A DNA stretch of 64,000 bases from Microbacterium sp. (GTDB lineage: Bacteria; Actinomycetota; Actinomycetes; Actinomycetales; Microbacteriaceae). The stretch covers positions 49,627-113,626 of the forward strand of contig NZ_WOYQ01000069.1 of assembly GCF_011620665.1 (NCBI RefSeq), in the 5' to 3' direction. This document shows positions 1 through 64,000 of this stretch, piece after piece. Each line of letters starts with the position of its first letter. Position 1 is the first letter of the stretch. The notes below the pieces were generated by a model that worked only from the letters and a program-made list of their open reading frames with translations, searched no databases and was not told the origin of the DNA. Made by a program: the position numbers and the translations under genes.

Positions 1-93
1 GTACACTCACAGAACATCGATGACTTCGTGGACGTCAGCCCACCCCCCGCGTCCGTGGTCAGCGAAGGCACCGCCACAAGCGCCGCCACGTAA
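1..93 (+). CDS. 3' end of an upstream gene (partial; possibly lgt by synteny)
   Basis: Frame 1 is open from base 1 to TAA at 91-93 ([30 protein letters not shown]). Lgt identity is a synteny guess only. Confidence 0.4.
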
Positions 94-145
94 CGCACCT
101 GGGCCGACGTCGTCCCGACTTGACACAAGAGTGAGGACGGTTGCC

Positions 146-3100
146 ATGCAAGCGAGCCCGCGCAGCAGTGCCGACATCGCCGGAGGGGCGTTCCCCGCCA
201 AGCAGGGCATGTACAACCCGGCCTTCGAAAAGGACGCCTGCGGACTGGCGATGGTCGCGACCCTTCGCGGCCATGCGGGTCATGACATCGTTGAGCTGGC
301 GCTGGAGGCCCTCCGCAATCTGGAACACCGCGGAGCGATCGGCTCGGATGCCGGAACCGGTGACGGAGCAGGCATCCTCACGCAGATGCCGGATGCGTTC
401 CTCCGTCGGGTCGTCGATTTCGAACTTCCTCCGGTTGGCGAATACGCAGCCGGGATGGCCTTCCTCCCGCTCGATGAGACTGCGCGCGGCAAGATCAAGG
501 CCGGTGTCGAGGAGATCGCGCTCGCCGAGGGCCTGACGGTTCTCGGCTGGCGCGTCGTGCCGACCGAGCAGCAGCACCTCGGCAAGCTCGCCTACAACGC
601 GCGTCCCGCGTTCGAACAGCTGTTCGTCTCGCGTCCTCCGGTCGGAGACGCCCCCGCCCTCAGCGGGATCGAACTCGACCGGCGGGTGTACCGACTGCGC
701 AAACGTGCGCGCCGCGAACACGACGCGTACTTCGTTTCGCTGTCCGCCCGGACACTGGGCTACAAGGGCATGGTCACGACACTGCAGCTCGAGCCGTTCT
801 ACCCCGATCTTCAGGACGAGCGCTTCGAGAGCGAGCTGGCCGTCGTGCACTCGCGGTACTCGACGAACACGTTCCCGTCATGGCCGCTCGCTCAACCGCT
901 GCGGATGCTGGCGCACAACGGAGAGATCAACACGGTGGGCGGCAACCGCAACTGGATGCGCGCCCGGCAGTCGCAGCTCGAGTCCGAGTTGATCGGCGAC
1001 ATCCACCCCCTGTTGCCGATCTGCACGGTCGGCGCGAGCGACTCGGCCTCGTTCGACGAGGTACTGGAGCTTTTGACCCTCACGGGGCGGAGCCTGCCTC
1101 ACGCGATCATGATGATGGTTCCGGAGGCGTACGAGAAGCAATCGGACATCACCCCCGAGTTGCGCGCGTTCTACGACTATCACTCGATGCAGATGGAGCC
1201 GTGGGACGGTCCGGCCGCGCTCATCTTCACCGACGGCACGCTCGTCGGTGCGACCCTGGACCGCAACGGATTGCGACCGGGACGGTGGACCGAGACCACG
1301 GACGGGCTCGTGGTCATCGGCAGCGAGACCGGGGTGCTCGATTTCGAGCCCGCGCGCATCAAGCGGCGAGGGCGCCTGCGGCCGGGCCGCATGTTCCTCG
1401 TCGACACGGCGCAGCAGCGCATCATCGAGGACCACGAGATCAAGGCGCAACTCGCGGGGCAGGAGCCGTGGCAGGAATGGCTCGATGCCGGCCGGGTGCG
1501 CCTGAAGGATCTTCCCGAACGTGAGCACATCGTGCACCCGATCGCCTCGATCACCCGTCGCCAGCGCACCTTCGGCTACACAGAAGAGGAAGTGCGCATC
1601 CTCCTCACGCCGATGGGGCAGAACGGAGCGGAGCCGCTGGGCGCGATGGGATCCGATGCACCGATTGCGGTGCTCAGTGAGCGTCCACGACTGCTCTTCG
1701 ACTACTTCACGCAGCAGTTCGCGCAGGTCACCAACCCGCCGCTGGACTCGATCCGTGAAGAGGTCGTGACGTCCCTCGCGGTCGGCCTCGGACCTGAGCG
1801 GAATCTCCTGTCGTGGGGTCCGGATCACACGAAGACCATCACGCTGGACTTCCCCGTGATCGACAATGACGAACTCGCCAAGCTCCAGAACATCGACAAG
1901 GCGCTGCCAGACCGTCGCTCGGTGACCGTCCGCGGCCTGTATCACGCCGATCAAGGCCCGCACGCGCTGCAGACCCGCCTCGAGGAGATGTGTGCCGAGG
2001 TGGATGCCGCGATCGAGGACGGTACCGAGTTCATCGTCCTGAGCGACCGCGACTCGAACAAGGATCTCGTCCCGATTCCGTCGCTGCTCATGGTGTCGGC
2101 GGTGCACCACCACCTGATCCGGCAGGAGAACCGGATGAAGGTTGCGCTTGTGGTGGAAGCCGGCGACGTCCGCGAAGTCCACCATGTCGCCACTCTCATC
2201 GGTTACGGCGCATCGGCGGTCAACCCCTATCTCGCGATGGAGACCGTGGAGTATCTCGTGCGCGCCGGATTCATCACCGGAATCTCGCCCGAGAAGGCGG
2301 TGACGAACCTGATCTACGCGCTCGGCAAGGGCGTGCTGAAGATCATGTCGAAGATGGGCATCTCGACCGTTTCGTCGTACGCGGGCGCGCAGGCGTTCGA
2401 AGCGGTGGGTCTGTCAGAGGAGTTCGTCGCCCAGTATTTCACGGGCACCGAGACCAAGCTCGGTGGCATCGGCATCGCCGAGGTCGCATCCGAGAACCAG
2501 GCGCGCCACGCCTACGCGTATCCCGAGGATGGTGCCGCGCGCGCACACGAACGGCTCTGGACTGGCGGAGAGTATCAATGGCGCCGCGACGGTGCGCCGC
2601 ACCTCTTCACACCAGAAACGGTCTTCCGCCTACAGCATTCGACACGCGAGCGTCGCTACGACGTGTTCCGCGAGTATACGAAGCTCGTCGACGATCAGTC
2701 CGCCGAGCTGAAGACGCTCCGCGGAATGTTCGCGCTCCGCACCGGCGCGCGAACCGCCCTGCCGATCGATGAGGTCGAGCCGGTGTCATCGATCGTCAAG
2801 CGTTTCTCGACCGGGGCGATGAGCTATGGCTCCATCTCGAAAGAGGCGCACGAGACGCTCGCGATCGCGATGAACCGGATCGGAGGCAAGTCGAACACCG
2901 GTGAAGGAGGCGAAGACGTCGACCGGCTCCTCGATCCCGAGCGCCGCAGCGCCATCAAGCAGGTGGCCTCTGGGCGCTTCGGTGTCACGAGTATGTACCT
3001 CACGCACGCCGACGACATCCAGATCAAGCTCGCACAGGGCGCCAAGCCCGGGGAGGGCGGCCAGCTCCCGCCCGCGAAGGTCTACCCGTGGATCGCGCGC

Positions 3101-4729
3101 ACCCGCGGTGGCACACCCGGCGTGGGCCTGATCTCACCGCCACCGCACCATGACATCTATTCCATCGAGGATCTCAAACAGTTGATCTTCGACCTCAAAC
3201 ACGCCAATCCGGCGGCTCGTGTCCACGTGAAGCTCGTCAGCCAATCCGGCATCGGCGCCGTCGCAGCAGGGACGGCGAAGGCGCTCGCCGACGTGATCCT
3301 CGTTTCCGGACACGACGGCGGTACGGGCGCGAGCCCGCTCAACTCCCTCAAGCACGCGGGCACCCCGTGGGAACTCGGCCTTGCCGAAACCCAGCAGACA
3401 CTCATGCTCAACGACATGCGGGACCGGGTCGTCGTGCAGGCCGACGGACAGCTCAAGACCGGCCGCGATGTCATCATCGCCGCCCTGCTGGGCGCGGAGG
3501 AGTTCGGCTTCGCCTCAACCGCACTCGTCGTGGAGGGATGCGTGATGATGCGCGTGTGCCACCTCGACACCTGCCCTGTGGGCGTCGCGACGCAGAACCC
3601 GGTGCTGCGCTCGAGGTTCTCCGGAAAGCCGGAGTTCGTCGTCAACTTCATGGAGTTCATCGCCCAGGAAGTGCGAGAGTACCTCGCGGAGCTCGGGTTC
3701 CGCAGCCTCGAGGAAGCGGTCGGTCACAACGAGCTGCTCGACGTGAACCACGCGGTCGAGCATTGGAAGGCCAGCGGGCTGGACCTTTCACCCGTCTTGC
3801 AAGGCCCGGTATTCGCTCCCGAGGCACCACGGCGCAACACCCGGCGCCAGGACCACGAACTCGAGAATCACTTCGACGTGCCGCTGATCGAGCAGGCTCA
3901 GGACGTCATCACCCACGGCGGCCACTTCGAGATCTCACTTCCGATCCGCAACACGGAGCGCGCGGTCGGAACAATGCTCGGGCATCATGTCACGATCGCT
4001 CATGGTGAGAACGGCCTGCCATCCGGCTCGATCGAAGTCAACCTCACGGGGTCGGCCGGCCAGTCCTTCGGAGCTTTTCTGCCCGCCGGGATCACTCTCC
4101 GTCTCGCGGGCGACTCCAACGACTACGTCGGCAAGGGTCTCTCCGGTGGCCGGATCGTGGTCCGTTCGCCCCACGCGGCTGCCTTCGATGCGTCGCAGAA
4201 CGTCATTGCCGGCAACGTCATCGGCTACGGCGCGACACAGGGAAGCATGTTCCTGGGCGGTGTTGTGGGGGAGCGTTTCCTGGTTCGCAACTCCGGCGCG
4301 ACAGCGGTCGTCGAGGGAGTCGGTGACCACGCACTCGAATACATGACGGGAGGGTTGGCCATCATCCTCGGCACGACCGGGCGAAATCTGGGCGCCGGGA
4401 TGTCCGGCGGGACCGCCTACATCTACAAGCTTGACCGAAGCCTCGTCAACCGCGAGGCACTCGCCACGGGTGAGCTCGAACTCCTCGAACTCGGCTCGGG
4501 CGATGTCGAGATGCTCCGCGATCTGCTCGAGCAGCATGTCGCCGAGACCGGATCGGCGCTGGCTGCGCGGATCCTGGACGATTTCGAGGCCGAGACCGCG
4601 AACTTCGTCCGTGTCCTGCCGCGAGACTACGCCGCGGTGTTGCAGACCCGTCAGGATGCGGTCGCCGAGGGGCTCGACCCCGACGGTGATGTCGTCTGGA
4701 CCCGCATTATGGAGGTGACCGGTGGCTGA
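146..4729 (+). CDS. gltB: Glutamate synthase (NADPH) large subunit
   Basis: Full-length GltB-like protein; [23 protein letters not shown]-terminal amidotransferase Cys region, FMN/Fe-S region [15 protein letters not shown]. Start taken as ATG at 146 rather than ORF start at 20. Confidence 0.96.
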
Positions 4730-6188
4730 CCCCAAGGGATTTCTGAAAGTCACTCAGCGCGAGCTTCCCGCGCGCCGGCCCGTTCCGGTGCGCATCATGG
4801 ACTGGAAAGAAGTGTACGAGCCGGGCGACAGTGCGGTTCTGCGTCGCCAGGCCGGGCGTTGTATGGACTGTGGAATCCCGTTCTGCCACAGGGGCTGCCC
4901 ACTGGGCAATCTGATCCCGGAATGGAACGACCTCATCTGGCGGGGCGAGGGCCGCGCGGCGATCGAGCGCCTGCACGCGACGAACAACTTCCCCGAGTTC
5001 ACCGGACGCTTGTGCCCGGCCCCCTGCGAGAGTTCGTGCGTGCTGGGTATCAATCAGCCCGCAGTGACGATCAAGCAGATCGAGGTGTCGACGATCGACG
5101 AGGCGTTCGCGCACGGCTGGGTCGAGCCCGAACCGCCCGGGCGTCTCACGGGCAAGACCGTCGCGGTGGTCGGCTCGGGCCCGGCGGGGCTCGCTGCCGC
5201 ACAGCAACTCACTCGAGCGGGGCACACGGTCGCCGTGTACGAGCGCGATGATCGCATCGGCGGCCTCCTGAGGTACGGGATCCCCGACTTCAAGATGGAG
5301 AAGCGCCACATCGATTCGCGCCTGCGCCAGATGCAGGACGAGGGCACTCGATTTCGCGCTGGGGTGGAGATCGGGGTCGACATCGCCTGGGGCGATCTGC
5401 GGACACGCTACGACGCCGTCGTGATCGCGACCGGGTCGACGCTTCCGCGGGATCTCGCGATCCCGGGTCGCGACCTCGCCGGGGTCCACTTCGCGATGGA
5501 GTTCCTGGTCGAATCGAACAAGGCGGTCGCCGGCGATCAGGTGCCGCACCAGATCCACGCCGAAGGCAAGCACGTGGTCGTGATCGGCGGCGGCGACACC
5601 GGTGCGGACTGCATCGGCACCGCGCACCGTCACGGCGCGCTCAGCGTCACGAACCTCGCGATCGGCACGCAGCCGCCCGACGAGCGCCCACCGCACCAGC
5701 CCTGGCCGATGGACCCGCACGTCTTCGAGATCTCGTCCGCGCACGAAGAGGGAGGCAAGCGCACCTACCTCGCCTCGACGGTCGAGTTCCTCTCCAACGA
5801 CGCCGGCGAAGTACGCGCCGTTCGCGTAGCCGAGACGGAGTTCATCGACGGGCGCCGCGTTCCGAAGAGCGGCACCGAGCACGAGATCCCCGCGGACCTG
5901 GTCTTGATCGCAATGGGTTTCACCGGCCCCGAGCGCGCCGGCCTGGAGGATCAGCTCGGCACCGTGTTCAACGGCCGCGGCAACGTGGATCGTGGCGACG
6001 ACTACCAGTCGGCGGCATCCGGCGTCTTCGTCGCGGGGGACGCCGGCCGTGGTCAATCCTTGATCGTCTGGGCGATCGCGGAGGGCCGCGCGGCCGCCGC
6101 AGCCGTCGACGAGTACCTGATGGGACGCACCACCCTGCCCTCGCCGGTCACTCCGCGCGACATGGCCATCGGCGTGCTCCCCGCGTAG
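4722..6188 (+). CDS. gltD: Glutamate synthase small subunit
   Basis: [22 protein letters not shown] and [11 protein letters not shown] motifs; overlaps gltB by 8 bp. Confidence 0.96.
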
Positions 6189-6239
6189 GCTCGCACCATC
6201 CCCGAGACACTCTAAGAACGACCGATCGGAGTCAGTGAA

Positions 6240-7688
6240 GTGAGACGCGCGAAGATCGTCGCCACTCTGGGACCCGCCACCTCCACATACGAGATGGTTC
6301 GCGCCATCGTCGATGCGGGCGTCGACGTGGCGCGATTCAATCTGAGTCACGGCGACTACGCCGAGCACGATGCCCGCTGGGCCAACGTGCGCAAGGCCGC
6401 AGACGACGCGGGGCGTGCCATCGCCATCCTCGTCGACCTGCAGGGCCCCAAGATCCGCCTCGGCAAGTTCGCCGATGGGCCGCACGATCTCGCCGTCGAT
6501 GATGTCTTCCGGATCACGACCGATGACATCGCCGGCACGAAGGAGATCGTCTCGACGACCTTCAAAGGTCTTCCGGGCGACGTCTCGCCCGGTGACCAGT
6601 TGCTGATCGACGACGGCAAGGTGCGCGTCGAGGTCACTGCCGTAGACGGCACCGTGGTCACGACGAAGGTTCTCGTCGCAGGCGCTGTCTCGAACAACAA
6701 GGGGATCAACCTGCCCGGAGTCGCGGTGAGCGTCCCGGCGCTCTCGGAGAAGGACGAGTCCGATCTGCGCTGGGGTCTCCGACGAGGCTGCGACCTCGTT
6801 GCGCTGTCGTTCGTCCGCGACGCCGCCGACGTCACCCGTGTCCACGAGATCATGACGGAGGAGGGTCGCAGGGTTCCCGTCATCGCAAAGATCGAGAAGC
6901 CGCAGGCGGTGGACAACCTCGAAGAGATCATCGACGCCTTCGACGGCATCATGGTCGCCCGCGGTGACCTGGGTGTGGAACTTCCGCTGGAAGCCGTACC
7001 CATCGTCCAGAAGCGCGCGGTCGACCTCTGCCGTCGCATGGCCAAGCCGGTGATCGTTGCGACCCAGATGCTCGAGACGATGATCGAGAATCCGGTGCCT
7101 ACCCGCGCCGAGACCAGCGACGTCGCCAACGCCGTTCTGGACGGTGCGGACGCGGTCATGCTCTCGGGCGAGACCAGCGTCGGCAGGTACCCGGTCGTCG
7201 TCGTCGAAACCATGGCCCGCATCATCGCATCGACAGAAGAGCACGGCATGGACCGCATCCACCCGTTGACCGCGCGGCCCCGCACACAGGGTGGCATCAT
7301 CACGCTTGCGGCCAACGAGGTGGCCGAATTCGTCGAGGCGAAGTTCATCTGCATCTTCACAGAGTCCGGCGACACGGCACGACGCATGTCTCGTCTGCGT
7401 CCCAGCATCCCCATGATGGCGTTCGCGACCGACCCAGCGATCCGCCGGCGCATGGCCCTCACCTGGGGTGTGCAATCCACACTCGTCGATCACGTCGCGC
7501 ACACCGACCTGATGTTCCTTCAGGTGGACGACTTCTTCCTGAAGGGCGGCCTTGCTGCCGAGGGAGACAAGGTCGTCGTGATCTCCGGATCCCCTCCCGG
7601 CATCGAGGGCACGACCAACGACATCCGAATCCACCGGATCGGCGATGCCGTCCACGGCAAGGCGCCGATCTACAAAGCGGAACAGTAG
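6240..7688 (+). CDS. pyk: Pyruvate kinase
   Basis: MRRAKIVATLGPATS, MVARGDLGVELPLEAVP, MLETMIENPVPTRAETSDVANAVLDGADAVMLSGETSVGRYP. Confidence 0.97.
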   Translation: MRRAKIVATLGPATSTYEMVRAIVDAGVDVARFNLSHGDYAEHDARWANVRKAADDAGRAIAILVDLQGPKIRLGKFADGPHDLAVDDVFRITTDDIAGTKEIVSTTFKGLPGDVSPGDQLLIDDGKVRVEVTAVDGTVVTTKVLVAGAVSNNKGINLPGVAVSVPALSEKDESDLRWGLRRGCDLVALSFVRDAADVTRVHEIMTEEGRRVPVIAKIEKPQAVDNLEEIIDAFDGIMVARGDLGVELPLEAVPIVQKRAVDLCRRMAKPVIVATQMLETMIENPVPTRAETSDVANAVLDGADAVMLSGETSVGRYPVVVVETMARIIASTEEHGMDRIHPLTARPRTQGGIITLAANEVAEFVEAKFICIFTESGDTARRMSRLRPSIPMMAFATDPAIRRRMALTWGVQSTLVDHVAHTDLMFLQVDDFFLKGGLAAEGDKVVVISGSPPGIEGTTNDIRIHRIGDAVHGKAPIYKAEQ

Positions 7689-7701
7689 CGCGACCGTGCC
7701 C

Positions 7702-7740
7702 AGACGGGGGGATGACAGGAGCCCCGGCATCCCCCGTCTT
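7702..7740 (+). terminator. Hairpin downstream of pyk
   Basis: Inverted repeat agacgggggg-atg ... cat-cccccgtctt just after the pyk stop. Confidence 0.65.
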
Positions 7741-7745
7741 GCTCG

Positions 7746-7828
7746 TACCGGTGGTGGGAGTCGAACCCACACGACCTTGCGGTCAACCGAGTTTGAGTCG
7801 GTCGCGTCTGCCATTCCGCCACACCGGC
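7746..7828 (-). tRNA. tRNA-Leu (CAA anticodon)
   Basis: Reverse complement gccggtgtggcggaatggcagacgcgaccgactCAAactcggttgaccgcaaggtcgtgtgggttcgactcccaccaccggta folds as a class II tRNA; long variable arm, TPsiC ggttcgactcc. Confidence 0.95.
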
Positions 7829-7862
7829 GTGTGCCTGATCGACGATACCGTAGGATTCAGTG

Positions 7863-8483
7863 ATGACTGAGCAGGAGCGGAACGCAGCACCCACGGCATC
7901 GGCCCCGCGGCGCGTCGTCGTCGCCGAGGACGAGTCGCTGATCCGGTTGGACATCGTCGAGATCCTCCGCGACAACGGGTTCGACGTCGTCGGCGAAGCG
8001 GGGGATGGCGAGACGGCCGTGCAGCTGGCAACAGAACTTCGCCCGGATCTCGTGATCATGGACGTGAAAATGCCTGTGCTCGACGGCATCAGCGCCGCCG
8101 AGAAGCTCTCGAAGAACCACGTCGCCCCGGTGGTCCTGCTGACCGCATTCAGCCAGAAGGAGCTCGTCGAGCGGGCGAGCGATGCCGGTGCCCTGGCCTA
8201 CGTCGTCAAGCCCTTCACGCCGAATGACCTCCTGCCGGCCATCGAGATCGCGCTGGCCCGCTACGAGCAGATCATCACGCTCGAGGCCGAGGTGGCCGAC
8301 ATGGTCGAGCGCTTCGAGACGCGCAAGCTCGTTGACCGGGCCAAGGGACTGCTCAACGAGAAGATGGGTCTCACTGAACCCGAAGCGTTTCGGTGGATCC
8401 AGAAGGCGTCGATGGACCGCCGCCTGACGATGCAGGATGTCGCGAAGGCGATCATCGAGCAGCTCTCCGCGAAGAAAGCCTGA
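7863..8483 (+). CDS. ANTAR-domain response regulator (PdtaR/AmiR-NasR type)
   Basis: Receiver domain VVVAEDESLIRLDIVEILRDNGFDVVGEAGDG..DLVIMDVKMPVLDG..VVKPF; C-terminal ANTAR helix region LVDRAKGLLNEKMGLTEPEAFRWIQKASMDRRLTMQDVA. Confidence 0.92.
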   Translation: MTEQERNAAPTASAPRRVVVAEDESLIRLDIVEILRDNGFDVVGEAGDGETAVQLATELRPDLVIMDVKMPVLDGISAAEKLSKNHVAPVVLLTAFSQKELVERASDAGALAYVVKPFTPNDLLPAIEIALARYEQIITLEAEVADMVERFETRKLVDRAKGLLNEKMGLTEPEAFRWIQKASMDRRLTMQDVAKAIIEQLSAKKA

Positions 8484-8494
8484 CTCGACTCAAG

Positions 8495-8935
8495 TCAGGC
8501 CGTGGACGGATCCTTGATCATGTTCGTGATGCGGATCGTAGAGCAGCGGCGGCCCTGATCGTCCGAGACGACGATCTCGTGGACCGTGATGCTGCGCCCC
8601 AGGTGCACCGGAATGCAGACACCGGTGACGACGCCGCTCTTGGCCGATCGCGTGTGCGTGGCGTTGATGTCCACGCCGACGGCGAGGCGTCCGGGACCCG
8701 CGTGCAGGTTCGCCGCCATGGATCCGAGTGTTTCACCGAGCACGACGTATGCACCCCCGTGCATGAGCCCGACGTACTGTGTGTTGCCCTCCACGGGCAT
8801 GGTGGCCACGGACCGCTCTACGGTGAACTCGGTGAACTCGATCCCCATCTTGTCGGCGAGGGCGCTCTTCCCGCGTTGCGCTACCCTCGGCGCACCGTTG
8901 TTCGCGGTCTCGGAGGAAGTGGACTCAGCGGTCAT
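8495..8935 (-). CDS. Hotdog-fold thioesterase (PaaI family)
   Basis: MGIEFTEF..TMPVEGNTQYVGLMHGGAYVVLGETLGSMAA..DINATHTRSAKSGVVTG typical of PaaI-type thioesterases; start taken at MTAEST. Confidence 0.85.
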   Translation of the reverse strand: MTAESTSSETANNGAPRVAQRGKSALADKMGIEFTEFTVERSVATMPVEGNTQYVGLMHGGAYVVLGETLGSMAANLHAGPGRLAVGVDINATHTRSAKSGVVTGVCIPVHLGRSITVHEIVVSDDQGRRCSTIRITNMIKDPSTA

Positions 8936-8987
8936 CGGTCGTCCTCGGGCTTTCTGTGGAGGCAGTTTCGGTGTCGGCACCCGCGTC

Positions 8988-9000
8988 TAGAGTTGCAGGG
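8988..9000 (+). promoter_or_regulatory. Candidate leaderless -10 of polA
   Basis: TAGAGT-N6-GTG(start). Confidence 0.6.
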
Positions 9001-11639
9001 TGACGGACCCCGGAAAGCCTACCCTCCTCGTCGTCGACGGACACTCGCTGGCGTACCGCGCCTTCTTCGCGCTTCCAGTCGACAACTTCACGACCAAAGA
9101 AGGCCAGCACACCAACGGGATCTACGGGTTCCTTTCGATGTTCGTCAACCTCCTCAAGGCCGAGAAGCCGACCCACCTCGCGGTCGCCTTCGATACCTCG
9201 CGGCATTCCTTCCGCACCGACGTCTACACCGAGTACAAGGCGAACCGGGTCACGTCTCCGCCCGAGTTCACGGGCCAGATCCCGCTCCTCCAGGAGTGCC
9301 TGCAGGCGATGAACGTCACGGTTCTCACCAAAGAGGGTGTTGAAGCCGACGACATCCTCGCGACCCTCGCGGCCCAGGGCGCCGAGCAGGGCTTCGACGT
9401 ATTGGTGTGCTCGGGCGACCGTGACACGATCCAGCTCGTCACAGATGACGTCACCCTTCTCTATCCGAGCGTACAGGGGGTTTCTCAGCTCAAGCGTTAC
9501 ACGCCCGACACAGTCATCGAGAAGTACGGTCTGCCACCGGCCAACTATCCCGACATCGCCGCGCTGGTCGGCGAGACGAGCGACAATCTGCCCGGAGTTC
9601 CCAAAGTGGGGGAGAAGACCGCCGTCAAGTGGCTGACGCAGTGGGGCACGCTCGACGCGCTGATCGCGAATGCCGACAAGGTCCCCGGCGTCGTAGGGAA
9701 CAATCTCCGCGACCATCTCGAGGACGTCCGTCGCAACCGATCGCTGAACGCGCTGCTGCGCGATGTCGAGTTGCCCGCCGGGCCGGCTGACCTCGCGATG
9801 CAGCCCATCGACACCCAGGCCGTGCGCGATGTGTTCGCTCGGCTCGAGTTCAAGACACTGCTTCCGCGAGTTCTCGACGCGATCGGGACCGGACCAGACG
9901 CAGCTGCTCCCTCAGGGCCGCCCACCGTCGATGCGCCGAGCCCGGTCGAGCTCGAGGGGCCCGCGCTGGGTGTATGGGTCGCCGGCCATCCGGGCGAGAT
10001 CGCGCTCACCGTGACCATCATCGGCGGACTGCCGGCGCGCATCGGCCTTGCCAGTGCAGACGCCGCCGCCGAAGTGGCCTGGTCGGAACCCATCGCGTCC
10101 GATTTGGCGGAGTGGCTCGCCGGCCCGGCGCCGAAAGTGCTGGCCGATGCGAAACCGCAGGTCAAGGCGCTCCGGCGCGGCGGGGTACGCCTCGGTGGAT
10201 TGGTGTTCGATCCGGTGCTCGCCGGCTGGCTCCTGCGCCCGAGCTTCCCCGACAAGGGTCTGGCCGACCTCGTCGACCGATATCTGGACGAGAAGCTCCC
10301 CGAAGCCGATCCCACTCAGCTGGTCCCCGAGACCGAGGGAGCGACAGCGGGGCAGCTGTCCTGGTACACCCTGCGCGTTGCCGCCGCGATGCGGGCCGAG
10401 CTGCCGGCGACCCTCGCGACCGTGCTCACCGACATCGAACTGCCCACCCTCGACACCCTCGCCGACATGGAGCTGGCCGGAGTCGCCGTCTCGCACGTGA
10501 AGCTGTCGACGTTCTCCGTCGAACTCGGTGCACGATCGGAGCTGATCGCCCAGCAGGCCTTCGCCGAGATCGGGCGGGAGGTCAACCTCGGCTCGCCCAA
10601 GCAGCTCCAGGAGGTGCTCTTCGAGCAACTCGAACTGCCCAAGACACGCAAGACGAAGACCGGCTATTCCACGGATGCCGCGGTCCTCGCCGACCTGCAG
10701 GAATCGCACCCGCATCCGTTCCTGAACCTGCTGCTCGAGCATCGCGAGGCGACCAAGCTTCGACAGATCATCGAGTCGCTCGACGCGGCAATAGGCAGCG
10801 ACGCGCGAGTGCACACCACCTACGTGCAGACCGGCAGCCAGACCGGTCGACTGTCGAGCACCGATCCGAATCTGCAGAACATCCCCATCCGCAATGAGGA
10901 GTCTCACCGCATCCGTGCCGCCTTCGAGGTCGGCGCCGGCTTCGAAACCCTGCTGACGGCGGACTACTCGCAGATCGAGATGCGCATCATGGCACACCTG
11001 TCGGCCGACCCCGGGCTCGTCGAAGCATTCCGGTCGGGTGAGGACCTTCACCGCTTCGTCGGTGCTCGTGTCTTCGGTGTCGATCCGGCCGATGTGACGC
11101 CGGCGATGCGCACGAAGGTCAAGGCCATGTCCTACGGGCTGGTCTACGGCCTGAGCGCATTCGGCCTGTCGAAGCAACTCCGCATCGACCAATCCGAGGC
11201 CAAGCTGCTCATGACGGAGTACTTCGCCCGTTTCGGCGCGGTGCGTGACTATCTGCGTTCGTCTGTCGAGCAAGCCCGCATCGACGGCTACACCGAGACG
11301 ATCTTCGGTCGCCGCCGTCCGTTCCCCGATCTCGCCAGTCCCAACCGGGTTCTCCGCGAGAACGCCGAACGCGCGGCACTGAACGCGCCGATCCAGGGCA
11401 GCGCGGCCGACATCATGAAGATCGCGCTCTTCCGCATCCACGACGAGATGCGAGCGGAAGGCCTGGCCTCCCGCGTGCTCCTGCAGATCCATGATGAGCT
11501 CCTGGTGGAGGTGGCACCGGGGGAGTGGGACGAGGTCGAGCGCATCGTCCGCGATCGCATGGGCGACGCCGCCGAGCTGTCGGTTCCGCTGGATGTCCAG
11601 ATCGGTCGGGGCCCGAACTGGGACGTCGCGGGGCACTGA
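9000..11639 (+). CDS. polA: DNA polymerase I
   Basis: 5'-3' exonuclease N-terminus (LLVVDGHSLAYRAFFA), polymerase motifs DYSQIEMRIMAHLS and QIHDELLVEV; GTG start at 9000. Confidence 0.97.
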   Translation: MTDPGKPTLLVVDGHSLAYRAFFALPVDNFTTKEGQHTNGIYGFLSMFVNLLKAEKPTHLAVAFDTSRHSFRTDVYTEYKANRVTSPPEFTGQIPLLQECLQAMNVTVLTKEGVEADDILATLAAQGAEQGFDVLVCSGDRDTIQLVTDDVTLLYPSVQGVSQLKRYTPDTVIEKYGLPPANYPDIAALVGETSDNLPGVPKVGEKTAVKWLTQWGTLDALIANADKVPGVVGNNLRDHLEDVRRNRSLNALLRDVELPAGPADLAMQPIDTQAVRDVFARLEFKTLLPRVLDAIGTGPDAAAPSGPPTVDAPSPVELEGPALGVWVAGHPGEIALTVTIIGGLPARIGLASADAAAEVAWSEPIASDLAEWLAGPAPKVLADAKPQVKALRRGGVRLGGLVFDPVLAGWLLRPSFPDKGLADLVDRYLDEKLPEADPTQLVPETEGATAGQLSWYTLRVAAAMRAELPATLATVLTDIELPTLDTLADMELAGVAVSHVKLSTFSVELGARSELIAQQAFAEIGREVNLGSPKQLQEVLFEQLELPKTRKTKTGYSTDAAVLADLQESHPHPFLNLLLEHREATKLRQIIESLDAAIGSDARVHTTYVQTGSQTGRLSSTDPNLQNIPIRNEESHRIRAAFEVGAGFETLLTADYSQIEMRIMAHLSADPGLVEAFRSGEDLHRFVGARVFGVDPADVTPAMRTKVKAMSYGLVYGLSAFGLSKQLRIDQSEAKLLMTEYFARFGAVRDYLRSSVEQARIDGYTETIFGRRRPFPDLASPNRVLRENAERAALNAPIQGSAADIMKIALFRIHDEMRAEGLASRVLLQIHDELLVEVAPGEWDEVERIVRDRMGDAAELSVPLDVQIGRGPNWDVAGH

Positions 11640-11725
11640 CCCCGCGGCGGCGCAGCCGCGTCGGCATCCGCCTGCATCGCACCCGACCGCGACCAGGTGT
11701 CACTCCCGCGCGCTCCCATTGCGCG

Positions 11726-11803
11726 CCGTGTCCCACCTTCGGCGCACCGTGTCCCACTTTCGGTCGCTTCCGTCCCGTGGAACCGGCCGAAAGTGGGACA
11801 CGG
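11726..11803. repeat. Intergenic direct/inverted repeat GTGTCCCACYTTCGG (3 copies)
   Basis: Copy 1 ccgtgtcccaccttcgg 11726-11742; copy 2 ccgtgtcccactttcgg 11747-11763; inverted copy ccgaaagtgggacacgg 11787-11803. Confidence 0.85.
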
Positions 11804-11874
11804 CCGGCGCAAGACCAGACGGTGACACCGCGCTTGCCCCGTGGCCGCGTCCGCACCGTCGTAGGCTCGTGGGC

Positions 11875-13551
11875 ATGACACACGCACAGCGAACGCCGAC
11901 ACCGATCGATGCCATAGCCGAGGCCTGGGTCGACACCGTGGCCGAGTTCTCACCGGGGTTGGCGACCTACATCGGGCGCTTCGAGCACAACGACCGGCTC
12001 GACGATCTGTCGCCGGCCGGCGTCGAGCGGCGGCTCGACGCCGCGCGGGGGACGCTTGCGGACTTGCGGACCGCCGATCCGGTCGACCACGTCGACGTGG
12101 TGACGAAAGCGGATCTGTCGTCCGAGCTCGAGTTGGACATTGCGCTGCACGACGCGGGTTCGCACTTGCGAGACGTGAACGTGATCGCTTCACCCCCGCA
12201 GGATCTGCGCAGTGTCTTCGATCTCATGCCGACGGAGACGCTGGATGACTGGTCGATCATCGCGACCCGCTTGAAAGCCGTTCCGGGCGCGCTGCACGGG
12301 TACATCGCGACACTCCGTGAAGGCATTGCGTCGGGGGTCGTGCCGGCGCGCCGACAGGTGACCGAGGTCGCCATCCAGATCGCGCGCTACACCGCCGACA
12401 ACGGCTTCTTCGCGTCGTTCGTCAGAGAAGCGTCGCCCGCGGACGGCCACCTGCCGGCCTCCCTCGCGCGTGAACTGTCCGACAATGCCAACGCCGCGCG
12501 TGTCGCCTATGACCAGCTCGCCACGTTCTTCAGCTCGGAACTCGCTCCGATGGCGTCGGAGAAGGATGCCGTCGGCCGCGACCTGTATGCGCTGCACTCC
12601 CGACGCTTCCTGGGCGCAACCATCGATCTGGACGAGACCTATGAGTGGGGCATCGAGGAGCTGGGACGCATGGTCGCCGAGCAGGAATCCGTCGCCCACG
12701 AGATCCGGGCCGGCGCGAGCGTCGAAGAGGCCGTGGCCTTCCTCGAAGCAGATGACGGCCGCAAGCTTCACGGGACCCACGCTCTCCGGGAGTGGATGCA
12801 GGCCACGAGTGATCGCGCAGTCGAAGAACTCGGCAAGACGCACTTCGACATCCCCGAGCCGATTCGCACTCTCGAGTGCATGATCGCGCCGACCAACGAG
12901 GGTGGCATCTACTACACCGGTCCGACCGACGACTTCTCGCGACCCGGACGCATGTGGTGGTCCGTTCCCGAGGGAGTCGACTCCTTCGACACGTGGCGCG
13001 AACTCACGACCGTCTATCATGAGGGCGTTCCCGGCCACCACCTGCAGATCGCGCAGGCCGTCTACAACCGTGCGGAGCTCAACTCGTGGCGGCGGCTGCT
13101 CGCCGGATCGAGCGGCCACGCGGAAGGGTGGGCGCTGTACGCCGAGCGCCTCATGGAACAGCTGGGATATCTCGATGACCCCGCTGACCGCCTTGGGATG
13201 CTCGATGGCCAGCGCATGCGCGCCGCCCGTGTCGTGCTCGACATCGGCGTGCATCTTCAGAAACCGCGCCTCGACGGCAGGGGCACGTGGGACGCGGACT
13301 ATGCCCTGGCATTCATGCGTCGGAACGTCAATATGTCGGACGAGTTCATCCAATTCGAGGTCAATCGCTACCTCGGTTGGCCGGGCCAGGCGCCGTCCTA
13401 CAAGGTCGGTCAGCGCATCTGGGAGCACATCCGCGACGAGGCCGCGGAGCGAGCGGGCGCCGACTTCGACATCAAGGATTTCCACAGGGCGGCGCTCGCA
13501 GTCGGGGGAGTCGGACTCGACACGCTGCGCATGGCTCTCGGACAATCCTGA
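11875..13551 (+). CDS. DUF885 family protein (predicted metal-dependent hydrolase)
   Basis: GGIYYTGPTDDFSRPGRMWW, TTVYHEGVPGHHLQIAQA, SGHAEGWALYAERL typical of DUF885; ATG at 11875. Confidence 0.9.
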   Translation: MTHAQRTPTPIDAIAEAWVDTVAEFSPGLATYIGRFEHNDRLDDLSPAGVERRLDAARGTLADLRTADPVDHVDVVTKADLSSELELDIALHDAGSHLRDVNVIASPPQDLRSVFDLMPTETLDDWSIIATRLKAVPGALHGYIATLREGIASGVVPARRQVTEVAIQIARYTADNGFFASFVREASPADGHLPASLARELSDNANAARVAYDQLATFFSSELAPMASEKDAVGRDLYALHSRRFLGATIDLDETYEWGIEELGRMVAEQESVAHEIRAGASVEEAVAFLEADDGRKLHGTHALREWMQATSDRAVEELGKTHFDIPEPIRTLECMIAPTNEGGIYYTGPTDDFSRPGRMWWSVPEGVDSFDTWRELTTVYHEGVPGHHLQIAQAVYNRAELNSWRRLLAGSSGHAEGWALYAERLMEQLGYLDDPADRLGMLDGQRMRAARVVLDIGVHLQKPRLDGRGTWDADYALAFMRRNVNMSDEFIQFEVNRYLGWPGQAPSYKVGQRIWEHIRDEAAERAGADFDIKDFHRAALAVGGVGLDTLRMALGQS

Positions 13552-13611
13552 CCCGAACGGAATACCATCACGACACCCCAGTTAGATTCATTTGAATAGA
13601 AAGAGCGATCG

Positions 13612-14649
13612 ATGACTTCTTCATTGCAGCTGGGACTGGACACGTTCGGCGACATCACGATCGACGAGGACGGTCACCGGGTCAGCGATGCCCGCGCCAT
13701 CCGCGATACGGTCGAGCAAGCGGTTCTCGCCGACCACGTCGGGCTGCACTTCTTCGGTGTGGGGGAGCACCATCGTCCCGAGTTCGCGATTTCGAGCCCC
13801 GAGATCGTGCTCGCTGCCGCCGCGGCGCGCACGGAGCAGATTCGCCTCGGCACCGCAGTGACCGTACTCTCCAGCGACGATCCCGTTCGCGTCTACGAGC
13901 GTTTCGCCACTCTGGACGCTGTGTCTGCGGGGCGCGCGGAGGTCATCCTCGGGCGCGGGTCTTTCACCGAGTCATTCCCCCTTTTCGGCTACGACCTCTC
14001 CGACTACGAGGTGCTGTTCGAGGAGAAGCTCGATCTCTTCTCACAGCTGCTGCTCGAAAAGCCCGTGACGTGGCAGGGCACCACCCGACCCGGGCTGCGA
14101 AGCGCCGACGTGTACCCGAAGACCGAGAACGGCATCACCGCGTGGGTCGGGGTCGGCGGATCCCCGGAGTCGGTCGTCCGCACCGCTCGCTACGGCTACG
14201 GCATGCTGCTCGCCATCATCGGCGGCGCTCCGGCGCGTTTTCGTGCGTATGTCGATCTGTTCCACCGGTCGGTTGAGGAGTTCGGCCGTGCGCGGCTGCC
14301 GGTGGGCACACATTCTCCCGGTCACATCGCCGAGACCGACGAACAGGCCTGGGAAGAGTTGTACCCCGCGCTGGAGGCGAACCGCAACACAATCGGCGCC
14401 GAACGCGGATGGCCGCCGTACAGCAGGCTGCAGTTTCAGAACGACGTGGGCCCGCAAGGGGCCGTTTATGCGGGCTCGCCCGAGACCGTGGCCCGAAAGA
14501 TCGCCGCGACCGTGTCGGCGTTGGGCGCCGACCGCTTCGACCTCAAGTACTCCAACGGAACACTCTCGCATTCCAGGATGATGCGCTCGATCGAGCTCTA
14601 CGGCACACGCGTCGCGCCGCTGGTGGCTGACATGCTCGGAGGGAGCTGA
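13612..14649 (+). CDS. LLM class flavin-dependent oxidoreductase (luciferase-like)
   Basis: LGLDTFGDI..HFFGVGEHHRPEFAISSPEIVLAAAAARTEQIRLGTAVTVLSSDDPVRVYERFATLDAVSAGRAEVILGRGSF. Confidence 0.92.
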   Translation: MTSSLQLGLDTFGDITIDEDGHRVSDARAIRDTVEQAVLADHVGLHFFGVGEHHRPEFAISSPEIVLAAAAARTEQIRLGTAVTVLSSDDPVRVYERFATLDAVSAGRAEVILGRGSFTESFPLFGYDLSDYEVLFEEKLDLFSQLLLEKPVTWQGTTRPGLRSADVYPKTENGITAWVGVGGSPESVVRTARYGYGMLLAIIGGAPARFRAYVDLFHRSVEEFGRARLPVGTHSPGHIAETDEQAWEELYPALEANRNTIGAERGWPPYSRLQFQNDVGPQGAVYAGSPETVARKIAATVSALGADRFDLKYSNGTLSHSRMMRSIELYGTRVAPLVADMLGGS

Positions 14650-14682
14650 CCGACGCGTCGGGTCGTGCCTTACGCTGAAGCA

Positions 14683-15444
14683 GTGGATGCTGTGCGGTTC
14701 GTGGCCATCGGCGATTCCTTCACCGAGGGTGTCGGCGATGAGCGGGAGGACGGCACCGTGCGCGGGTGGGCAGACCTCGTCGCTCAAGGGTGGGCGGCGT
14801 CCCGCGGGAACCCCATTCAGTATGCGAACCTGGCGATCCGCGGCAAGCTCCTCCGGCCGATCATCGAGCAGCAGCTCGAGCCGGCGCTCGCGCTCAAGCC
14901 GACACACCTGTCGTTCAACGGTGGCGGAAACGACATGCTTCGGCTGCGCGCCTCGATCGAGGACCTTGCCGACGGCTTCACGCACGTGCTGCGCCGGTGC
15001 GACGAGGAGGGCGTTCGCCTGGTCCAGCTGTCTGGTGCCAATCCGTCGGGTCAGCTGCCGATGGGTCGCCTCATTCAACGGCGCGGCGACCTGATGTCAG
15101 CCGCGGTGAGTGAACGGATCGGGGACCGCACCGACGTCATACGCGCCCTGAACTGGCCGGATGACGTTCTGAGCGGCGCATCGTTCTGGTCAGAGGATCG
15201 GCTGCACATGAACAGCCGCGGACACCACCGCGTTGCCGCACGCGTACTCGACGCGCTGGGTGAACAAGCTCCGGACCCGTGGTGGTCACTGCCCGAGCTT
15301 CCGCACGCGCGTGAGCTCAGTCGCGGGGAGTACTTCCGAGAGCACCTCGGTCCATGGTTCCGTCGTCGCCTGACGGCTACCTCCACGGGGGACCTCCGCG
15401 AGCCGAAATCCGGCGGCCAGTGGGTGGACGTGCCCGCTTCCTGA
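14683..15444 (+). CDS. SGNH/GDSL hydrolase
   Basis: FVAIGDSFTEGVGDE, FNGGGNDML, SEDRLHMNSRGHHRVA catalytic blocks. Confidence 0.92.
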   Translation: MDAVRFVAIGDSFTEGVGDEREDGTVRGWADLVAQGWAASRGNPIQYANLAIRGKLLRPIIEQQLEPALALKPTHLSFNGGGNDMLRLRASIEDLADGFTHVLRRCDEEGVRLVQLSGANPSGQLPMGRLIQRRGDLMSAAVSERIGDRTDVIRALNWPDDVLSGASFWSEDRLHMNSRGHHRVAARVLDALGEQAPDPWWSLPELPHARELSRGEYFREHLGPWFRRRLTATSTGDLREPKSGGQWVDVPAS

Positions 15445-15453
15445 CGCTCCGCA

Positions 15454-15481
15454 TGTTGACATAATGTGCATTATCGGCGGG
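15454..15481 (-). other. dif: Candidate chromosomal dif site (XerC/XerD recombination site)
   Basis: Minus strand CCCGCCGATAATGCACATTATGTCAACA matches the actinobacterial dif consensus as I recall it (TTSRCCGATAATVNACATTATGTCAAST) at 25 of 28 positions; lies between convergent genes. Confidence 0.85.
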
Positions 15482-15492
15482 AACGGGATTCG

Positions 15493-16701
15493 TCAAAGAA
15501 GCGCCACCAGCACGCCGCCCACTGCGCCCACGAGGACGACCGCCCAGGGCGGCAGCCGCCACGCCGTGAGGAGCACGAAGCACGCCGCCGCAAGAGAGAA
15601 CTCCGCCGCACCCGTGACGGCCGTCGTGAAAACCGGCGCGTACAGCGCCGCTGCCAGAATGCCGACGACGGCGGCGTTCGCGCCGCGCATCGCCGCCTGC
15701 GCCCACGCCCGGCGACGGAATCCATTCCAGAAGGGCAGGATGCCGATAAGGAGAAGAAATCCTGGCAGGAAGACGGCGACCAACGCGATCACGGCGCCCC
15801 AGACGCCGCCCGGCCCGACGTCGGCGATCGCGCCGAGGTAGCCGGCGACGCTGAACAGGGGTCCCGGTATCGCCTGTGCCGCTCCGTACCCCGCGAGAAA
15901 CTCGGCGCCCGTCACCCAGCCCGGGTCGACGAGGCCCGCCTGCAGCAGCGGAAGAACCACGTGGCCACCTCCGAACACGAGCGCGCCGGCGCGAGCGAAG
16001 ACATCGAAGAGTGCGACGGCACCGTTCCCGGTTGCCGCCGCCAGGATCGGGCCGGCGACGAGCACGAGGGTCAGCAACGCCAGACTGGCCACGCCAACCC
16101 AACGCGCCACCGGGAAGCGGAGCATGTCGGGTTCCGGCACCACTTCCGAGCGGCACAGCAGCACACCGCCGATCACGCCGATCAGGATCGCCAGGATCTG
16201 CCCCGCAGATCCCGCCACCAGCGCTGCGGACACGAGTGCGACTACGGCGATCCCCGCACGACGGGCGTCGGGGGTCAGCGTGCGCGCCATTCCCCAGACC
16301 GCTTGAGCGACGATGGCAACCGCGACGATCTTCAGGCCCGACAGCATTCCCTCGCCGACCGGACCGGAAAGCAAAGCCCCACCGTACGCAAACGCGACCA
16401 TGAGCACCGCCGACGGCAGCGTGAACGCCACGAAGGCGGCGACGGCGCCCCACGCACCGGCCCGCAGCAATCCCACGCCGAAGCCCACCTGACTCGACGC
16501 CGGTCCGGGCAAGAACTGCGACAACGCCACGAGGTCCGCGTAGTCACGGTCGTCCATCCACCCGCGACGTTCCACGAACTCGGTCCGGAAGTAGCCCAGA
16601 TGCGCGACCGGTCCGCCGAACGAGGTCAGTCCGAGCCTCAGGAAGACACGGAAGACCTCCCCTACGCTGCTGCGCCCAGACGTTGTCGTCATCTGGCTCA
16701 T
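15493..16701 (-). CDS. chrA: Chromate transporter (two-domain CHR family)
   Basis: LGLTSFGGPVAHLGYFRTEFVERRGWMDDRDYADLVALSQFLPGPASSQVGFGVGLLRAG and second-half FGGGHVVLPLLQ..AAQAIPGPLFSVAGYLG. Confidence 0.94.
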   Translation of the reverse strand: MSQMTTTSGRSSVGEVFRVFLRLGLTSFGGPVAHLGYFRTEFVERRGWMDDRDYADLVALSQFLPGPASSQVGFGVGLLRAGAWGAVAAFVAFTLPSAVLMVAFAYGGALLSGPVGEGMLSGLKIVAVAIVAQAVWGMARTLTPDARRAGIAVVALVSAALVAGSAGQILAILIGVIGGVLLCRSEVVPEPDMLRFPVARWVGVASLALLTLVLVAGPILAAATGNGAVALFDVFARAGALVFGGGHVVLPLLQAGLVDPGWVTGAEFLAGYGAAQAIPGPLFSVAGYLGAIADVGPGGVWGAVIALVAVFLPGFLLLIGILPFWNGFRRRAWAQAAMRGANAAVVGILAAALYAPVFTTAVTGAAEFSLAAACFVLLTAWRLPPWAVVLVGAVGGVLVALL

Positions 16702-16874
16702 TTCGGCCCTCTCCCGTTCGGATGCCGGCCACCCTATCCAGGCTGGATTACCGGCATCCGAACCGCCCGCTCTCGCTCCCTCCCCCGGCAACCACTCAAT
16801 TCCACTCGAAAGACGAGTCCGAGCGATACTCTGAGGTGTCATCGTTGACAGGATTCTCTCAGAAAGGAACTCTC

Positions 16875-17426
16875 ATGACTTCCGAACCCACCCTCGAGAA
16901 AGCCGCAACCAACGGCATCCGCACGGCGCTCGGCCTCGGCGGCGCGCTTTCAGTCGTCCTCGGCATCCTGATCCTGGTCTGGCCGGGAAAGACCGCCATG
17001 GTCGTTGCGGCGATCATCGCGATCTACGCGATCGTCGCGGGCCTCGTCTATGCCGCGCTCGGCGTCTTCTCTGCGACCAAGGGCGGGTGGTCGCGCATCG
17101 GCCACATCATCCTCGGCCTCCTCTTCGTCGCCGCGGGTATCATCGCGTTCACGAACCTGGGTGCCACGAAAGCCTGGCTCGCTGCGTTCATCGGCATCCT
17201 TGTCGGCATCATGTGGATCATTGAGGGCGTCGTCTCGCTCTCAACCCTGGGAGTCGCGCCCTCGAAGGGGTGGACGATCTTCTTTGCGCTCATTTCGCTC
17301 ATCGCGGGTGTCAGCCTGCTCTTCTCACCCATCTGGGGCGCTGCCGTGCTGTGGTGGCTGCTCGGCATCTCGGCACTCGTCCTCGGAGTCATCCAGATCT
17401 TCCGGGCGTTCTCGTTCGGGAAGTAG
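16875..17426 (+). CDS. HdeD/DUF308 family membrane protein
   Basis: Six predicted TM segments, repeated ILVWPGKTAMVVAAIIAIYAIVAGL / GIMWIIEGVVSL patterns; ATG at 16875. Confidence 0.85.
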   Translation: MTSEPTLEKAATNGIRTALGLGGALSVVLGILILVWPGKTAMVVAAIIAIYAIVAGLVYAALGVFSATKGGWSRIGHIILGLLFVAAGIIAFTNLGATKAWLAAFIGILVGIMWIIEGVVSLSTLGVAPSKGWTIFFALISLIAGVSLLFSPIWGAAVLWWLLGISALVLGVIQIFRAFSFGK

Positions 17427-17432
17427 TCCGCT

Positions 17433-17481
17433 CCCACGCAGAACGCCGCGGAGCTCGGCCCCGGGGGGGGTTCTGCGTGGG
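17433..17481. terminator. Hairpin between convergent DUF308 and SDR genes
   Basis: 12-bp perfect inverted repeat cccacgcagaac (17433-17444) / gttctgcgtggg (17470-17481). Confidence 0.7.
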
Positions 17482-17482
17482 T

Positions 17483-18247
17483 TCACTCCGCGCCGAAGAA
17501 GCTGACGTCGCCGACCAGCCGAGTATGGTCCGTCGCGATCGGCTCGACGATGGCAAGGGCGACTTCGGCCGCGAACTCTGACACGTTGTAGAGCTTTCCG
17601 GCGGAATCACGGCGGGAAGCGATCGCGCCGGGATTTGCGCGCTCAAGAAGCGTCGCTGTGATCGTCCCCTCGATCATGTCTCCCGATACCACGACGAAAT
17701 CGATTCCGCGTTCGGCGAGCTCGGGAATGCGGGCGCGAAGGGCGTCCTCCCCCGCGCGCTTCGACAGCGCCACGAGCTCATATTCGGGCATCGTGGGCGT
17801 CGTGCGGATGAAATGCGCCTGGTGGCTCGTGACGAAGACGACGCGCGAACCATCGTGCAGAAGCGGCAAGGCCGCGGACAGAACGCTCAGCTGCGCGTCG
17901 CGGTTCAGCGCGAGTGCGTAATCCTCCCCCATGCCGGACTCCATTCCGCCAGAAGCGTTCAAGACGAGGATGTCGAGCGTGCCGAAGGTCTCCGCGATCG
18001 CCTCCATCATCGCCGTGACCGAGCCCTCGTCTGTGAGGTCGGCGCCGACAACGAGGATCTCGACGCCCAGTGCGCCGAGTTCGGTCGCGAGCTTCTGGGC
18101 GCGTGGCGCCTTGTTCCGGTAGTTGATGACGACATTCGCACCGGCCTGGGCCAGATACCGCGCGGTGTCCGCTCCGATTCCGCGCGACGACCCGGTGACG
18201 AGGGCAGTCCGGCCGCTGAGTGTGCCGGCGGGGATGGGCTGAGACAT
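17483..18247 (-). CDS. SDR family oxidoreductase
   Basis: GRTALVTGSSRGIGADTARYLAQAGANVVINYR, LVLNASGGMESG; start MSQPIPAG after GCAGGAG RBS. Confidence 0.9.
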   Translation of the reverse strand: MSQPIPAGTLSGRTALVTGSSRGIGADTARYLAQAGANVVINYRNKAPRAQKLATELGALGVEILVVGADLTDEGSVTAMMEAIAETFGTLDILVLNASGGMESGMGEDYALALNRDAQLSVLSAALPLLHDGSRVVFVTSHQAHFIRTTPTMPEYELVALSKRAGEDALRARIPELAERGIDFVVVSGDMIEGTITATLLERANPGAIASRRDSAGKLYNVSEFAAEVALAIVEPIATDHTRLVGDVSFFGAE

Positions 18248-18260
18248 GAAAAACTCCTGC

Positions 18261-18284
18261 GATGACGATGACGATGACGATGAC
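18261..18284. repeat. (GATGAC)x4 tandem hexamer
   Basis: Four perfect GATGAC units in the leader upstream of the SDR gene. Confidence 0.95.
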
Positions 18285-18410
18285 GGATGCCGGCGTTCTC
18301 GCCAGATCCCTTCGACACTACCAACCGACCGCGAAGCCGTGCGGGCCATGCCCACGGCATCCCGGGGATGAAGTGTTATGGTTCGAGCAGGACCGATGAA
18401 GGGAGCGGAC

Positions 18411-18902
18411 GTGCTGCCCGACCTCTCGCAATTCCTATGGATCGCCTGGCTTGTGCTGGCTCTGCTCTTCGTCATCGTCGAGTTGCTGACCCTCGAGTTC
18501 ACGTTTCTCATGCTCGCCGCCGGCACTGCGATCGGCGGGCTCGGCGTGAATCTGCTCGGCGGACCCTGGTGGCTCCAGGTGCTGGCGGCGGCCATCGTGT
18601 CGGCGTTGCTGCTGTTCACCATCCGCCCCCTGCTGTTGCGGGTGCTGCATCGCTCGAGCACGCTGCAGCCCACCAACGTCGACGCGCTCTATGGAATGGG
18701 TGCCCGCGTCGTCGCGCCGTTCGTCGACGGGCGCGGCTCGGTGCGGCTCGACAACGGCGAGCAGTGGACCGCTCAGCTGGCCGGTGCCGAAGGTGACATC
18801 CCGATCGGCACCCGTGCCTTCGTCACCGCAGTGCGCGGCGCCACCGTCGAGGTCACGCCGGAAGCCGCGGGCAACCCCACCGAAAGGAGCGTCGGCGAAT
18901 GA
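18411..18902 (+). CDS. NfeD family protein
   Basis: Membrane segments plus OB-fold tail (LYGMGARVVAPFVDGRGSVRLDNGEQWTAQ); paired with SPFH gene. Confidence 0.85.
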   Translation: MLPDLSQFLWIAWLVLALLFVIVELLTLEFTFLMLAAGTAIGGLGVNLLGGPWWLQVLAAAIVSALLLFTIRPLLLRVLHRSSTLQPTNVDALYGMGARVVAPFVDGRGSVRLDNGEQWTAQLAGAEGDIPIGTRAFVTAVRGATVEVTPEAAGNPTERSVGE

Positions 18903-19951
18903 TCGATGCCGCAGCCTTTGCCGGGCAGATTTTCATCATCGTGCTGCTCGTCGTCATCGCGATCTTCGTGATCGTGGTCATCTTCCGGTCGATTCGGATC
19001 ATCCCGCAGGCCTACACCGGGGTCGTCGAGCGGCTGGGTCGATATCAGCGCACCCTCTCCCCCGGGTTGAACCTGCTGGTACCGTTCATCGACCGGCTCC
19101 GCCCGCTGGTCGACATGCGCGAGACGGTCGTCTCTTTCCCGCCGCAGCCGGTGATCACCGAGGACAACCTCGTCGTGTCGATCGACACCGTGGTGTACTT
19201 CCAGGTGACGGATGCCCGCGCGGCCACCTATGAGATCGCCAACTACCTGGGCGCCGTGGAGCAGCTGACCACCACGACCCTTCGCAACGTCGTCGGTGGC
19301 CTCAACCTCGAAGAAGCCCTCACGAGTCGCGACGAGATCAACGGCCAGCTCCGGCTGGTGCTGGACGAAGCAACAGGAAAATGGGGCATCCGGGTCTCGC
19401 GCGTCGAGCTGAAGGCGATCGATCCGCCGCACTCGATTCAGGATTCGATGGAGAAGCAGATGCGTGCCGAGCGTGATCGTCGCGCAGTGATCCTCACCGC
19501 CGAGGGCTCGAAGCAGTCGCAGATCCTCGAGGCCGAGGGGCGCCGCCAAGCCGACATTCTCCGCGCCGAGGGCGAGAAGCAGGCCGCCGTGCTGCGCGCA
19601 CAGGGCGAGTCCGAAGCGATCAAGATGGTCTTCGATGCCATCCACGTGGGCCAGCCCGATGAGAAGCTGCTCGCCTACCAGTATCTGCAGACGCTGCCGA
19701 AAATCGCGGAGAGCTCATCGAGCAAGCTCTGGATCATCCCGAGCGAGCTGACCGAAGCCCTTCACGGCATCGCTGACGCCTTCGGGGGCCGCGTCCCCGG
19801 GTCCACTCCGCCTCCGCGCAGCGCCGGCAGTGACGAGGGGAGCGAAGCCGCAGAGGAGGCGGCAGCGGCCGCGCGGGAAGCCACCAGCGCAGCGGAGCAG
19901 ATCTCGACGGTCCAGCACACGATTCCGGGCGGGCCTCGATCATCCCCGTGA
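18899..19951 (+). CDS. SPFH/Band 7 (stomatin-like) protein
   Basis: IIPQAYTGVVERLGRYQRTLSPGLNLLVPFIDRL..VSIDTVVYFQVTD..RAERDRRAVILTAEGSKQSQILEAEGRRQADILRAEGEKQA. Confidence 0.95.
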   Translation: MIDAAAFAGQIFIIVLLVVIAIFVIVVIFRSIRIIPQAYTGVVERLGRYQRTLSPGLNLLVPFIDRLRPLVDMRETVVSFPPQPVITEDNLVVSIDTVVYFQVTDARAATYEIANYLGAVEQLTTTTLRNVVGGLNLEEALTSRDEINGQLRLVLDEATGKWGIRVSRVELKAIDPPHSIQDSMEKQMRAERDRRAVILTAEGSKQSQILEAEGRRQADILRAEGEKQAAVLRAQGESEAIKMVFDAIHVGQPDEKLLAYQYLQTLPKIAESSSSKLWIIPSELTEALHGIADAFGGRVPGSTPPPRSAGSDEGSEAAEEAAAAAREATSAAEQISTVQHTIPGGPRSSP

Positions 19952-20721
19952 CGCATCCCTGGTTCGCGGCGTCCGCAGCCCCTCGCGTGCTCGCTCATCG
20001 CGGCTTCGTTCCCCTGGATGCGGAGGATGTCGTCGAGAACTCGATTGCCGCAGTCGCCGCCGCCCATGCCGCCGGGGCGAGCTACGTCGAGTCAGACTGT
20101 CACATCACGGCGGACGGAGTCGTGGTGCTGTTCCACGACGATGACCTCCGTCGCGTGGCGAATGACCCCCGCCCTGTCGCCGCCGTGACTCACGACGAGT
20201 TGCAGCGGATCATGGCGCATCGCGGGGGGCTCCTCACTGCCGCCGACGCGATGACAGCATTCCCGACCCTGCGGTTCAACCTCGACGTCAAAGCGGCCTC
20301 CGCCGCCGAATCGGTCGGTCGGATCGTCGCGCCTCACGCCGATCGCGTACTGCTGACCAGCTTCTCTGATGAACGCCGTCGCGCGGCTCTCGCCAGCGCG
20401 CGAGCGCGGGGTGGCGAACCGGCAACCTCGCCTGGGCGGTCGGGTGTGATGCGGGCGCTAGCGGCCTCGGCGACGGGGTCGACCTCACTCGTCCGTCGTG
20501 CGCTGAAAAACATCGATGCGCTTCAGCTGCCCGAGCGGCAGGGGCCGCTCCGGATCGTCTCGCAGCGCCTGCTGGATGCCGCTCACGCGGTCGGGGTGGA
20601 GATTCACGTGTGGACCGTCAACGATGCCGCGGACATGGACCGGCTGCTCGACCAGGGCGTCGACGGCCTCGTGACGGACCGAGCGGACCTGGCCCTCCGC
20701 GCAGTCGCAAGACGCGCATGA
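19948..20721 (+). CDS. Glycerophosphodiester phosphodiesterase
   Basis: VLAHRGFVPLDAEDVVENSIAAVAAAHAAGASYVESDCHITADGVVVLFHDDDLRRV. Confidence 0.93.
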   Translation: MTHPWFAASAAPRVLAHRGFVPLDAEDVVENSIAAVAAAHAAGASYVESDCHITADGVVVLFHDDDLRRVANDPRPVAAVTHDELQRIMAHRGGLLTAADAMTAFPTLRFNLDVKAASAAESVGRIVAPHADRVLLTSFSDERRRAALASARARGGEPATSPGRSGVMRALAASATGSTSLVRRALKNIDALQLPERQGPLRIVSQRLLDAAHAVGVEIHVWTVNDAADMDRLLDQGVDGLVTDRADLALRAVARRA

Positions 20722-20845
20722 GCGACCATGCCCTTCGCCCCGCCGTGGCCTGAGCATCCCCTGTGAAAGCGCGACGATCGAGCCCCGTTCGGATGATGCG
20801 TACAGGTGAATTCGTTATACCTGACAACGACGAGAGGACCACACG

Positions 20846-21217
20846 ATGGCAGATCGCAGCCTGCGCGGCATTCGACTCGGCGCTTCCAGCCTACAGAGCG
20901 AGGAAGGCGTCGTGTTTCATGAGCGCGCCAATCACACATATGTCTGCACGCAGTGCGGACGCGAGACCGTGATGACCTTCGCGGCTGACGCCGAACTTCC
21001 GGAGGCATGGGAATGCCGCACCTGTGGCGCCGAGGCCGTCCTCCGCGTCGGTGACGGCGTGGTCGAGATCGATCATTCCGGCGACAAGGTTGCTCGCACC
21101 CACTGGGACATGCTGCTCGAACGTCGCACGGTTCACGAGCTGGAAGAACTTCTTGAAGAGCGCCTCGCGCTGCTGCGTGAGCGGCGCGGTGCGGACACGT
21201 CTCGGCTGAGCGCCTGA
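20846..21217 (+). CDS. rbpA: RNA polymerase-binding protein RbpA
   Basis: MADRSLRGIRLGASSLQSEEGVVFHERANHTYVCTQCGRETVMTFAADAELPEAWECRTCGAEAV..KVARTHWDMLLERRTVHELEELLEERL. Confidence 0.96.
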   Translation: MADRSLRGIRLGASSLQSEEGVVFHERANHTYVCTQCGRETVMTFAADAELPEAWECRTCGAEAVLRVGDGVVEIDHSGDKVARTHWDMLLERRTVHELEELLEERLALLRERRGADTSRLSA

Positions 21218-21219
21218 TC

Positions 21220-22806
21220 TCACGCCGCTGAGTCGACGCCGGCTCCCTGCCCTCCGGGCTCGGGAGCCGGCGTCTTCGGCGTCCGCACACCACGTCGGAC
21301 GAGCACACCGAGCGCCGCGAGAGCGGTGACACTCCCCCAGCCCAGGATGCTCTGGACCGCCTCCCCCGCCACGACAGCGGGCGTGAGACCGGTCCGCAGC
21401 GGCACGTCGGTGACCATCGCGCCCGGCGCATCGGCCGGCAGCGCGTCCAGCGTGGACCCATCTGCATCGATGACCTGACTCGTGCCGACGGTCGAGAGGT
21501 TGACGACCGCTCGACCCGTCTCGATGGCGCGCATCCGGGCGAACGCAAGCTGCTGCAGATTCTCGTCGGTCCCGCGGAAGTCGGCGTTGTTCGTCTGGAA
21601 CATGAACACTTCCGCCCCGGCCTGAGCGCCCTCTCGGATCACGTCGTCATAAATGACGTCGAAACAGATTGCGAGTCCGATCCCGACACCGTCGACATCG
21701 AAGAAGGGAGCGGCCGTGCCCGGAGTGAACTCGCGCTGAATCAGCCCGATCAGGTCGGGGGCGAGCAACATGAAGAAGTCTCGGTTCGGCACGTACTCCC
21801 CAAACGGCACGGGATGCCGCTTGTCATAGGTGCGGACGGGGTTTTCCTCGTCATCCCCGCTCCATAGCAATGAGGAATTGAAGTACTGGTCCCCCCGCGC
21901 GGTGACCGCGCCGATCAGTAGCGGCGCCTCGATCCGCTCGGAGAGGTCGTCGAGTGCGTTCGCCACGGACGCATTCGTCGTCGGGTCGGCGTCGACGCTG
22001 CCCTCGGGCCAGAGGAGCACGTCGACGCCCGCGTCCACAATCGGCTCTGTGGCCTCCACTTGGGCGCGGAAGACGTCGTACGCCTCCCGCTCGTCGAAAT
22101 ACCCTGCGGGACCGTTCCCCTGCACCGCGCCGACGCGAAGCGAACCCGCATCCGTTGTCGGAAACTGCGGCACCGCGAACAGCAGAACGAGGAGCCCGAC
22201 AGTGGGCGCAAGCGCCCACACCCGTCGAAGCTGACCGAGACGCACCCATTCGATACCGGCGGCGCAGGCCGCGACGATGAGAAAGGAAAGCCCGCTCATT
22301 CCCGTCCACGACGTGACCTCTGCCAGCGGAGAACTCGCCTGAGTCACCGCCACGCGCGCCCACGGGAATCCGCCGTACGGGAACGTGCCGAGAAGCTCCT
22401 CGCGTGCCACCCACAGCGACGCGACAAGCGCGGGAAGTGCGACGAGCCGTCCCCACGTTTTCGGGGCGAAGCGCGGCATCCATCGATATGCGAGAGCGAT
22501 CGGCACAGCCGCAGCGGCCGTCAACGCCGCTTCGAGCGCGGACAGCGCGATCCATGGAATCGGGCCCAGGTAGCGCGCCGTGAACCCCAGGTTGACGAAG
22601 AAGAGGCCAGCGCCGAAGAGAAAACCGACGAGCACGGCGCCCCACACCCGTCGACCGATCAGGCTCACGAGGGCGAGCGGCACCGCGACGAAGACCACGG
22701 GCCACCAGGACAGGGCGGGGAATGCCAGAGTGAGAATCAGCCCGCCGGCGAGGGCGGCGAGCGATGCGGCCCACAGTGGCAGCACGGGTCGCGAGCGTTC
22801 GGGCAC
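21220..22806 (-). CDS. lnt: Apolipoprotein N-acyltransferase
   Basis: N-terminal TM region, nitrilase-like domain with LLWPEGSVD, YDKRHPVPFGEYVP, ICFDVIYDD; GTG start at 22806. Confidence 0.93.
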   Translation of the reverse strand: MPERSRPVLPLWAASLAALAGGLILTLAFPALSWWPVVFVAVPLALVSLIGRRVWGAVLVGFLFGAGLFFVNLGFTARYLGPIPWIALSALEAALTAAAAVPIALAYRWMPRFAPKTWGRLVALPALVASLWVAREELLGTFPYGGFPWARVAVTQASSPLAEVTSWTGMSGLSFLIVAACAAGIEWVRLGQLRRVWALAPTVGLLVLLFAVPQFPTTDAGSLRVGAVQGNGPAGYFDEREAYDVFRAQVEATEPIVDAGVDVLLWPEGSVDADPTTNASVANALDDLSERIEAPLLIGAVTARGDQYFNSSLLWSGDDEENPVRTYDKRHPVPFGEYVPNRDFFMLLAPDLIGLIQREFTPGTAAPFFDVDGVGIGLAICFDVIYDDVIREGAQAGAEVFMFQTNNADFRGTDENLQQLAFARMRAIETGRAVVNLSTVGTSQVIDADGSTLDALPADAPGAMVTDVPLRTGLTPAVVAGEAVQSILGWGSVTALAALGVLVRRGVRTPKTPAPEPGGQGAGVDSAA

Positions 22807-22871
22807 CCCCCGAGCATAACCGCGGCGACGGAGACGTTCCGTCTCGTCGCGCGAGCGTTCCGTCCACCCAC

Positions 22872-25340
22872 TCACACCGACGCGTAGGCAACGATTCCGC
22901 GACGGATGGCATCGAGCGCCTTGCGCGCGATCGTCGCGACCGGCGGGTTCGCGACGATCGAGAGCTGATCGAGCAGGTCGATCGTCTGTTTCGTCCAGCG
23001 GACGAAGTCTCCCGCGGCCAGATCCGCCTGATCGAGAACGCGATCGAGCGTGCCGCCCCGCGCCCACGCATACATCGCGGCGGCCAGTCCGGTCGCGACG
23101 GGAGCAGAACCGGGAAGACGGTTTCCCTGCTCGAGATCGTCGAGGCGGGCCCAGAGCTCCTCCGTCGCGTTCAGGGCTGCCCGGAACGGTCCCCGTGGCA
23201 GCCCATGTTCCCCGGTACCGCTCTCATCGCGACGCGGCTCGTAGACGAGGCAGCAGGCGAGCGCGGCCATGCCCGCGGGGTCGAGCTCGGTCCAGATTCC
23301 CGTGCGCAGCGACTCGGCCACGAGCAGGTCGCGTTCGCCGTAGATGCGCTTCATCGTCGCGCCGGCAGGCGTCAGGCTGGTGGCGCCGCCCGAGTCGACC
23401 GCAACGTAATCCAGCGCCGAAAGCACATCAACGACCTGATCGAAGATGCGGGCGACGGTGCCTGTGCGCGCGTCGATCTGCTGGCGCAGCTTGTCAGTCT
23501 GCCTGCGCAGTTTCCAGTACCGCTCGGCCCACCGAGCGTGGGTCTCACGATCCGGGCAGCTGTTGCACGGATGCCGTTGCAGTCGGCGCCGGAGCGTCTC
23601 GAGCTGCTCCTGCCGTTGCCTGCGGAGGTGCGCCGGCGCCGAACGATCGCCCTTGCGCTCCAGATCGGACAGTTCACGCCGCATCCGCGCGAAGTCGGCG
23701 TAGTCACCCCGATCGCACGTCATCGCCTTCTCGTACCCGGCGAGGGAGTCCTCGGCATCCTTCACTTGGCGCGCCAGACCCACGACGGCGCGGTCGGCCT
23801 GGAACTGCGCAAAGGAGGACTCCAGGATCTCACGTGCCCGCGGGCGACCGAACCGGTCGATGAGATTCACCGCCATGTTGTACGTCGGCCGAAAGCTCGA
23901 GTTCAGCGGGTATGTGCGCCGAGACGCCAGCGCCGCGACCGCCTGTGGATCGAGGGCTTCCGTCCACTGGATGACCGCGTGTCCCTCCACGTCGATGCCG
24001 CGCCGCCCGGCACGCCCCGTCAGCTGCGTGTACTCGCCTGAAGTGATGGCCACACGCGCCTCGCCGTTGAACTTCTCGAGCTTCTCGAGCACGACGGTCC
24101 GCGCGGGCATGTTGATGCCGAGCGCGAGGGTCTCGGTCGCGAACACGGCTTTCACGAGCTTGCGCCGGAAGAGCTCCTCGACGACCTCCTTGAACGCCGG
24201 CAAGAGTCCCGCGTGATGCGCGGCGATGCCCCGCTCCAGGTTCTCTCGCCATTCCCAGTAGCCGAGGACGACGAGATCTTCGTCCTCCAGCGTACGCGTG
24301 CGCTCATCGACGATCTGGCGGATCTCGTCCCGCTCCTCGCGGCTGGTCAATCGCACACCCGCGCGACGGACCTGCTGGACGGCGGCATCGCAGCCGACGC
24401 GGCTGAAGACGAAGAAGATCGCCGGCAGAAGATTGGCGCGCGCGAGGAGCTCGACAACTTCGGGGCGATCCAACCGCTCGAGTCTGTGGATGGTGGCCGA
24501 ACGCACCGGGCGCTGCCCGCCGCGATGCGTCCTCTTCCGCGGCGAGGTGTTCCCGCCGTGCGGGCGCGCCTCGATTGCGCGCCGGTCGGTGTCGACGTTG
24601 GCCCCGGTGGGCGATCGCAGGCGCATGAGCTCCTGGTTCACCAGGGCGGTGGCGACCCCCGCCCGGTCGTCGAAGAGCGGCAGCAGATCGCCGCGCACGA
24701 GCACGTGCTGTTCGAGCGGGACGGGCCGTGTCTCGGACACGATGACCTCGGTCTCGCCGCGCACCGTGTCGAGCCAGTCGCCGAACTCCTCCGCGTTGGA
24801 TACGGTCGCAGACAAGGACACCAGTCGCACCGGAGGCGGCAGGTGGATGATGACTTCCTCCCACACGGCCCCGCGAAAACGGTCGGCGAGGTAGTGGACT
24901 TCGTCCATCACCACGAAGCGCAGACCGTGTAGCGCCGGCGAAGCGGCGTAGAGCATGTTTCGCAGCACCTCGGTCGTCATCACGACCACACGCGCGTTGC
25001 CGTTGATGTTGGTGTCGCCGGTGAGCAGACCCACCTCAGACTCTCCGTATACGGCCTGAAGCTCGCGGAACTTCTGATTGGACAGTGCCTTCATCGGTGT
25101 CGTATAGAAGGCTTTGTCGCCAGGCTGGAGCATCGCCAGATGAATGGCGAACTCACCGACGATGGTCTTGCCGGCGCCGGTGGGCGCGGCCACGAGAACA
25201 CTGCGGTCGTCTTCGAGCGCGTGACAACCCGCGACCTGAAACGGGTCGAGCTCGAACCGCTGAGCCTCCGCGAACGCGGCCGTGAGCGGATGCGTGCGAG
25301 TCGCCTCGGCCCGCGCGAAGCTCACGGCAGGGTCGCTCAC
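22872..25340 (-). CDS. helY: DEAD/DEAH RNA helicase, Ski2/Mtr4-like (HelY type)
   Basis: APTGAGKTIVGEFA, MDEVHYL, SATVSN, AHHAGLLPAFKEVVEELF, QLTGRAGRRGID; next to tatC. Confidence 0.9.
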   Translation of the reverse strand: MSDPAVSFARAEATRTHPLTAAFAEAQRFELDPFQVAGCHALEDDRSVLVAAPTGAGKTIVGEFAIHLAMLQPGDKAFYTTPMKALSNQKFRELQAVYGESEVGLLTGDTNINGNARVVVMTTEVLRNMLYAASPALHGLRFVVMDEVHYLADRFRGAVWEEVIIHLPPPVRLVSLSATVSNAEEFGDWLDTVRGETEVIVSETRPVPLEQHVLVRGDLLPLFDDRAGVATALVNQELMRLRSPTGANVDTDRRAIEARPHGGNTSPRKRTHRGGQRPVRSATIHRLERLDRPEVVELLARANLLPAIFFVFSRVGCDAAVQQVRRAGVRLTSREERDEIRQIVDERTRTLEDEDLVVLGYWEWRENLERGIAAHHAGLLPAFKEVVEELFRRKLVKAVFATETLALGINMPARTVVLEKLEKFNGEARVAITSGEYTQLTGRAGRRGIDVEGHAVIQWTEALDPQAVAALASRRTYPLNSSFRPTYNMAVNLIDRFGRPRAREILESSFAQFQADRAVVGLARQVKDAEDSLAGYEKAMTCDRGDYADFARMRRELSDLERKGDRSAPAHLRRQRQEQLETLRRRLQRHPCNSCPDRETHARWAERYWKLRRQTDKLRQQIDARTGTVARIFDQVVDVLSALDYVAVDSGGATSLTPAGATMKRIYGERDLLVAESLRTGIWTELDPAGMAALACCLVYEPRRDESGTGEHGLPRGPFRAALNATEELWARLDDLEQGNRLPGSAPVATGLAAAMYAWARGGTLDRVLDQADLAAGDFVRWTKQTIDLLDQLSIVANPPVATIARKALDAIRRGIVAYASV

Positions 25341-26167
25341 ACGCCGCCGCCGAGTGCTGCGGCCGTACGTTTCGCCCTGCGCCGGTCGAAGAGCATCGAC
25401 AGGCCAGCGGCCGCGAAGAAGAGGACGATCAAGATACCCGCGAGGATCAGCATGCTGACGATGTCGGCAGCGGGGGTGGCGAGGCCCGCGAAGACGACGG
25501 TCGCGAGTATCGCGACCCTCCATCCTTTGAGGATCGCCATACCGCTCATCACGCCGGCGAGGTTGAGCGCCACCAGGAACACCGGCAGGACGAACGAGAT
25601 ACCCACGACGATCAAGAGCTTGAAGACGAAATCGTAGTAGTACTTCGCCTCATACAGGTTCGCTGCGCCGTCTGCCGAGAACGTGGCCATGATCTCGACG
25701 ATGTGTGGCATGACCCACCAGCCGACGAAGCAGCCGGCGAAGAACAGCGGCACCGCCGCCGCGACGAATCCGATCGTGTAGCGGATCTCCTTGCGCGTGA
25801 GTCCGGGCATCAGGAAGGCCCAGATCTGCCACAGCCACACGGGCGCAGACAGGATGATGCCCACGACGAAGGCGATGCGCAGACGCATGTCGAACGGACC
25901 GGTGATCGTCGAGTACATCAATCGGACGATCGCATCGGGATCTTCGCCGCGCTGTTCGGCGACGATGCGGATCGGCTCGGTCATCGCCCAGATGATCCAG
26001 TCGGTGAGCAGGAAGGCGACGACCATCGCCACGACGAGCGCGATAGCGCCGATCACGAACCTGCGACGCAACTCCACGAGGTGCGCACCGAGCGTCATCC
26101 GCTTGTCTCTAGGGGGGCCGCTGTTCGGTCCCTCCTTCGCCGTGAGTGGCTGCTCGGCCGTGGCCAC
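25337..26167 (-). CDS. tatC: Sec-independent translocase subunit TatC
   Basis: MTLGAHLVELRRRFVIGAIALV.., SAPVWLWQIWAFLMPGLTRKEIR. Confidence 0.97.
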   Translation of the reverse strand: MATAEQPLTAKEGPNSGPPRDKRMTLGAHLVELRRRFVIGAIALVVAMVVAFLLTDWIIWAMTEPIRIVAEQRGEDPDAIVRLMYSTITGPFDMRLRIAFVVGIILSAPVWLWQIWAFLMPGLTRKEIRYTIGFVAAAVPLFFAGCFVGWWVMPHIVEIMATFSADGAANLYEAKYYYDFVFKLLIVVGISFVLPVFLVALNLAGVMSGMAILKGWRVAILATVVFAGLATPAADIVSMLILAGILIVLFFAAAGLSMLFDRRRAKRTAAALGGGV

Positions 26168-26173
26168 GAGCCG

Positions 26174-26443
26174 CTAGGGCTTGGCTGCTTCGGGCGCCGA
26201 AGCGCCGGTTCCCACCGGCGGAACGGCCGGAGAAGGCACCTCGGTGGCGACCGACGACGTCACACCGGCGACGGCAGGATCTGCGGGCACGTCGTCGTCT
26301 TTCATGGCCTTGATCTCACCCTTGAAGATCCGGGCCGACTGTCCCATGCTCTTGGCGAGCGCCGGGAGCTTGGCCGCCCCGAACAGCAGCAGGATGACGA
26401 TCAGCACGACCCACAGGTGCGGACCGGCGAACAGATTGCCCAT
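26174..26443 (-). CDS. tatA: Sec-independent translocase subunit TatA
   Basis: LWVVLIVILLLFGAAKLPALAKSMGQSARIFKGEIKAM. Confidence 0.96.
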   Translation of the reverse strand: MGNLFAGPHLWVVLIVILLLFGAAKLPALAKSMGQSARIFKGEIKAMKDDDVPADPAVAGVTSSVATEVPSPAVPPVGTGASAPEAAKP

Positions 26444-26512
26444 TGCATCCTCATTTCACGGTGTCAGGTAGAGAGCGCAAGAACACTCTACCTCGCGCGC
26501 CCGCGCATGGGT

Positions 26513-27472
26513 TCAGCGATACTGGGCGAGCCCCGCTTCGGCCCAGCCCGCGGCCGACTGCCGCGCCGCCCGCGGCGCGATGATCTCGAGCTCACCCCCC
26601 AGCCGGGTCGCGACTCGCTTGAGACTGCGCGCGTCGCCGACCCGCACCCGCGCGGTCTCGAAGTCCGAGTCGACCCGGACCGTGTCGACCGCGACGTAGT
26701 CCGCGAGCAGCGGCGCCGCCGATGTGCGATATCGGATGTCGGCGACCACATCCGAATCACCCGGCTCGAAGAGGTCGGGCACTGCTTCTTCGGCGTGCGT
26801 GACGGCGATCTGCGTGAGGCGTACATCGCTGACCCGGTCGAGGTGGAAGGTCCGCATCGCCGATCTGAGGTGGCACCAGCCCTGCAGGTACCACTGGCCG
26901 CTCGCGATGTGCACTTTCACGGGGTCGACCGTGCGCGTCGTGGCGGGAGAATCGGGAGCCTTGTAGGTGAATGAGAGCGCAACCCGCGCACGGAGTGCCG
27001 CCGCAACCGCCTCTCGCACGTCGTCGACGCCGTCCGGCGCCACGATGAGTTCGGCCGGCGCACTGGACGCGCCGCGTGCGAGCTTGGAGAGGAGTCCCCG
27101 GACGATGCCGCTGTCACCGACGCCGGGAAGGGACGCGGCCAGCTGGAGACCGGCCAGGAGTGCCGCCGCCTCTCGCGCGGTCAGGCGAGGCGAGCGCTCC
27201 AGACCCACGGCGTTGGTGATGACGATGAGGTCCCGTTCGTCCAGGAGATCCCAGTCGATGTCGAAAAGGTCGTTCGCCATCTGCCAGAATCCGCTCTCGC
27301 CGGGCAGACCGATGACGGTGAGCTTCTCCACCATCCCCCGCATCTCATCCGGAGTGACGTCGAACGCGTCAGCCGCCTCGGCGAGTGAGACCTCGCCCTT
27401 CCCGATCAAATACGGTACGAGCTGCAGAATCAGCGCTGCGCGGTCCGTGGCCAGCAGTGGTCGTGTGCTCAC
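26513..27472 (-). CDS. pafC: WYL-domain transcriptional regulator PafC
   Basis: HTH + WYL architecture (DPVKVHIASGQWYLQGWCHLRSAMRTFHLDRVSDV); adjacent WYL paralogue and tatAC. Confidence 0.88.
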   Translation of the reverse strand: MSTRPLLATDRAALILQLVPYLIGKGEVSLAEAADAFDVTPDEMRGMVEKLTVIGLPGESGFWQMANDLFDIDWDLLDERDLIVITNAVGLERSPRLTAREAAALLAGLQLAASLPGVGDSGIVRGLLSKLARGASSAPAELIVAPDGVDDVREAVAAALRARVALSFTYKAPDSPATTRTVDPVKVHIASGQWYLQGWCHLRSAMRTFHLDRVSDVRLTQIAVTHAEEAVPDLFEPGDSDVVADIRYRTSAAPLLADYVAVDTVRVDSDFETARVRVGDARSLKRVATRLGGELEIIAPRAARQSAAGWAEAGLAQYR

Positions 27473-28470
27473 GCGGTGCGCTCCTGGTCGGAGTGGATCG
27501 CGAGGGCGCGCTCAAGGCGGGCGATGACTTCGTCGCGCAGCACATCGGGCTCGACGACGCGGACCTCGGGACCGTACGAGGCCAGTTCGTCGGCGAAGAC
27601 GTGCACGTCAACGTAGGGCACGCGGATGCCCTGATCGGCCTGCTGTGCGCGGCGGCTCAAGCGCAGCGCAGCCTCGGTACCCGGCTCGACCTCCAGCAGC
27701 GCGAGTTGACGGGCAGCAAGATCAGTCAGGCCGAGTAGCGCCCGCTCGCCCGCGCCATCGCGGAGGGCGAGGTCGAATGTTGCGCGCGTCACGCGCACAT
27801 CGGACACGATCCGAGCCAACAAGAACGTCCGCGGCTGATCGTGCGCGAGGTCTATGCCGTACACGTGCCACCTCGCCTCGTACTCCAGCAGCGCGAGGGG
27901 CTGGATGAGGCGGAGGGTAGCGGCATCCTCCCCCGCCTTCAGGTACGAGAACTCGACGACGCGGCCTTGCTCGATCGCCCGTTGCAGCGGGACGAACGAG
28001 GGCGCCCGGAGGTTGATGTGCGGCGAGTAGCCGATGATGGGCGCGTCGACGTCGATTCCGAGCGCCCGGATCTTGCGCAGTCCGCTGCGTGCGTCGGCCG
28101 ACATCGAGCTCTCGCTCCAGACACCCCCGGCGAGGTTCAGCACCGCTATCTCCGCAGAGCTGAAGCTGATGTCAGCGGGCAGCTCGTACTCGGCCGTGGG
28201 AATCCGATAACGCGCGTCACGGAGGTCGTCCGGATCGGTGTAGTCGCCGATCGTCTCGATCGGGATGCCGAGGCCGCGGAGGTTCTCCTTATCGCGCTCG
28301 AACATCTTCTCGAGGGCATCCTTGGATGCCCCCGTTTCGCTCTGCTCGCGATACCCGGCGACCGAGGCCAGGATCGTGCCTTTCGTCAGCCCCTGTTCTG
28401 TCGCCATGAGCGCGACCACCAGGTTGACAAGCCGCTCCTCAGGGGCGATACGCGTCGATTCCTGGGCCAC
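27469..28470 (-). CDS. pafB: WYL-domain transcriptional regulator PafB
   Basis: RLVNLVVALMATEQGLTKGTI..GREVVEFSYLK.. IQPLALLEYEARWHVYGIDLAHDQPRTFLLARI; 4-bp overlap with pafC. Confidence 0.88.
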   Translation of the reverse strand: MAQESTRIAPEERLVNLVVALMATEQGLTKGTILASVAGYREQSETGASKDALEKMFERDKENLRGLGIPIETIGDYTDPDDLRDARYRIPTAEYELPADISFSSAEIAVLNLAGGVWSESSMSADARSGLRKIRALGIDVDAPIIGYSPHINLRAPSFVPLQRAIEQGRVVEFSYLKAGEDAATLRLIQPLALLEYEARWHVYGIDLAHDQPRTFLLARIVSDVRVTRATFDLALRDGAGERALLGLTDLAARQLALLEVEPGTEAALRLSRRAQQADQGIRVPYVDVHVFADELASYGPEVRVVEPDVLRDEVIARLERALAIHSDQERTA

Positions 28471-28482
28471 GCGACCATCCTA
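28470..28482 (-). promoter_or_regulatory. Candidate leaderless -10 of pafB
   Basis: Minus strand TAGGAT-N6-GTG(start). Confidence 0.6.
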
Positions 28483-28519
28483 GGCGGCGGGGTGAGGGGC
28501 GCACTCTGCGACGCGGCGA

Positions 28520-29467
28520 TCAGGAGGCCGTCGGCGGGTCCACTCCGAGGATGTCGATCACGAAGACGAGTGTCGAGCCGGCCGGGATCGCGCCCGCAGG
28601 CTGGTCACCGTAACCGAGCTCCGGGGGAATCACCACGAGAATCTGCGACCCGACGGTCTGCTCATCAAGCGCCCGAGCGAATCCGTCGATGACGCCGCCC
28701 AGGGTGACTGCGGACGACGCGCCCCGCTCCCACGTCGAGTCGAAGACCGCGCGGTCGGCCCACGTGACGCCGGTGTAGTGGATGCGAATGGAGTCATCGG
28801 CGGTGACCACCTCTCCTTCGCCCTTCTTGAGCACCTCTACGACGAGATCCGACGGCGGCGGAGCGTCAGGGACGATGATTCCCGGCGTGCCGTTCGGTGC
28901 CAGCACCACGGACGGCATGCCGCTGCGGTCGTTGTACGCCGGCACGCCGTTCGCTGCGGCGAGATACACCTTCTGGAGATCCATCACGACGACCGCGGAT
29001 GAACCCTCGGCAAGACGGAGGTTCGACGCCGCGGCCTCCGAAAGATCTGATGCCGGGATCGCGCCGACGATGCGCGAACCCTCCGTGGCGCACATCATCA
29101 TCTTGCCGAAACCGGCGTAGTCCGTCACCCACTGCGACAGCGGCAGGACCTGCGTGCCCGACGTCAGGATGGTCTCTCCCGTCGCGCCGTTCGCGATGGC
29201 CACGGTGAAGACGACATCCTGCGATTCGGAGGTGACGGCCGTCCCCTCGCCGACCGTTTCGTCGGTGAAGACGGTGTGGTCGACATAGACCGGAGAGCTC
29301 ACCTGCACGGCGGGCGCGCCGGCGGCGCCGGACACATCGAGAAGATCGAGGACCGAGGAATCGTTGCTAGGCCGTTCACATGACGCCGCAGGGGCCGCGG
29401 CGGAGCAGCCGACGAGAGCCAGCGCGGTCAGGCCGACGATGGCGAGGGCAGCAGGGATCCGGAGCAC
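28520..29467 (-). CDS. FKBP-type peptidyl-prolyl isomerase, lipoprotein
   Basis: Lipobox ALALVGCSAA; C-terminal FKBP domain IRIHYTGVTWADRAVFDSTWERGASSAVTLGGVIDGFARALDEQTVGSQILVVIPPELGYG. Confidence 0.92.
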   Translation of the reverse strand: MLRIPAALAIVGLTALALVGCSAAAPAASCERPSNDSSVLDLLDVSGAAGAPAVQVSSPVYVDHTVFTDETVGEGTAVTSESQDVVFTVAIANGATGETILTSGTQVLPLSQWVTDYAGFGKMMMCATEGSRIVGAIPASDLSEAAASNLRLAEGSSAVVVMDLQKVYLAAANGVPAYNDRSGMPSVVLAPNGTPGIIVPDAPPPSDLVVEVLKKGEGEVVTADDSIRIHYTGVTWADRAVFDSTWERGASSAVTLGGVIDGFARALDEQTVGSQILVVIPPELGYGDQPAGAIPAGSTLVFVIDILGVDPPTAS

Positions 29468-29471
29468 CGGA

Positions 29472-30488
29472 TCAGTCTACGACGTCGTCGGGATCGACAC
29501 CGGTCGCCGCCAGACGGGCACCGTCGGCCGCGCGCTGGGCTTCGCGCACCCGCTTACGGAGATTCTTGTCCGTGATCTGGCGGTCGCCGACGGCCCCAGG
29601 GGTCCATGCGTCGACGTCGATGTCGGAATAGGTCGGCTTCTTCAGCGCGCGTTTGCGGACGTCTGGCGCAACGACGCCCGGAGCGAGACGCCGTGCCGTC
29701 AGGAGGAAACCGGTGTGCCCGATCATGCGGTGATCGGGGCGGACGGCAAGACCCTCGACGTGCCAGCCGCGGATCATCGTTTCTGTGGCTTCGGGCTCCG
29801 TGAACAAGCCTGTCGCCCGCAAGTACTCGGCGACGCGGCTGAGCTGCGTCGCCGTGGCGATGTAGCAGAGCACGACCCCACCGGGCGTCAGTGCCTCAGC
29901 GACGACATCGATGCACTCCCACGGTGCCAGCATGTCGAGCACGACCCGGTCCACCGATGCCGGCTCCACCTCGCGCGGCAGCGCCTCGGCCAGGTCTCCC
30001 ACCGCCACCCGCCACGTCTCCGGCTCGTGTCCCAGAAAAGTCTCGACATTCGCCCGCGCCACTTCGGCGAACTCCGCGCGGCGCTCGAAGGAGATCAGCT
30101 GCCCGGAGGCCCCGATTGCACGCAGGAGCCAGAGAGACAGTGCGCCCGACCCGACCCCGGCCTCAACGACGGTGGCCCCCGGAAAGATGTCGGCCGACGC
30201 GAGGATCTGTGCGGCATCCTTCGGGTAGACGATCGCCGCTCCGCGCGGCATCGACATCACGAAGTCGCGCAGCAACGGGCGCAGTGCGAGGTACTCGTGT
30301 CCCCCGCTGTTCGTATGCACCGAACCGTCGGGCTGGCCGAAGAGCGCATCGTGCTTCAGCACTCCGTGATGAGTGTGCAGTGCGCCGCCCTCACGGAGCG
30401 TGATGGTGTGCAGGCGGCCTTTCGGGCCGGTCAGCTGAACCCGGTCCCCCCATCGGAACGGACCACTGGGTCGCAGATCGGTGTTCAT
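29472..30488 (-). CDS. trmI: tRNA (adenine-58-N1)-methyltransferase TrmI
   Basis: FRWGDRVQLTGPKGRLHTITLREGGALHTHHG, DIFPGATVVEAGVGSGALSLWLLRAIG, VDRVVLDMLAPWE. Confidence 0.93.
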   Translation of the reverse strand: MNTDLRPSGPFRWGDRVQLTGPKGRLHTITLREGGALHTHHGVLKHDALFGQPDGSVHTNSGGHEYLALRPLLRDFVMSMPRGAAIVYPKDAAQILASADIFPGATVVEAGVGSGALSLWLLRAIGASGQLISFERRAEFAEVARANVETFLGHEPETWRVAVGDLAEALPREVEPASVDRVVLDMLAPWECIDVVAEALTPGGVVLCYIATATQLSRVAEYLRATGLFTEPEATETMIRGWHVEGLAVRPDHRMIGHTGFLLTARRLAPGVVAPDVRKRALKKPTYSDIDVDAWTPGAVGDRQITDKNLRKRVREAQRAADGARLAATGVDPDDVVD

Positions 30489-31171
30489 GCGCGGCCTCCG
30501 TCGCGGTGGGTGTTCGCGTGAGCGTGGAACTCCGCGAGGTCCTGGGGCGTGCGTCCCGCGAGGGTTGCCCAAAGGGTTGCCCCGGTGCCGACGAGCGACA
30601 CCAAGAGCGGAACGCCGATCGTCGGGATGCCGGCCGCCACCGCCGCAGCCACGCCCGTCGGCGAGTCTTCGATCGCGACGGCGTCAGCCGGAGCGACTCC
30701 GAGCGCCGCGCACGCCTGGAGGTATGGATCGGGATGAGGCTTGGGACGCGTGGCCTCATCACCCGACACGATGACGTCGAAGGAGTCCGGATCCAGTCCC
30801 GACACCACCAATTCCGCCATCCGGCGCAGCGACATCGTGACCAGGGCAGTGGGGACGCCGGCCGCACGCAGTTCGCCGAGGAGCTTCGCCGCACCGGGCC
30901 GCAGGGGATTGCCTCGCTCCACCAGCTGGTTCATAACCTGCTCGGTCAGGTGGTCGACGATGCCGGTCACGCTCAGGCGCACGCCGGCATCCTGGAGGAT
31001 GGCGGCCGAGGCTTCCAGGCCACTGCCCACGAGAGTCAACGCCTGCTCGTGGGTCCAAATACCGCCGAAGCGCTCGACCAGCGCTGTCTCGGCGTTCATC
31101 CAGTAGGCCTCGGTATCCACCAGGGTGCCGTCCATATCCCACAAAACGGCGGCAGGGAGCGAAGAGGTCAT
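30485..31171 (-). CDS. HAD-superfamily hydrolase
   Basis: VLWDMDGTLVDTEAYWM..ALVTMSLRRM..KPHPDPYLQACAALGVAPADAVAIEDSPTGVAAAVAAG. Confidence 0.93.
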   Translation of the reverse strand: MTSSLPAAVLWDMDGTLVDTEAYWMNAETALVERFGGIWTHEQALTLVGSGLEASAAILQDAGVRLSVTGIVDHLTEQVMNQLVERGNPLRPGAAKLLGELRAAGVPTALVTMSLRRMAELVVSGLDPDSFDVIVSGDEATRPKPHPDPYLQACAALGVAPADAVAIEDSPTGVAAAVAAGIPTIGVPLLVSLVGTGATLWATLAGRTPQDLAEFHAHANTHRDGGRA

Positions 31172-31274
31172 CGGTCCATGCTATCGACGGCGGCTCCGAG
31201 CCCCCTGCGTGCAGACCCGCGCGGAGACGCTCGCGTATCGTGAAGGGATCGGTTCGCGCGGCGTGAGGAGCACG

Positions 31275-32141
31275 GTGGACAATCTGGGACAGCGGGTCCT
31301 CGTGATCGCCTTCGACGGGTGGAATGACGCCGGCGAAGCGGCCTCGTCGGCGGTGGCTCGCCTGCGCGAAGGGTCCGAGTACACAGCCGTGCTCTCTGTC
31401 GATCCGGAGCTGTACTTCGACTATCAGTACACCCGGCCGCAGATCGCTCTCGAGGCCGACGGCTCACGCACCCTGTCCTGGCCCGAGGCGACGCTGTGGC
31501 GACCGAACATCGAATCCGACGGCACCCGGCTGTGGATCCTCTCCGGTGCCGAGCCCGCGCGCGCGTGGCAGGCCTTCGCAGCGGAGCTCATCGACGCCGC
31601 CCTCGCGGAAGACATCACCGGGATCGTGGCGCTCGGATCGATGCTGTCGGAGGTGCCGCACACTCGCCCGATCTCGATCTTCTCCGGCAGCGAGAACGAG
31701 CAGCTGCGGACCTCGCTCGGCCTCGAGCGCCCGATGTACGAGGGACCCGTCGGCATCTTGAGTGTTCTGACGCTGGCGGCCGAGCAGGCCGGCATCCCGT
31801 CTGCGGCACTGTGGGCATCGGTCCCGCACTATGTCGCCGGCCACAGCCCGTCTCCCAAGGCGACGCTGGCTCTGCTGGACCGCCTTTCCGAACTCACCGG
31901 CGCAGAGTTCCCGCGCGATGATCTGCCGGCCGCGGCGCTGGCCTGGGAAATCTCGATCGACGCGGCCGCCGCCGACGACGAGGAGATGACGGACTACATC
32001 CGGCAGCTCGAGCAGACCCGTGACACGTGGGACTCGCCCGAGGCCTCGGGCGACGCCATCGCGCAAGAGTTCGAGCGCTACCTTCGGCGCGACGGCGAGG
32101 GGCCGGGCAAGCCCGGTCGCGACCTGCCGCCCCGTCAGTAG
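31275..32141 (+). CDS. PAC2 family protein
   Basis: [34 protein letters not shown]..; adjacency to HAD/trmI is typical in actinobacteria. Start inferred. Confidence 0.88.
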
Positions 32142-32968
32142 GCCTGCAGCACGCCAGTGCCCAGCAGGGCGAAGAGCGCAAGGCCGAGCACGAGGCGGTA
32201 GATCACGAACGGCAGAAAGCTGCCGCGCTTCAGGTACTGCATCAGGAACGCGATCACTGCGAGCCCGACACCGAAGGCGACAGCGGTCGCTGCAGCCGTT
32301 TCCACGAGCGTGAAGACCTGCTGCCCCGGGTCGCTGAGAGCCTGCAGCAATTCGTACAGTCCGCTGCCGAAGACCGCGGGGACGGCAAGGAGGAAGGCGA
32401 CCTCGGCGGCGGCCGGACGCGTGTACCCCAGCGCCAAGCCCATCGTGGTCGTGGCACCCGAGCGCGAGACACCGGGGATCAGTGCGAGCGCCTGAGCCAA
32501 CCCGAGGGAAATGCCGTGGGGATAGGTGAGGTCTTCCTCGTTCCGCGTGCGGCGGCCGAGGGCATCGGCGGCGCCGAGCAGCAGACCGAACACGATGAGC
32601 ACGATCGCGACAAGCCAGAGGTTGCGGAAGGAATCGCGGATGACGTCCTGGAAGAGGAAGCCGAGGACCCCGATCGGAATCGTCCCGAGGATCACGATCC
32701 AGCCCATGCGTGCGTCCGGATCATTGCGCGGGGCTGAGCCGCTGAGCGAGCGCGCCCACTGCGCGATGATCCGCATTATCCGCTTCCAGAAGTACACGAG
32801 GACCGCCAGCTCGGTGCCGATCTGGGTGATTGCCGTGAATGTCGCCCCCGGGTCCTGCGCGGACGGCAGAAACTCTCCCGCGATGCGCAGGTGAGCACTC
32901 GACGAGACCGGCAGAAACTCGGTCAGGCCCTGCAGGAGCCCCAGGATGATCGCCTCGATCAGGTGCAT
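32135..32968 (-). CDS. uppP: Undecaprenyl-diphosphatase
   Basis: [27 protein letters not shown] and [20 protein letters not shown] motifs. Confidence 0.96.
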
Positions 32969-33002
32969 GACGGCCTTTCGCGGGTGTGCTCGTTCGAATC
33001 AG

Positions 33003-34295
33003 TCAGTATGTGCGGAGCAGATCGGTGAGCACGCGCTGACCGAAAACGAGTGCATCGATCGGGACGCGCTCATCCACACCGTGGAACATACCGGTGAAAT
33101 CGAACTCGGTGGGAAGGCGCAGCGGCGCGAAGCCGTATCCGGTGATGCCGAGCGCAGCGAGAGCCTTGTTGTCGGTGCCGCCGCCCATCAGGTAAGGCAG
33201 CACCGGAATCCCCGGATCGTGCCGCTCCAGCGCGGCGAGCATCGCAGCGACGAGTGCACCCGAGAAAGGCGTTTCCAGACCGATGTCGCGGTGAATGACA
33301 TCCAGTTCGATGTCATCCCCCACGATGCGCTGTATCTCAGCGACGATCGCCTCCTCCTTCCCCGGCAGGGTGCGCACGTCGATGGCGGCGACCGCAGCAT
33401 CCGGAATGACATTGTGCTTGTAACCGGCGGTCAGTCCGGTCGGGTTCGTCGTGGTGCGCAGCGTTGATCGCAGAAAGCCGGATGCCGGTCCGGTCCGGTC
33501 GGCGACGCTGTCGGGGTCTGCCGGGTCCGCGCCGCTCAGGGCGGCCAGGCCGTCGATCGTCTGACGCGTCGTTCCCATCAGCTCGACGGGCCACGCCGTC
33601 CGCCCGAGAGCGGCGACGGCCTCGGCGAGGCGTGTCACGGCGTTGTCCGGGTGATATCGGCTGCCATGGCCGGCCGAGCCCCGGGCACGGAGGCGAAGCC
33701 AGACGAGCGCCTTCTCCCCCACCTGAAGCAGGTACGCACGCCGCTCGCCGACCGCGATCGAGAAGCCGCCGACCTCGCTGATGGCCTCTGTCGCGCCGGC
33801 GAACCACTCCGGCCGGTTGCTGACGACCAGCTGCGAACCCTCGACGCCGCCGTTCTCCTCGTCCGCGAAGAACACGACGATGATGTCGCGGGCGGGACGT
33901 TCTCCTGCCCTCAGAAGCTCTGACACCGAGGCGAGAATCATGGCATCCATGTTCTTCATGTCGACAGCGCCACGGCCCCAGAGCATGCCGTCGCGGATCT
34001 CGCCTGCGAAGGGATCGACACTCCAGTCGCTCTTCACCGCCGGGACCACATCAAGGTGCCCGTGGAGCACGAGCGCGGGCTTGCCGGGGTCCTGCCCCAC
34101 CACCCGCGCCATGAGGTTCGTGCGCCGCGGAATGGGCTCGTAGTACTCGGGCACGAGTCCCAAGGCCCCGAGGTAGGCGCCGACGTACTCTGCGGCCTCG
34201 CGCTCGCCGTTCGCGCGGCCCTCTCCGAAGTTCGTCGTGTCGAAGCGGATCAGGTCCCGGGCGAGCCGTGCGACCTCGGGCAAATCCTCTGACAT
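33003..34295 (-). CDS. M20/M25/M40 family metallopeptidase
   Basis: LVLHGHLDVVPA, WGRGAVDMKNMDAMILAS, FFADEENGGVEGSQ. Confidence 0.93.
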   Translation of the reverse strand: MSEDLPEVARLARDLIRFDTTNFGEGRANGEREAAEYVGAYLGALGLVPEYYEPIPRRTNLMARVVGQDPGKPALVLHGHLDVVPAVKSDWSVDPFAGEIRDGMLWGRGAVDMKNMDAMILASVSELLRAGERPARDIIVVFFADEENGGVEGSQLVVSNRPEWFAGATEAISEVGGFSIAVGERRAYLLQVGEKALVWLRLRARGSAGHGSRYHPDNAVTRLAEAVAALGRTAWPVELMGTTRQTIDGLAALSGADPADPDSVADRTGPASGFLRSTLRTTTNPTGLTAGYKHNVIPDAAVAAIDVRTLPGKEEAIVAEIQRIVGDDIELDVIHRDIGLETPFSGALVAAMLAALERHDPGIPVLPYLMGGGTDNKALAALGITGYGFAPLRLPTEFDFTGMFHGVDERVPIDALVFGQRVLTDLLRTY

Positions 34296-34340
34296 GCCCC
34301 CACGCTAACGGAGAGACCGTGAATCGATCCTCGAAGCACG

Positions 34341-34363
34341 AAAAAGGGCCCCTTTCGGGACCC
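34341..34363 (-). terminator. Stem-loop terminator, probably the ancestral tRNA-Leu(GAG) terminator
   Basis: Minus strand GGGTCCC-GAAA-GGGGCCC-TTTTT, immediately past the distal copy of the tRNA 3' end. Confidence 0.7.
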
Positions 34364-34370
34364 TCTTCCA

Positions 34371-34395
34371 TCTGTGCGCGAGGGGGGACTTGAAC
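34371..34395. repeat. Distal att-like direct repeat (duplicated tRNA-Leu 3' end)
   Basis: tctgtgcgcgaggggggacttgaac is identical to 35164-35188, which spans the 3' end of tRNA-Leu(GAG). Confidence 0.92.
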
Positions 34396-34585
34396 TGACC
34401 TCGACCCCCTCGCGCGCAGGGTCACGAATCGGCGTTCAGGCCCGCAAATACAGGGCAGTCGGCGGGTAGCCCTGTGGACAACTACACGGCGCTACGTGTA
34501 CCTGCATGACTCTTAGCACCTGAGTTAGCACTTTCGGCACCCCGAAGTGGCGACGTTGAGAGGGGATCAAACGTAGGCTGAAAGC

Positions 34586-34775
34586 ATGGTCGTGATCGCG
34601 GTCGTTTTCCCATTCGTACTGCTGCTCGCGGCAGTGGTGATTCAGTTGGCTGCTAACGGCGTGCTCCGTCGGAACAGGGTCGCTGGGATTCGCGTTCGGT
34701 CAACCCGGAGTACCGATGTCGGGTGGGTCGCCGGTCACAAGGCTGCCGCCCCGGAATTCGTCAAGTCAAGTGAGA
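34586..34775 (+). pseudogene. Truncated SdpI-like membrane protein fragment
   Basis: MVVIAVVFPFVLLLAAVVIQLAANGVLRRNRVAGIRVRSTRSTDVGWVAGHKAAAPEF resembles the SdpI family N-terminus and then runs into IS-end-like sequence tgagacagctggtttctag. Confidence 0.6.
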
Positions 34776-35100
34776 CAGCTGGTTTCTAGACTGTTTCTGC
34801 GATCGGGGTGGTGGCGGGCGTCTGTTTCGTTGGTTCGTTGATCCAGACCTCGGTGCTGATTTGTGGTGGCCGGGGCCGTCGCGCGAAGCGCTCGGGATGC
34901 TGGATCCAGGCGCTGTTCAGCGTCTGCTGCCGATGTTCGTCGATGTCAGCGTAGGTACCTTGGTGCACGGAAGCGGGCGTGTGCCAGCCGATCCCGGAGT
35001 GGTGGTGGACGTGGTTGTAGTCGGTGAAGAACCCGTCGCAGAACGCTTGCGCTTCGGTGCGGGAGTCGAAGTGGTGGGGGAAGTCCGGCACTTTTTCTAG
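34770..35100 (-). mobile_element. Remnant of an IS3-family transposase (OrfB integrase-core C-terminus)
   Basis: ORF 34786..35163 contains FDSRTEAQAFCDGFFTDYNHVHHHSGIGWHTPASVHQGTYADIDEHRQQTLNSAWIQHPERFARRPRPPQISTEVWINEP; no DDE N-terminal part remains. Confidence 0.85.
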
Positions 35101-35111
35101 CACTTCGACGG

Positions 35112-35160
35112 AAAATGACCTCCGACCCGAGATATAAAATCCCTGGTCAGAGGCCATTTT
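35112..35160 (-). terminator. Hairpin terminator downstream of tRNA-Leu(GAG)
   Basis: aaaatgacctccgacc (35112-35127) pairs with ggtcagaggccatttt (35145-35160); T-run on the minus strand. Confidence 0.65.
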
Positions 35161-35167
35161 CACTCTG

Positions 35168-35252
35168 TGCGCGAGGGGGGACTTGAACCCCCACGCCCTA
35201 TACGGGCACTAGCACCTCAAGCTAGCGCGTCTACCTATTCCGCCACCCGCGC
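35168..35252 (-). tRNA. tRNA-Leu (GAG anticodon)
   Basis: Reverse complement gcgcgggtggcggaataggtagacgcgctagcttGAGgtgctagtgcccgtatagggcgtgggggttcaagtcccccctcgcgca; acceptor stem pairs fully with one G-U. Confidence 0.96.
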
Positions 35253-35319
35253 AGATGCTTCCGGTTTCGCAACCGAAGATCGACATTACCATGTCCGGAG
35301 GCTCGCCCAGAAATTGCGG

Positions 35320-36411
35320 CTAGGCCGCCACACCGAACACCAGGCCCAGCGCATACGTCACAGCCGCGGCACCGAACCCGATCGCGAGCTGGCGGATCCC
35401 GCGGAGAAGCGGAGGTGCACCGGAGAGAAGGCCGACCATGGCGCCGGTCGCCAAAAGTGCCGCGCCGACCATCAGCAGCGCCAGGAGCACGGCCGGAGCG
35501 CCGCTCAAACCGAACACCCACGGCAGCACCGGGATGATGGCCCCGGAAGCGAAGAAGAGGAAGCTCGACCCCGCTGCTCCCAGCGCACTGCCGACGGTCT
35601 CGTGATCGCCGACGCGCTCGGGCTCTCGGGCATACGGAGTCGATCGGTCCGCGGCCTGCGCCGTGGCGATGACCTGCTGCGCCGCGGCGATCGAGTCCGC
35701 TGCGCTCATCCCGCGCGTGCGATAGACCAATGCCAGCTCGTTCACATCCAGGTCCAGATCGGGCAGCACCTCGTCGGCGTAGTTGCTCGGCTCGGTGGCA
35801 TCGAGCAGCTCACGTTGTGATCGGACTGAGACGAACTCCCCCGCGCCCATCGACAATGCCCCCGCGAGAAGCCCCGCGATACCGCTGAAAAGGACGAACT
35901 GCGGTGCGACCCCTGTTGCCCCGATACCGAGGACCAGCGCGAGGTTGGAGACGAGCCCGTCGTTCGCCCCGAACACCGCAGCCCGGAACGTGCCCGAAAG
36001 ACGGCGGCGGCCGCGGGCGGCGAGGCCCCGGACCACCTCGCGGTGGATCCGCTCATCCGCCACCATCCGGGCGGTCGCGAACGGCTCACTCTGATAGGGA
36101 GAGCGGCCCTCTTCGTTCTGCGCAAGCGCGAGCACGAAGATCGAACCGAATCCGCGGGCGAGCAGGCCCAGCATCCGCGAGCCCGTGCTGGCGCGCGGCA
36201 GGCGCACGGGCTCTCCGCCGAGGAGTTCCAGCCAATGCTCCTCGTGCCGACGCTCGGCCTGGGCCAGCGCCAACAGGATCTCTCGTTCCTCCCCCGCCCG
36301 GCGCTCCGCGAGTGCGCGGTACACGCGACCCTCGGCGCGTTCATCGACGAGATATCGCATCCAGCGACGACGGTCGCGTGCACTCGGCTGGGCGGGGCCG
36401 GGAGAACTCAC
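35320..36411 (-). CDS. VIT1/CCC1-family transporter with N-terminal ferritin/rubrerythrin-like domain
   Basis: C-terminal VIT1 features FRAAVFGANDGLVSNLALVLGIGAT, SMGAGEFVSVRSQRELL; N-terminal E-rich helical region with EERE..ERRHEEHW. GTG start. Confidence 0.87.
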   Translation of the reverse strand: MSSPGPAQPSARDRRRWMRYLVDERAEGRVYRALAERRAGEEREILLALAQAERRHEEHWLELLGGEPVRLPRASTGSRMLGLLARGFGSIFVLALAQNEEGRSPYQSEPFATARMVADERIHREVVRGLAARGRRRLSGTFRAAVFGANDGLVSNLALVLGIGATGVAPQFVLFSGIAGLLAGALSMGAGEFVSVRSQRELLDATEPSNYADEVLPDLDLDVNELALVYRTRGMSAADSIAAAQQVIATAQAADRSTPYAREPERVGDHETVGSALGAAGSSFLFFASGAIIPVLPWVFGLSGAPAVLLALLMVGAALLATGAMVGLLSGAPPLLRGIRQLAIGFGAAAVTYALGLVFGVAA

Positions 36412-36423
36412 GCTTCCACGCTA
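36411..36423 (-). promoter_or_regulatory. Candidate leaderless -10 of VIT1-family gene
   Basis: Minus strand TAGCGT-N6-GTG(start). Confidence 0.6.
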
Positions 36424-36494
36424 ATCGGCGGGTGTTTCGCCCAGGTTCCGGATACGGGTTTTGCCAGCATTTCGGCGCTCCGAAGGCGCGAGCG

Positions 36495-38360
36495 TCATGA
36501 ATGCACGCGCCGGCGGAGAATCTCGATCCTCGCCTGCAGCTGTGCGACCGTGGCGCGGGCCACTTCCGGCCCCCCACAGAGCCGTCGGAGCTCGGCATGC
36601 ACCGCGCCGTGCGGCTCGCCACTCTGCCGCGCGTACAAGCCGACCAGGCTGTTGAGAAGCTGTCGCTGCTCCTTCAGCGTACGGTGGAGCGCGGGCGGCA
36701 GACCCGGATCGACGGCTCCCGGGGAAACTTCAGTCGCCATGGCTCCTTCACTCGCCTCCCGCGCGCGGCGGTGACGGGACTGGCGACTCTGACGCTGCAT
36801 CAGCAACTCATGCACGTGCTCGGGCTCGAGCAGGCCGGGAAGTCCCAGAAACTCTTCTTCCTCGGGCGTGCCGGGAACAGCGAGCTGGCCGAACTCCCGC
36901 CCGTCATAGAGGACGCGGTCGAAGTGAGCGACGGATCCGAGGGCCTGGTACACGAACTCCTGATCGAGCTCCTCCGAAGCCTTCTCCTCCCGCTCCGCAT
37001 CGGCGAGGAGCGCGTCGTCCAGCAGACCGTCGTCGTCATTCTCGCGATCCAGCGCATGGTCTCGTTCGCGCTCCATTTCACCCGCGAGCGCCAGCAGCTG
37101 CGGCACATTCGGCAAGAAGATCGACGCCGTCTCGCCGCGCCGCCGAGCTCGGACGAAGCGGCCGACAGCCTGCGCGAAGAACAGCGGCGTCGACGCGCTC
37201 GTGGCGTACACGCCGACGGCCAGCCGCGGGACGTCGACGCCTTCGGACACCATCCGGACGGCCACCATCCATCGCGCCGTCGACCCGGCGAACGTCTCGA
37301 TCCGCCCGGAGGCAGCCGTGTCGTCCGACAGGACGACGGCCGGCTGCTCTCCGGTGATCTCGTGGAGGATTGCGGCATAGGCGCGGGCTGCGGTCTGTTC
37401 CGTCGCGATCACGAGTCCCCCGGCATCCGGGACGTCTGTGCGCACTTCCGAGAGCCGCCGGTCGGCACTCCGCAGCACCGCGGGAATCCAATCCCCCTCG
37501 GGGTCGAGCGCCGTTCGCCACGCCTGCGCCGTCACGTCCTTCGTGTTGTCCTGGCCGAGGTGCGCCTCGAGCTCGTCACCCGCTTTCGTGCGCCAGCGCA
37601 TCTTTCCGGCATAGACCAGGAACAGCACCGGGCGGACGACGCCGTCCGCCAGAGCGCGCCCGTACCCATACGTGTAGTCCGTGCGGGAAAGCCGAATGCC
37701 CTTCTCGTTCGGGTGATACTCCACGAACGGAATGGGCGCAGTGTCGCTGCGGAACGGTGTGCCCGATAGAAGGAGACGCCGCGTCGCTCGCCCATACGCC
37801 TCGCGCAGAGCATCGCCCCAACTGAGCGCGTCGCCGCCATGATGAGCTTCATCAAGGACCACGAGAGTGCGCGCCTCGATCGCCATCCTCTGATGCACGG
37901 ATGCCTTCACGGCCACCTGCGCGTACGTGACCGCGACGCCGTGATAGTGCCGTGCCGGCGTACGCTGCCGGTTGCTGAACCGCGGATCAAGACGAATTCC
38001 CACCCGGGCCGCAGCATCGGCCCACTGCGTCTTGAGGTGCTCAGTCGGTGACACCACGACGATCCTGTCGATCACACCGCGGCGTAGCAGTTCACTGGCC
38101 AGCCGCAGCGCGAAGGTCGTCTTGCCCGCACCCGGTGTCGCGGCGGCGAGGAAGTCCCGCGGGCCTTTACCGACGCCGTCCGGCCCATCCTGCGCGAAGT
38201 ACGCCTCGAGGGCTTCGGCCTGCCAGGCGCGGAGATTCTGCGCTGTTCCCCACGGAGCACGCTGGGGAAATGCGGGCGACAGCCGCCCGGCGGCAAGACT
38301 GCCGAAATGCCCCTGCTGGTCCTCATCCACGAGGGACCAGCCTATCCGCGGGACCGACAC
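36495..38360 (-). CDS. DEAD/DEAH-box helicase (type III restriction/SSL2-like fold)
   Basis: NLRAWQAEALEAYFAQ, AATPGAGKTTFALRLA, VVLDEAHHGGD, LLLSGTPFRSD, FVRARRRGETASIFLP. Confidence 0.88.
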   Translation of the reverse strand: MSVPRIGWSLVDEDQQGHFGSLAAGRLSPAFPQRAPWGTAQNLRAWQAEALEAYFAQDGPDGVGKGPRDFLAAATPGAGKTTFALRLASELLRRGVIDRIVVVSPTEHLKTQWADAAARVGIRLDPRFSNRQRTPARHYHGVAVTYAQVAVKASVHQRMAIEARTLVVLDEAHHGGDALSWGDALREAYGRATRRLLLSGTPFRSDTAPIPFVEYHPNEKGIRLSRTDYTYGYGRALADGVVRPVLFLVYAGKMRWRTKAGDELEAHLGQDNTKDVTAQAWRTALDPEGDWIPAVLRSADRRLSEVRTDVPDAGGLVIATEQTAARAYAAILHEITGEQPAVVLSDDTAASGRIETFAGSTARWMVAVRMVSEGVDVPRLAVGVYATSASTPLFFAQAVGRFVRARRRGETASIFLPNVPQLLALAGEMERERDHALDRENDDDGLLDDALLADAEREEKASEELDQEFVYQALGSVAHFDRVLYDGREFGQLAVPGTPEEEEFLGLPGLLEPEHVHELLMQRQSRQSRHRRAREASEGAMATEVSPGAVDPGLPPALHRTLKEQRQLLNSLVGLYARQSGEPHGAVHAELRRLCGGPEVARATVAQLQARIEILRRRVHS

Positions 38361-38402
38361 GCCCGCCTCGAGCGGAGCGCTGCGACGCCCGGCCGCACTC
38401 GT

Positions 38403-39212
38403 TCAGCGTGTGCGGCGCGGCGGGCGCAGCGCCCAGAGCGCGATCGCAGCCGCGGAGGCCACGTTGAGCGAGTCCACTCCACCGGCCATCGGAATCGTCA
38501 CGACGCTGTCCGCGCCGGACAGCGCGCGGCGCGACAACCCGTCGCCTTCGGAACCCATCATCAGCGCGACGCGCTCCGGCCTGTCCGCGGCGAAGACATC
38601 AACGTCCACAGCATCGTCGGTCAGCGCCATCGCCGCCACATGCATACCTGCATCAGTCAGGATGCTTCGGGCCTCATGCCACACCGGCATCCGCGTCCAG
38701 GGCACCTGGAAAACCGTGCCCATGCTCACGCGCACGCTTCGGCGATACAGTGGATCGGCGCAGCGTGGACTGATGAGCACAGCGTCGGCTCCCAGACCGG
38801 CTGCAGCCCGGAACGCCGCCCCGACATTCGTGTGATCGACGATGTCCTCGAGGATCAGCACGAGGCGCGCATCCGCGAGGAGATCCGCCATGGCCCGCTG
38901 CGCCGGCCGGTGCATGGCGGCCAGCGCGCCGCGGTGCACGGGGTAGCCGGTGAGCTGCTCCGCCACCTCGTCGTCTACGACCAGGATCGGCGCATCGCCG
39001 ACGAGTCCGCTCACCTCATCGAGCCACTTCTCCTGCACGAGTACCGACCGCGGGCGGTGCCCCGCAGCCATGGCACGGGCGATGACCTTGGCAGATTCGG
39101 CGATATAGAGTCCGCCCGCGGGCTCGAGCGCGCGCCGGAGCGCGACGTCGGTCAGATCGCGGTAGTCCGCCAACCGGTCGTCGGCAGCGTGGGCGATCCT
39201 GAATACGGGCAT
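38403..39212 (-). CDS. TrmH/SpoU family RNA 2'-O-methyltransferase
   Basis: LVLILEDIVDHTNVGAAFRAAAGLGADAVLISPRCADPLYRRSVRVSMGTVFQVPW; VALMMGSEGDGLSRRAL; VTIPMAGGVDSLNVASAAAIALWAL. Confidence 0.94.
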   Translation of the reverse strand: MPVFRIAHAADDRLADYRDLTDVALRRALEPAGGLYIAESAKVIARAMAAGHRPRSVLVQEKWLDEVSGLVGDAPILVVDDEVAEQLTGYPVHRGALAAMHRPAQRAMADLLADARLVLILEDIVDHTNVGAAFRAAAGLGADAVLISPRCADPLYRRSVRVSMGTVFQVPWTRMPVWHEARSILTDAGMHVAAMALTDDAVDVDVFAADRPERVALMMGSEGDGLSRRALSGADSVVTIPMAGGVDSLNVASAAAIALWALRPPRRTR

Positions 39213-39286
39213 GGCTCCATAGTGTCACCGCATCCGAAACATCCCGGAAAACCGTGACGCGTAGGCTCGGCCCCGGAGGGGATGCG

Positions 39287-40138
39287 ATGTCGACCATGCT
39301 CGAGATGGATCCGCAGGCTACCGCCGCAGTCGGCCGCGCGATCGACGCGCTCGCCGGCCGGCGCATCGCGATCCTGACCGGCGCCGGCGTGTCCACCGAT
39401 TCCGGGATTCCCGACTACCGCGGAAAGGGCGCGCCCACGCGCACCCCCATGACGGCGCAGCAGTTCCTGACGAGCGAATCCGCGCGCCGCCGCTATTGGG
39501 TGGGAAGTCATCTCGGCTGGCGTGCGTTCGCCGCCTCCTCGCCGAACGACGGCCATACGGCGCTCGCCGATCTGGAGCATCGTGGCATCGCGAGCGGTGT
39601 GATCACGCAGAACGTCGACGGCCTGCATCTGCGCGCCGGCAGTCGCCGCGTCGTCGAATTGCACGGAACGATGCGCCGAGTGCTCTGCACGCAGTGCGGG
39701 CAGGTGTTCGATCGGCGCGACCTCGCCGTTCGTGTCGAGGCCGAAAACCCCTGGATCACCGTTCCGGAGGACGTCCAGCTGGGCCCCGACGGCGACGTGC
39801 TCCCGTCATCGAGCGACGCATTCATCGTGCCGGCCTGCTCTGTGTGCGCGGGCATGCTGAAGCCTGACGTCGTCTTTTTCGGCGAGTACATCCCGAACGA
39901 GAAGTTCCACGAGGCAGAGCAGCTCGTGCGCTCGAGCGAGGCACTCGTGATCGCCGGGTCTTCTCTGGTCGTGAACTCCGGAGTCCGCCTCCTCGAGCGC
40001 GCGCGCCGGCGAAAGCTGCCGGTCGTCATCATCAACCGGGGCCAGACACGCGCGGATGTGCGCGCAACGGTCAAGGTGGATGCCGGCACGACCGAGGTGC
40101 TGCGCACCCTCGCCAGGGCGCTCCCCGCTCTGCTCTGA
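39287..40138 (+). CDS. Sir2-family NAD-dependent protein deacylase
   Basis: IAILTGAGVSTDSGIPDYRGKGAP, TQNVDGLHLRAGSRRVVELHGTMRRVLCTQCG, CSVCAGMLKPDVVFFGE. Confidence 0.94.
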   Translation: MSTMLEMDPQATAAVGRAIDALAGRRIAILTGAGVSTDSGIPDYRGKGAPTRTPMTAQQFLTSESARRRYWVGSHLGWRAFAASSPNDGHTALADLEHRGIASGVITQNVDGLHLRAGSRRVVELHGTMRRVLCTQCGQVFDRRDLAVRVEAENPWITVPEDVQLGPDGDVLPSSSDAFIVPACSVCAGMLKPDVVFFGEYIPNEKFHEAEQLVRSSEALVIAGSSLVVNSGVRLLERARRRKLPVVIINRGQTRADVRATVKVDAGTTEVLRTLARALPALL

Positions 40139-40174
40139 GAACTCGGGAAAGCCGGGCACCAGCAGCGTGCGGCG

Positions 40175-40187
40175 TAGGCTCGAACAG
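40175..40187 (+). promoter_or_regulatory. Candidate leaderless -10 of histidine phosphatase gene
   Basis: TAGGCT-N6-GTG(start). Confidence 0.6.
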
Positions 40188-40792
40188 TGACAACGCTTCT
40201 GCTGGTGCGCCACGGTGAGACCGACTGGAACGCGGCCCACCGCATCCAGGGTTCCAGCGACATCCCGTTGAACGACACCGGACGCGCGCAGGCTCGCGAG
40301 ACGGCCGCGATGCTCGCAGAACGATTCGCGGGGGTCCGGCCGTTCGTGGTCTCCAGCGATCTGTCACGCGCGAGAGAAACCGCCCAGATCATCGCCGCGG
40401 CACTCGGCGCGGGCGAGCCCCGCGCCTATCCGTTGCTGCGGGAACGAGCGTATGGCGTCGCCGAGGGTCTATCGGTCCGGGAGTACTTCGAACGGTTCGG
40501 CGCATGGGACCGCGAGAGCGTGCCGGACGCGGAGACCTCACCGGAGCTGCGCCGTCGCGCCGTCGGCGCCGTGCAGCGCATCGTGCGCGACGCGCGCCGG
40601 CTCCACGCTCCGCTCGATGTGCCGGTCATCGCCGTCTCGCACGGCGGGCTCATCGCCCAGCTCATCCGTCATGCGAGCGGCGGTACCCTGCCCCTCGCCG
40701 GCGAACGGCTCGCAAACGCATCGACGCACGAGTTCCTGGTCGAGCGGCATCACCTGAGCGTGCGCTCATACACCGCCGTTCCGATCACGTAA
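40187..40792 (+). CDS. Histidine phosphatase family protein
   Basis: LLLVRHGETDWNAAHRIQGSSDIPLNDTGRAQA, SHGGLIAQLI. Confidence 0.94.
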   Translation: MTTLLLVRHGETDWNAAHRIQGSSDIPLNDTGRAQARETAAMLAERFAGVRPFVVSSDLSRARETAQIIAAALGAGEPRAYPLLRERAYGVAEGLSVREYFERFGAWDRESVPDAETSPELRRRAVGAVQRIVRDARRLHAPLDVPVIAVSHGGLIAQLIRHASGGTLPLAGERLANASTHEFLVERHHLSVRSYTAVPIT

Positions 40793-40899
40793 TCGATCGA
40801 GGCGGGGCGGCACCCACATCGCACGTCGCTCAAGAATGTAATGCCTCCCTGAGCATGTTGCGCAACAGTCACCGCTTCGCACTGCTATCGTTGGGCACT

Positions 40900-41400
40900 A
40901 TGGGACTTCTCGACCACGTAGACCTGGAACTCTTGGATGCTCTGGCCGACGACCACCGCGCGACCGTCGTCGCCCTCGCCGATCGTCTCGGTCTCTCACG
41001 CAACACCGTGCAGGCACGCATGGCGAAGCTCGAACGATCCGGCGTTTTCCTCTCGTTCGAACGCGCGATGTCACCCAAAGCACTCGGACTGCCGATCGAG
41101 GCGATGATCAGCATCACGGTGCACCAAGCCGATCTTCCTCGCATCACCGCCGAGCTGGGTGAACTCCCGGAAATCCTACAGGTCCACGGACTGAGCGGTC
41201 AGGTCGACCTGATGGCCCACATTGCGGCGCGCGACACGCAGCACCTGTTCGATGTGGATGCCCGCATCCTCTCGATCGATGGCATCGAGCGAACCGAGAC
41301 CTCCCTCGTCATGGGCGAGGTCATCGGCTACCGTGTTCGCCCTTTGCTGGCGTCTGCTCGAGCGGACTCACCTCGAGCGGAATCACCTCGAGGGGAGTGA
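40900..41400 (+). CDS. Lrp/AsnC family transcriptional regulator
   Basis: DLELLDALADDHRATVVALADRLGLSRNTVQARMAKLERSGVF; RAM domain LPEILQVHGLSGQVDLMAHIAARD. Confidence 0.93.
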   Translation: MGLLDHVDLELLDALADDHRATVVALADRLGLSRNTVQARMAKLERSGVFLSFERAMSPKALGLPIEAMISITVHQADLPRITAELGELPEILQVHGLSGQVDLMAHIAARDTQHLFDVDARILSIDGIERTETSLVMGEVIGYRVRPLLASARADSPRAESPRGE

Positions 41401-42376
41401 GCGCCGCGCTCGCACTGATCGCGTCCGCTTCGGCGGCATCCATACGCACGAGGACGACGCCCACCAGGATCAGCGCGCCGCCGACGAACTGGACGGGTGC
41501 GGGGGTCTCGCCGATCAGAAGCCACGCGAACGCGAGCGCGAACAGCACCTCGGAGAGACCGATGAAGGATGCCACGCGTGAACCGATTCTCGGCACCGCC
41601 ATGACGCCCAGCGCGTAGCCGAGAGTGGTCCCGACCCCGCCCACCCAGAGGAGCGGCAGGAGCCCAGGAAGCTCGATCCCGCGAAATGCGACCGTGACCT
41701 GGGGTGCGGCGAACGGCATCACTCCGGTGACCGCGAGCAATCCCATGAACCCGGCGCCGACGAGCAGGCCCCCCGAGGCGAGAGCGAGCGGCGGCAGGTC
41801 ACCCCCGGTGCGCTCGGACATGACGAAATAGACGCAGACGCAGACGGCGGCGCCCAGGGCGAAGAGTGTGCCGAGCGGGTCGAACCGGGCACCGGCGATG
41901 TCAACGACGAAGATGAGGCCCGCGACCGCGACGATCGAGCCTCCGATGACCAGGTGTGACGGTGCCCGGCGCGTACGCAGCCAGACGAAGCCGACCAGCA
42001 TGACAGGCGCCAAGTACTGGATGAGAAGCGCGACGGCGACAGGCATCCGCTGCATGGCAGAGAAGAAGAGCAACTGGCACCCGGCGACGGGAATGAGGCC
42101 GAAGGCCACCAGCGACCAGGCGTGTCGGCGCAGGAACGAGCGTTCACGATGGATCGCACGAACGAGCATGGGCGAGAGGATGAGACCGGCCAGCCCCATG
42201 CGCACGATGAGCGCGGCTGAGAGCGACCACCCCGCCTCCAGCAGAGGCTTGACGAGCGGCCCACTCGACGAGAAGGCGAGCGCCGATACGATCGCCATGA
42301 CGATGCCCGCGGTACGGTGAGCGGGCAGGCGGGTGGGCTGCACGCCCGGAAGCGGAGGAGGAGTCGTGTGGGTCAC
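41321..42376 (-). CDS. EamA/DMT family transporter
   Basis: Ten-TM EamA pattern (FSSSGPLVKPLLEAGWSLSAALIVRMGLAG.., SVLFALAFAWLLIGETPAPVQFVGGALILVGVVLV). Converges and overlaps with the Lrp gene. Confidence 0.92.
   Translation of the reverse strand: MTHTTPPPLPGVQPTRLPAHRTAGIVMAIVSALAFSSSGPLVKPLLEAGWSLSAALIVRMGLAGLILSPMLVRAIHRERSFLRRHAWSLVAFGLIPVAGCQLLFFSAMQRMPVAVALLIQYLAPVMLVGFVWLRTRRAPSHLVIGGSIVAVAGLIFVVDIAGARFDPLGTLFALGAAVCVCVYFVMSERTGGDLPPLALASGGLLVGAGFMGLLAVTGVMPFAAPQVTVAFRGIELPGLLPLLWVGGVGTTLGYALGVMAVPRIGSRVASFIGLSEVLFALAFAWLLIGETPAPVQFVGGALILVGVVLVRMDAAEADAISASAALTPLEVIPLEVSPLEQTPAKGEHGSR
41356..41400. repeat. 15-bp minisatellite x3 inside convergent CDS overlap
   Basis: gctcgagcggactca / cctcgagcggaatca / cctcgaggggagtga; encodes RADSP-RAESP-RGE* on + and TPLEV-IPLEV-SPLEQ on -. 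Confidence 0.85.
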
Positions 42377-42420
42377 CGGTGGTCTGCGTTCTACGGAGAC
42401 AGGATCCCGAAACCGGGAAC

Positions 42421-42455
42421 CTGTCAGGGGTGTAAGGCATTTACACTAGTGACAG
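42421..42455. promoter_or_regulatory. 35-bp nested dyad, candidate operator for the divergent EamA/CGNR pair
   Basis: ctgtcaggggtgtaaggcatttacactagtgacag; ctgtca/tgacag and gtgtaa/ttacac share the same symmetry centre. Confidence 0.75.
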
Positions 42456-42482
42456 TACTGCCCGCGAGCGTCAGGAGTCAAT

Positions 42483-43043
42483 ATGGTTTTCATTCATGAC
42501 ACAGAGATGTCCCTGCGTGCTGCCGCTGCTCTCGTGAACACGCTTCCCGGCACGGACTCCGACCACATCGATCGCCTCGCCTCACAGGCCGATTTCACCA
42601 CCTACCTCAAGGAGTACGCGTACACCGGCACACTCCACCGAGATGATGCCGAGCTCGAGGCCGTGCGCGGTAATCGACAACGGCTGCGCGAGCTGTGGCA
42701 CGTCGCCCGCGATGGCGCTGTGCCACTGGTCAATGCCATGCTCCGCGACGGGCACGCGCTCCCCCAGCTCGTGATCCACGACGGCTTTGACTGGCATATC
42801 CACGCGACCGAGTCGGATGCACCGCTGTCGACGCGCATGCTGGTCGAGGCCGCGATGGCGTTCGTCGACGTCATCCGCTCGAACCAGTGGGACCGCGTGC
42901 GCACGTGCGACGCCGACGACTGCGAGGCGGTCTACATCGACTTCTCCAAGAACGGCTCGAAGCGCTACTGCGACACCGGCAACTGCGGCAACCGCATGAA
43001 CGTCATGGCGTACCGTCGGCGGAAGGCCGAAGAAAGCGCGTGA
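42483..43043 (+). CDS. CGNR zinc-finger (ABATE-domain) regulator
   Basis: N-terminal ABATE-like domain (AAALVNTLPG); C-terminal RTCDADDCEAVYIDFSKNGSKRYCDTGNCGNRMNVMAYRRRK. Confidence 0.94.
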   Translation: MVFIHDTEMSLRAAAALVNTLPGTDSDHIDRLASQADFTTYLKEYAYTGTLHRDDAELEAVRGNRQRLRELWHVARDGAVPLVNAMLRDGHALPQLVIHDGFDWHIHATESDAPLSTRMLVEAAMAFVDVIRSNQWDRVRTCDADDCEAVYIDFSKNGSKRYCDTGNCGNRMNVMAYRRRKAEESA

Positions 43044-43902
43044 TGGCGGCGGCGGCCTGCTGCGGCTTCTCGTAGTGGATGAGGTGCCCGACCCCGGCGA
43101 TCTCGACGAGCTCGGCTCGGGGGAACAGCGTCTGCAGATGCCGCTGCGCCCCGATCGGGGTGATGTCATCACGGTCGGCGGCGATCAACAGCGTCGGCTG
43201 CGCGATCTGCGGGGCGAAGACCCGGACGTCATTCGACACCGAGGCGAGAAACCCCTGGCGCAGCACGTCACGGTCGGCGAAGCGGGAGAAGTAGGTGTCG
43301 TGCTGGTCATGGATGAACGTCCGCAGTTCGGGGTCTTTCGTCTTGGCCATCGAGATGCTCATGACGCGCACGATGAGGCCATTGCGCAGCAGGGCGTCAC
43401 CCAGCGGGCGCGGCAGATGTGCTCCCGCCCAGTAGTAGAAGACAGCCAGGCGGGTGAGGATCCCGCGCGGTCCCTCGAGCGCCGGAGCGCCGATCGGGTT
43501 GACGAGAATCACCCGCGGTGTGCGCAGCCCTCCCGCGACGGCTGCCGCGACCACGATCGATCCGAAGGAGTGCCCGAGGACCGGCGCGCCGGGCGCGACG
43601 ACGTCGACGAAATCGGCGAGCCAATCCGCATAGGCCTGCAGGGTGTGCTCAACGCCAGGCAGCGGAGCGGTCTCGCCGAAGCCGGGAAGGTCGGGAGAGA
43701 TGATTCGGATGCCACCCAAGTGGGCGACGACGGGCTCGAGGCCGTGATGATCGCCGCGGTAGCCGTGGACAGCGACGAGGGTGGTCTCCGCATCGGGCTC
43801 ACCGTAGACCCAGTACGCCGTCCGGCCGCCTCGCACCGTCGCCTCGCGCCGCTCGACGCGGATCTCGGCCAGCCGGTCGGCGTACGGAGAGGGAACGGCC
43901 AT
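43003..43902 (-). CDS. Alpha/beta hydrolase
   Basis: VAVHGYRGDHHGLEPVVAHLGG, APVLGHSFGSIVVAAAVA, AGVGHLIHYEKP. Confidence 0.93.
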   Translation of the reverse strand: MAVPSPYADRLAEIRVERREATVRGGRTAYWVYGEPDAETTLVAVHGYRGDHHGLEPVVAHLGGIRIISPDLPGFGETAPLPGVEHTLQAYADWLADFVDVVAPGAPVLGHSFGSIVVAAAVAGGLRTPRVILVNPIGAPALEGPRGILTRLAVFYYWAGAHLPRPLGDALLRNGLIVRVMSISMAKTKDPELRTFIHDQHDTYFSRFADRDVLRQGFLASVSNDVRVFAPQIAQPTLLIAADRDDITPIGAQRHLQTLFPRAELVEIAGVGHLIHYEKPQQAAAAITRFLRPSADGTP

Positions 43903-43956
43903 CCGTCGAGTCTACGAGCGCGGCGTGGCCTCACACACCATGTCCCAGGCACCCTC

Positions 43957-43969
43957 TAGCGTCGGATCA
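43957..43969 (+). promoter_or_regulatory. Candidate leaderless -10 of 3'-5' exonuclease gene
   Basis: TAGCGT-N6-ATG(start). Confidence 0.6.
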
Positions 43970-44733
43970 TGCAATCCTGGCAACCCGACCCGCTCGCGCT
44001 CTTCGACGAATGCCTGCAGTCCGCGGGCGAGGACCCGGCAGCCGCCTCGTCGCACTGGGCTGACACCGTCGGAGTGTTCGACCTCGAAACGACGGGCGTC
44101 GACGTGACCATCGACCGCGTCGTCACGGCGCACGTAGGTCTGCTCGGCCCGGACGGAATCACCCTGCGCGCCCAATCGTGGCTCGCCGACCCGGGTATCG
44201 AGATCCCGGAGGGTGCATCGGCGATCCATGGCATCAGCACCACCTACGCGAGTGAGCACGGGCGGCCCGCAGCGGAAGTGGTGGCCGAGGTGGTCACGGC
44301 TCTGCGGGTGCTGTTGGATGCCGGCATCCCCGTCGTCGCCTACAACGCGCCGTTCGACTTCTCGCTCCTGAAGTACGAGGCACTGCGACACGGCGTCGAG
44401 CCGATCGCGGCTCCGTCACCCGTGGTCGATCCGCTGGTGCTCGACAAGGCCCATGACCGCTATCGCAAGGGGAAGCGCACGCTCGAGGTCGTCGCCGCAC
44501 ACTACGCGGTCGAGTTCACAGGTGCCCACGACGCCGCCGCCGACGCAACCGCCGCCGGACGGATCGCCCAGGCGCTGGCGACTCGCTTCGCGCTTGCCGC
44601 CGATGTGCGCGAGCTCCATACGCAGCAGATCAGCTGGGCCCGCGACCAAGCCGAAAGCCTCACAGAGTACTTCATCCGCATCGGGCGACTCGAACCCACC
44701 GAGCGTCTTGACGGGGCCTGGCCGATCCGCTGA
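43969..44733 (+). CDS. 3'-5' exonuclease (DnaQ/Pol III epsilon-like)
   Basis: GVFDLETTGVDVTIDRVVTAHVGLL, AYNAPFDFSLLKYEA, FTGAHDAAADATAAGRIAQAL (DEDDh). Confidence 0.93.
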   Translation: MQSWQPDPLALFDECLQSAGEDPAAASSHWADTVGVFDLETTGVDVTIDRVVTAHVGLLGPDGITLRAQSWLADPGIEIPEGASAIHGISTTYASEHGRPAAEVVAEVVTALRVLLDAGIPVVAYNAPFDFSLLKYEALRHGVEPIAAPSPVVDPLVLDKAHDRYRKGKRTLEVVAAHYAVEFTGAHDAAADATAAGRIAQALATRFALAADVRELHTQQISWARDQAESLTEYFIRIGRLEPTERLDGAWPIR

Positions 44734-44777
44734 CCCCGCGATCCTCCTGCACCGGGCGGCGGCATGTCCGGATGGCG

Positions 44778-44805
44778 CGAAAGCCCCGCCGAAGCGGGGC
44801 TTTCG
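44778..44805. terminator. Bidirectional hairpin terminator
   Basis: cgaaagccccgc / gcggggctttcg perfect 12-bp stem between convergent exonuclease and rpmE2 genes. Confidence 0.85.
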
Positions 44806-44815
44806 AGGAATGAGC

Positions 44816-45073
44816 TCAGTTGCTCGAACCGCCGAAGTTCTTGAAGCGCTGGTTGAACTTCTCGACGCGGCCGGCAGAGTCCATGATGCGCTGCTTGCCC
44901 GTGTAGAACGGATGTGAGGCGGACGAGATCTCGACGTCGATGACGGGGTAGGTCACGCCATCCAGCTCGATCGTCTTGTCACTTGACACGGTTGAACGGG
45001 TCAGAAAGGTCTCGCCGGAGCCGAGGTCGCGGAACACGACCGGCTGGTAGTCGGGGTGAATGTCAGTCTTCAT
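44816..45073 (-). CDS. rpmE2: 50S ribosomal protein L31 type B (cysteine-free)
   Basis: [68 protein letters not shown]; no CxxC. Confidence 0.96.
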
Positions 45074-45178
45074 TGGGATCCTCACGAAGTGCCCTGGATT
45101 TTGCCAGCGGCGATGGGAGTCTGCAGTGCGCCGCACAGCGCGCACACCAAGGACCGATCTTACCATCCCGACGTCGCA

Positions 45179-45970
45179 TCAGGAACCAGTTCGGGCCCGC
45201 GCAGCGTAGCGCCCCGCATCCGCGCTCAGCATGATCTCCGCGCCGAATGTCGCGGAGAGGTTCGGCGCGGTCAGTGTCTCGCCCAGCGGACCCTTCGCGA
45301 CGACCTGTCCGTCGCGCAGCAGCAGGACGTGTGTGAAGCCGATCGGAATCTCTTCGACGTGGTGAGTCACCATGATCATCGCCGGCGTAGTGGGCTCCTG
45401 CGCGTAGCCACCGAGCAGACCCAGCAGCTCTTCGCGGGCGCCGAGGTCGAGGCTGGAGGTCGGCTCATCGAGGAGCAGCAGCTCGGGGTCGGTCATGACG
45501 GCCCGCGCAATCTGCACACGCTTGCGCTCCCCGTCCGAGAGGGTCCCGAACATGCGCTCAGCGAGGTGCTCGAGCTTCCACTCAGCCAAGACGCGCCGGG
45601 CGCGCTTCTCGTCGATTCTCTCGTACTCTTCCTTCCACCGACCGAGCACCGAGAACGCCGCAGTGAGAACGACGTCGATCACGGGCTCATCCGCCGGAAT
45701 CCGCCGCTCGAGTGCCGACGATGCGAAGCCGATTCGCGGGCGCAGCTCGAACACATCACTGCGTCCCAGGACCTGGTCGAGAATCGTCACTGATCCCGAT
45801 GTGGCATGCAAGAGCGTCGCGGCGAGCTGGAGCACGGTCGTCTTTCCAGCGCCATTGGGTCCGAGGATCACCCAGCGCTGATCATCGGCGACCGTCCAGT
45901 CCACGTGATCGACGATATTGCGAGAGTCGCGACGGACGACGACATCGGAGAATTCGAGGACCTGCGGCAT
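45179..45970 (-). CDS. ABC transporter ATP-binding protein
   Basis: ILGPNGAGKTTVLQLAATLL, LSDGERKRVQIARAVMTDPELLLLDEPTSSLD. Confidence 0.93.
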   Translation of the reverse strand: MPQVLEFSDVVVRRDSRNIVDHVDWTVADDQRWVILGPNGAGKTTVLQLAATLLHATSGSVTILDQVLGRSDVFELRPRIGFASSALERRIPADEPVIDVVLTAAFSVLGRWKEEYERIDEKRARRVLAEWKLEHLAERMFGTLSDGERKRVQIARAVMTDPELLLLDEPTSSLDLGAREELLGLLGGYAQEPTTPAMIMVTHHVEEIPIGFTHVLLLRDGQVVAKGPLGETLTAPNLSATFGAEIMLSADAGRYAARARTGS

Positions 45971-45996
45971 GCACCTCAGCCTATCGGGCGACCGAA

Positions 45997-47184
45997 TCAG
46001 TTCCCGGTCACCTCGCGGTAGAGTGCCGCAGTTGCCTCGGCGATCGCTGCCCAGCTGAACTCCGTGGTCGCCCGCTCACGTCCGGCCGCCCCATACGCGC
46101 GCGCACGCTCCGGGTCGGCGAGAACTTCGGCGAGGACAGCCGCCAGGTCCGCGACGAACTTGTCCGGGTCCGTCGGTGTCCCAGTGCCGTCCTGAACCTG
46201 CTCGATCGGCACGAGGCGTCCGGTGACGCCATCGACGACGACCTCGGGAATCCCGCCCGTGGCGGTGCCGACGACCGCAGCTCCGCACGCCATCGCCTCG
46301 AGGTTCACGATGCCGAGCGGCTCGTAAACCGACGGGCAGACGAACGTGGTGGCGGCGGTGAGCAGTGCACGCAGCTGATCACGCTGGAGGAAATCGTCGA
46401 TCCATACAACGCCCGAACGCCGGCGCTGCAGGTCGCGCACGAGGTCAGTGACCTCCGCCAAGATCGCCGGCGTGTCGGGCGCACCGGCGCACAGGACGAT
46501 CTGCACCTCAGCCGGCAGCAGGGCGGCCGCCCGCAGGAAGTACGGCAACCCCTTCTGCCGTGTGATGCGTCCGACGAAGACGACCGACGGCTTGCCCGGG
46601 TCGATTCCGTAGTGCTCGAGAAGCGGCGCATCCTCTCGTGGGCGCCAGGACTCGACATCGATGCCGTTGTAGATCACCCGCACCTTCGCGGGGTCCAGCG
46701 ACGGGTAGCTGCGGAGGATGTCACGCCGCATTCCTTCGCTCACCGCCACGACCGCCGCGGCACCCTCGTAGGCGGTCTTCTCGATGTAGCTCGACACTGC
46801 ATAACCGCCGCCGAGCTGCTCGGCTTTCCACGGGCGGAGCGGTTCGAGGGAGTGGGCCGTGACGATGTGCGGGATGCCGTGCAACAGTGACGCCAGGTGA
46901 CCGGCGAAGTTGGCGTACCAGGTGTGTGAGTGCACGACGTCGGCGCCCGCGATGTCGCCGACGATCTCAAGGTCAACACCGAGAGTCTGGATGGCGCCGT
47001 TGGCTGTGGCCAGCTCCGCAGGCACCCCGTAGGAGGTCGTGTCGGCCGCGTCGCGCGCTGCCCCGAAGGCGCGCACCTGCACCTGGATGCTCGGTCGAAG
47101 TGCGGCGACGAGCTCGGTGACGTGAACTCCGGCCCCGCCGTAAATCTCCGGCGGATATTCCTTTGTGACGATGTCGACGCGCAT
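45997..47184 (-). CDS. glgA: Glycogen synthase (GT4 family, GlgA)
   Basis: MRVDIVTKEYPPEIYGGAGVHVTELVAALR, VVFVGRITRQKGLPYFLRAA, EPLGIVNLEAMACGAAVVGTATGGIPEVV; divergent from glgC. Confidence 0.93.
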   Translation of the reverse strand: MRVDIVTKEYPPEIYGGAGVHVTELVAALRPSIQVQVRAFGAARDAADTTSYGVPAELATANGAIQTLGVDLEIVGDIAGADVVHSHTWYANFAGHLASLLHGIPHIVTAHSLEPLRPWKAEQLGGGYAVSSYIEKTAYEGAAAVVAVSEGMRRDILRSYPSLDPAKVRVIYNGIDVESWRPREDAPLLEHYGIDPGKPSVVFVGRITRQKGLPYFLRAAALLPAEVQIVLCAGAPDTPAILAEVTDLVRDLQRRRSGVVWIDDFLQRDQLRALLTAATTFVCPSVYEPLGIVNLEAMACGAAVVGTATGGIPEVVVDGVTGRLVPIEQVQDGTGTPTDPDKFVADLAAVLAEVLADPERARAYGAAGRERATTEFSWAAIAEATAALYREVTGN

Positions 47185-47219
47185 GCCGTGAACGCTAGTA
47201 CAGACGCCGATGTCGGGCA

Positions 47220-47232
47220 TAGTGTGGTGCCA
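47220..47232 (+). promoter_or_regulatory. Candidate leaderless -10 of glgC
   Basis: TAGTGT-N6-ATG(start). Confidence 0.6.
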
Positions 47233-48476
47233 TGCCCGTAACGCCGAAGGTATTCGGAATCATCCTCGCTGGCGGCGAGGGAAAGCGCCTCATGCCGCTG
47301 ACGACGGATCGTGCCAAGCCGGCGGTTCCGTTCGCCGGACAGTACCGGCTGATCGACTTCGCGATCTCCAATCTGATCAACTCAGGTCTTCGCCAGATCG
47401 TCGTGCTCACGCAGTACAAATCACACAGCCTCGACCGTCACATCTCGCAGACGTGGCGGATGTCAGCCCTGCTGAACGCCTACGTCACGTCGGTGCCCGC
47501 TCAGCAGCGGCTCGGTAAGAGGTGGTTCTCCGGCTCAGCGGACGCCATCCTGCAGTCACTCAACCTGATCCACGACGAGAAGCCCGACATCGTGATGGTG
47601 ATCGGCGCCGATCACGTCTATCGCATGGACTTCGAGCAGATGCTGGAAGCCCACATCACCTCCGGCGCGAAGGCGACGGTCGCCGGCATCCGTCAGCCGA
47701 TAGGCCTGGCCAACCAATTCGGCGTGATCGATCTCGACCCGGTCGATAACCTCACGATCCGTGACTTTCTGGAGAAGCCGCAGAACCCCACCGGGCTCTC
47801 CGACGCTCCGCACGAGGTCCTGGCGTCGATGGGCAACTACATCTTCGACACCGATGCCCTCATCGCTGCCGTCGAGGCGGACGGCGAGCTTCCCGGCTCC
47901 CACCACGACATGGGTGGGGACATCATCCCCTATTTCGTTTCTCGCGGCGAAGCGGCCGTCTACGACTTCCAGCGCAATGACGTGCCGGGCTCCACGGAGC
48001 GCGACAGGGACTACTGGCGCGATGTGGGTACGATCGATTCGTTCTTCGACGCGCACATGGATCTCATCTCGACGCTGCCGGTCTTCAATCTCTACAACAT
48101 GGACTGGCCGATTCATTCGCAGTCGGTCAACTCCCCCCCGGCGAAGTTCGTCCGTGACAGCGTCGGCCGCATGGGAAACGCCATCGATTCGATCGTCTCG
48201 CTTGGTTCGGTGCTTTCGGGAACTCACCTGGAACGCAGCGTCGTCGGCCCTTGGACACTGTCCGGCGGCGGATCGACGATCACCGATTCCGTCCTCTTCG
48301 AGCACGTGAACGTCGGTCCCGGCGCGCGGGTGCACCGCGCCATCCTCGACAAGAACGTCGTACTCGATCCGGGAGCCACCGTCGGGGTCGACCGCGAGCG
48401 AGACCTCTCGCGCGGCTTCACAGTCACCGATTCCGGGATCACGGTCGTCGGCAAGAACGTCCGCGTCACGGGCTGA
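47232..48476 (+). CDS. glgC: Glucose-1-phosphate adenylyltransferase
   Basis: [43 protein letters not shown]; full-length. Confidence 0.97.
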
Positions 48477-48488
48477 GACCTCCACGGG

Positions 48489-48501
48489 TACGGTGGACGG
48501 G
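48489..48501 (+). promoter_or_regulatory. Candidate leaderless -10 of serB
   Basis: TACGGT-N6-GTG(start). Confidence 0.55.
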
Positions 48502-49136
48502 TGCCTGACGCCCGCTTCCTCGTCGTGTTCGATGCCGACTCCACTCTCATCCGCAATGAGGTCATCGAGCTCATCGCCGACGAGGCCGGCCGCCGGGCCG
48601 AAGTCGCCGCCGCAACCGAGGCGGCCATGCGCGGAGAGGTCGACTTCGCGACGAGCCTTCGCTCCCGCGTGGCGGCGCTGCGGGGCGTGCCGGTGTCGGC
48701 GTTCGCGCGGGTCGTGTCGCGCATCGAGCCGACGCCCGGTGTGAGGGGACTCATCGCAGAGATCCACGATCGTGGAGGAATCGCCGGGGTCGCCTCCGGC
48801 GGCTTCCACGAGATCCTCGATACGGTCGCAGCCGACCTCGGTATCGACGTATGGCGGGCGAACCGCCTGCTCGCCGCGAACAGCGTCCTTACGGGCGTCG
48901 TCGACGGAGAGATCGTGGATGCCGCGGGGAAGGCCGCCGCCCTGCGTGAGTGGGCGTCGACACACGGAGTACCCGCCGGACGAACGATCGCGATCGGCGA
49001 CGGCGCCAACGACCTCATGATGCTGGATGCCGCCGGCCTCGGTCTGGCCTTCAACGCGAAGCCGGCCGTCCGCGCCCGAGCGGATCTCGTCATCGACGCG
49101 CTGGACCTCCGCGAAGTGATTCCTCTCCTCCCCTGA
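48501..49136 (+). CDS. serB: Phosphoserine phosphatase SerB-like
   Basis: LVVFDADSTLIRNEVIELIADEAG, GVASGGFHEILD, AIGDGANDLMMLDAAGLGLAFNAKPAV. Confidence 0.93.
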   Translation: MPDARFLVVFDADSTLIRNEVIELIADEAGRRAEVAAATEAAMRGEVDFATSLRSRVAALRGVPVSAFARVVSRIEPTPGVRGLIAEIHDRGGIAGVASGGFHEILDTVAADLGIDVWRANRLLAANSVLTGVVDGEIVDAAGKAAALREWASTHGVPAGRTIAIGDGANDLMMLDAAGLGLAFNAKPAVRARADLVIDALDLREVIPLLP

Positions 49137-49138
49137 TC

Positions 49139-49189
49139 GCTCCCCGGTCTCGAACTGCGGACACAGGCCGCACTTCGAGACCGGGGAGC
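49139..49189. terminator. Long hairpin downstream of serB
   Basis: gctccccggtctcgaactgcgg (49139-49160) / ccgcacttcgagaccggggagc (49168-49189): 22-bp arms with one mismatch. Confidence 0.75.
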
Positions 49190-49197
49190 ACTGTCGG

Positions 49198-49342
49198 CGT
49201 CGGCGTCGACACGGCGACCGGAGCCGCGATGGCCGGCGCGTGCGGAGCGCGCCGGCATGCGGTCGACCCCGGCCACTGGCCGCAGTTCTCGCAGCCGCAC
49301 CGACTCGCCGAGGCGATCGTGGCGGCTGTCCAGCAGTCCTGA
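49198..49342 (+). pseudogene. C-terminal remnant of an alpha/beta-hydrolase-like gene
   Basis: Open frame GVDTATGAAMAGACGARRHAVDPGHWPQFSQPHRLAEAIVAAVQQS*; the GHWPQFSQPHRLAEAIVAAV tail resembles the catalytic-His end of alpha/beta hydrolases, but no N-terminal portion exists. Confidence 0.5.
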
Positions 49343-49343
49343 C

Positions 49344-50054
49344 TCAGTGCCCCATCCCGAGGCCGCCATCAACCGGGATGACGGCGCCGGATATGTAGGC
49401 TGCATCGTCGGATGCCAGCCATGTCACCACGCCGGCGACTTCGTCGGGCGTGGCGAACCGGCCGGCCGGAATGTTGCGCTTGTACTCGGCCTGCGTGTTC
49501 TCGGGAAGCGCGGCGGTCATGTCGGTCTCGATGAAGCCGGGCGCGACGACATTCGCGGTGATGCCGCGGCCGCCGAGCTCGCGAGTCAGCGAGCGCGCGA
49601 ACCCGACGAGGGCCGCTTTCGAGGAGGAGTAGTTGATCTGCCCGGCCGAGCCGTACAGGCCGACGACGCTCGAAATCAGGATGACACGCCCCCATCTGGC
49701 CCTCAGCATCCCCTTAGACGCGCGCTTGACCACACGGAAAGTGCCGCCGAGGTTCGTAGCCACGACCGAGTCGAAATCGTCCTCGGTCATGCGCAACAAG
49801 AGGGTGTCCTTGGTAATGCCGGCATTCGCGACGACGATCTCGACGGGGCCGAGCGCAGCCTCCACTTGTGAGAACGCGGCATCCAGCGATGCGCTGTCGA
49901 TCACGTCGGCGCGAACGGTCATGGTCCCCTGCGGGCCCTCCCCCGAACGCGCGGTGACCGCGGTGCGATAGCCGGCCGCGACGAAGCGCTCAGCGATCGC
50001 GCGGCCGATGCCGCGGTTTCCGCCGGTGACGAGGACGACTCGATCGCTGGACAT
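49344..50054 (-). CDS. fabG: 3-oxoacyl-ACP reductase FabG
   Basis: VVLVTGGNRGIGRAIAERFVAAGYRTAV, NAGITKDTLLLRMTEDDFDSVVATNLGGTFRV, GQINYSSSKAALVGFARSLTRELG. Confidence 0.94.
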   Translation of the reverse strand: MSSDRVVLVTGGNRGIGRAIAERFVAAGYRTAVTARSGEGPQGTMTVRADVIDSASLDAAFSQVEAALGPVEIVVANAGITKDTLLLRMTEDDFDSVVATNLGGTFRVVKRASKGMLRARWGRVILISSVVGLYGSAGQINYSSSKAALVGFARSLTRELGGRGITANVVAPGFIETDMTAALPENTQAEYKRNIPAGRFATPDEVAGVVTWLASDDAAYISGAVIPVDGGLGMGH

Positions 50055-50154
50055 GGTGCTCCCGTGGTTGGCCTTCGTGGACGCGGTCCAGCCTAGTCGG
50101 CACGCAACGCGTCCGCCCGGGTAGGCTGAAGGGGCCGATCAGAAGGAGAAGCCC

Positions 50155-50619
50155 GTGAGCGACCCCACTCCCCCACAGCCGCCCCCGGACGTCCCGTTGC
50201 CTCCTCCCGAACATCCGTCGTATCCGTCGGCGCCGACGTATCAGCCCCCCGCGTACCCGCCGCAGCAGCCGACGCAGCACCACCCCGGCGCGGTGCCGAC
50301 GTTCGCCTCCGCGCCCTACGGACACGGCACCTACGTCACCACGCAGAAGACCAACGTGCTGGCGATCGTCTCGATGATCGTCTCGATCCTCGGCGCGATC
50401 TGGGTGCTCCCGGGGATCGGATCGCTCGCCGGCGCGATCATGGGGCACATCTCGCTGAATCAACTGAAGACATCCGGCGAGAAGGGCCGAGGAATGGCGC
50501 TGGCCGGCGTCATCGTCGGGTGGATCGGGCTCGGAATCATGGCGTTGTTCTTGGCGTTTGTCTTGGTCGTGATCTTCGCGGGGTTCGCGGACTTCACGGG
50601 AGGCAGCGGCTACGCCTGA
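50155..50619 (+). CDS. DUF4190 domain membrane protein with Pro-rich N-terminus
   Basis: Pro-rich N-terminus then NVLAIVSMIVSILGAIWVLPGIGSLAGAIMGHISLNQLKTSGEKGRGMALAGVIVGWIGL. Confidence 0.88.
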   Translation: MSDPTPPQPPPDVPLPPPEHPSYPSAPTYQPPAYPPQQPTQHHPGAVPTFASAPYGHGTYVTTQKTNVLAIVSMIVSILGAIWVLPGIGSLAGAIMGHISLNQLKTSGEKGRGMALAGVIVGWIGLGIMALFLAFVLVVIFAGFADFTGGSGYA

Positions 50620-50657
50620 TCCCCCTCACCCCGGTGCGGGCGTACCCTGGGAGGACC

Positions 50658-51038
50658 GTGAAGACTCCTCCACCCCCGCAATCGACGACATCGCTCCCGC
50701 GTGCACCGCGCGACGAGGCGCAGACTCGCATGCGGAAGTACTTCATCATGATGAGCGTCCGTGTCGTTTGCTTCGTGCTGATGGTGGTCATCACACCCTA
50801 CGGCTGGTACACCTGGGTGCTGGCGGTCGGAGCGATCTTCCTGCCCTACATCGCCGTGGTCATCGCCAACGTCGCGGTTTCGAGCACCGACAACCTTGCG
50901 GTCGCGCCCGAGCGCGTCCTCCCCGCGTCACCGACAGAAATGCCCGTCCCCACCGACACAGCCGGAATCATCCGTCTGCACGAGACCAAAGCGATCGCAC
51001 CCGAGCACCGGAGAGACCCCACGGAGGCGACCCCGTGA
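50658..51038 (+). CDS. DUF3099 family membrane protein
   Basis: DEAQTRMRKYFIMMSVRVVCFVLMVVITPYGWYTWVLAVGAIFLPYIAVVIANV. Confidence 0.88.
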   Translation: MKTPPPPQSTTSLPRAPRDEAQTRMRKYFIMMSVRVVCFVLMVVITPYGWYTWVLAVGAIFLPYIAVVIANVAVSSTDNLAVAPERVLPASPTEMPVPTDTAGIIRLHETKAIAPEHRRDPTEATP

Positions 51039-51238
51039 GCGATCGTGTGTGCTCGCGCGCCGGTTGCCGTGCGGAGGCCGTGCGGCAGGTGGTGTGGCGG
51101 AACCCCCGCATCCACACCGCGGATCGGCGAAAGATCTGGGCCGCCTGCGCCGAGCATGTCGATTACCTGAGGGATTACCTCGCAGCTCGAGACTTTCCCG
51201 TCGAGGTCGTCGAATTCGGCGCCGAGAGCCGCGTATGA
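51035..51238 (+). CDS. Small conserved cysteine-containing hypothetical protein
   Basis: MSDRVCSRAGCRAEAVRQVVWRNPRIHTADRRKIWAACAEHVDYLRDYLAARDFPVEVVEF; overlaps its neighbours by 4 bp on each side. Confidence 0.8.
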   Translation: MSDRVCSRAGCRAEAVRQVVWRNPRIHTADRRKIWAACAEHVDYLRDYLAARDFPVEVVEFGAESRV

Positions 51239-52089
51239 ACGGCCGCACGGCACTTCGCTGGACCGGCTATCTCGCCTTCGCGGTAGCGTTCGCCGTCGCC
51301 TGCGCATTCCTGGCCAACTGGCAGTTCAGTCGTAACCAATGGCGGGAAGGGCAGCTGGAGCTCATCGCGGCCAACTACGACGCGGAACCGGTGCCCCTTG
51401 CCGAGGTGCTGCCGGTCGGAGGCTCCTTCCAGCCGGACGACGAATGGCATCCGATCACACTCGAGGGCCATTACCTCACCGAGCAGACGCTTCTCGCTCG
51501 CAACCGTGCCCACGGTGGGACGAGTGCGTTCGAAGTCCTGGTGCCGTTTCAAACCGACGACGGCCGCGTGTTCATCGTCGATCGCGGGTGGGTACCCCCC
51601 GCCGCAGACTCCCCGGACCCCGAGGCGGTCCCCTCCCCGCCGAGCGGTCAGGTGACCGTCACGGTGCGGCTCCGCCCGGGGGAAATGCTGCCGCCCTCGG
51701 GCCGGTCCGCTCCGGCTGGACAAGTGCCCACCATCAACCTGCCCCTGATCGGCGAGACGATCGGCGCCGATGACATCATCGACGGTGCATACGGGGTCCT
51801 GGTGAGCGAGGACCCCGCCGTGTCTCCGGTGCCGCAGGCGTTTGATTCTCCGTCGGAGGACCCCGGCCCGTACCTGTCCTACGCGATCCAGTGGATCCTG
51901 TTCGCCCTCATGGGCTTCGCGTTCATCTGGTACATCATCCGTACCGAGATCCAGCACAGCCGGGAGGATGCCGAAGAAGCAGCGGGCGGCGAGTCCGCGG
52001 CCTCCGTCCGGCGTCGGCGCGCACACGACCGGCGTGACCGCGACATGCAGGAGGAGGACTCTCTCGTCGACGAACTCATGCCCCGCTGA
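51235..52089 (+). CDS. SURF1 family cytochrome oxidase biogenesis protein
   Basis: LRWTGYLAFAVAFAVACAFLANWQFSRNQWREGQ..DEWHPITLEGHYLTEQTLLARNRAHGGTSAFEVLVPFQTDDGRVFIVDRGWVP. Confidence 0.93.
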   Translation: MNGRTALRWTGYLAFAVAFAVACAFLANWQFSRNQWREGQLELIAANYDAEPVPLAEVLPVGGSFQPDDEWHPITLEGHYLTEQTLLARNRAHGGTSAFEVLVPFQTDDGRVFIVDRGWVPPAADSPDPEAVPSPPSGQVTVTVRLRPGEMLPPSGRSAPAGQVPTINLPLIGETIGADDIIDGAYGVLVSEDPAVSPVPQAFDSPSEDPGPYLSYAIQWILFALMGFAFIWYIIRTEIQHSREDAEEAAGGESAASVRRRRAHDRRDRDMQEEDSLVDELMPR

Positions 52090-52101
52090 AAGGCCGCAGA
52101 A

Positions 52102-53700
52102 TCACGCCAGCGTGACGAGATCAATGTAGTCGCGGCCCCAGATGTCCTCGACGCCATCCGGCAAGATGAGCACGCGCTCGGGATTGAGGGCTCGCACGGC
52201 TCCCTCGTCGTGCGAGACGAGCACGACAGCACCCTCATAGTGTGCCAGCGCTCCGAGGATCTCCTCGCGGCTGGCGGGGTCGAGGTTGTTGGTGGGCTCA
52301 TCGAGGAGCAGCATGTTGGCGGAAGAAACCACGAGGGTCGCGAGCGACAGGCGGGTCTTCTCCCCACCGGACAGGACTCCGGCGGGCTTGAGCACGTCGT
52401 CGCCCGTGAACAGGAACGAACCGAGCACCTTGCGGGCTTCGGTTGCGGTGATGTCGGGCGCCGCCGACATCATGTTCTCCAGCACCGAGCGATGCACGTC
52501 GAGGTTTTCGTGCTCCTGTGCGTAGTAGCCGATCCTCAGCCCGTATCCCGGCTCGATGACGCCGGTGTCGGGCGTGTCCACGCCGGCGAGCATGCGCAGC
52601 AGGGTTGTCTTGCCAGCACCGTTCAGGCCGAGGATGACGACCTTCGAACCACGGTCGATCGCGAGGTCAACATCGGTGAAGATCTCCAGCGAGCCATAGG
52701 ATTTCGACAGGTTCTTGGCCATCAGAGGGGTCTTGCCACACGGAGCGGGCTTGGGGAACCGCAGCTTCGCAACGCGATCCTCCTGGCGAACGTCCTCCAG
52801 ACCGGAGAGCATCTTCTCTGCGCGTGCGACCATCTGATGTGCTGCGGCGGCCTTGCTGGCCTTGGCGCCGAATCGGGCCGCCTGCAGCTGAAGCGCTGTC
52901 GCCTTCTTCTCGATGTTGACCCGCTCCTTCTTGCGGCGCTCCTCATCGGCCACCCGCTGGCGCAGATAGTTCTTCCAATTCATGTTGTAGATGTCGATGA
53001 CCTGGCGCATGGCGTCCAGATAGAAAACACGGTTGACGGTCTCTCCGACCAACTCCACGTCGTGGCTGATGACGATCAGACCGCCCTTGTAGTTCCCCAG
53101 GAACTCCCGCAGCCATACGACGCTGTCCGCGTCGAGGTGGTTGGTCGGCTCATCGAGGATCATCGTCTCCGCGTCTGAGAAGAGGATGCGAGCCAGTTCG
53201 ATACGGCGGCGCTGACCACCCGACAGCGTCTTGAGCGGCTGTTCGAGGATGCGGTCCGGCAGGGATAGGTTGTGCGCGATCGAGGCGGCCTCAGCCTCAG
53301 CCGCGTAACCACCGAGCGCTTCGAAACGCTCGGTGAGATTGCCGTAGCGGCGCATCGCCTTCGCTGCGACCTTCTCGTCGGCGTCGCCCATCTGCAGCGA
53401 GGCTTCGTGCATCTGCAGTGCCAGCGTGCCGAGCCCACGCGCATCGAGGATGCGGGTGCGGGCCAGCATTTCGGGGTCACCCGTGCGCGGGTCCTGCGGC
53501 AGGTACCCGAGCTCACCCGACCGATCGACCCTTCCGTCGGCGGGCAGGAGGTCGCCGGCGAGCACCTTCGTCAGCGTCGTCTTGCCGGCGCCATTGCGAC
53601 CGACCAAGCCGATCTTGTCGCCGTCCGACACGCGAAACGATACCTCCGACATGAGCGTGCGGGCACCCACGCGGATCTCGAGGTCATGTACGGCGAGCAC
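52102..53700 (-). CDS. ABC-F family ATP-binding protein
   Basis: Two Walker/ABC signature sets (GLVGRNGAGKTTLTKVL..LSGGQRRRIELARIL; ILGLNGAGKTTLLRMLAG..LSGGEKTRLSLATLV), no TM domain. Confidence 0.95.
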   Translation of the reverse strand: MLAVHDLEIRVGARTLMSEVSFRVSDGDKIGLVGRNGAGKTTLTKVLAGDLLPADGRVDRSGELGYLPQDPRTGDPEMLARTRILDARGLGTLALQMHEASLQMGDADEKVAAKAMRRYGNLTERFEALGGYAAEAEAASIAHNLSLPDRILEQPLKTLSGGQRRRIELARILFSDAETMILDEPTNHLDADSVVWLREFLGNYKGGLIVISHDVELVGETVNRVFYLDAMRQVIDIYNMNWKNYLRQRVADEERRKKERVNIEKKATALQLQAARFGAKASKAAAAHQMVARAEKMLSGLEDVRQEDRVAKLRFPKPAPCGKTPLMAKNLSKSYGSLEIFTDVDLAIDRGSKVVILGLNGAGKTTLLRMLAGVDTPDTGVIEPGYGLRIGYYAQEHENLDVHRSVLENMMSAAPDITATEARKVLGSFLFTGDDVLKPAGVLSGGEKTRLSLATLVVSSANMLLLDEPTNNLDPASREEILGALAHYEGAVVLVSHDEGAVRALNPERVLILPDGVEDIWGRDYIDLVTLA

Positions 53701-53925
53701 AGCGGACGTCCGTTCTTCTGCGGTGATGGGTTGCGGCCGATGGGCCAGCCCTTCAGTCTACCCGGCCTCTCCGCGCCCCGTCGCCGCACCCCCGAAGATC
53801 ACGATTCTCCCGCTCACCCGGCGCAGGCTCGGAACTTCGGTCCACGGCGACCAACAAGTCACGCGACGCACCCCTTAGGCTGATCGCGATGCCCCGGCCA
53901 CCCGGCCGCCTGCCAAAGGAGAAGC

Positions 53926-54558
53926 ATGTCCCTCTCTGCCGCGGTCCGCCGACCCGTCCTCATCGACCTCCTCGCCCGACCCTCCGATCGGACCCGCGCA
54001 TTCGCTTTGGATGCCGCGCTGGTCGTCACCGGAGCGACCCTCGTCGCTCTGCTGGCCCAGGTCGAGGTTCCTCTGTGGCCCGTGCCGGTCACCGGCCAGA
54101 CCCTCGGCGTCGTCATTGCGGGCGCCGCGCTCGGCGCCCGGCGAGGCGCGGCAGCGCTCGTGACCTACCTGCTGGCCGGCCTGGCGGGGCTCCCCGTCTT
54201 CGCAGGGTTCAGCGGCACGATCGCGGCCGTCATGAAGCCCAGCTTCGGATTCATCCTCGGCTTCATCGTGGCGGCGTTCGTCGCCGGATGGTTCGCCGAA
54301 CGCGCGTGGGACCGCCGGCCGCTCCGTGCGTTCGTCGGGTTTGCGGCCGCCAGTGTCATCCCGTTCCTGTTCGGCATCCCCTACATGGCGTTCATCCTCA
54401 ACACCGTCGGCGGAGGTTCGTTCGGGATCGGCGAGATCCTCTCGTTCGGCCTGTGGCCATTCATCGTCGGCGGCCTCATCAAGGCCGCGATCGCGGCGCT
54501 GGTGATCCCCACCGCGTGGGCGGGCGTGCGCGCCGCCGACCGAAGCAAGGACGCCTGA
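53926..54558 (+). CDS. bioY: Biotin transporter BioY
   Basis: PLWPVPVTGQTLGVVIAGAALGARRGAAALVTYLLAGLAGLPVFAGFSGTIAAVMKPSFGFILGFIVAAFVAGW. Confidence 0.95.
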   Translation: MSLSAAVRRPVLIDLLARPSDRTRAFALDAALVVTGATLVALLAQVEVPLWPVPVTGQTLGVVIAGAALGARRGAAALVTYLLAGLAGLPVFAGFSGTIAAVMKPSFGFILGFIVAAFVAGWFAERAWDRRPLRAFVGFAAASVIPFLFGIPYMAFILNTVGGGSFGIGEILSFGLWPFIVGGLIKAAIAALVIPTAWAGVRAADRSKDA

Positions 54559-54639
54559 CCCGCCAGACTCCCGCCCCGGCTCCGGCATCCTGACCTTCAG
54601 GAAGCCTGCAGCGAACTGGCGCACGACCGCTCTCCTAGG

Positions 54640-54658
54640 TAATGTAAGGCTATCCTTA
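54640..54658 (+). promoter_or_regulatory. Candidate DtxR/IdeR iron box
   Basis: taatgtaaggctatcctta matches TTAGGTTAGGCTAACCTAA at 14 of 19 positions, ~21 bp upstream of the iron-binding lipoprotein start. Confidence 0.75.
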
Positions 54659-54679
54659 CCGCCTATCGAAGGAACCGTC

Positions 54680-55732
54680 GTGCCTCGACTTGCCTCCATC
54701 GCCGCTCTCTCGGTCGCCGCCGCGCTCCTGCTCTCCGGGTGTGCGGGCTCCGGCTCCATCGCTGCCTCATCATCCACGCCCGCAGCGACGCCGAGTGCCG
54801 ACCTCGCTGATGGGGTCTTTCCTGTCACGATCAGGCACGCATTCGGCGAAACCACGATCATCGAGAAGCCCGATCGCATCGCGACGGTCTCCTGGGCAAA
54901 TCACGAGGTGCCGCTGGCTCTGGGCACCGTGCCGGTTGGAATGAGCCGAGCCGGTTGGGGCGACGACGATGGCAATGGCGTCCTTCCCTGGGTCGAGGAC
55001 AAGCTGGCCGAGTTGGGGGCAGATGCTCCGGTGCTCTTCGACGAGACCGACGGCATCCCTTTCGAAGATGTCGCTGACACCGAGCCCGACGTCATCCTGG
55101 CCTCCTATTCCGGCCTGACGCAGGAAGAGTACGACACGCTCTCCGCGATCGCGCCGGTCGTGGCGTATCCCGAGATCGCATGGAGCACCTCCTATCAAGA
55201 CATGATCGCCATGAACTCCGCGGCGATCGGCCTCGCCGCCAGTGGCCGCGCACTGATCGCAGAACTCGACGCACAGGTGAAGGAAGCGATGACCGCGCAA
55301 CCCGCCCTCGCCGGTGCTCGCGTTCTGTTCTCTTACCTGGATCCGGCCGATCTCAGCCGGATCGGCTTCTACACGACCGCGGACACCCGACCCGGGTTCC
55401 TTGACAGCCTCGGCCTGCCGGTCCCGGAGGTCGTGGCAGAGGAGTCCATGGCCAACCCGACCCTGTTCTACACGCAAGTGAGCGCCGAGCAGGCCGACCG
55501 CTTCGCTGACGTGGACGTCTTCGTCACCTACGGCGACCCGGATGGCACGATCATCGCCACTCTTCAGGGAGACCCGCTGCTCTCGCAGATCCCGGCGATC
55601 GCGGAGGGCCGTATCGCCGTCCTCGAGAACGACACACCCCTCGCTGCCTCGGCCAACCCTTCGCCCCTGTCGATCCCGTGGGGAATCGACAGGTACTTTG
55701 CCGTACTGGCCGGCGCTCGTAGTGCGCGCTGA
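54680..55732 (+). CDS. Iron-siderophore ABC transporter substrate-binding lipoprotein
   Basis: Lipobox LLLSGCAG; VTIRHAFGETTIIEKPDRIATVSWANHEVPLALGTVPVGM (FecB-like). Confidence 0.93.
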   Translation: MPRLASIAALSVAAALLLSGCAGSGSIAASSSTPAATPSADLADGVFPVTIRHAFGETTIIEKPDRIATVSWANHEVPLALGTVPVGMSRAGWGDDDGNGVLPWVEDKLAELGADAPVLFDETDGIPFEDVADTEPDVILASYSGLTQEEYDTLSAIAPVVAYPEIAWSTSYQDMIAMNSAAIGLAASGRALIAELDAQVKEAMTAQPALAGARVLFSYLDPADLSRIGFYTTADTRPGFLDSLGLPVPEVVAEESMANPTLFYTQVSAEQADRFADVDVFVTYGDPDGTIIATLQGDPLLSQIPAIAEGRIAVLENDTPLAASANPSPLSIPWGIDRYFAVLAGARSAR

Positions 55733-55737
55733 ACCCC

Positions 55738-56778
55738 ATGACCGTCCTCGCGACGCACGCTGCACGAGACAGCGCCGTGCGGCACCCCGTGACGACGCGG
55801 ATCATATGGTTCGCGGTCGTGCTCGGCCTGCTGGCCGTCCTGTGCGTCGCCTCGGTGTCATTCGGCGTGCGCGATGTCTCTCCAGCGGAGATCACCGCGG
55901 GTCTTCGCGGTGACACCTCGACGATCGCCTCAGCGGCGGTGGCGGCGCGGATTCCCCGCGCGGTGCTCGCGGTTCTCGTCGGCGCCGCCCTCGCCCTCGC
56001 CGGCGCGGCGATGCAGGCGATCACGCGGAACCCTCTGGCCGATCCTGGCATCCTGGGAGTATCGGGCGGCGCCTCTCTCGCCGTCGTCATCGGCATCGCC
56101 TACTTCTCTCTCACTGATCCCTACGTCACGATGGCGGTAGCAATCGTCGGGTCGGCCGCCGCAGCCGTCCTCGTCTACACGGTCGGCTCGCTCGGGGCCG
56201 AGGGCGCCACCCCGCTCACGCTTGCGCTTGCCGGGGCGGCGGTGACTGCCGCGCTCATGTCGCTCGTGAGCGCTGTCCTCCTTCCGCGCACCGACGTGAT
56301 GGAGTCCTTCCGGTTCTGGCAGATCGGTGGGGTAGGGGGCGCGAACTGGGATCGCATCGGGGTGGTCACACCCGTGCTGCTGATCGGTGCGTTCATCGTT
56401 CTGGCCTCCGCGCGCGGCATGAACTCACTCACGCTCGGCGACGAGGTCGCGACCAGCCTCGGCGAGCGCGTGACCCGCACCCGGCTCATTGCCGCGGCCG
56501 GCGCCGTGATCCTCTGCGGTGCGGCGACCGCGGTCGCCGGCCCCATCGCCTTCGTCGGACTCGTGATCCCGCACATGTGCCGACTGCTTGTGGGTCCCGA
56601 TCACCGCTGGCTCATTCCGTTCGCCGCCGTAGCCGGAGCCGCACTCCTTGTCGCATCCGACGTGATCGGCCGTCTGGTGTCCCGCCCCAGCGAGATCGAG
56701 GTCGGCATCATCACGGCGCTCGTCGGCGCTCCGGTATTCATCGCCATCGTGCGTCGCCAACGGGTGCGGGGACTGTGA
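55738..56778 (+). CDS. FecCD-family iron ABC permease
   Basis: IPRAVLAVLVGAALALAGAAMQAITRNPLADPGILGVSGGASLAVV; GPIAFVGLVIPHMCRLLVGPDHR. Confidence 0.95.
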   Translation: MTVLATHAARDSAVRHPVTTRIIWFAVVLGLLAVLCVASVSFGVRDVSPAEITAGLRGDTSTIASAAVAARIPRAVLAVLVGAALALAGAAMQAITRNPLADPGILGVSGGASLAVVIGIAYFSLTDPYVTMAVAIVGSAAAAVLVYTVGSLGAEGATPLTLALAGAAVTAALMSLVSAVLLPRTDVMESFRFWQIGGVGGANWDRIGVVTPVLLIGAFIVLASARGMNSLTLGDEVATSLGERVTRTRLIAAAGAVILCGAATAVAGPIAFVGLVIPHMCRLLVGPDHRWLIPFAAVAGAALLVASDVIGRLVSRPSEIEVGIITALVGAPVFIAIVRRQRVRGL

Positions 56779-57833
56779 CCGCCGTCGCAGTACCGAGGGC
56801 GCCACTCGCCGACGTCGAAGCGGTCGCATCCGGCCGGCGTCGACGCGCGCGCGAGCAGATGCGGACCGTCAGCGTCCTCTCGGGTCTCACGATCGCGCTC
56901 TTCGGACTGAGCCTGACGATCGGCAGTACGTTCTACTCCCCCGCAGACGTCGTTCGCGTGATCCTCGGCGAGCAGGTTCCGGCGGCCTCGTTCACAGTCG
57001 GGACCCTCCGCCTTCCGCGCGCGGTGACGGCTCTGCTGACCGGCGTCGGATTCGGCATCGCCGGCGTCGTCTTTCAGACCCTGCTGCGCAATCCACTCGC
57101 CTCGCCCGACATCATCGGCATCTCCTCGGGCGCCAGCGCTGCAGCGGTGTTCGGCATCGTGGTCCTATCCCTGAGCGAGGGCGCCGTGTCCGCACTCGCC
57201 CTCACCGGGGCGCTGGCAACGGCTCTGGTGATCTATGTGCTGTCCCACCGCGGTGGCTTCGCCGGCACACGGCTCATCCTCACCGGTATCGGCATCGCGG
57301 CCATGCTGAACGCCATGGTCACCTTCGTGCTCTCGCGCGCCGCCGCGTGGGACCTCCAGGCCGCGATGCGGTGGATCAGCGGCAGTCTGAATGGGGCAAA
57401 CTGGACGACCGTGGTAACGCTCGCCCTCGGCTGCGCGGTACTGGCGCCGCTCCTGATCTCACAGTCGCGCGCGCTGAGCATCCTGCACCTCGGCGATGAC
57501 TCAGCCGCAGCTCTCGGACTCCGCGTCGACCGCACACGCATCATCCTCATCATCTGCGCCGTCGGATTGCTGGCCTTCGCCACTGCGGCAGCCGGGCCGA
57601 TCGCATTCGTTGCGTTCATGGCGGGTCCCATCGCGGTGCGCCTCGTCGGCTCGGGATCTGCGCTGGTCCTTTCGGCCGGGCTCGTCGGTGCCGTCCTGGT
57701 CATGGCATCAGACCTGATCGGTCAGTTTGCCTTCGACACGCGCTACCCCGTCGGAGTCATCACCGGCGTGCTCGGAGGTCCCTACCTGATCTTCCTGCTC
57801 ATCCGCACGAACCGCGCGGGAGGCGCAATATGA
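56775..57833 (+). CDS. FecCD-family iron ABC permease
   Basis: LPRAVTALLTGVGFGIAGVVFQTLLRNPLASPDIIGISSGASAAAVFG. Confidence 0.95.
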   Translation: MTAVAVPRAPLADVEAVASGRRRRAREQMRTVSVLSGLTIALFGLSLTIGSTFYSPADVVRVILGEQVPAASFTVGTLRLPRAVTALLTGVGFGIAGVVFQTLLRNPLASPDIIGISSGASAAAVFGIVVLSLSEGAVSALALTGALATALVIYVLSHRGGFAGTRLILTGIGIAAMLNAMVTFVLSRAAAWDLQAAMRWISGSLNGANWTTVVTLALGCAVLAPLLISQSRALSILHLGDDSAAALGLRVDRTRIILIICAVGLLAFATAAAGPIAFVAFMAGPIAVRLVGSGSALVLSAGLVGAVLVMASDLIGQFAFDTRYPVGVITGVLGGPYLIFLLIRTNRAGGAI

Positions 57834-58669
57834 CCGAATCCCATCACCTCGCAGCAGAGACCCTCTCCCTCGCCTACGGCGACCGTCTCGTGGTCGAGGG
57901 TCTTGACCTCCAGCTGCCTGCGGGCGCCGTCACCGCAATCGTCGGCGCCAACGGCTGCGGAAAGTCCACTCTGCTCCGTGCCCTCGCGCGGCTTCTGCCT
58001 GCCCGGTCCGGAAGAGTTGTGCTCGACGACTCGGATATCCGGACTCGCCCGACCAAGGAGGTGGCGCGGATACTGGGGCTCCTCCCACAGAGCCCTGTCG
58101 CTCCCGAGGGGATCGCGGTGGCCGACCTCGTGGGACGCGGCCGGCATCCGCACCAGCGTGCCCTGGCACGGTGGAACGCAAAGGATGACGCAGCCGTCGC
58201 CGATGCACTCGCGGCCACCGGAACGGCGGACCTCGCCGACCGCGCGCTCGATGAGCTCTCCGGCGGGCAGCGCCAGCGGGTGTGGATCGCCATGGCACTC
58301 GCTCAAGAGACGGACATCCTGCTGCTCGATGAGCCGACGACCTTCCTGGACGTCGCCCATCAGGTCGAGATCCTCGACCTGATCCGCGACCTGAACGACG
58401 ATAACGGTACGACGATCGTCATGGTGTTGCACGATATGAACATGGCGGCCCGCTACGCGGATCACCTGGTCGCGCTGTCCTCGGGTCGGATCGTCGCCGC
58501 GGGTGCCCCTTCGGACGTGATCACCAGTCAGATGATCCGCGAGGTTTTCGGCGTCGACTGTCAGGTGATCGAAGACCCCGTATCGGGCGCACCGCTCGTG
58601 CTCCCGCGGGGACGACACCGCATACGCCCCACGGCGACGGGAGCCGGAGCAACCGGCGGGCCACGATGA
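57830..58669 (+). CDS. Iron-siderophore ABC transporter ATPase
   Basis: IVGANGCGKSTLLRALARLLPARSG, LSGGQRQRVWIAMALAQETDILLLDEPTTFLDVAHQVEILDL. Confidence 0.95.
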   Translation: MTESHHLAAETLSLAYGDRLVVEGLDLQLPAGAVTAIVGANGCGKSTLLRALARLLPARSGRVVLDDSDIRTRPTKEVARILGLLPQSPVAPEGIAVADLVGRGRHPHQRALARWNAKDDAAVADALAATGTADLADRALDELSGGQRQRVWIAMALAQETDILLLDEPTTFLDVAHQVEILDLIRDLNDDNGTTIVMVLHDMNMAARYADHLVALSSGRIVAAGAPSDVITSQMIREVFGVDCQVIEDPVSGAPLVLPRGRHRIRPTATGAGATGGPR

Positions 58670-59574
58670 ACGGAAGGAGGCCCACCAGTAGGTTCTTTCG
58701 CGCCCGCGTGACCGCCATCACGGAGCTGACTCCGAGCTTCCGCCGGTTCACCTTCAGCGGCCCGGACCTCGTCGACTTCGGTGACACCGGGCTGGACCAG
58801 CGCATCAAGGTCGTCTTCCCCTCTGGCGGAACGACCCTGGACGACATGCCTGTCGGCGAGGACTGGTGGACACGGTGGCGCGAATTGCCGGAAGGCTCCC
58901 GGCCGTCCATTCGCACATACACGACGCGGTACGTGCGCCCGGCGCTGCGCGAAGTCGACATCGACATGGTCGTGCACGACGTCCAGGGCCCCGCCTCCGC
59001 CTGGGTACAGGGTGCGACCCCCGATGACGAGGTGCTGATCTTCGCCCCGACCTCATCCCACGCCGGCGTGAGTCCCGGCATCGACTTCGTGCCTCCAGCG
59101 CGGACCGGACACATCCTGCTGGCCGGCGACGAGACGGCCGCGCCGGCGATCGCCGTCATCCTCGAGCAGCTGCCCCCGGCGGCGCGCGGCGTCGTCGTCC
59201 TCGAAGTGCCCGATCCGCGAGACCAGAGCTACCTCCCCCACCACGACGGGTTCGAGTACCGGGTTGCCGCCCGCGCCGGCGCGCCTCGCCACGGGCACCT
59301 GGTCGCTGCTGTCGAAGACGCTGCTGCACGACTGACGCCCACCCGTCGGGGCTCCCACGTCGAAGAGATCGATATCGATCGCGACGTCCTCTGGGAGGTG
59401 CCGCGGACGGCGAAGGGCGGCGCGGCACTGAAGAGCGCGCCGCTCTACGCCTGGCTGGCAGGTGAGGCGGGGGCCATCAGGACCCTGCGTCGTCACCTTG
59501 TGGCGGGGCGCGGAGTCGATCGCCGTGCGGTCGCATTCATGGGCTATTGGCGGGTCGGCAAGGCGGAGAGCTGA
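58666..59574 (+). CDS. Siderophore-interacting protein (FAD-binding ferric-siderophore reductase)
   Basis: SIRTYTTRYVRPALREVDIDMVVHDVQGPASAWVQGATPDDEVLIFAP; SIP C-terminal domain. Confidence 0.93.
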   Translation: MNGRRPTSRFFRARVTAITELTPSFRRFTFSGPDLVDFGDTGLDQRIKVVFPSGGTTLDDMPVGEDWWTRWRELPEGSRPSIRTYTTRYVRPALREVDIDMVVHDVQGPASAWVQGATPDDEVLIFAPTSSHAGVSPGIDFVPPARTGHILLAGDETAAPAIAVILEQLPPAARGVVVLEVPDPRDQSYLPHHDGFEYRVAARAGAPRHGHLVAAVEDAAARLTPTRRGSHVEEIDIDRDVLWEVPRTAKGGAALKSAPLYAWLAGEAGAIRTLRRHLVAGRGVDRRAVAFMGYWRVGKAES

Positions 59575-59613
59575 GCGTTCGTCTGCTCGAGCGATCGCAG
59601 AGCCCGCCACCCG

Positions 59614-60774
59614 TCACGCGTGCGTCAGTGCGCCCATCCGAGCGAAGGCTTCACGCAGCACGTCAGGAGAGCACCCGAAGTTGAGGCGCGCGTATCCTGC
59701 ACCACCCGAGCCGAACTCGGGTCCGTGGTGCAGCGCGACACGCGCGCCGGTCAGCACTGTTCGCGCCGGGTCGGCACCCCAGCCATACGCCGACAGGTCG
59801 AGCCACGCGAGGAAACCCGCATCCGGCACCTGGAAGCGAGCCTTTGGCAAGTGTTCGGTCAGGAGCTCGGCGAGCAGGATGCGGTTCTCGTCGAGGCGCG
59901 CCAGCAACGCGTCGAGCCACGCATCGGACGCCTCATCGAAAGCGGCCACGGCGGCGATCGCACCGAACAGGCCCGTGCGCCACTCAACCTCGCGCGGAAG
60001 TGACCGCACGACGGCGGTCGTCGCGTCGCCACCGGTGAGGATCAGCGCACACTTCAGCCCGGCCAGATTGAACGCCTTCGATGCACTCGTCACGGCATAG
60101 CCGACCTCGGCAGCCATGGCGGACGCGGTCAGGAAAGGAGTGAACCCGGTGCTGGGCCGGGCCAGCGGCGCATGGATCTCATCGCTGATGACGACAGCAC
60201 CGTGACGCGCTGCGATCTCGGCAAGCGCCGCCAAGCTCTCCTTCGAGTGAGCGGTACCGGTCGGGTTATGGGGATTGCAGAGCAGCATGGCGCGAGCGCC
60301 GCCCACCAGAGCCGACTCGATCCCGGCGAGATCGAGGAGCCAGCCGTCACCGGAGGTGAGCAGCGGCACCTCTTCGGCGATACCGCCCGCTTCCTCGATG
60401 CAGAAGAAGAACGGCGGGTACACCGGCGGTGTGACGACGACGCGATCACCGGGTGCGACGGTGACGCGGAGAAGCTCGACCACGCCCATCATCACATCGC
60501 CCGTCCAGCTCACGCGCGTCGGATCGAGCTCCCAGCCGAAGCGTCGGCGCGCGAAGCCGGCATACGCCTCACGCAACCCCGGATCCTGCGGCGTGTATCC
60601 CGTATCACCGATTTCGACGGCCTCTGCCAGCGCCGCTCGGATCGGCTCGGCCAGAGCGAAGTCGGTTTCCGCGACGAACAGAGGCAGCACGTCGTCGGGG
60701 AACGTCCGCCACTTCGTGCTCGAACGGCGGCGGAGGGTCTCCAAGGGCAGTGCTTCCAAGGGTGCGATGCTCAC
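59614..60774 (-). CDS. PatB/MalY-type PLP-dependent aminotransferase / C-S lyase
   Basis: STKWRTFPDDVLPLFVAETDFALAEPIRAALAEAVEIGDTGY, NPHNPTGTAHSKESLAALAEIAARHGAVVISDEIHAPL, SASKAFNLAGLKCA. Confidence 0.92.
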   Translation of the reverse strand: MSIAPLEALPLETLRRRSSTKWRTFPDDVLPLFVAETDFALAEPIRAALAEAVEIGDTGYTPQDPGLREAYAGFARRRFGWELDPTRVSWTGDVMMGVVELLRVTVAPGDRVVVTPPVYPPFFFCIEEAGGIAEEVPLLTSGDGWLLDLAGIESALVGGARAMLLCNPHNPTGTAHSKESLAALAEIAARHGAVVISDEIHAPLARPSTGFTPFLTASAMAAEVGYAVTSASKAFNLAGLKCALILTGGDATTAVVRSLPREVEWRTGLFGAIAAVAAFDEASDAWLDALLARLDENRILLAELLTEHLPKARFQVPDAGFLAWLDLSAYGWGADPARTVLTGARVALHHGPEFGSGGAGYARLNFGCSPDVLREAFARMGALTHA

Positions 60775-60801
60775 CCTGCGAGCCTATCGACGTGGGCGCG
60801 G

Positions 60802-61131
60802 TCAGATGGCGAAGCCGAGTGCGCGCATCATGTCGCGCCCGTCGTCGGTGATCCGCTCGGCGCCCCACGGCGGCATCCACACCCAGTTGATCCGGAACCG
60901 ATCGACGACATTGTCCAGCGCCTGAGCGGTCTGCTCCTCCAGCACGTCCGTCAGCGGGCACCCCGCTGACGTGAGCGTCATGTGGATCACGAGCGCGTCA
61001 TTCTCCTCGTCCCAGCTGAGGTCGTAGATCAGGCCGAGATCGACGACATTGATCCCGAGCTCGGGGTCCATCACGTCTTTGAGCGCTTCGGTGACGTCGT
61101 CGTACTTCTCGGGGCTGAGAGTCTCCGTCAT
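60802..61131 (-). CDS. SufT-like metal-sulfur cluster assembly factor (DUF59/MIP18)
   Basis: VTEALKDVMDPELGINVVDLGLIYDLSWDEENDALVIHMTLTSAGCPLTDVLEEQT. Confidence 0.94.
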   Translation of the reverse strand: MTETLSPEKYDDVTEALKDVMDPELGINVVDLGLIYDLSWDEENDALVIHMTLTSAGCPLTDVLEEQTAQALDNVVDRFRINWVWMPPWGAERITDDGRDMMRALGFAI

Positions 61132-61141
61132 GGCGTCGATC

Positions 61142-61912
61142 CTAGGCTTCGATCGGCGCTGCGGGGTCCAGGTACCGGTCGTAGCCCTCATTCTCCAGGC
61201 GTTCGGCCAGCTCGGGACCACCCTCCTCGACCACCCGGCCGGCCACCATGACGTGGACGAACTGGGGCGTGATGTAGCGAAGGATCCGGGTGTAGTGCGT
61301 GATGAGCAGCACACCCAGGTCGGTCGCATCCTTTGCACGATTGACGCCCTCGGACACGATCTTCAGCGCGTCGACGTCGAGGCCCGAGTCGGTCTCGTCG
61401 AGAATGGCGATCGCCGGCTTCAGCAGTTCGAGCTGAAGGATCTCGTGTCGCTTCTTCTCGCCGCCGGAGAAGCCTTCGTTGACGTTGCGTTGAGCGAACT
61501 TCGGGTCCATGCGGAGGTTCTTCATGGCAGCTTTGACGTCCTTGGTCCAGGAGCGGATGGCCGGCGCCTCGCCCTCGACAGCGGTCTTCGCAGTGCGGAG
61601 GAAGTTCGTGACCGTCACTCCGGGGATCTCCACCGGATACTGCATCGCCAGGAAGAGTCCGGCGCGGGCGCGTTCATCCACCGTCATCGCCAGCACGTCG
61701 ACGCCGTCCAGCGTGATCGTGCCCTCGGTGACTGTGTACTTCGGATGCCCGGCGATCGTGTAGGCGAGGGTGGACTTGCCCGAGCCATTCGGGCCCATGA
61801 TCGCATGGGTTTCACCGGTGCGCACAGTGAGGTTCACCCCATTGAGGATGGGGATCACACCGGCATCCGTCGTGACCGTCACATGCAGGTCACGAATTTC
61901 GAGAACAGCCAT
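61142..61912 (-). CDS. sufC: Fe-S cluster assembly ATPase SufC
   Basis: LEIRDLHVTVTTDAGVIPILNGVNLTVRTGETHAIMGPNGSGKSTLAYTIAGHPKYTVTEGTITLDG..NEGFSGGEKKRHEILQLELLKP. Confidence 0.97.
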   Translation of the reverse strand: MAVLEIRDLHVTVTTDAGVIPILNGVNLTVRTGETHAIMGPNGSGKSTLAYTIAGHPKYTVTEGTITLDGVDVLAMTVDERARAGLFLAMQYPVEIPGVTVTNFLRTAKTAVEGEAPAIRSWTKDVKAAMKNLRMDPKFAQRNVNEGFSGGEKKRHEILQLELLKPAIAILDETDSGLDVDALKIVSEGVNRAKDATDLGVLLITHYTRILRYITPQFVHVMVAGRVVEEGGPELAERLENEGYDRYLDPAAPIEA

Positions 61913-61914
61913 CG

Positions 61915-62253
61915 TTATACTCTTCCGTTCACTTCTTTGGTCACGTGCGGATCGATGAGGATGTCGTCCCCAACGATCGTCACGTTGTAGACAGGTACCG
62001 GCTCGTATGCCGGAAGATTCAACGGGCGCCCGGTGCGCAGCGAGAAGGCCGAGCCGTGCGCCCAGCATTCGAGCGTGTCGCCCTCGACGAACCCGTCGGC
62101 GAGCGAGATGTCGCCGTGCGTGCAGGTGTCTCCGATCGCGTGCACTTCGCCCTGTGCGTCGAGCACCACCGCCATCGGAATGCCGTCGATCTCGACCCGC
62201 ACCGGCGCGTCCTGCTCGAGCTCACTGAGGTGCAGGACCTTCTGCGCGGTCAT
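61915..62253 (-). CDS. Rieske [2Fe-2S] ferredoxin-like protein of SUF operon
   Basis: DTCTHGDISLADGFVEGDTLECWAHGSAFSLRTGRPLNLPAYEPVPVYNV (CxH..CxxH). Confidence 0.94.
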   Translation of the reverse strand: MTAQKVLHLSELEQDAPVRVEIDGIPMAVVLDAQGEVHAIGDTCTHGDISLADGFVEGDTLECWAHGSAFSLRTGRPLNLPAYEPVPVYNVTIVGDDILIDPHVTKEVNGRV

Positions 62254-63431
62254 GCGAGGTCCCCGGCGGCGAGCTCCGCCTCCACAGCCTGCGCGAGCTC
62301 GGCCTGCAGATCGGCGAGCTCGATGCGCTGGACGATCTCACTCAGGAAGCCGAGCACGACGAGCCGCCGCGCCTCCCGTTCGGAGATCCCGCGGGCCTGC
62401 AGGTAGAACAACTGCTCGTCGTCGAAACGACCGGTGGCGCTCGCGTGACCGGCGCCGATGATGTCCCCGGTCTCGATCTCGAGGTTGGGGATCGAGTCGG
62501 CGCGCGCACCGTCCGTGAGCACCAGGTTGCGGTTCGCCTCGTACGAATCAGTACCCGCGGCGTCGGGGCCGATCAGCACATCGCCGATCCAGACGCTCCG
62601 CGCGCTCTCTCCCTGCAACGCGCCCTTGTAGAGCACGTCCCCCTTCGTGTGCGGACCCTTGTGGTGCAGGTACACCTGGCTCTCCAGGTGCTGGCCGGCA
62701 TCCGCGAACGAGAGCCCGTAGAGGCGGGCGCGCGCGCCGGCGCCGGCAAGTTCCACCGAAGGATTCACCCGGACGAGCGCCCCGCCGAGACTGACCACGA
62801 AGTGCGTGAGGGTGGCGTCACGGTCCACGCGTGCCTGGTGCGCAGCCAGATGCACCGCATCGCCGTCCCAGCGCTGCACCGAGATCACCGTGAGGTTCGA
62901 GCCATCGCGGGCAAGGATCTCGACGTTCTGGGCGTGGCGGGCGTCGCCGTCGTGTCGAAGTACGATCGTCGCCCGCGAGTTCGCCTGCGCCTCGATGACG
63001 AGGTGCGCGTGCGCCACGCCACCGGTGCCGGTCAGATGGACGATGATCGGTTCGGCAAGCTCCACGCCCGCCGGTATGCGGACGAGAGGGGCTTCCTCCT
63101 CCTGGCTCCAGGCGATCGCGCTCGAGAGGTCCTCGGGGCGGAAGTGCTCGCCGCGCGGCGCCTCACCGACCTTCAAACGACGCTGCTCCACTTCGGCCGG
63201 CGCGGTCACCTCGACGGCCATGACACCGTGCGGCGCAGGCTCGTCGATGAACAGCGCCTGCACGAGAGACAAGGGCGTGTGCTTCCAATTGACCTCGCGC
63301 CCGGTCGGCACGTCGAAATCATCCGGTTCGAACGAACTCGGACGCTCCGAGCGTGTCTGCACGGGGACGAATGCAGCGACAGGGTCGATGTGGCCCTTCA
63401 CCGGAGTGGGGGCCTCGGTTGCGGTCGTCAT
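62250..63431 (-). CDS. sufD: Fe-S cluster assembly protein SufD
   Basis: HHKGPHTKGDVLYKGALQGESARSVWIGDVLIGPDAAGTDSYEANRNLVLTDGARADSIPNLEIETGDIIGAGHASATGRFDDEQLFYLQARGISEREARRLVVLGF. Confidence 0.96.
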   Translation of the reverse strand: MTTATEAPTPVKGHIDPVAAFVPVQTRSERPSSFEPDDFDVPTGREVNWKHTPLSLVQALFIDEPAPHGVMAVEVTAPAEVEQRRLKVGEAPRGEHFRPEDLSSAIAWSQEEEAPLVRIPAGVELAEPIIVHLTGTGGVAHAHLVIEAQANSRATIVLRHDGDARHAQNVEILARDGSNLTVISVQRWDGDAVHLAAHQARVDRDATLTHFVVSLGGALVRVNPSVELAGAGARARLYGLSFADAGQHLESQVYLHHKGPHTKGDVLYKGALQGESARSVWIGDVLIGPDAAGTDSYEANRNLVLTDGARADSIPNLEIETGDIIGAGHASATGRFDDEQLFYLQARGISEREARRLVVLGFLSEIVQRIELADLQAELAQAVEAELAAGDLA

Positions 63432-64000
63432 CAGCCGACGGATCCTTCCATACCCATCTCGATGAGCTTGTTCAGTTCGAGGGCGTATTCCATGGGCAGC
63501 TCACGCGCGATCGGCTCGATGAAGCCGCGCACGATCATCGCCATGGCCTCGGCTTCGGGCATTCCGCGGCTCATCAGGTAGAAGAGCTGCTCTTCGCTCA
63601 CCTTCGAGACCGTGGCTTCATGGCCGAGCTGGACATCGTCGACGCGTATGTCGATCGACGGATAGGTGTCCGAGCGCGACTTGGTGTCCACGAGGAGTGC
63701 GTCGCACCGCACGGTGTTCGCTGAGTGATGCGCGTTCGCGTCCACACGCACCTCCCCACGGTAGCCGGCCCGGCCACCACCTCGAGCGATCGACTTCGAC
63801 ACGATCGAGGACTGCGTGTACGGCGCCATGTGGATCATCTTCGCGCCAGCATCCTGGTGCTGACCGGGACCGGCGAAGGCAACCGAAAGCGTCTCACCCT
63901 TGGCGTGCTCGCCCATCAGGTAGATGGAGGGGTACTTCATGGTCACCTTGGAGCCGATGTTGCCGTCGATCCACTCCATCGTCGCGCCCTCGTGCGCGAT
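63431..64000 (-). CDS. sufB: Fe-S cluster assembly protein SufB (partial, 5' part beyond window)
   Basis: [71 protein letters not shown]; frame open to the window edge. Confidence 0.96.

Follow-up and report, generated by a model that had tools for sequence, protein, structure and literature searches.

The segment that follows the 3′ end of a tRNA-Leu(GAG) gene in Microbacterium sp. is, with a probability of about 94%, the remnant of an integrative mobilizable element (IME) that integrated at this tRNA and decayed to a cis-mobilizable element (CIME). The direct basis for this assignment consists of the att repeats, the empty sites and full same-site elements of relatives, the genes of these relatives, the geometry of the element ends, and the truncation of an sdpI-like gene within the scar. 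The window is the whole 64-kb stretch of DNA that was analysed. Its flanks have their nearest homologues in Microbacterium records, and the M20 tree likewise puts the genome in this genus. Its relevant features are collected in Table 1.

Table 1. Features of the scar and its flanks (positions in the window)
Feature	Position	Strand	Source or remark
M20-family peptidase, downstream flank	33003..34295	-	
Original tRNA terminator, 793 bp displaced	34341..34363	-	
Distal att core, 25-bp copy 2	34371..34395	-	
Inverted repeat around distal core, CTGTGCGCGAGGGGG / CCCCCTCGCGCGCAG	34372..34419	.	
DnaA-box-like 9-mer TTGTCCACA, -86 from distal core	34473..34481	-	
GTGCTA, distal putative arm-type site, -124 from distal core	34514..34519	-	
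GTGCTA, distal putative arm-type site, -136 from distal core	34526..34531	-	
5′ part of sdpI/YfhL-like gene, cut by IS	34586..34753 (end approximate)	+	
3′ part of IS3-type insertion sequence: transposase C terminus (rve_3), probable right end; 5′ part deleted	34754..35087	-	
GTGC, rest of second tRNA-side putative arm site (+97), cut at deletion joint	35088..35091	-	
GTGCTA, first tRNA-side putative arm-type site, +85 from core	35098..35103	-	
Element-borne hairpin, likely tRNA terminator now	35113..35160	-	similar structure at same position in intact elements
tRNA-side att core, 25-bp copy 1, GTTCAAGTCCCCCCTCGCGCACAGA	35164..35188	-	
tRNA-Leu(GAG), integration target, 3′ end towards scar	35167..35252	-	ARAGORN
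VIT1-family membrane protein, upstream flank	35320..36411	-	

The integration site, empty and occupied

A sequence-only reading had described a perfect 25-bp duplication that covers the tRNA 3′ end, and its coordinates proved exact. The two copies are direct repeats, identical to the att core of the element family described below, written GTTCAAGTCCCCCCTCGCGCAC. They are the only exact copies in the whole 2.2-Mb genome, so the 25-mer is not the common repeat that this reading had named as grounds for abandoning it. A copy with one mismatch lies in another tRNA-Leu of the same genome (contig C31), and 100 dinucleotide shuffles yielded 0 copies by chance with three mismatches allowed. On the minus strand, the inverted repeat around the distal core reads CTGCGCGCGAGGGGG...CCCCCTCGCGCACAG; it is largely conserved among Leu-type elements.

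Many Microbacterium possess the empty site that had been predicted, in which the tRNA, a terminator, and the M20 peptidase gene follow one another. The gap between tRNA and M20 gene stays below 260 bp (72–250 bp) in 15 of the 21 loci in which the tRNA points to M20, as it does in the window. At these sites the terminator comes straight after the tRNA (e.g. GGGTCCCGAAAGGGGCCC in L039), and joining the window flanks in silico yields an ordinary empty site. Six long-gap loci (L035, L037, L040, L075, L091, and L108) carry other sequence beside the tRNA; having no second core, they were rejected as elements of the scar's kind. A comparison of the window with loci L034–L113 showed that, in part of the genus, the tRNA gene has the opposite orientation with respect to the neighboring VIT1 and M20 genes. 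The M20 tree requires four such orientation changes, two of them forced by well-supported branches.

In the window, the terminator of the type found right after the tRNA at empty sites lies 793 bp off, beyond the distal core, which bears out the proposed displacement by ∼0.8 kb. This distal terminator folds with −19.7 kcal/mol (z −3.7), and the different hairpin that adjoins the tRNA (about 35113–35160) folds with −34.2 kcal/mol (z −7.2). Both fold far better than shuffled sequences, in line with the earlier description of the two structures. The tRNA-side hairpin was folded in the window only, whereas intact elements were compared by alignment; by this comparison, the terminator that likely took the place of the displaced one at the tRNA is also present in intact family members.

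A pattern search for the distal core hit 15 of the 369 Microbacterium genomes, one of them being that of the window. The decisive comparison for the origin of the scar is provided by G037 and G167, which harbor full elements between the same tRNA-Leu(GAG) and M20 gene, in the order of the window; these elements measure 15.86 and 21.73 kb. In both genomes VIT1 is located beyond the tRNA (the G167 match breaks off where the compared stretch stops). Across the genus, core-to-core spans are 3.06, 9.2, 9.8, 12.2, 12.4, 14.5, 15.9, 15.9, 16.0, 16.5, 21.7, 29.7, and 32.9 kb, and the smallest element with an intact integrase and relaxase measures 9.75 kb (G041). The elements target tRNA-Leu(GAG) and tRNA-Leu(CAG), which have a common 3′ end. 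In G033 (contig C28; L117, L118, L154, and L155) two family elements of 29.7 and 35.9 kb stand in tandem behind one tRNA-Leu(CAG), demonstrating that accretion occurs in this family. The stretches examined from G110 and G262 contain no tRNA or core.

Some further arrangements were seen at tRNA-Leu genes. G003 carries a possible scar (L124:2024–2200), with a second copy of the tRNA 3′ end 156 bp downstream and a terminator-like hairpin at each copy. Two nearly full-length tRNA-Leu matches lie 1.6–1.9 kb apart in L120 (G043) and L121 (G057), and in the latter the first match is followed by a hairpin of the element type.

Ends and interior of the scar

End positions were counted from the start of GTTCAAGT. 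In nearly all elements, GTGCTA occupies positions +85 and +97 relative to the tRNA-side core, and −136 and −124 relative to the distal one. Exceptions are G359, in which the tRNA-side sites are off by one base, and one changed site each in G359 and G033; the more distant element G037b has no GTGCTA at those positions. The scar retains 3.5 of the 4 sites, with +85, −136, and −124 complete and GTGC left of +97. Within the window, GTGCTA occurs four times altogether, and spaced pairs are confined to the two scar ends.

The GTGCTA pairs are probably arm-type sites bound by the arm domain of the integrase. The arrangement resembles the att sites of lambda-type tyrosine integrases, in which a core is likewise flanked on either side by short, repeated arm sites with constant spacing. 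In contrast to those, the arm sites of this family are predicted from their conservation, and a DnaA-box-like 9-mer is fixed in the long arm. This 9-mer, written TTATCCACA, lies at −86, between the distal arm sites and the core. It takes the form TT(A/G)T(C/G)CAC(A/C) in 14 of 15 aligned element ends, a count that allows small variants of TT(A/G)TCCACA; the exception is G065, which has TCATCCACA. The 9-mer closely resembles the consensus DnaA box.

Between the cores, the 793 bp contain only a 3′ fragment of an IS3-type transposase and a truncated sdpI-like gene, neither of them complete. The C-terminal transposase fragment (34786–35087, minus strand) lies within an open frame at 34786–35163, and its homologues are annotated as IS3 family. 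The exact IS was not identified among plasmids, where the best match reaches about 56% identity. On the plus strand, the open frame at 34586–34789 starts with an sdpI/YfhL-like N terminus. In G330 the same element end runs into an intact sdpI homologue of 118 amino acids (L185:4121–4477). The distal end and sdpI of the window align with this G330 stretch at 77% identity over 381 bp, up to ∼34753, where the IS sequence starts. On the tRNA side, IS homology starts at CCGGACTTCC, immediately past the GTGC of the second GTGCTA site. The switch in the sdpI alignment and the joint at GTGC indicate that an IS entered sdpI and that a deletion joined the IS interior to the other element end; we infer that the insertion came before the deletion. 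Since the left end of the IS is missing, the deletion mechanism is not directed by any visible IS end. The G330 end (contig C89) lies at a different chromosomal site on a short contig, and its core is divergent to the right of GTTCA. The intact ancestor of this particular copy was not found.

A second copy of the 0.8-kb interior is absent from the 369 genus genomes searched. Had close relatives all held the segment, with neither an empty-site allele nor a larger insert, this would have spoken against the sequence-only reading.

Genes and distribution of the intact relatives

Intact relatives encode a tyrosine integrase (PF00589 with PF14659) near the tRNA and, after it, an XRE-type helix-turn-helix regulator (HTH_3; a weak match in G065). 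They also have a relaxase-helicase of ∼1155 amino acids (TrwC, PF08751, NF041492 MobF). Of the two same-site elements, G167 has this relaxase intact, and in G037 none was seen. Toxin-like genes (Fic, Zeta) occur in some intact elements, along with varied cargo. Among the scanned subset of ORFs (from G041, G073, G065, G148, and G359) there is no coupling protein, VirB4, VirD4, or other type IV secretion system (T4SS) gene, and the proteins scanned from intact relatives include no phage structural or packaging family. An integrase, regulator, and relaxase of these types, with no T4SS genes seen in the proteins scanned, make the parent elements look like IMEs. The full elements foreseen by the sequence-only reading thus exist at the same site and with the same core in G037 and G167; they are IME-like, however, and not the prophages or complete integrative and conjugative elements (ICEs) that it expected. 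The G037 element additionally harbors a SecA2-type accessory SecA (L114:11707–14439), a weak match to heme A synthase (CtaA) at L114:2187–3146, and two further tyrosine recombinases.

Having their own integrase and relaxase, and no T4SS or coupling protein in the proteins scanned, the intact relatives resemble canonical IMEs. They differ in the relaxase type: as of 2017 no canonical IME was known with a MobF relaxase, and the one IME known from Actinobacteria had a MobV relaxase (PMC5704250). TrwC relaxases have been described in T4SS-based actinobacterial ICEs (PMC3218068), which are alike in being integrated actinobacterial elements with a TrwC/MobF relaxase, whereas the proteins scanned from the present family include no VirB4 or VirD4, and its smallest element with intact integrase and relaxase measures 9.75 kb. 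A short search of the literature after 2017 found no description of this Microbacterium family.

The integrase is present at ≥71% identity in about 20 genomes of the genus, and relatives of it occur in genomes of 15 of 85 genera sampled from the Microbacteriaceae, nearly all at tRNA-Leu, tRNA-Ser(GGA), or tRNA-Arg(CCT). With falling integrase identity, the target shifts from tRNA-Leu to tRNA-Ser(GGA) to tRNA-Arg(CCT) (L158–L174). The window's own genome encodes no close relative of the integrase, the best match reaching 38% over 74 amino acids; the scar itself holds only IS3 and sdpI fragments. Plasmid and phage collections yielded only distant integrase matches, below 60% identity, which are uninformative.

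Origin and classification of the scar

The scar is best explained as follows. Recombination by the element's tyrosine integrase, between the chromosomal tRNA-Leu(GAG) and an attP that contained the tRNA-Leu 3′ end, would have restored the tRNA at one border of the insert. The original 3′ end and terminator would have come to lie at the opposite border, and the element would have supplied the tRNA with a terminator of its own. Later, an IS3-type element would have entered the sdpI-like gene, the last gene of the element, and a deletion from the IS interior to the second tRNA-side arm site would have taken out the integrase, regulator, relaxase, and remaining cargo. The residue would be a CIME with both att cores and 3.5 of 4 putative arm-type sites, devoid of an integrase. 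The sequence-only reading had proposed integration at the tRNA 3′ end and a subsequent near-total loss of cargo; the empty sites and full same-core elements of relatives now support this.

Phages often carry tyrosine integrases that use tRNA 3′ ends, and remote relatives of the integrase (no more than about 31% identity among the best matches) are present in phage and satellite-phage records. An origin from a prophage instead of a mobilizable element is nonetheless very improbable: all 1,514 matching phage records stay below 60% identity, and the gene content of the intact relatives, with a TrwC/MobF relaxase and no structural or packaging family in the proteins scanned, led us to reject it. 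We regard a duplication of the tRNA 3′ end without an integrase, by IS activity or replication slippage, as hardly credible. The IS3 fragment inside the segment and the G003 locus, whose second tRNA 3′-end copy has no arm sites, would fit such an event, but the conserved ends, the arm sites at fixed distances, and the full elements of G037 and G167 would be left unexplained. A chance repeat or another kind of tRNA duplication was likewise rejected on the element ends common to the family. The assembly is a draft in 82 contigs, and IS fragments often lie at misjoins; even so, an assembly artefact has a very low probability, as the IS fragment has no near copy in the assembly that could have caused a misjoin (only 69% over 154 bp), and both ends run into the chromosome in the expected order.

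Another question is whether the scar still works as a minimal element, to be excised or mobilized in cis once a related IME has integrated beside it and supplies the integrase. Both cores are intact and would probably still be usable, three putative arm sites are complete, the G033 tandem demonstrates accretion, and transfer of CIME–ICE tandems is known (PMC5704250). Such activity is unlikely, given the cut fourth arm site, the 38% best match to the integrase in this genome, and the single occurrence of the interior among the 369 genomes.

A CIME is an element without integration and transfer genes that has kept attL and attR (PMC5704250). In the scar, attL and attR persist as direct repeats, only IS3 and sdpI fragments remain in place of integration and transfer genes, and ends and position are those of the integrase-bearing elements of G037 and G167. 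From these sequence features, we class it as a decayed IME and, in formal terms, as a CIME. It shares with known CIMEs (PMC5704250) the att-flanked position in a tRNA 3′ end, the loss of integration and transfer genes, and IME relatives that form tandems, but differs in its very small size (0.8 kb), the absence of functional-looking cargo, and the partial loss of one arm site. A wider proposal is speculative and rather improbable as a whole: the elements might form an undescribed MobF IME family across the Microbacteriaceae, in which a conserved DnaA box in the long arm would let the host replication initiator take part in assembling the recombinase complex or couple the timing of excision to replication, and the scar may still be excisable by an integrase supplied in trans.

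The scar documents an ordinary process well and by itself changes little; the element family at large is of somewhat greater interest. At the tRNA-Leu genes of one genus there is a graded series from the empty site through the full element and the tandem to a 3-kb wreck and the 0.8-kb scar, and the scar leads to a relaxase-bearing element family with a precisely repeated attachment-site geometry that could be tested in the laboratory.
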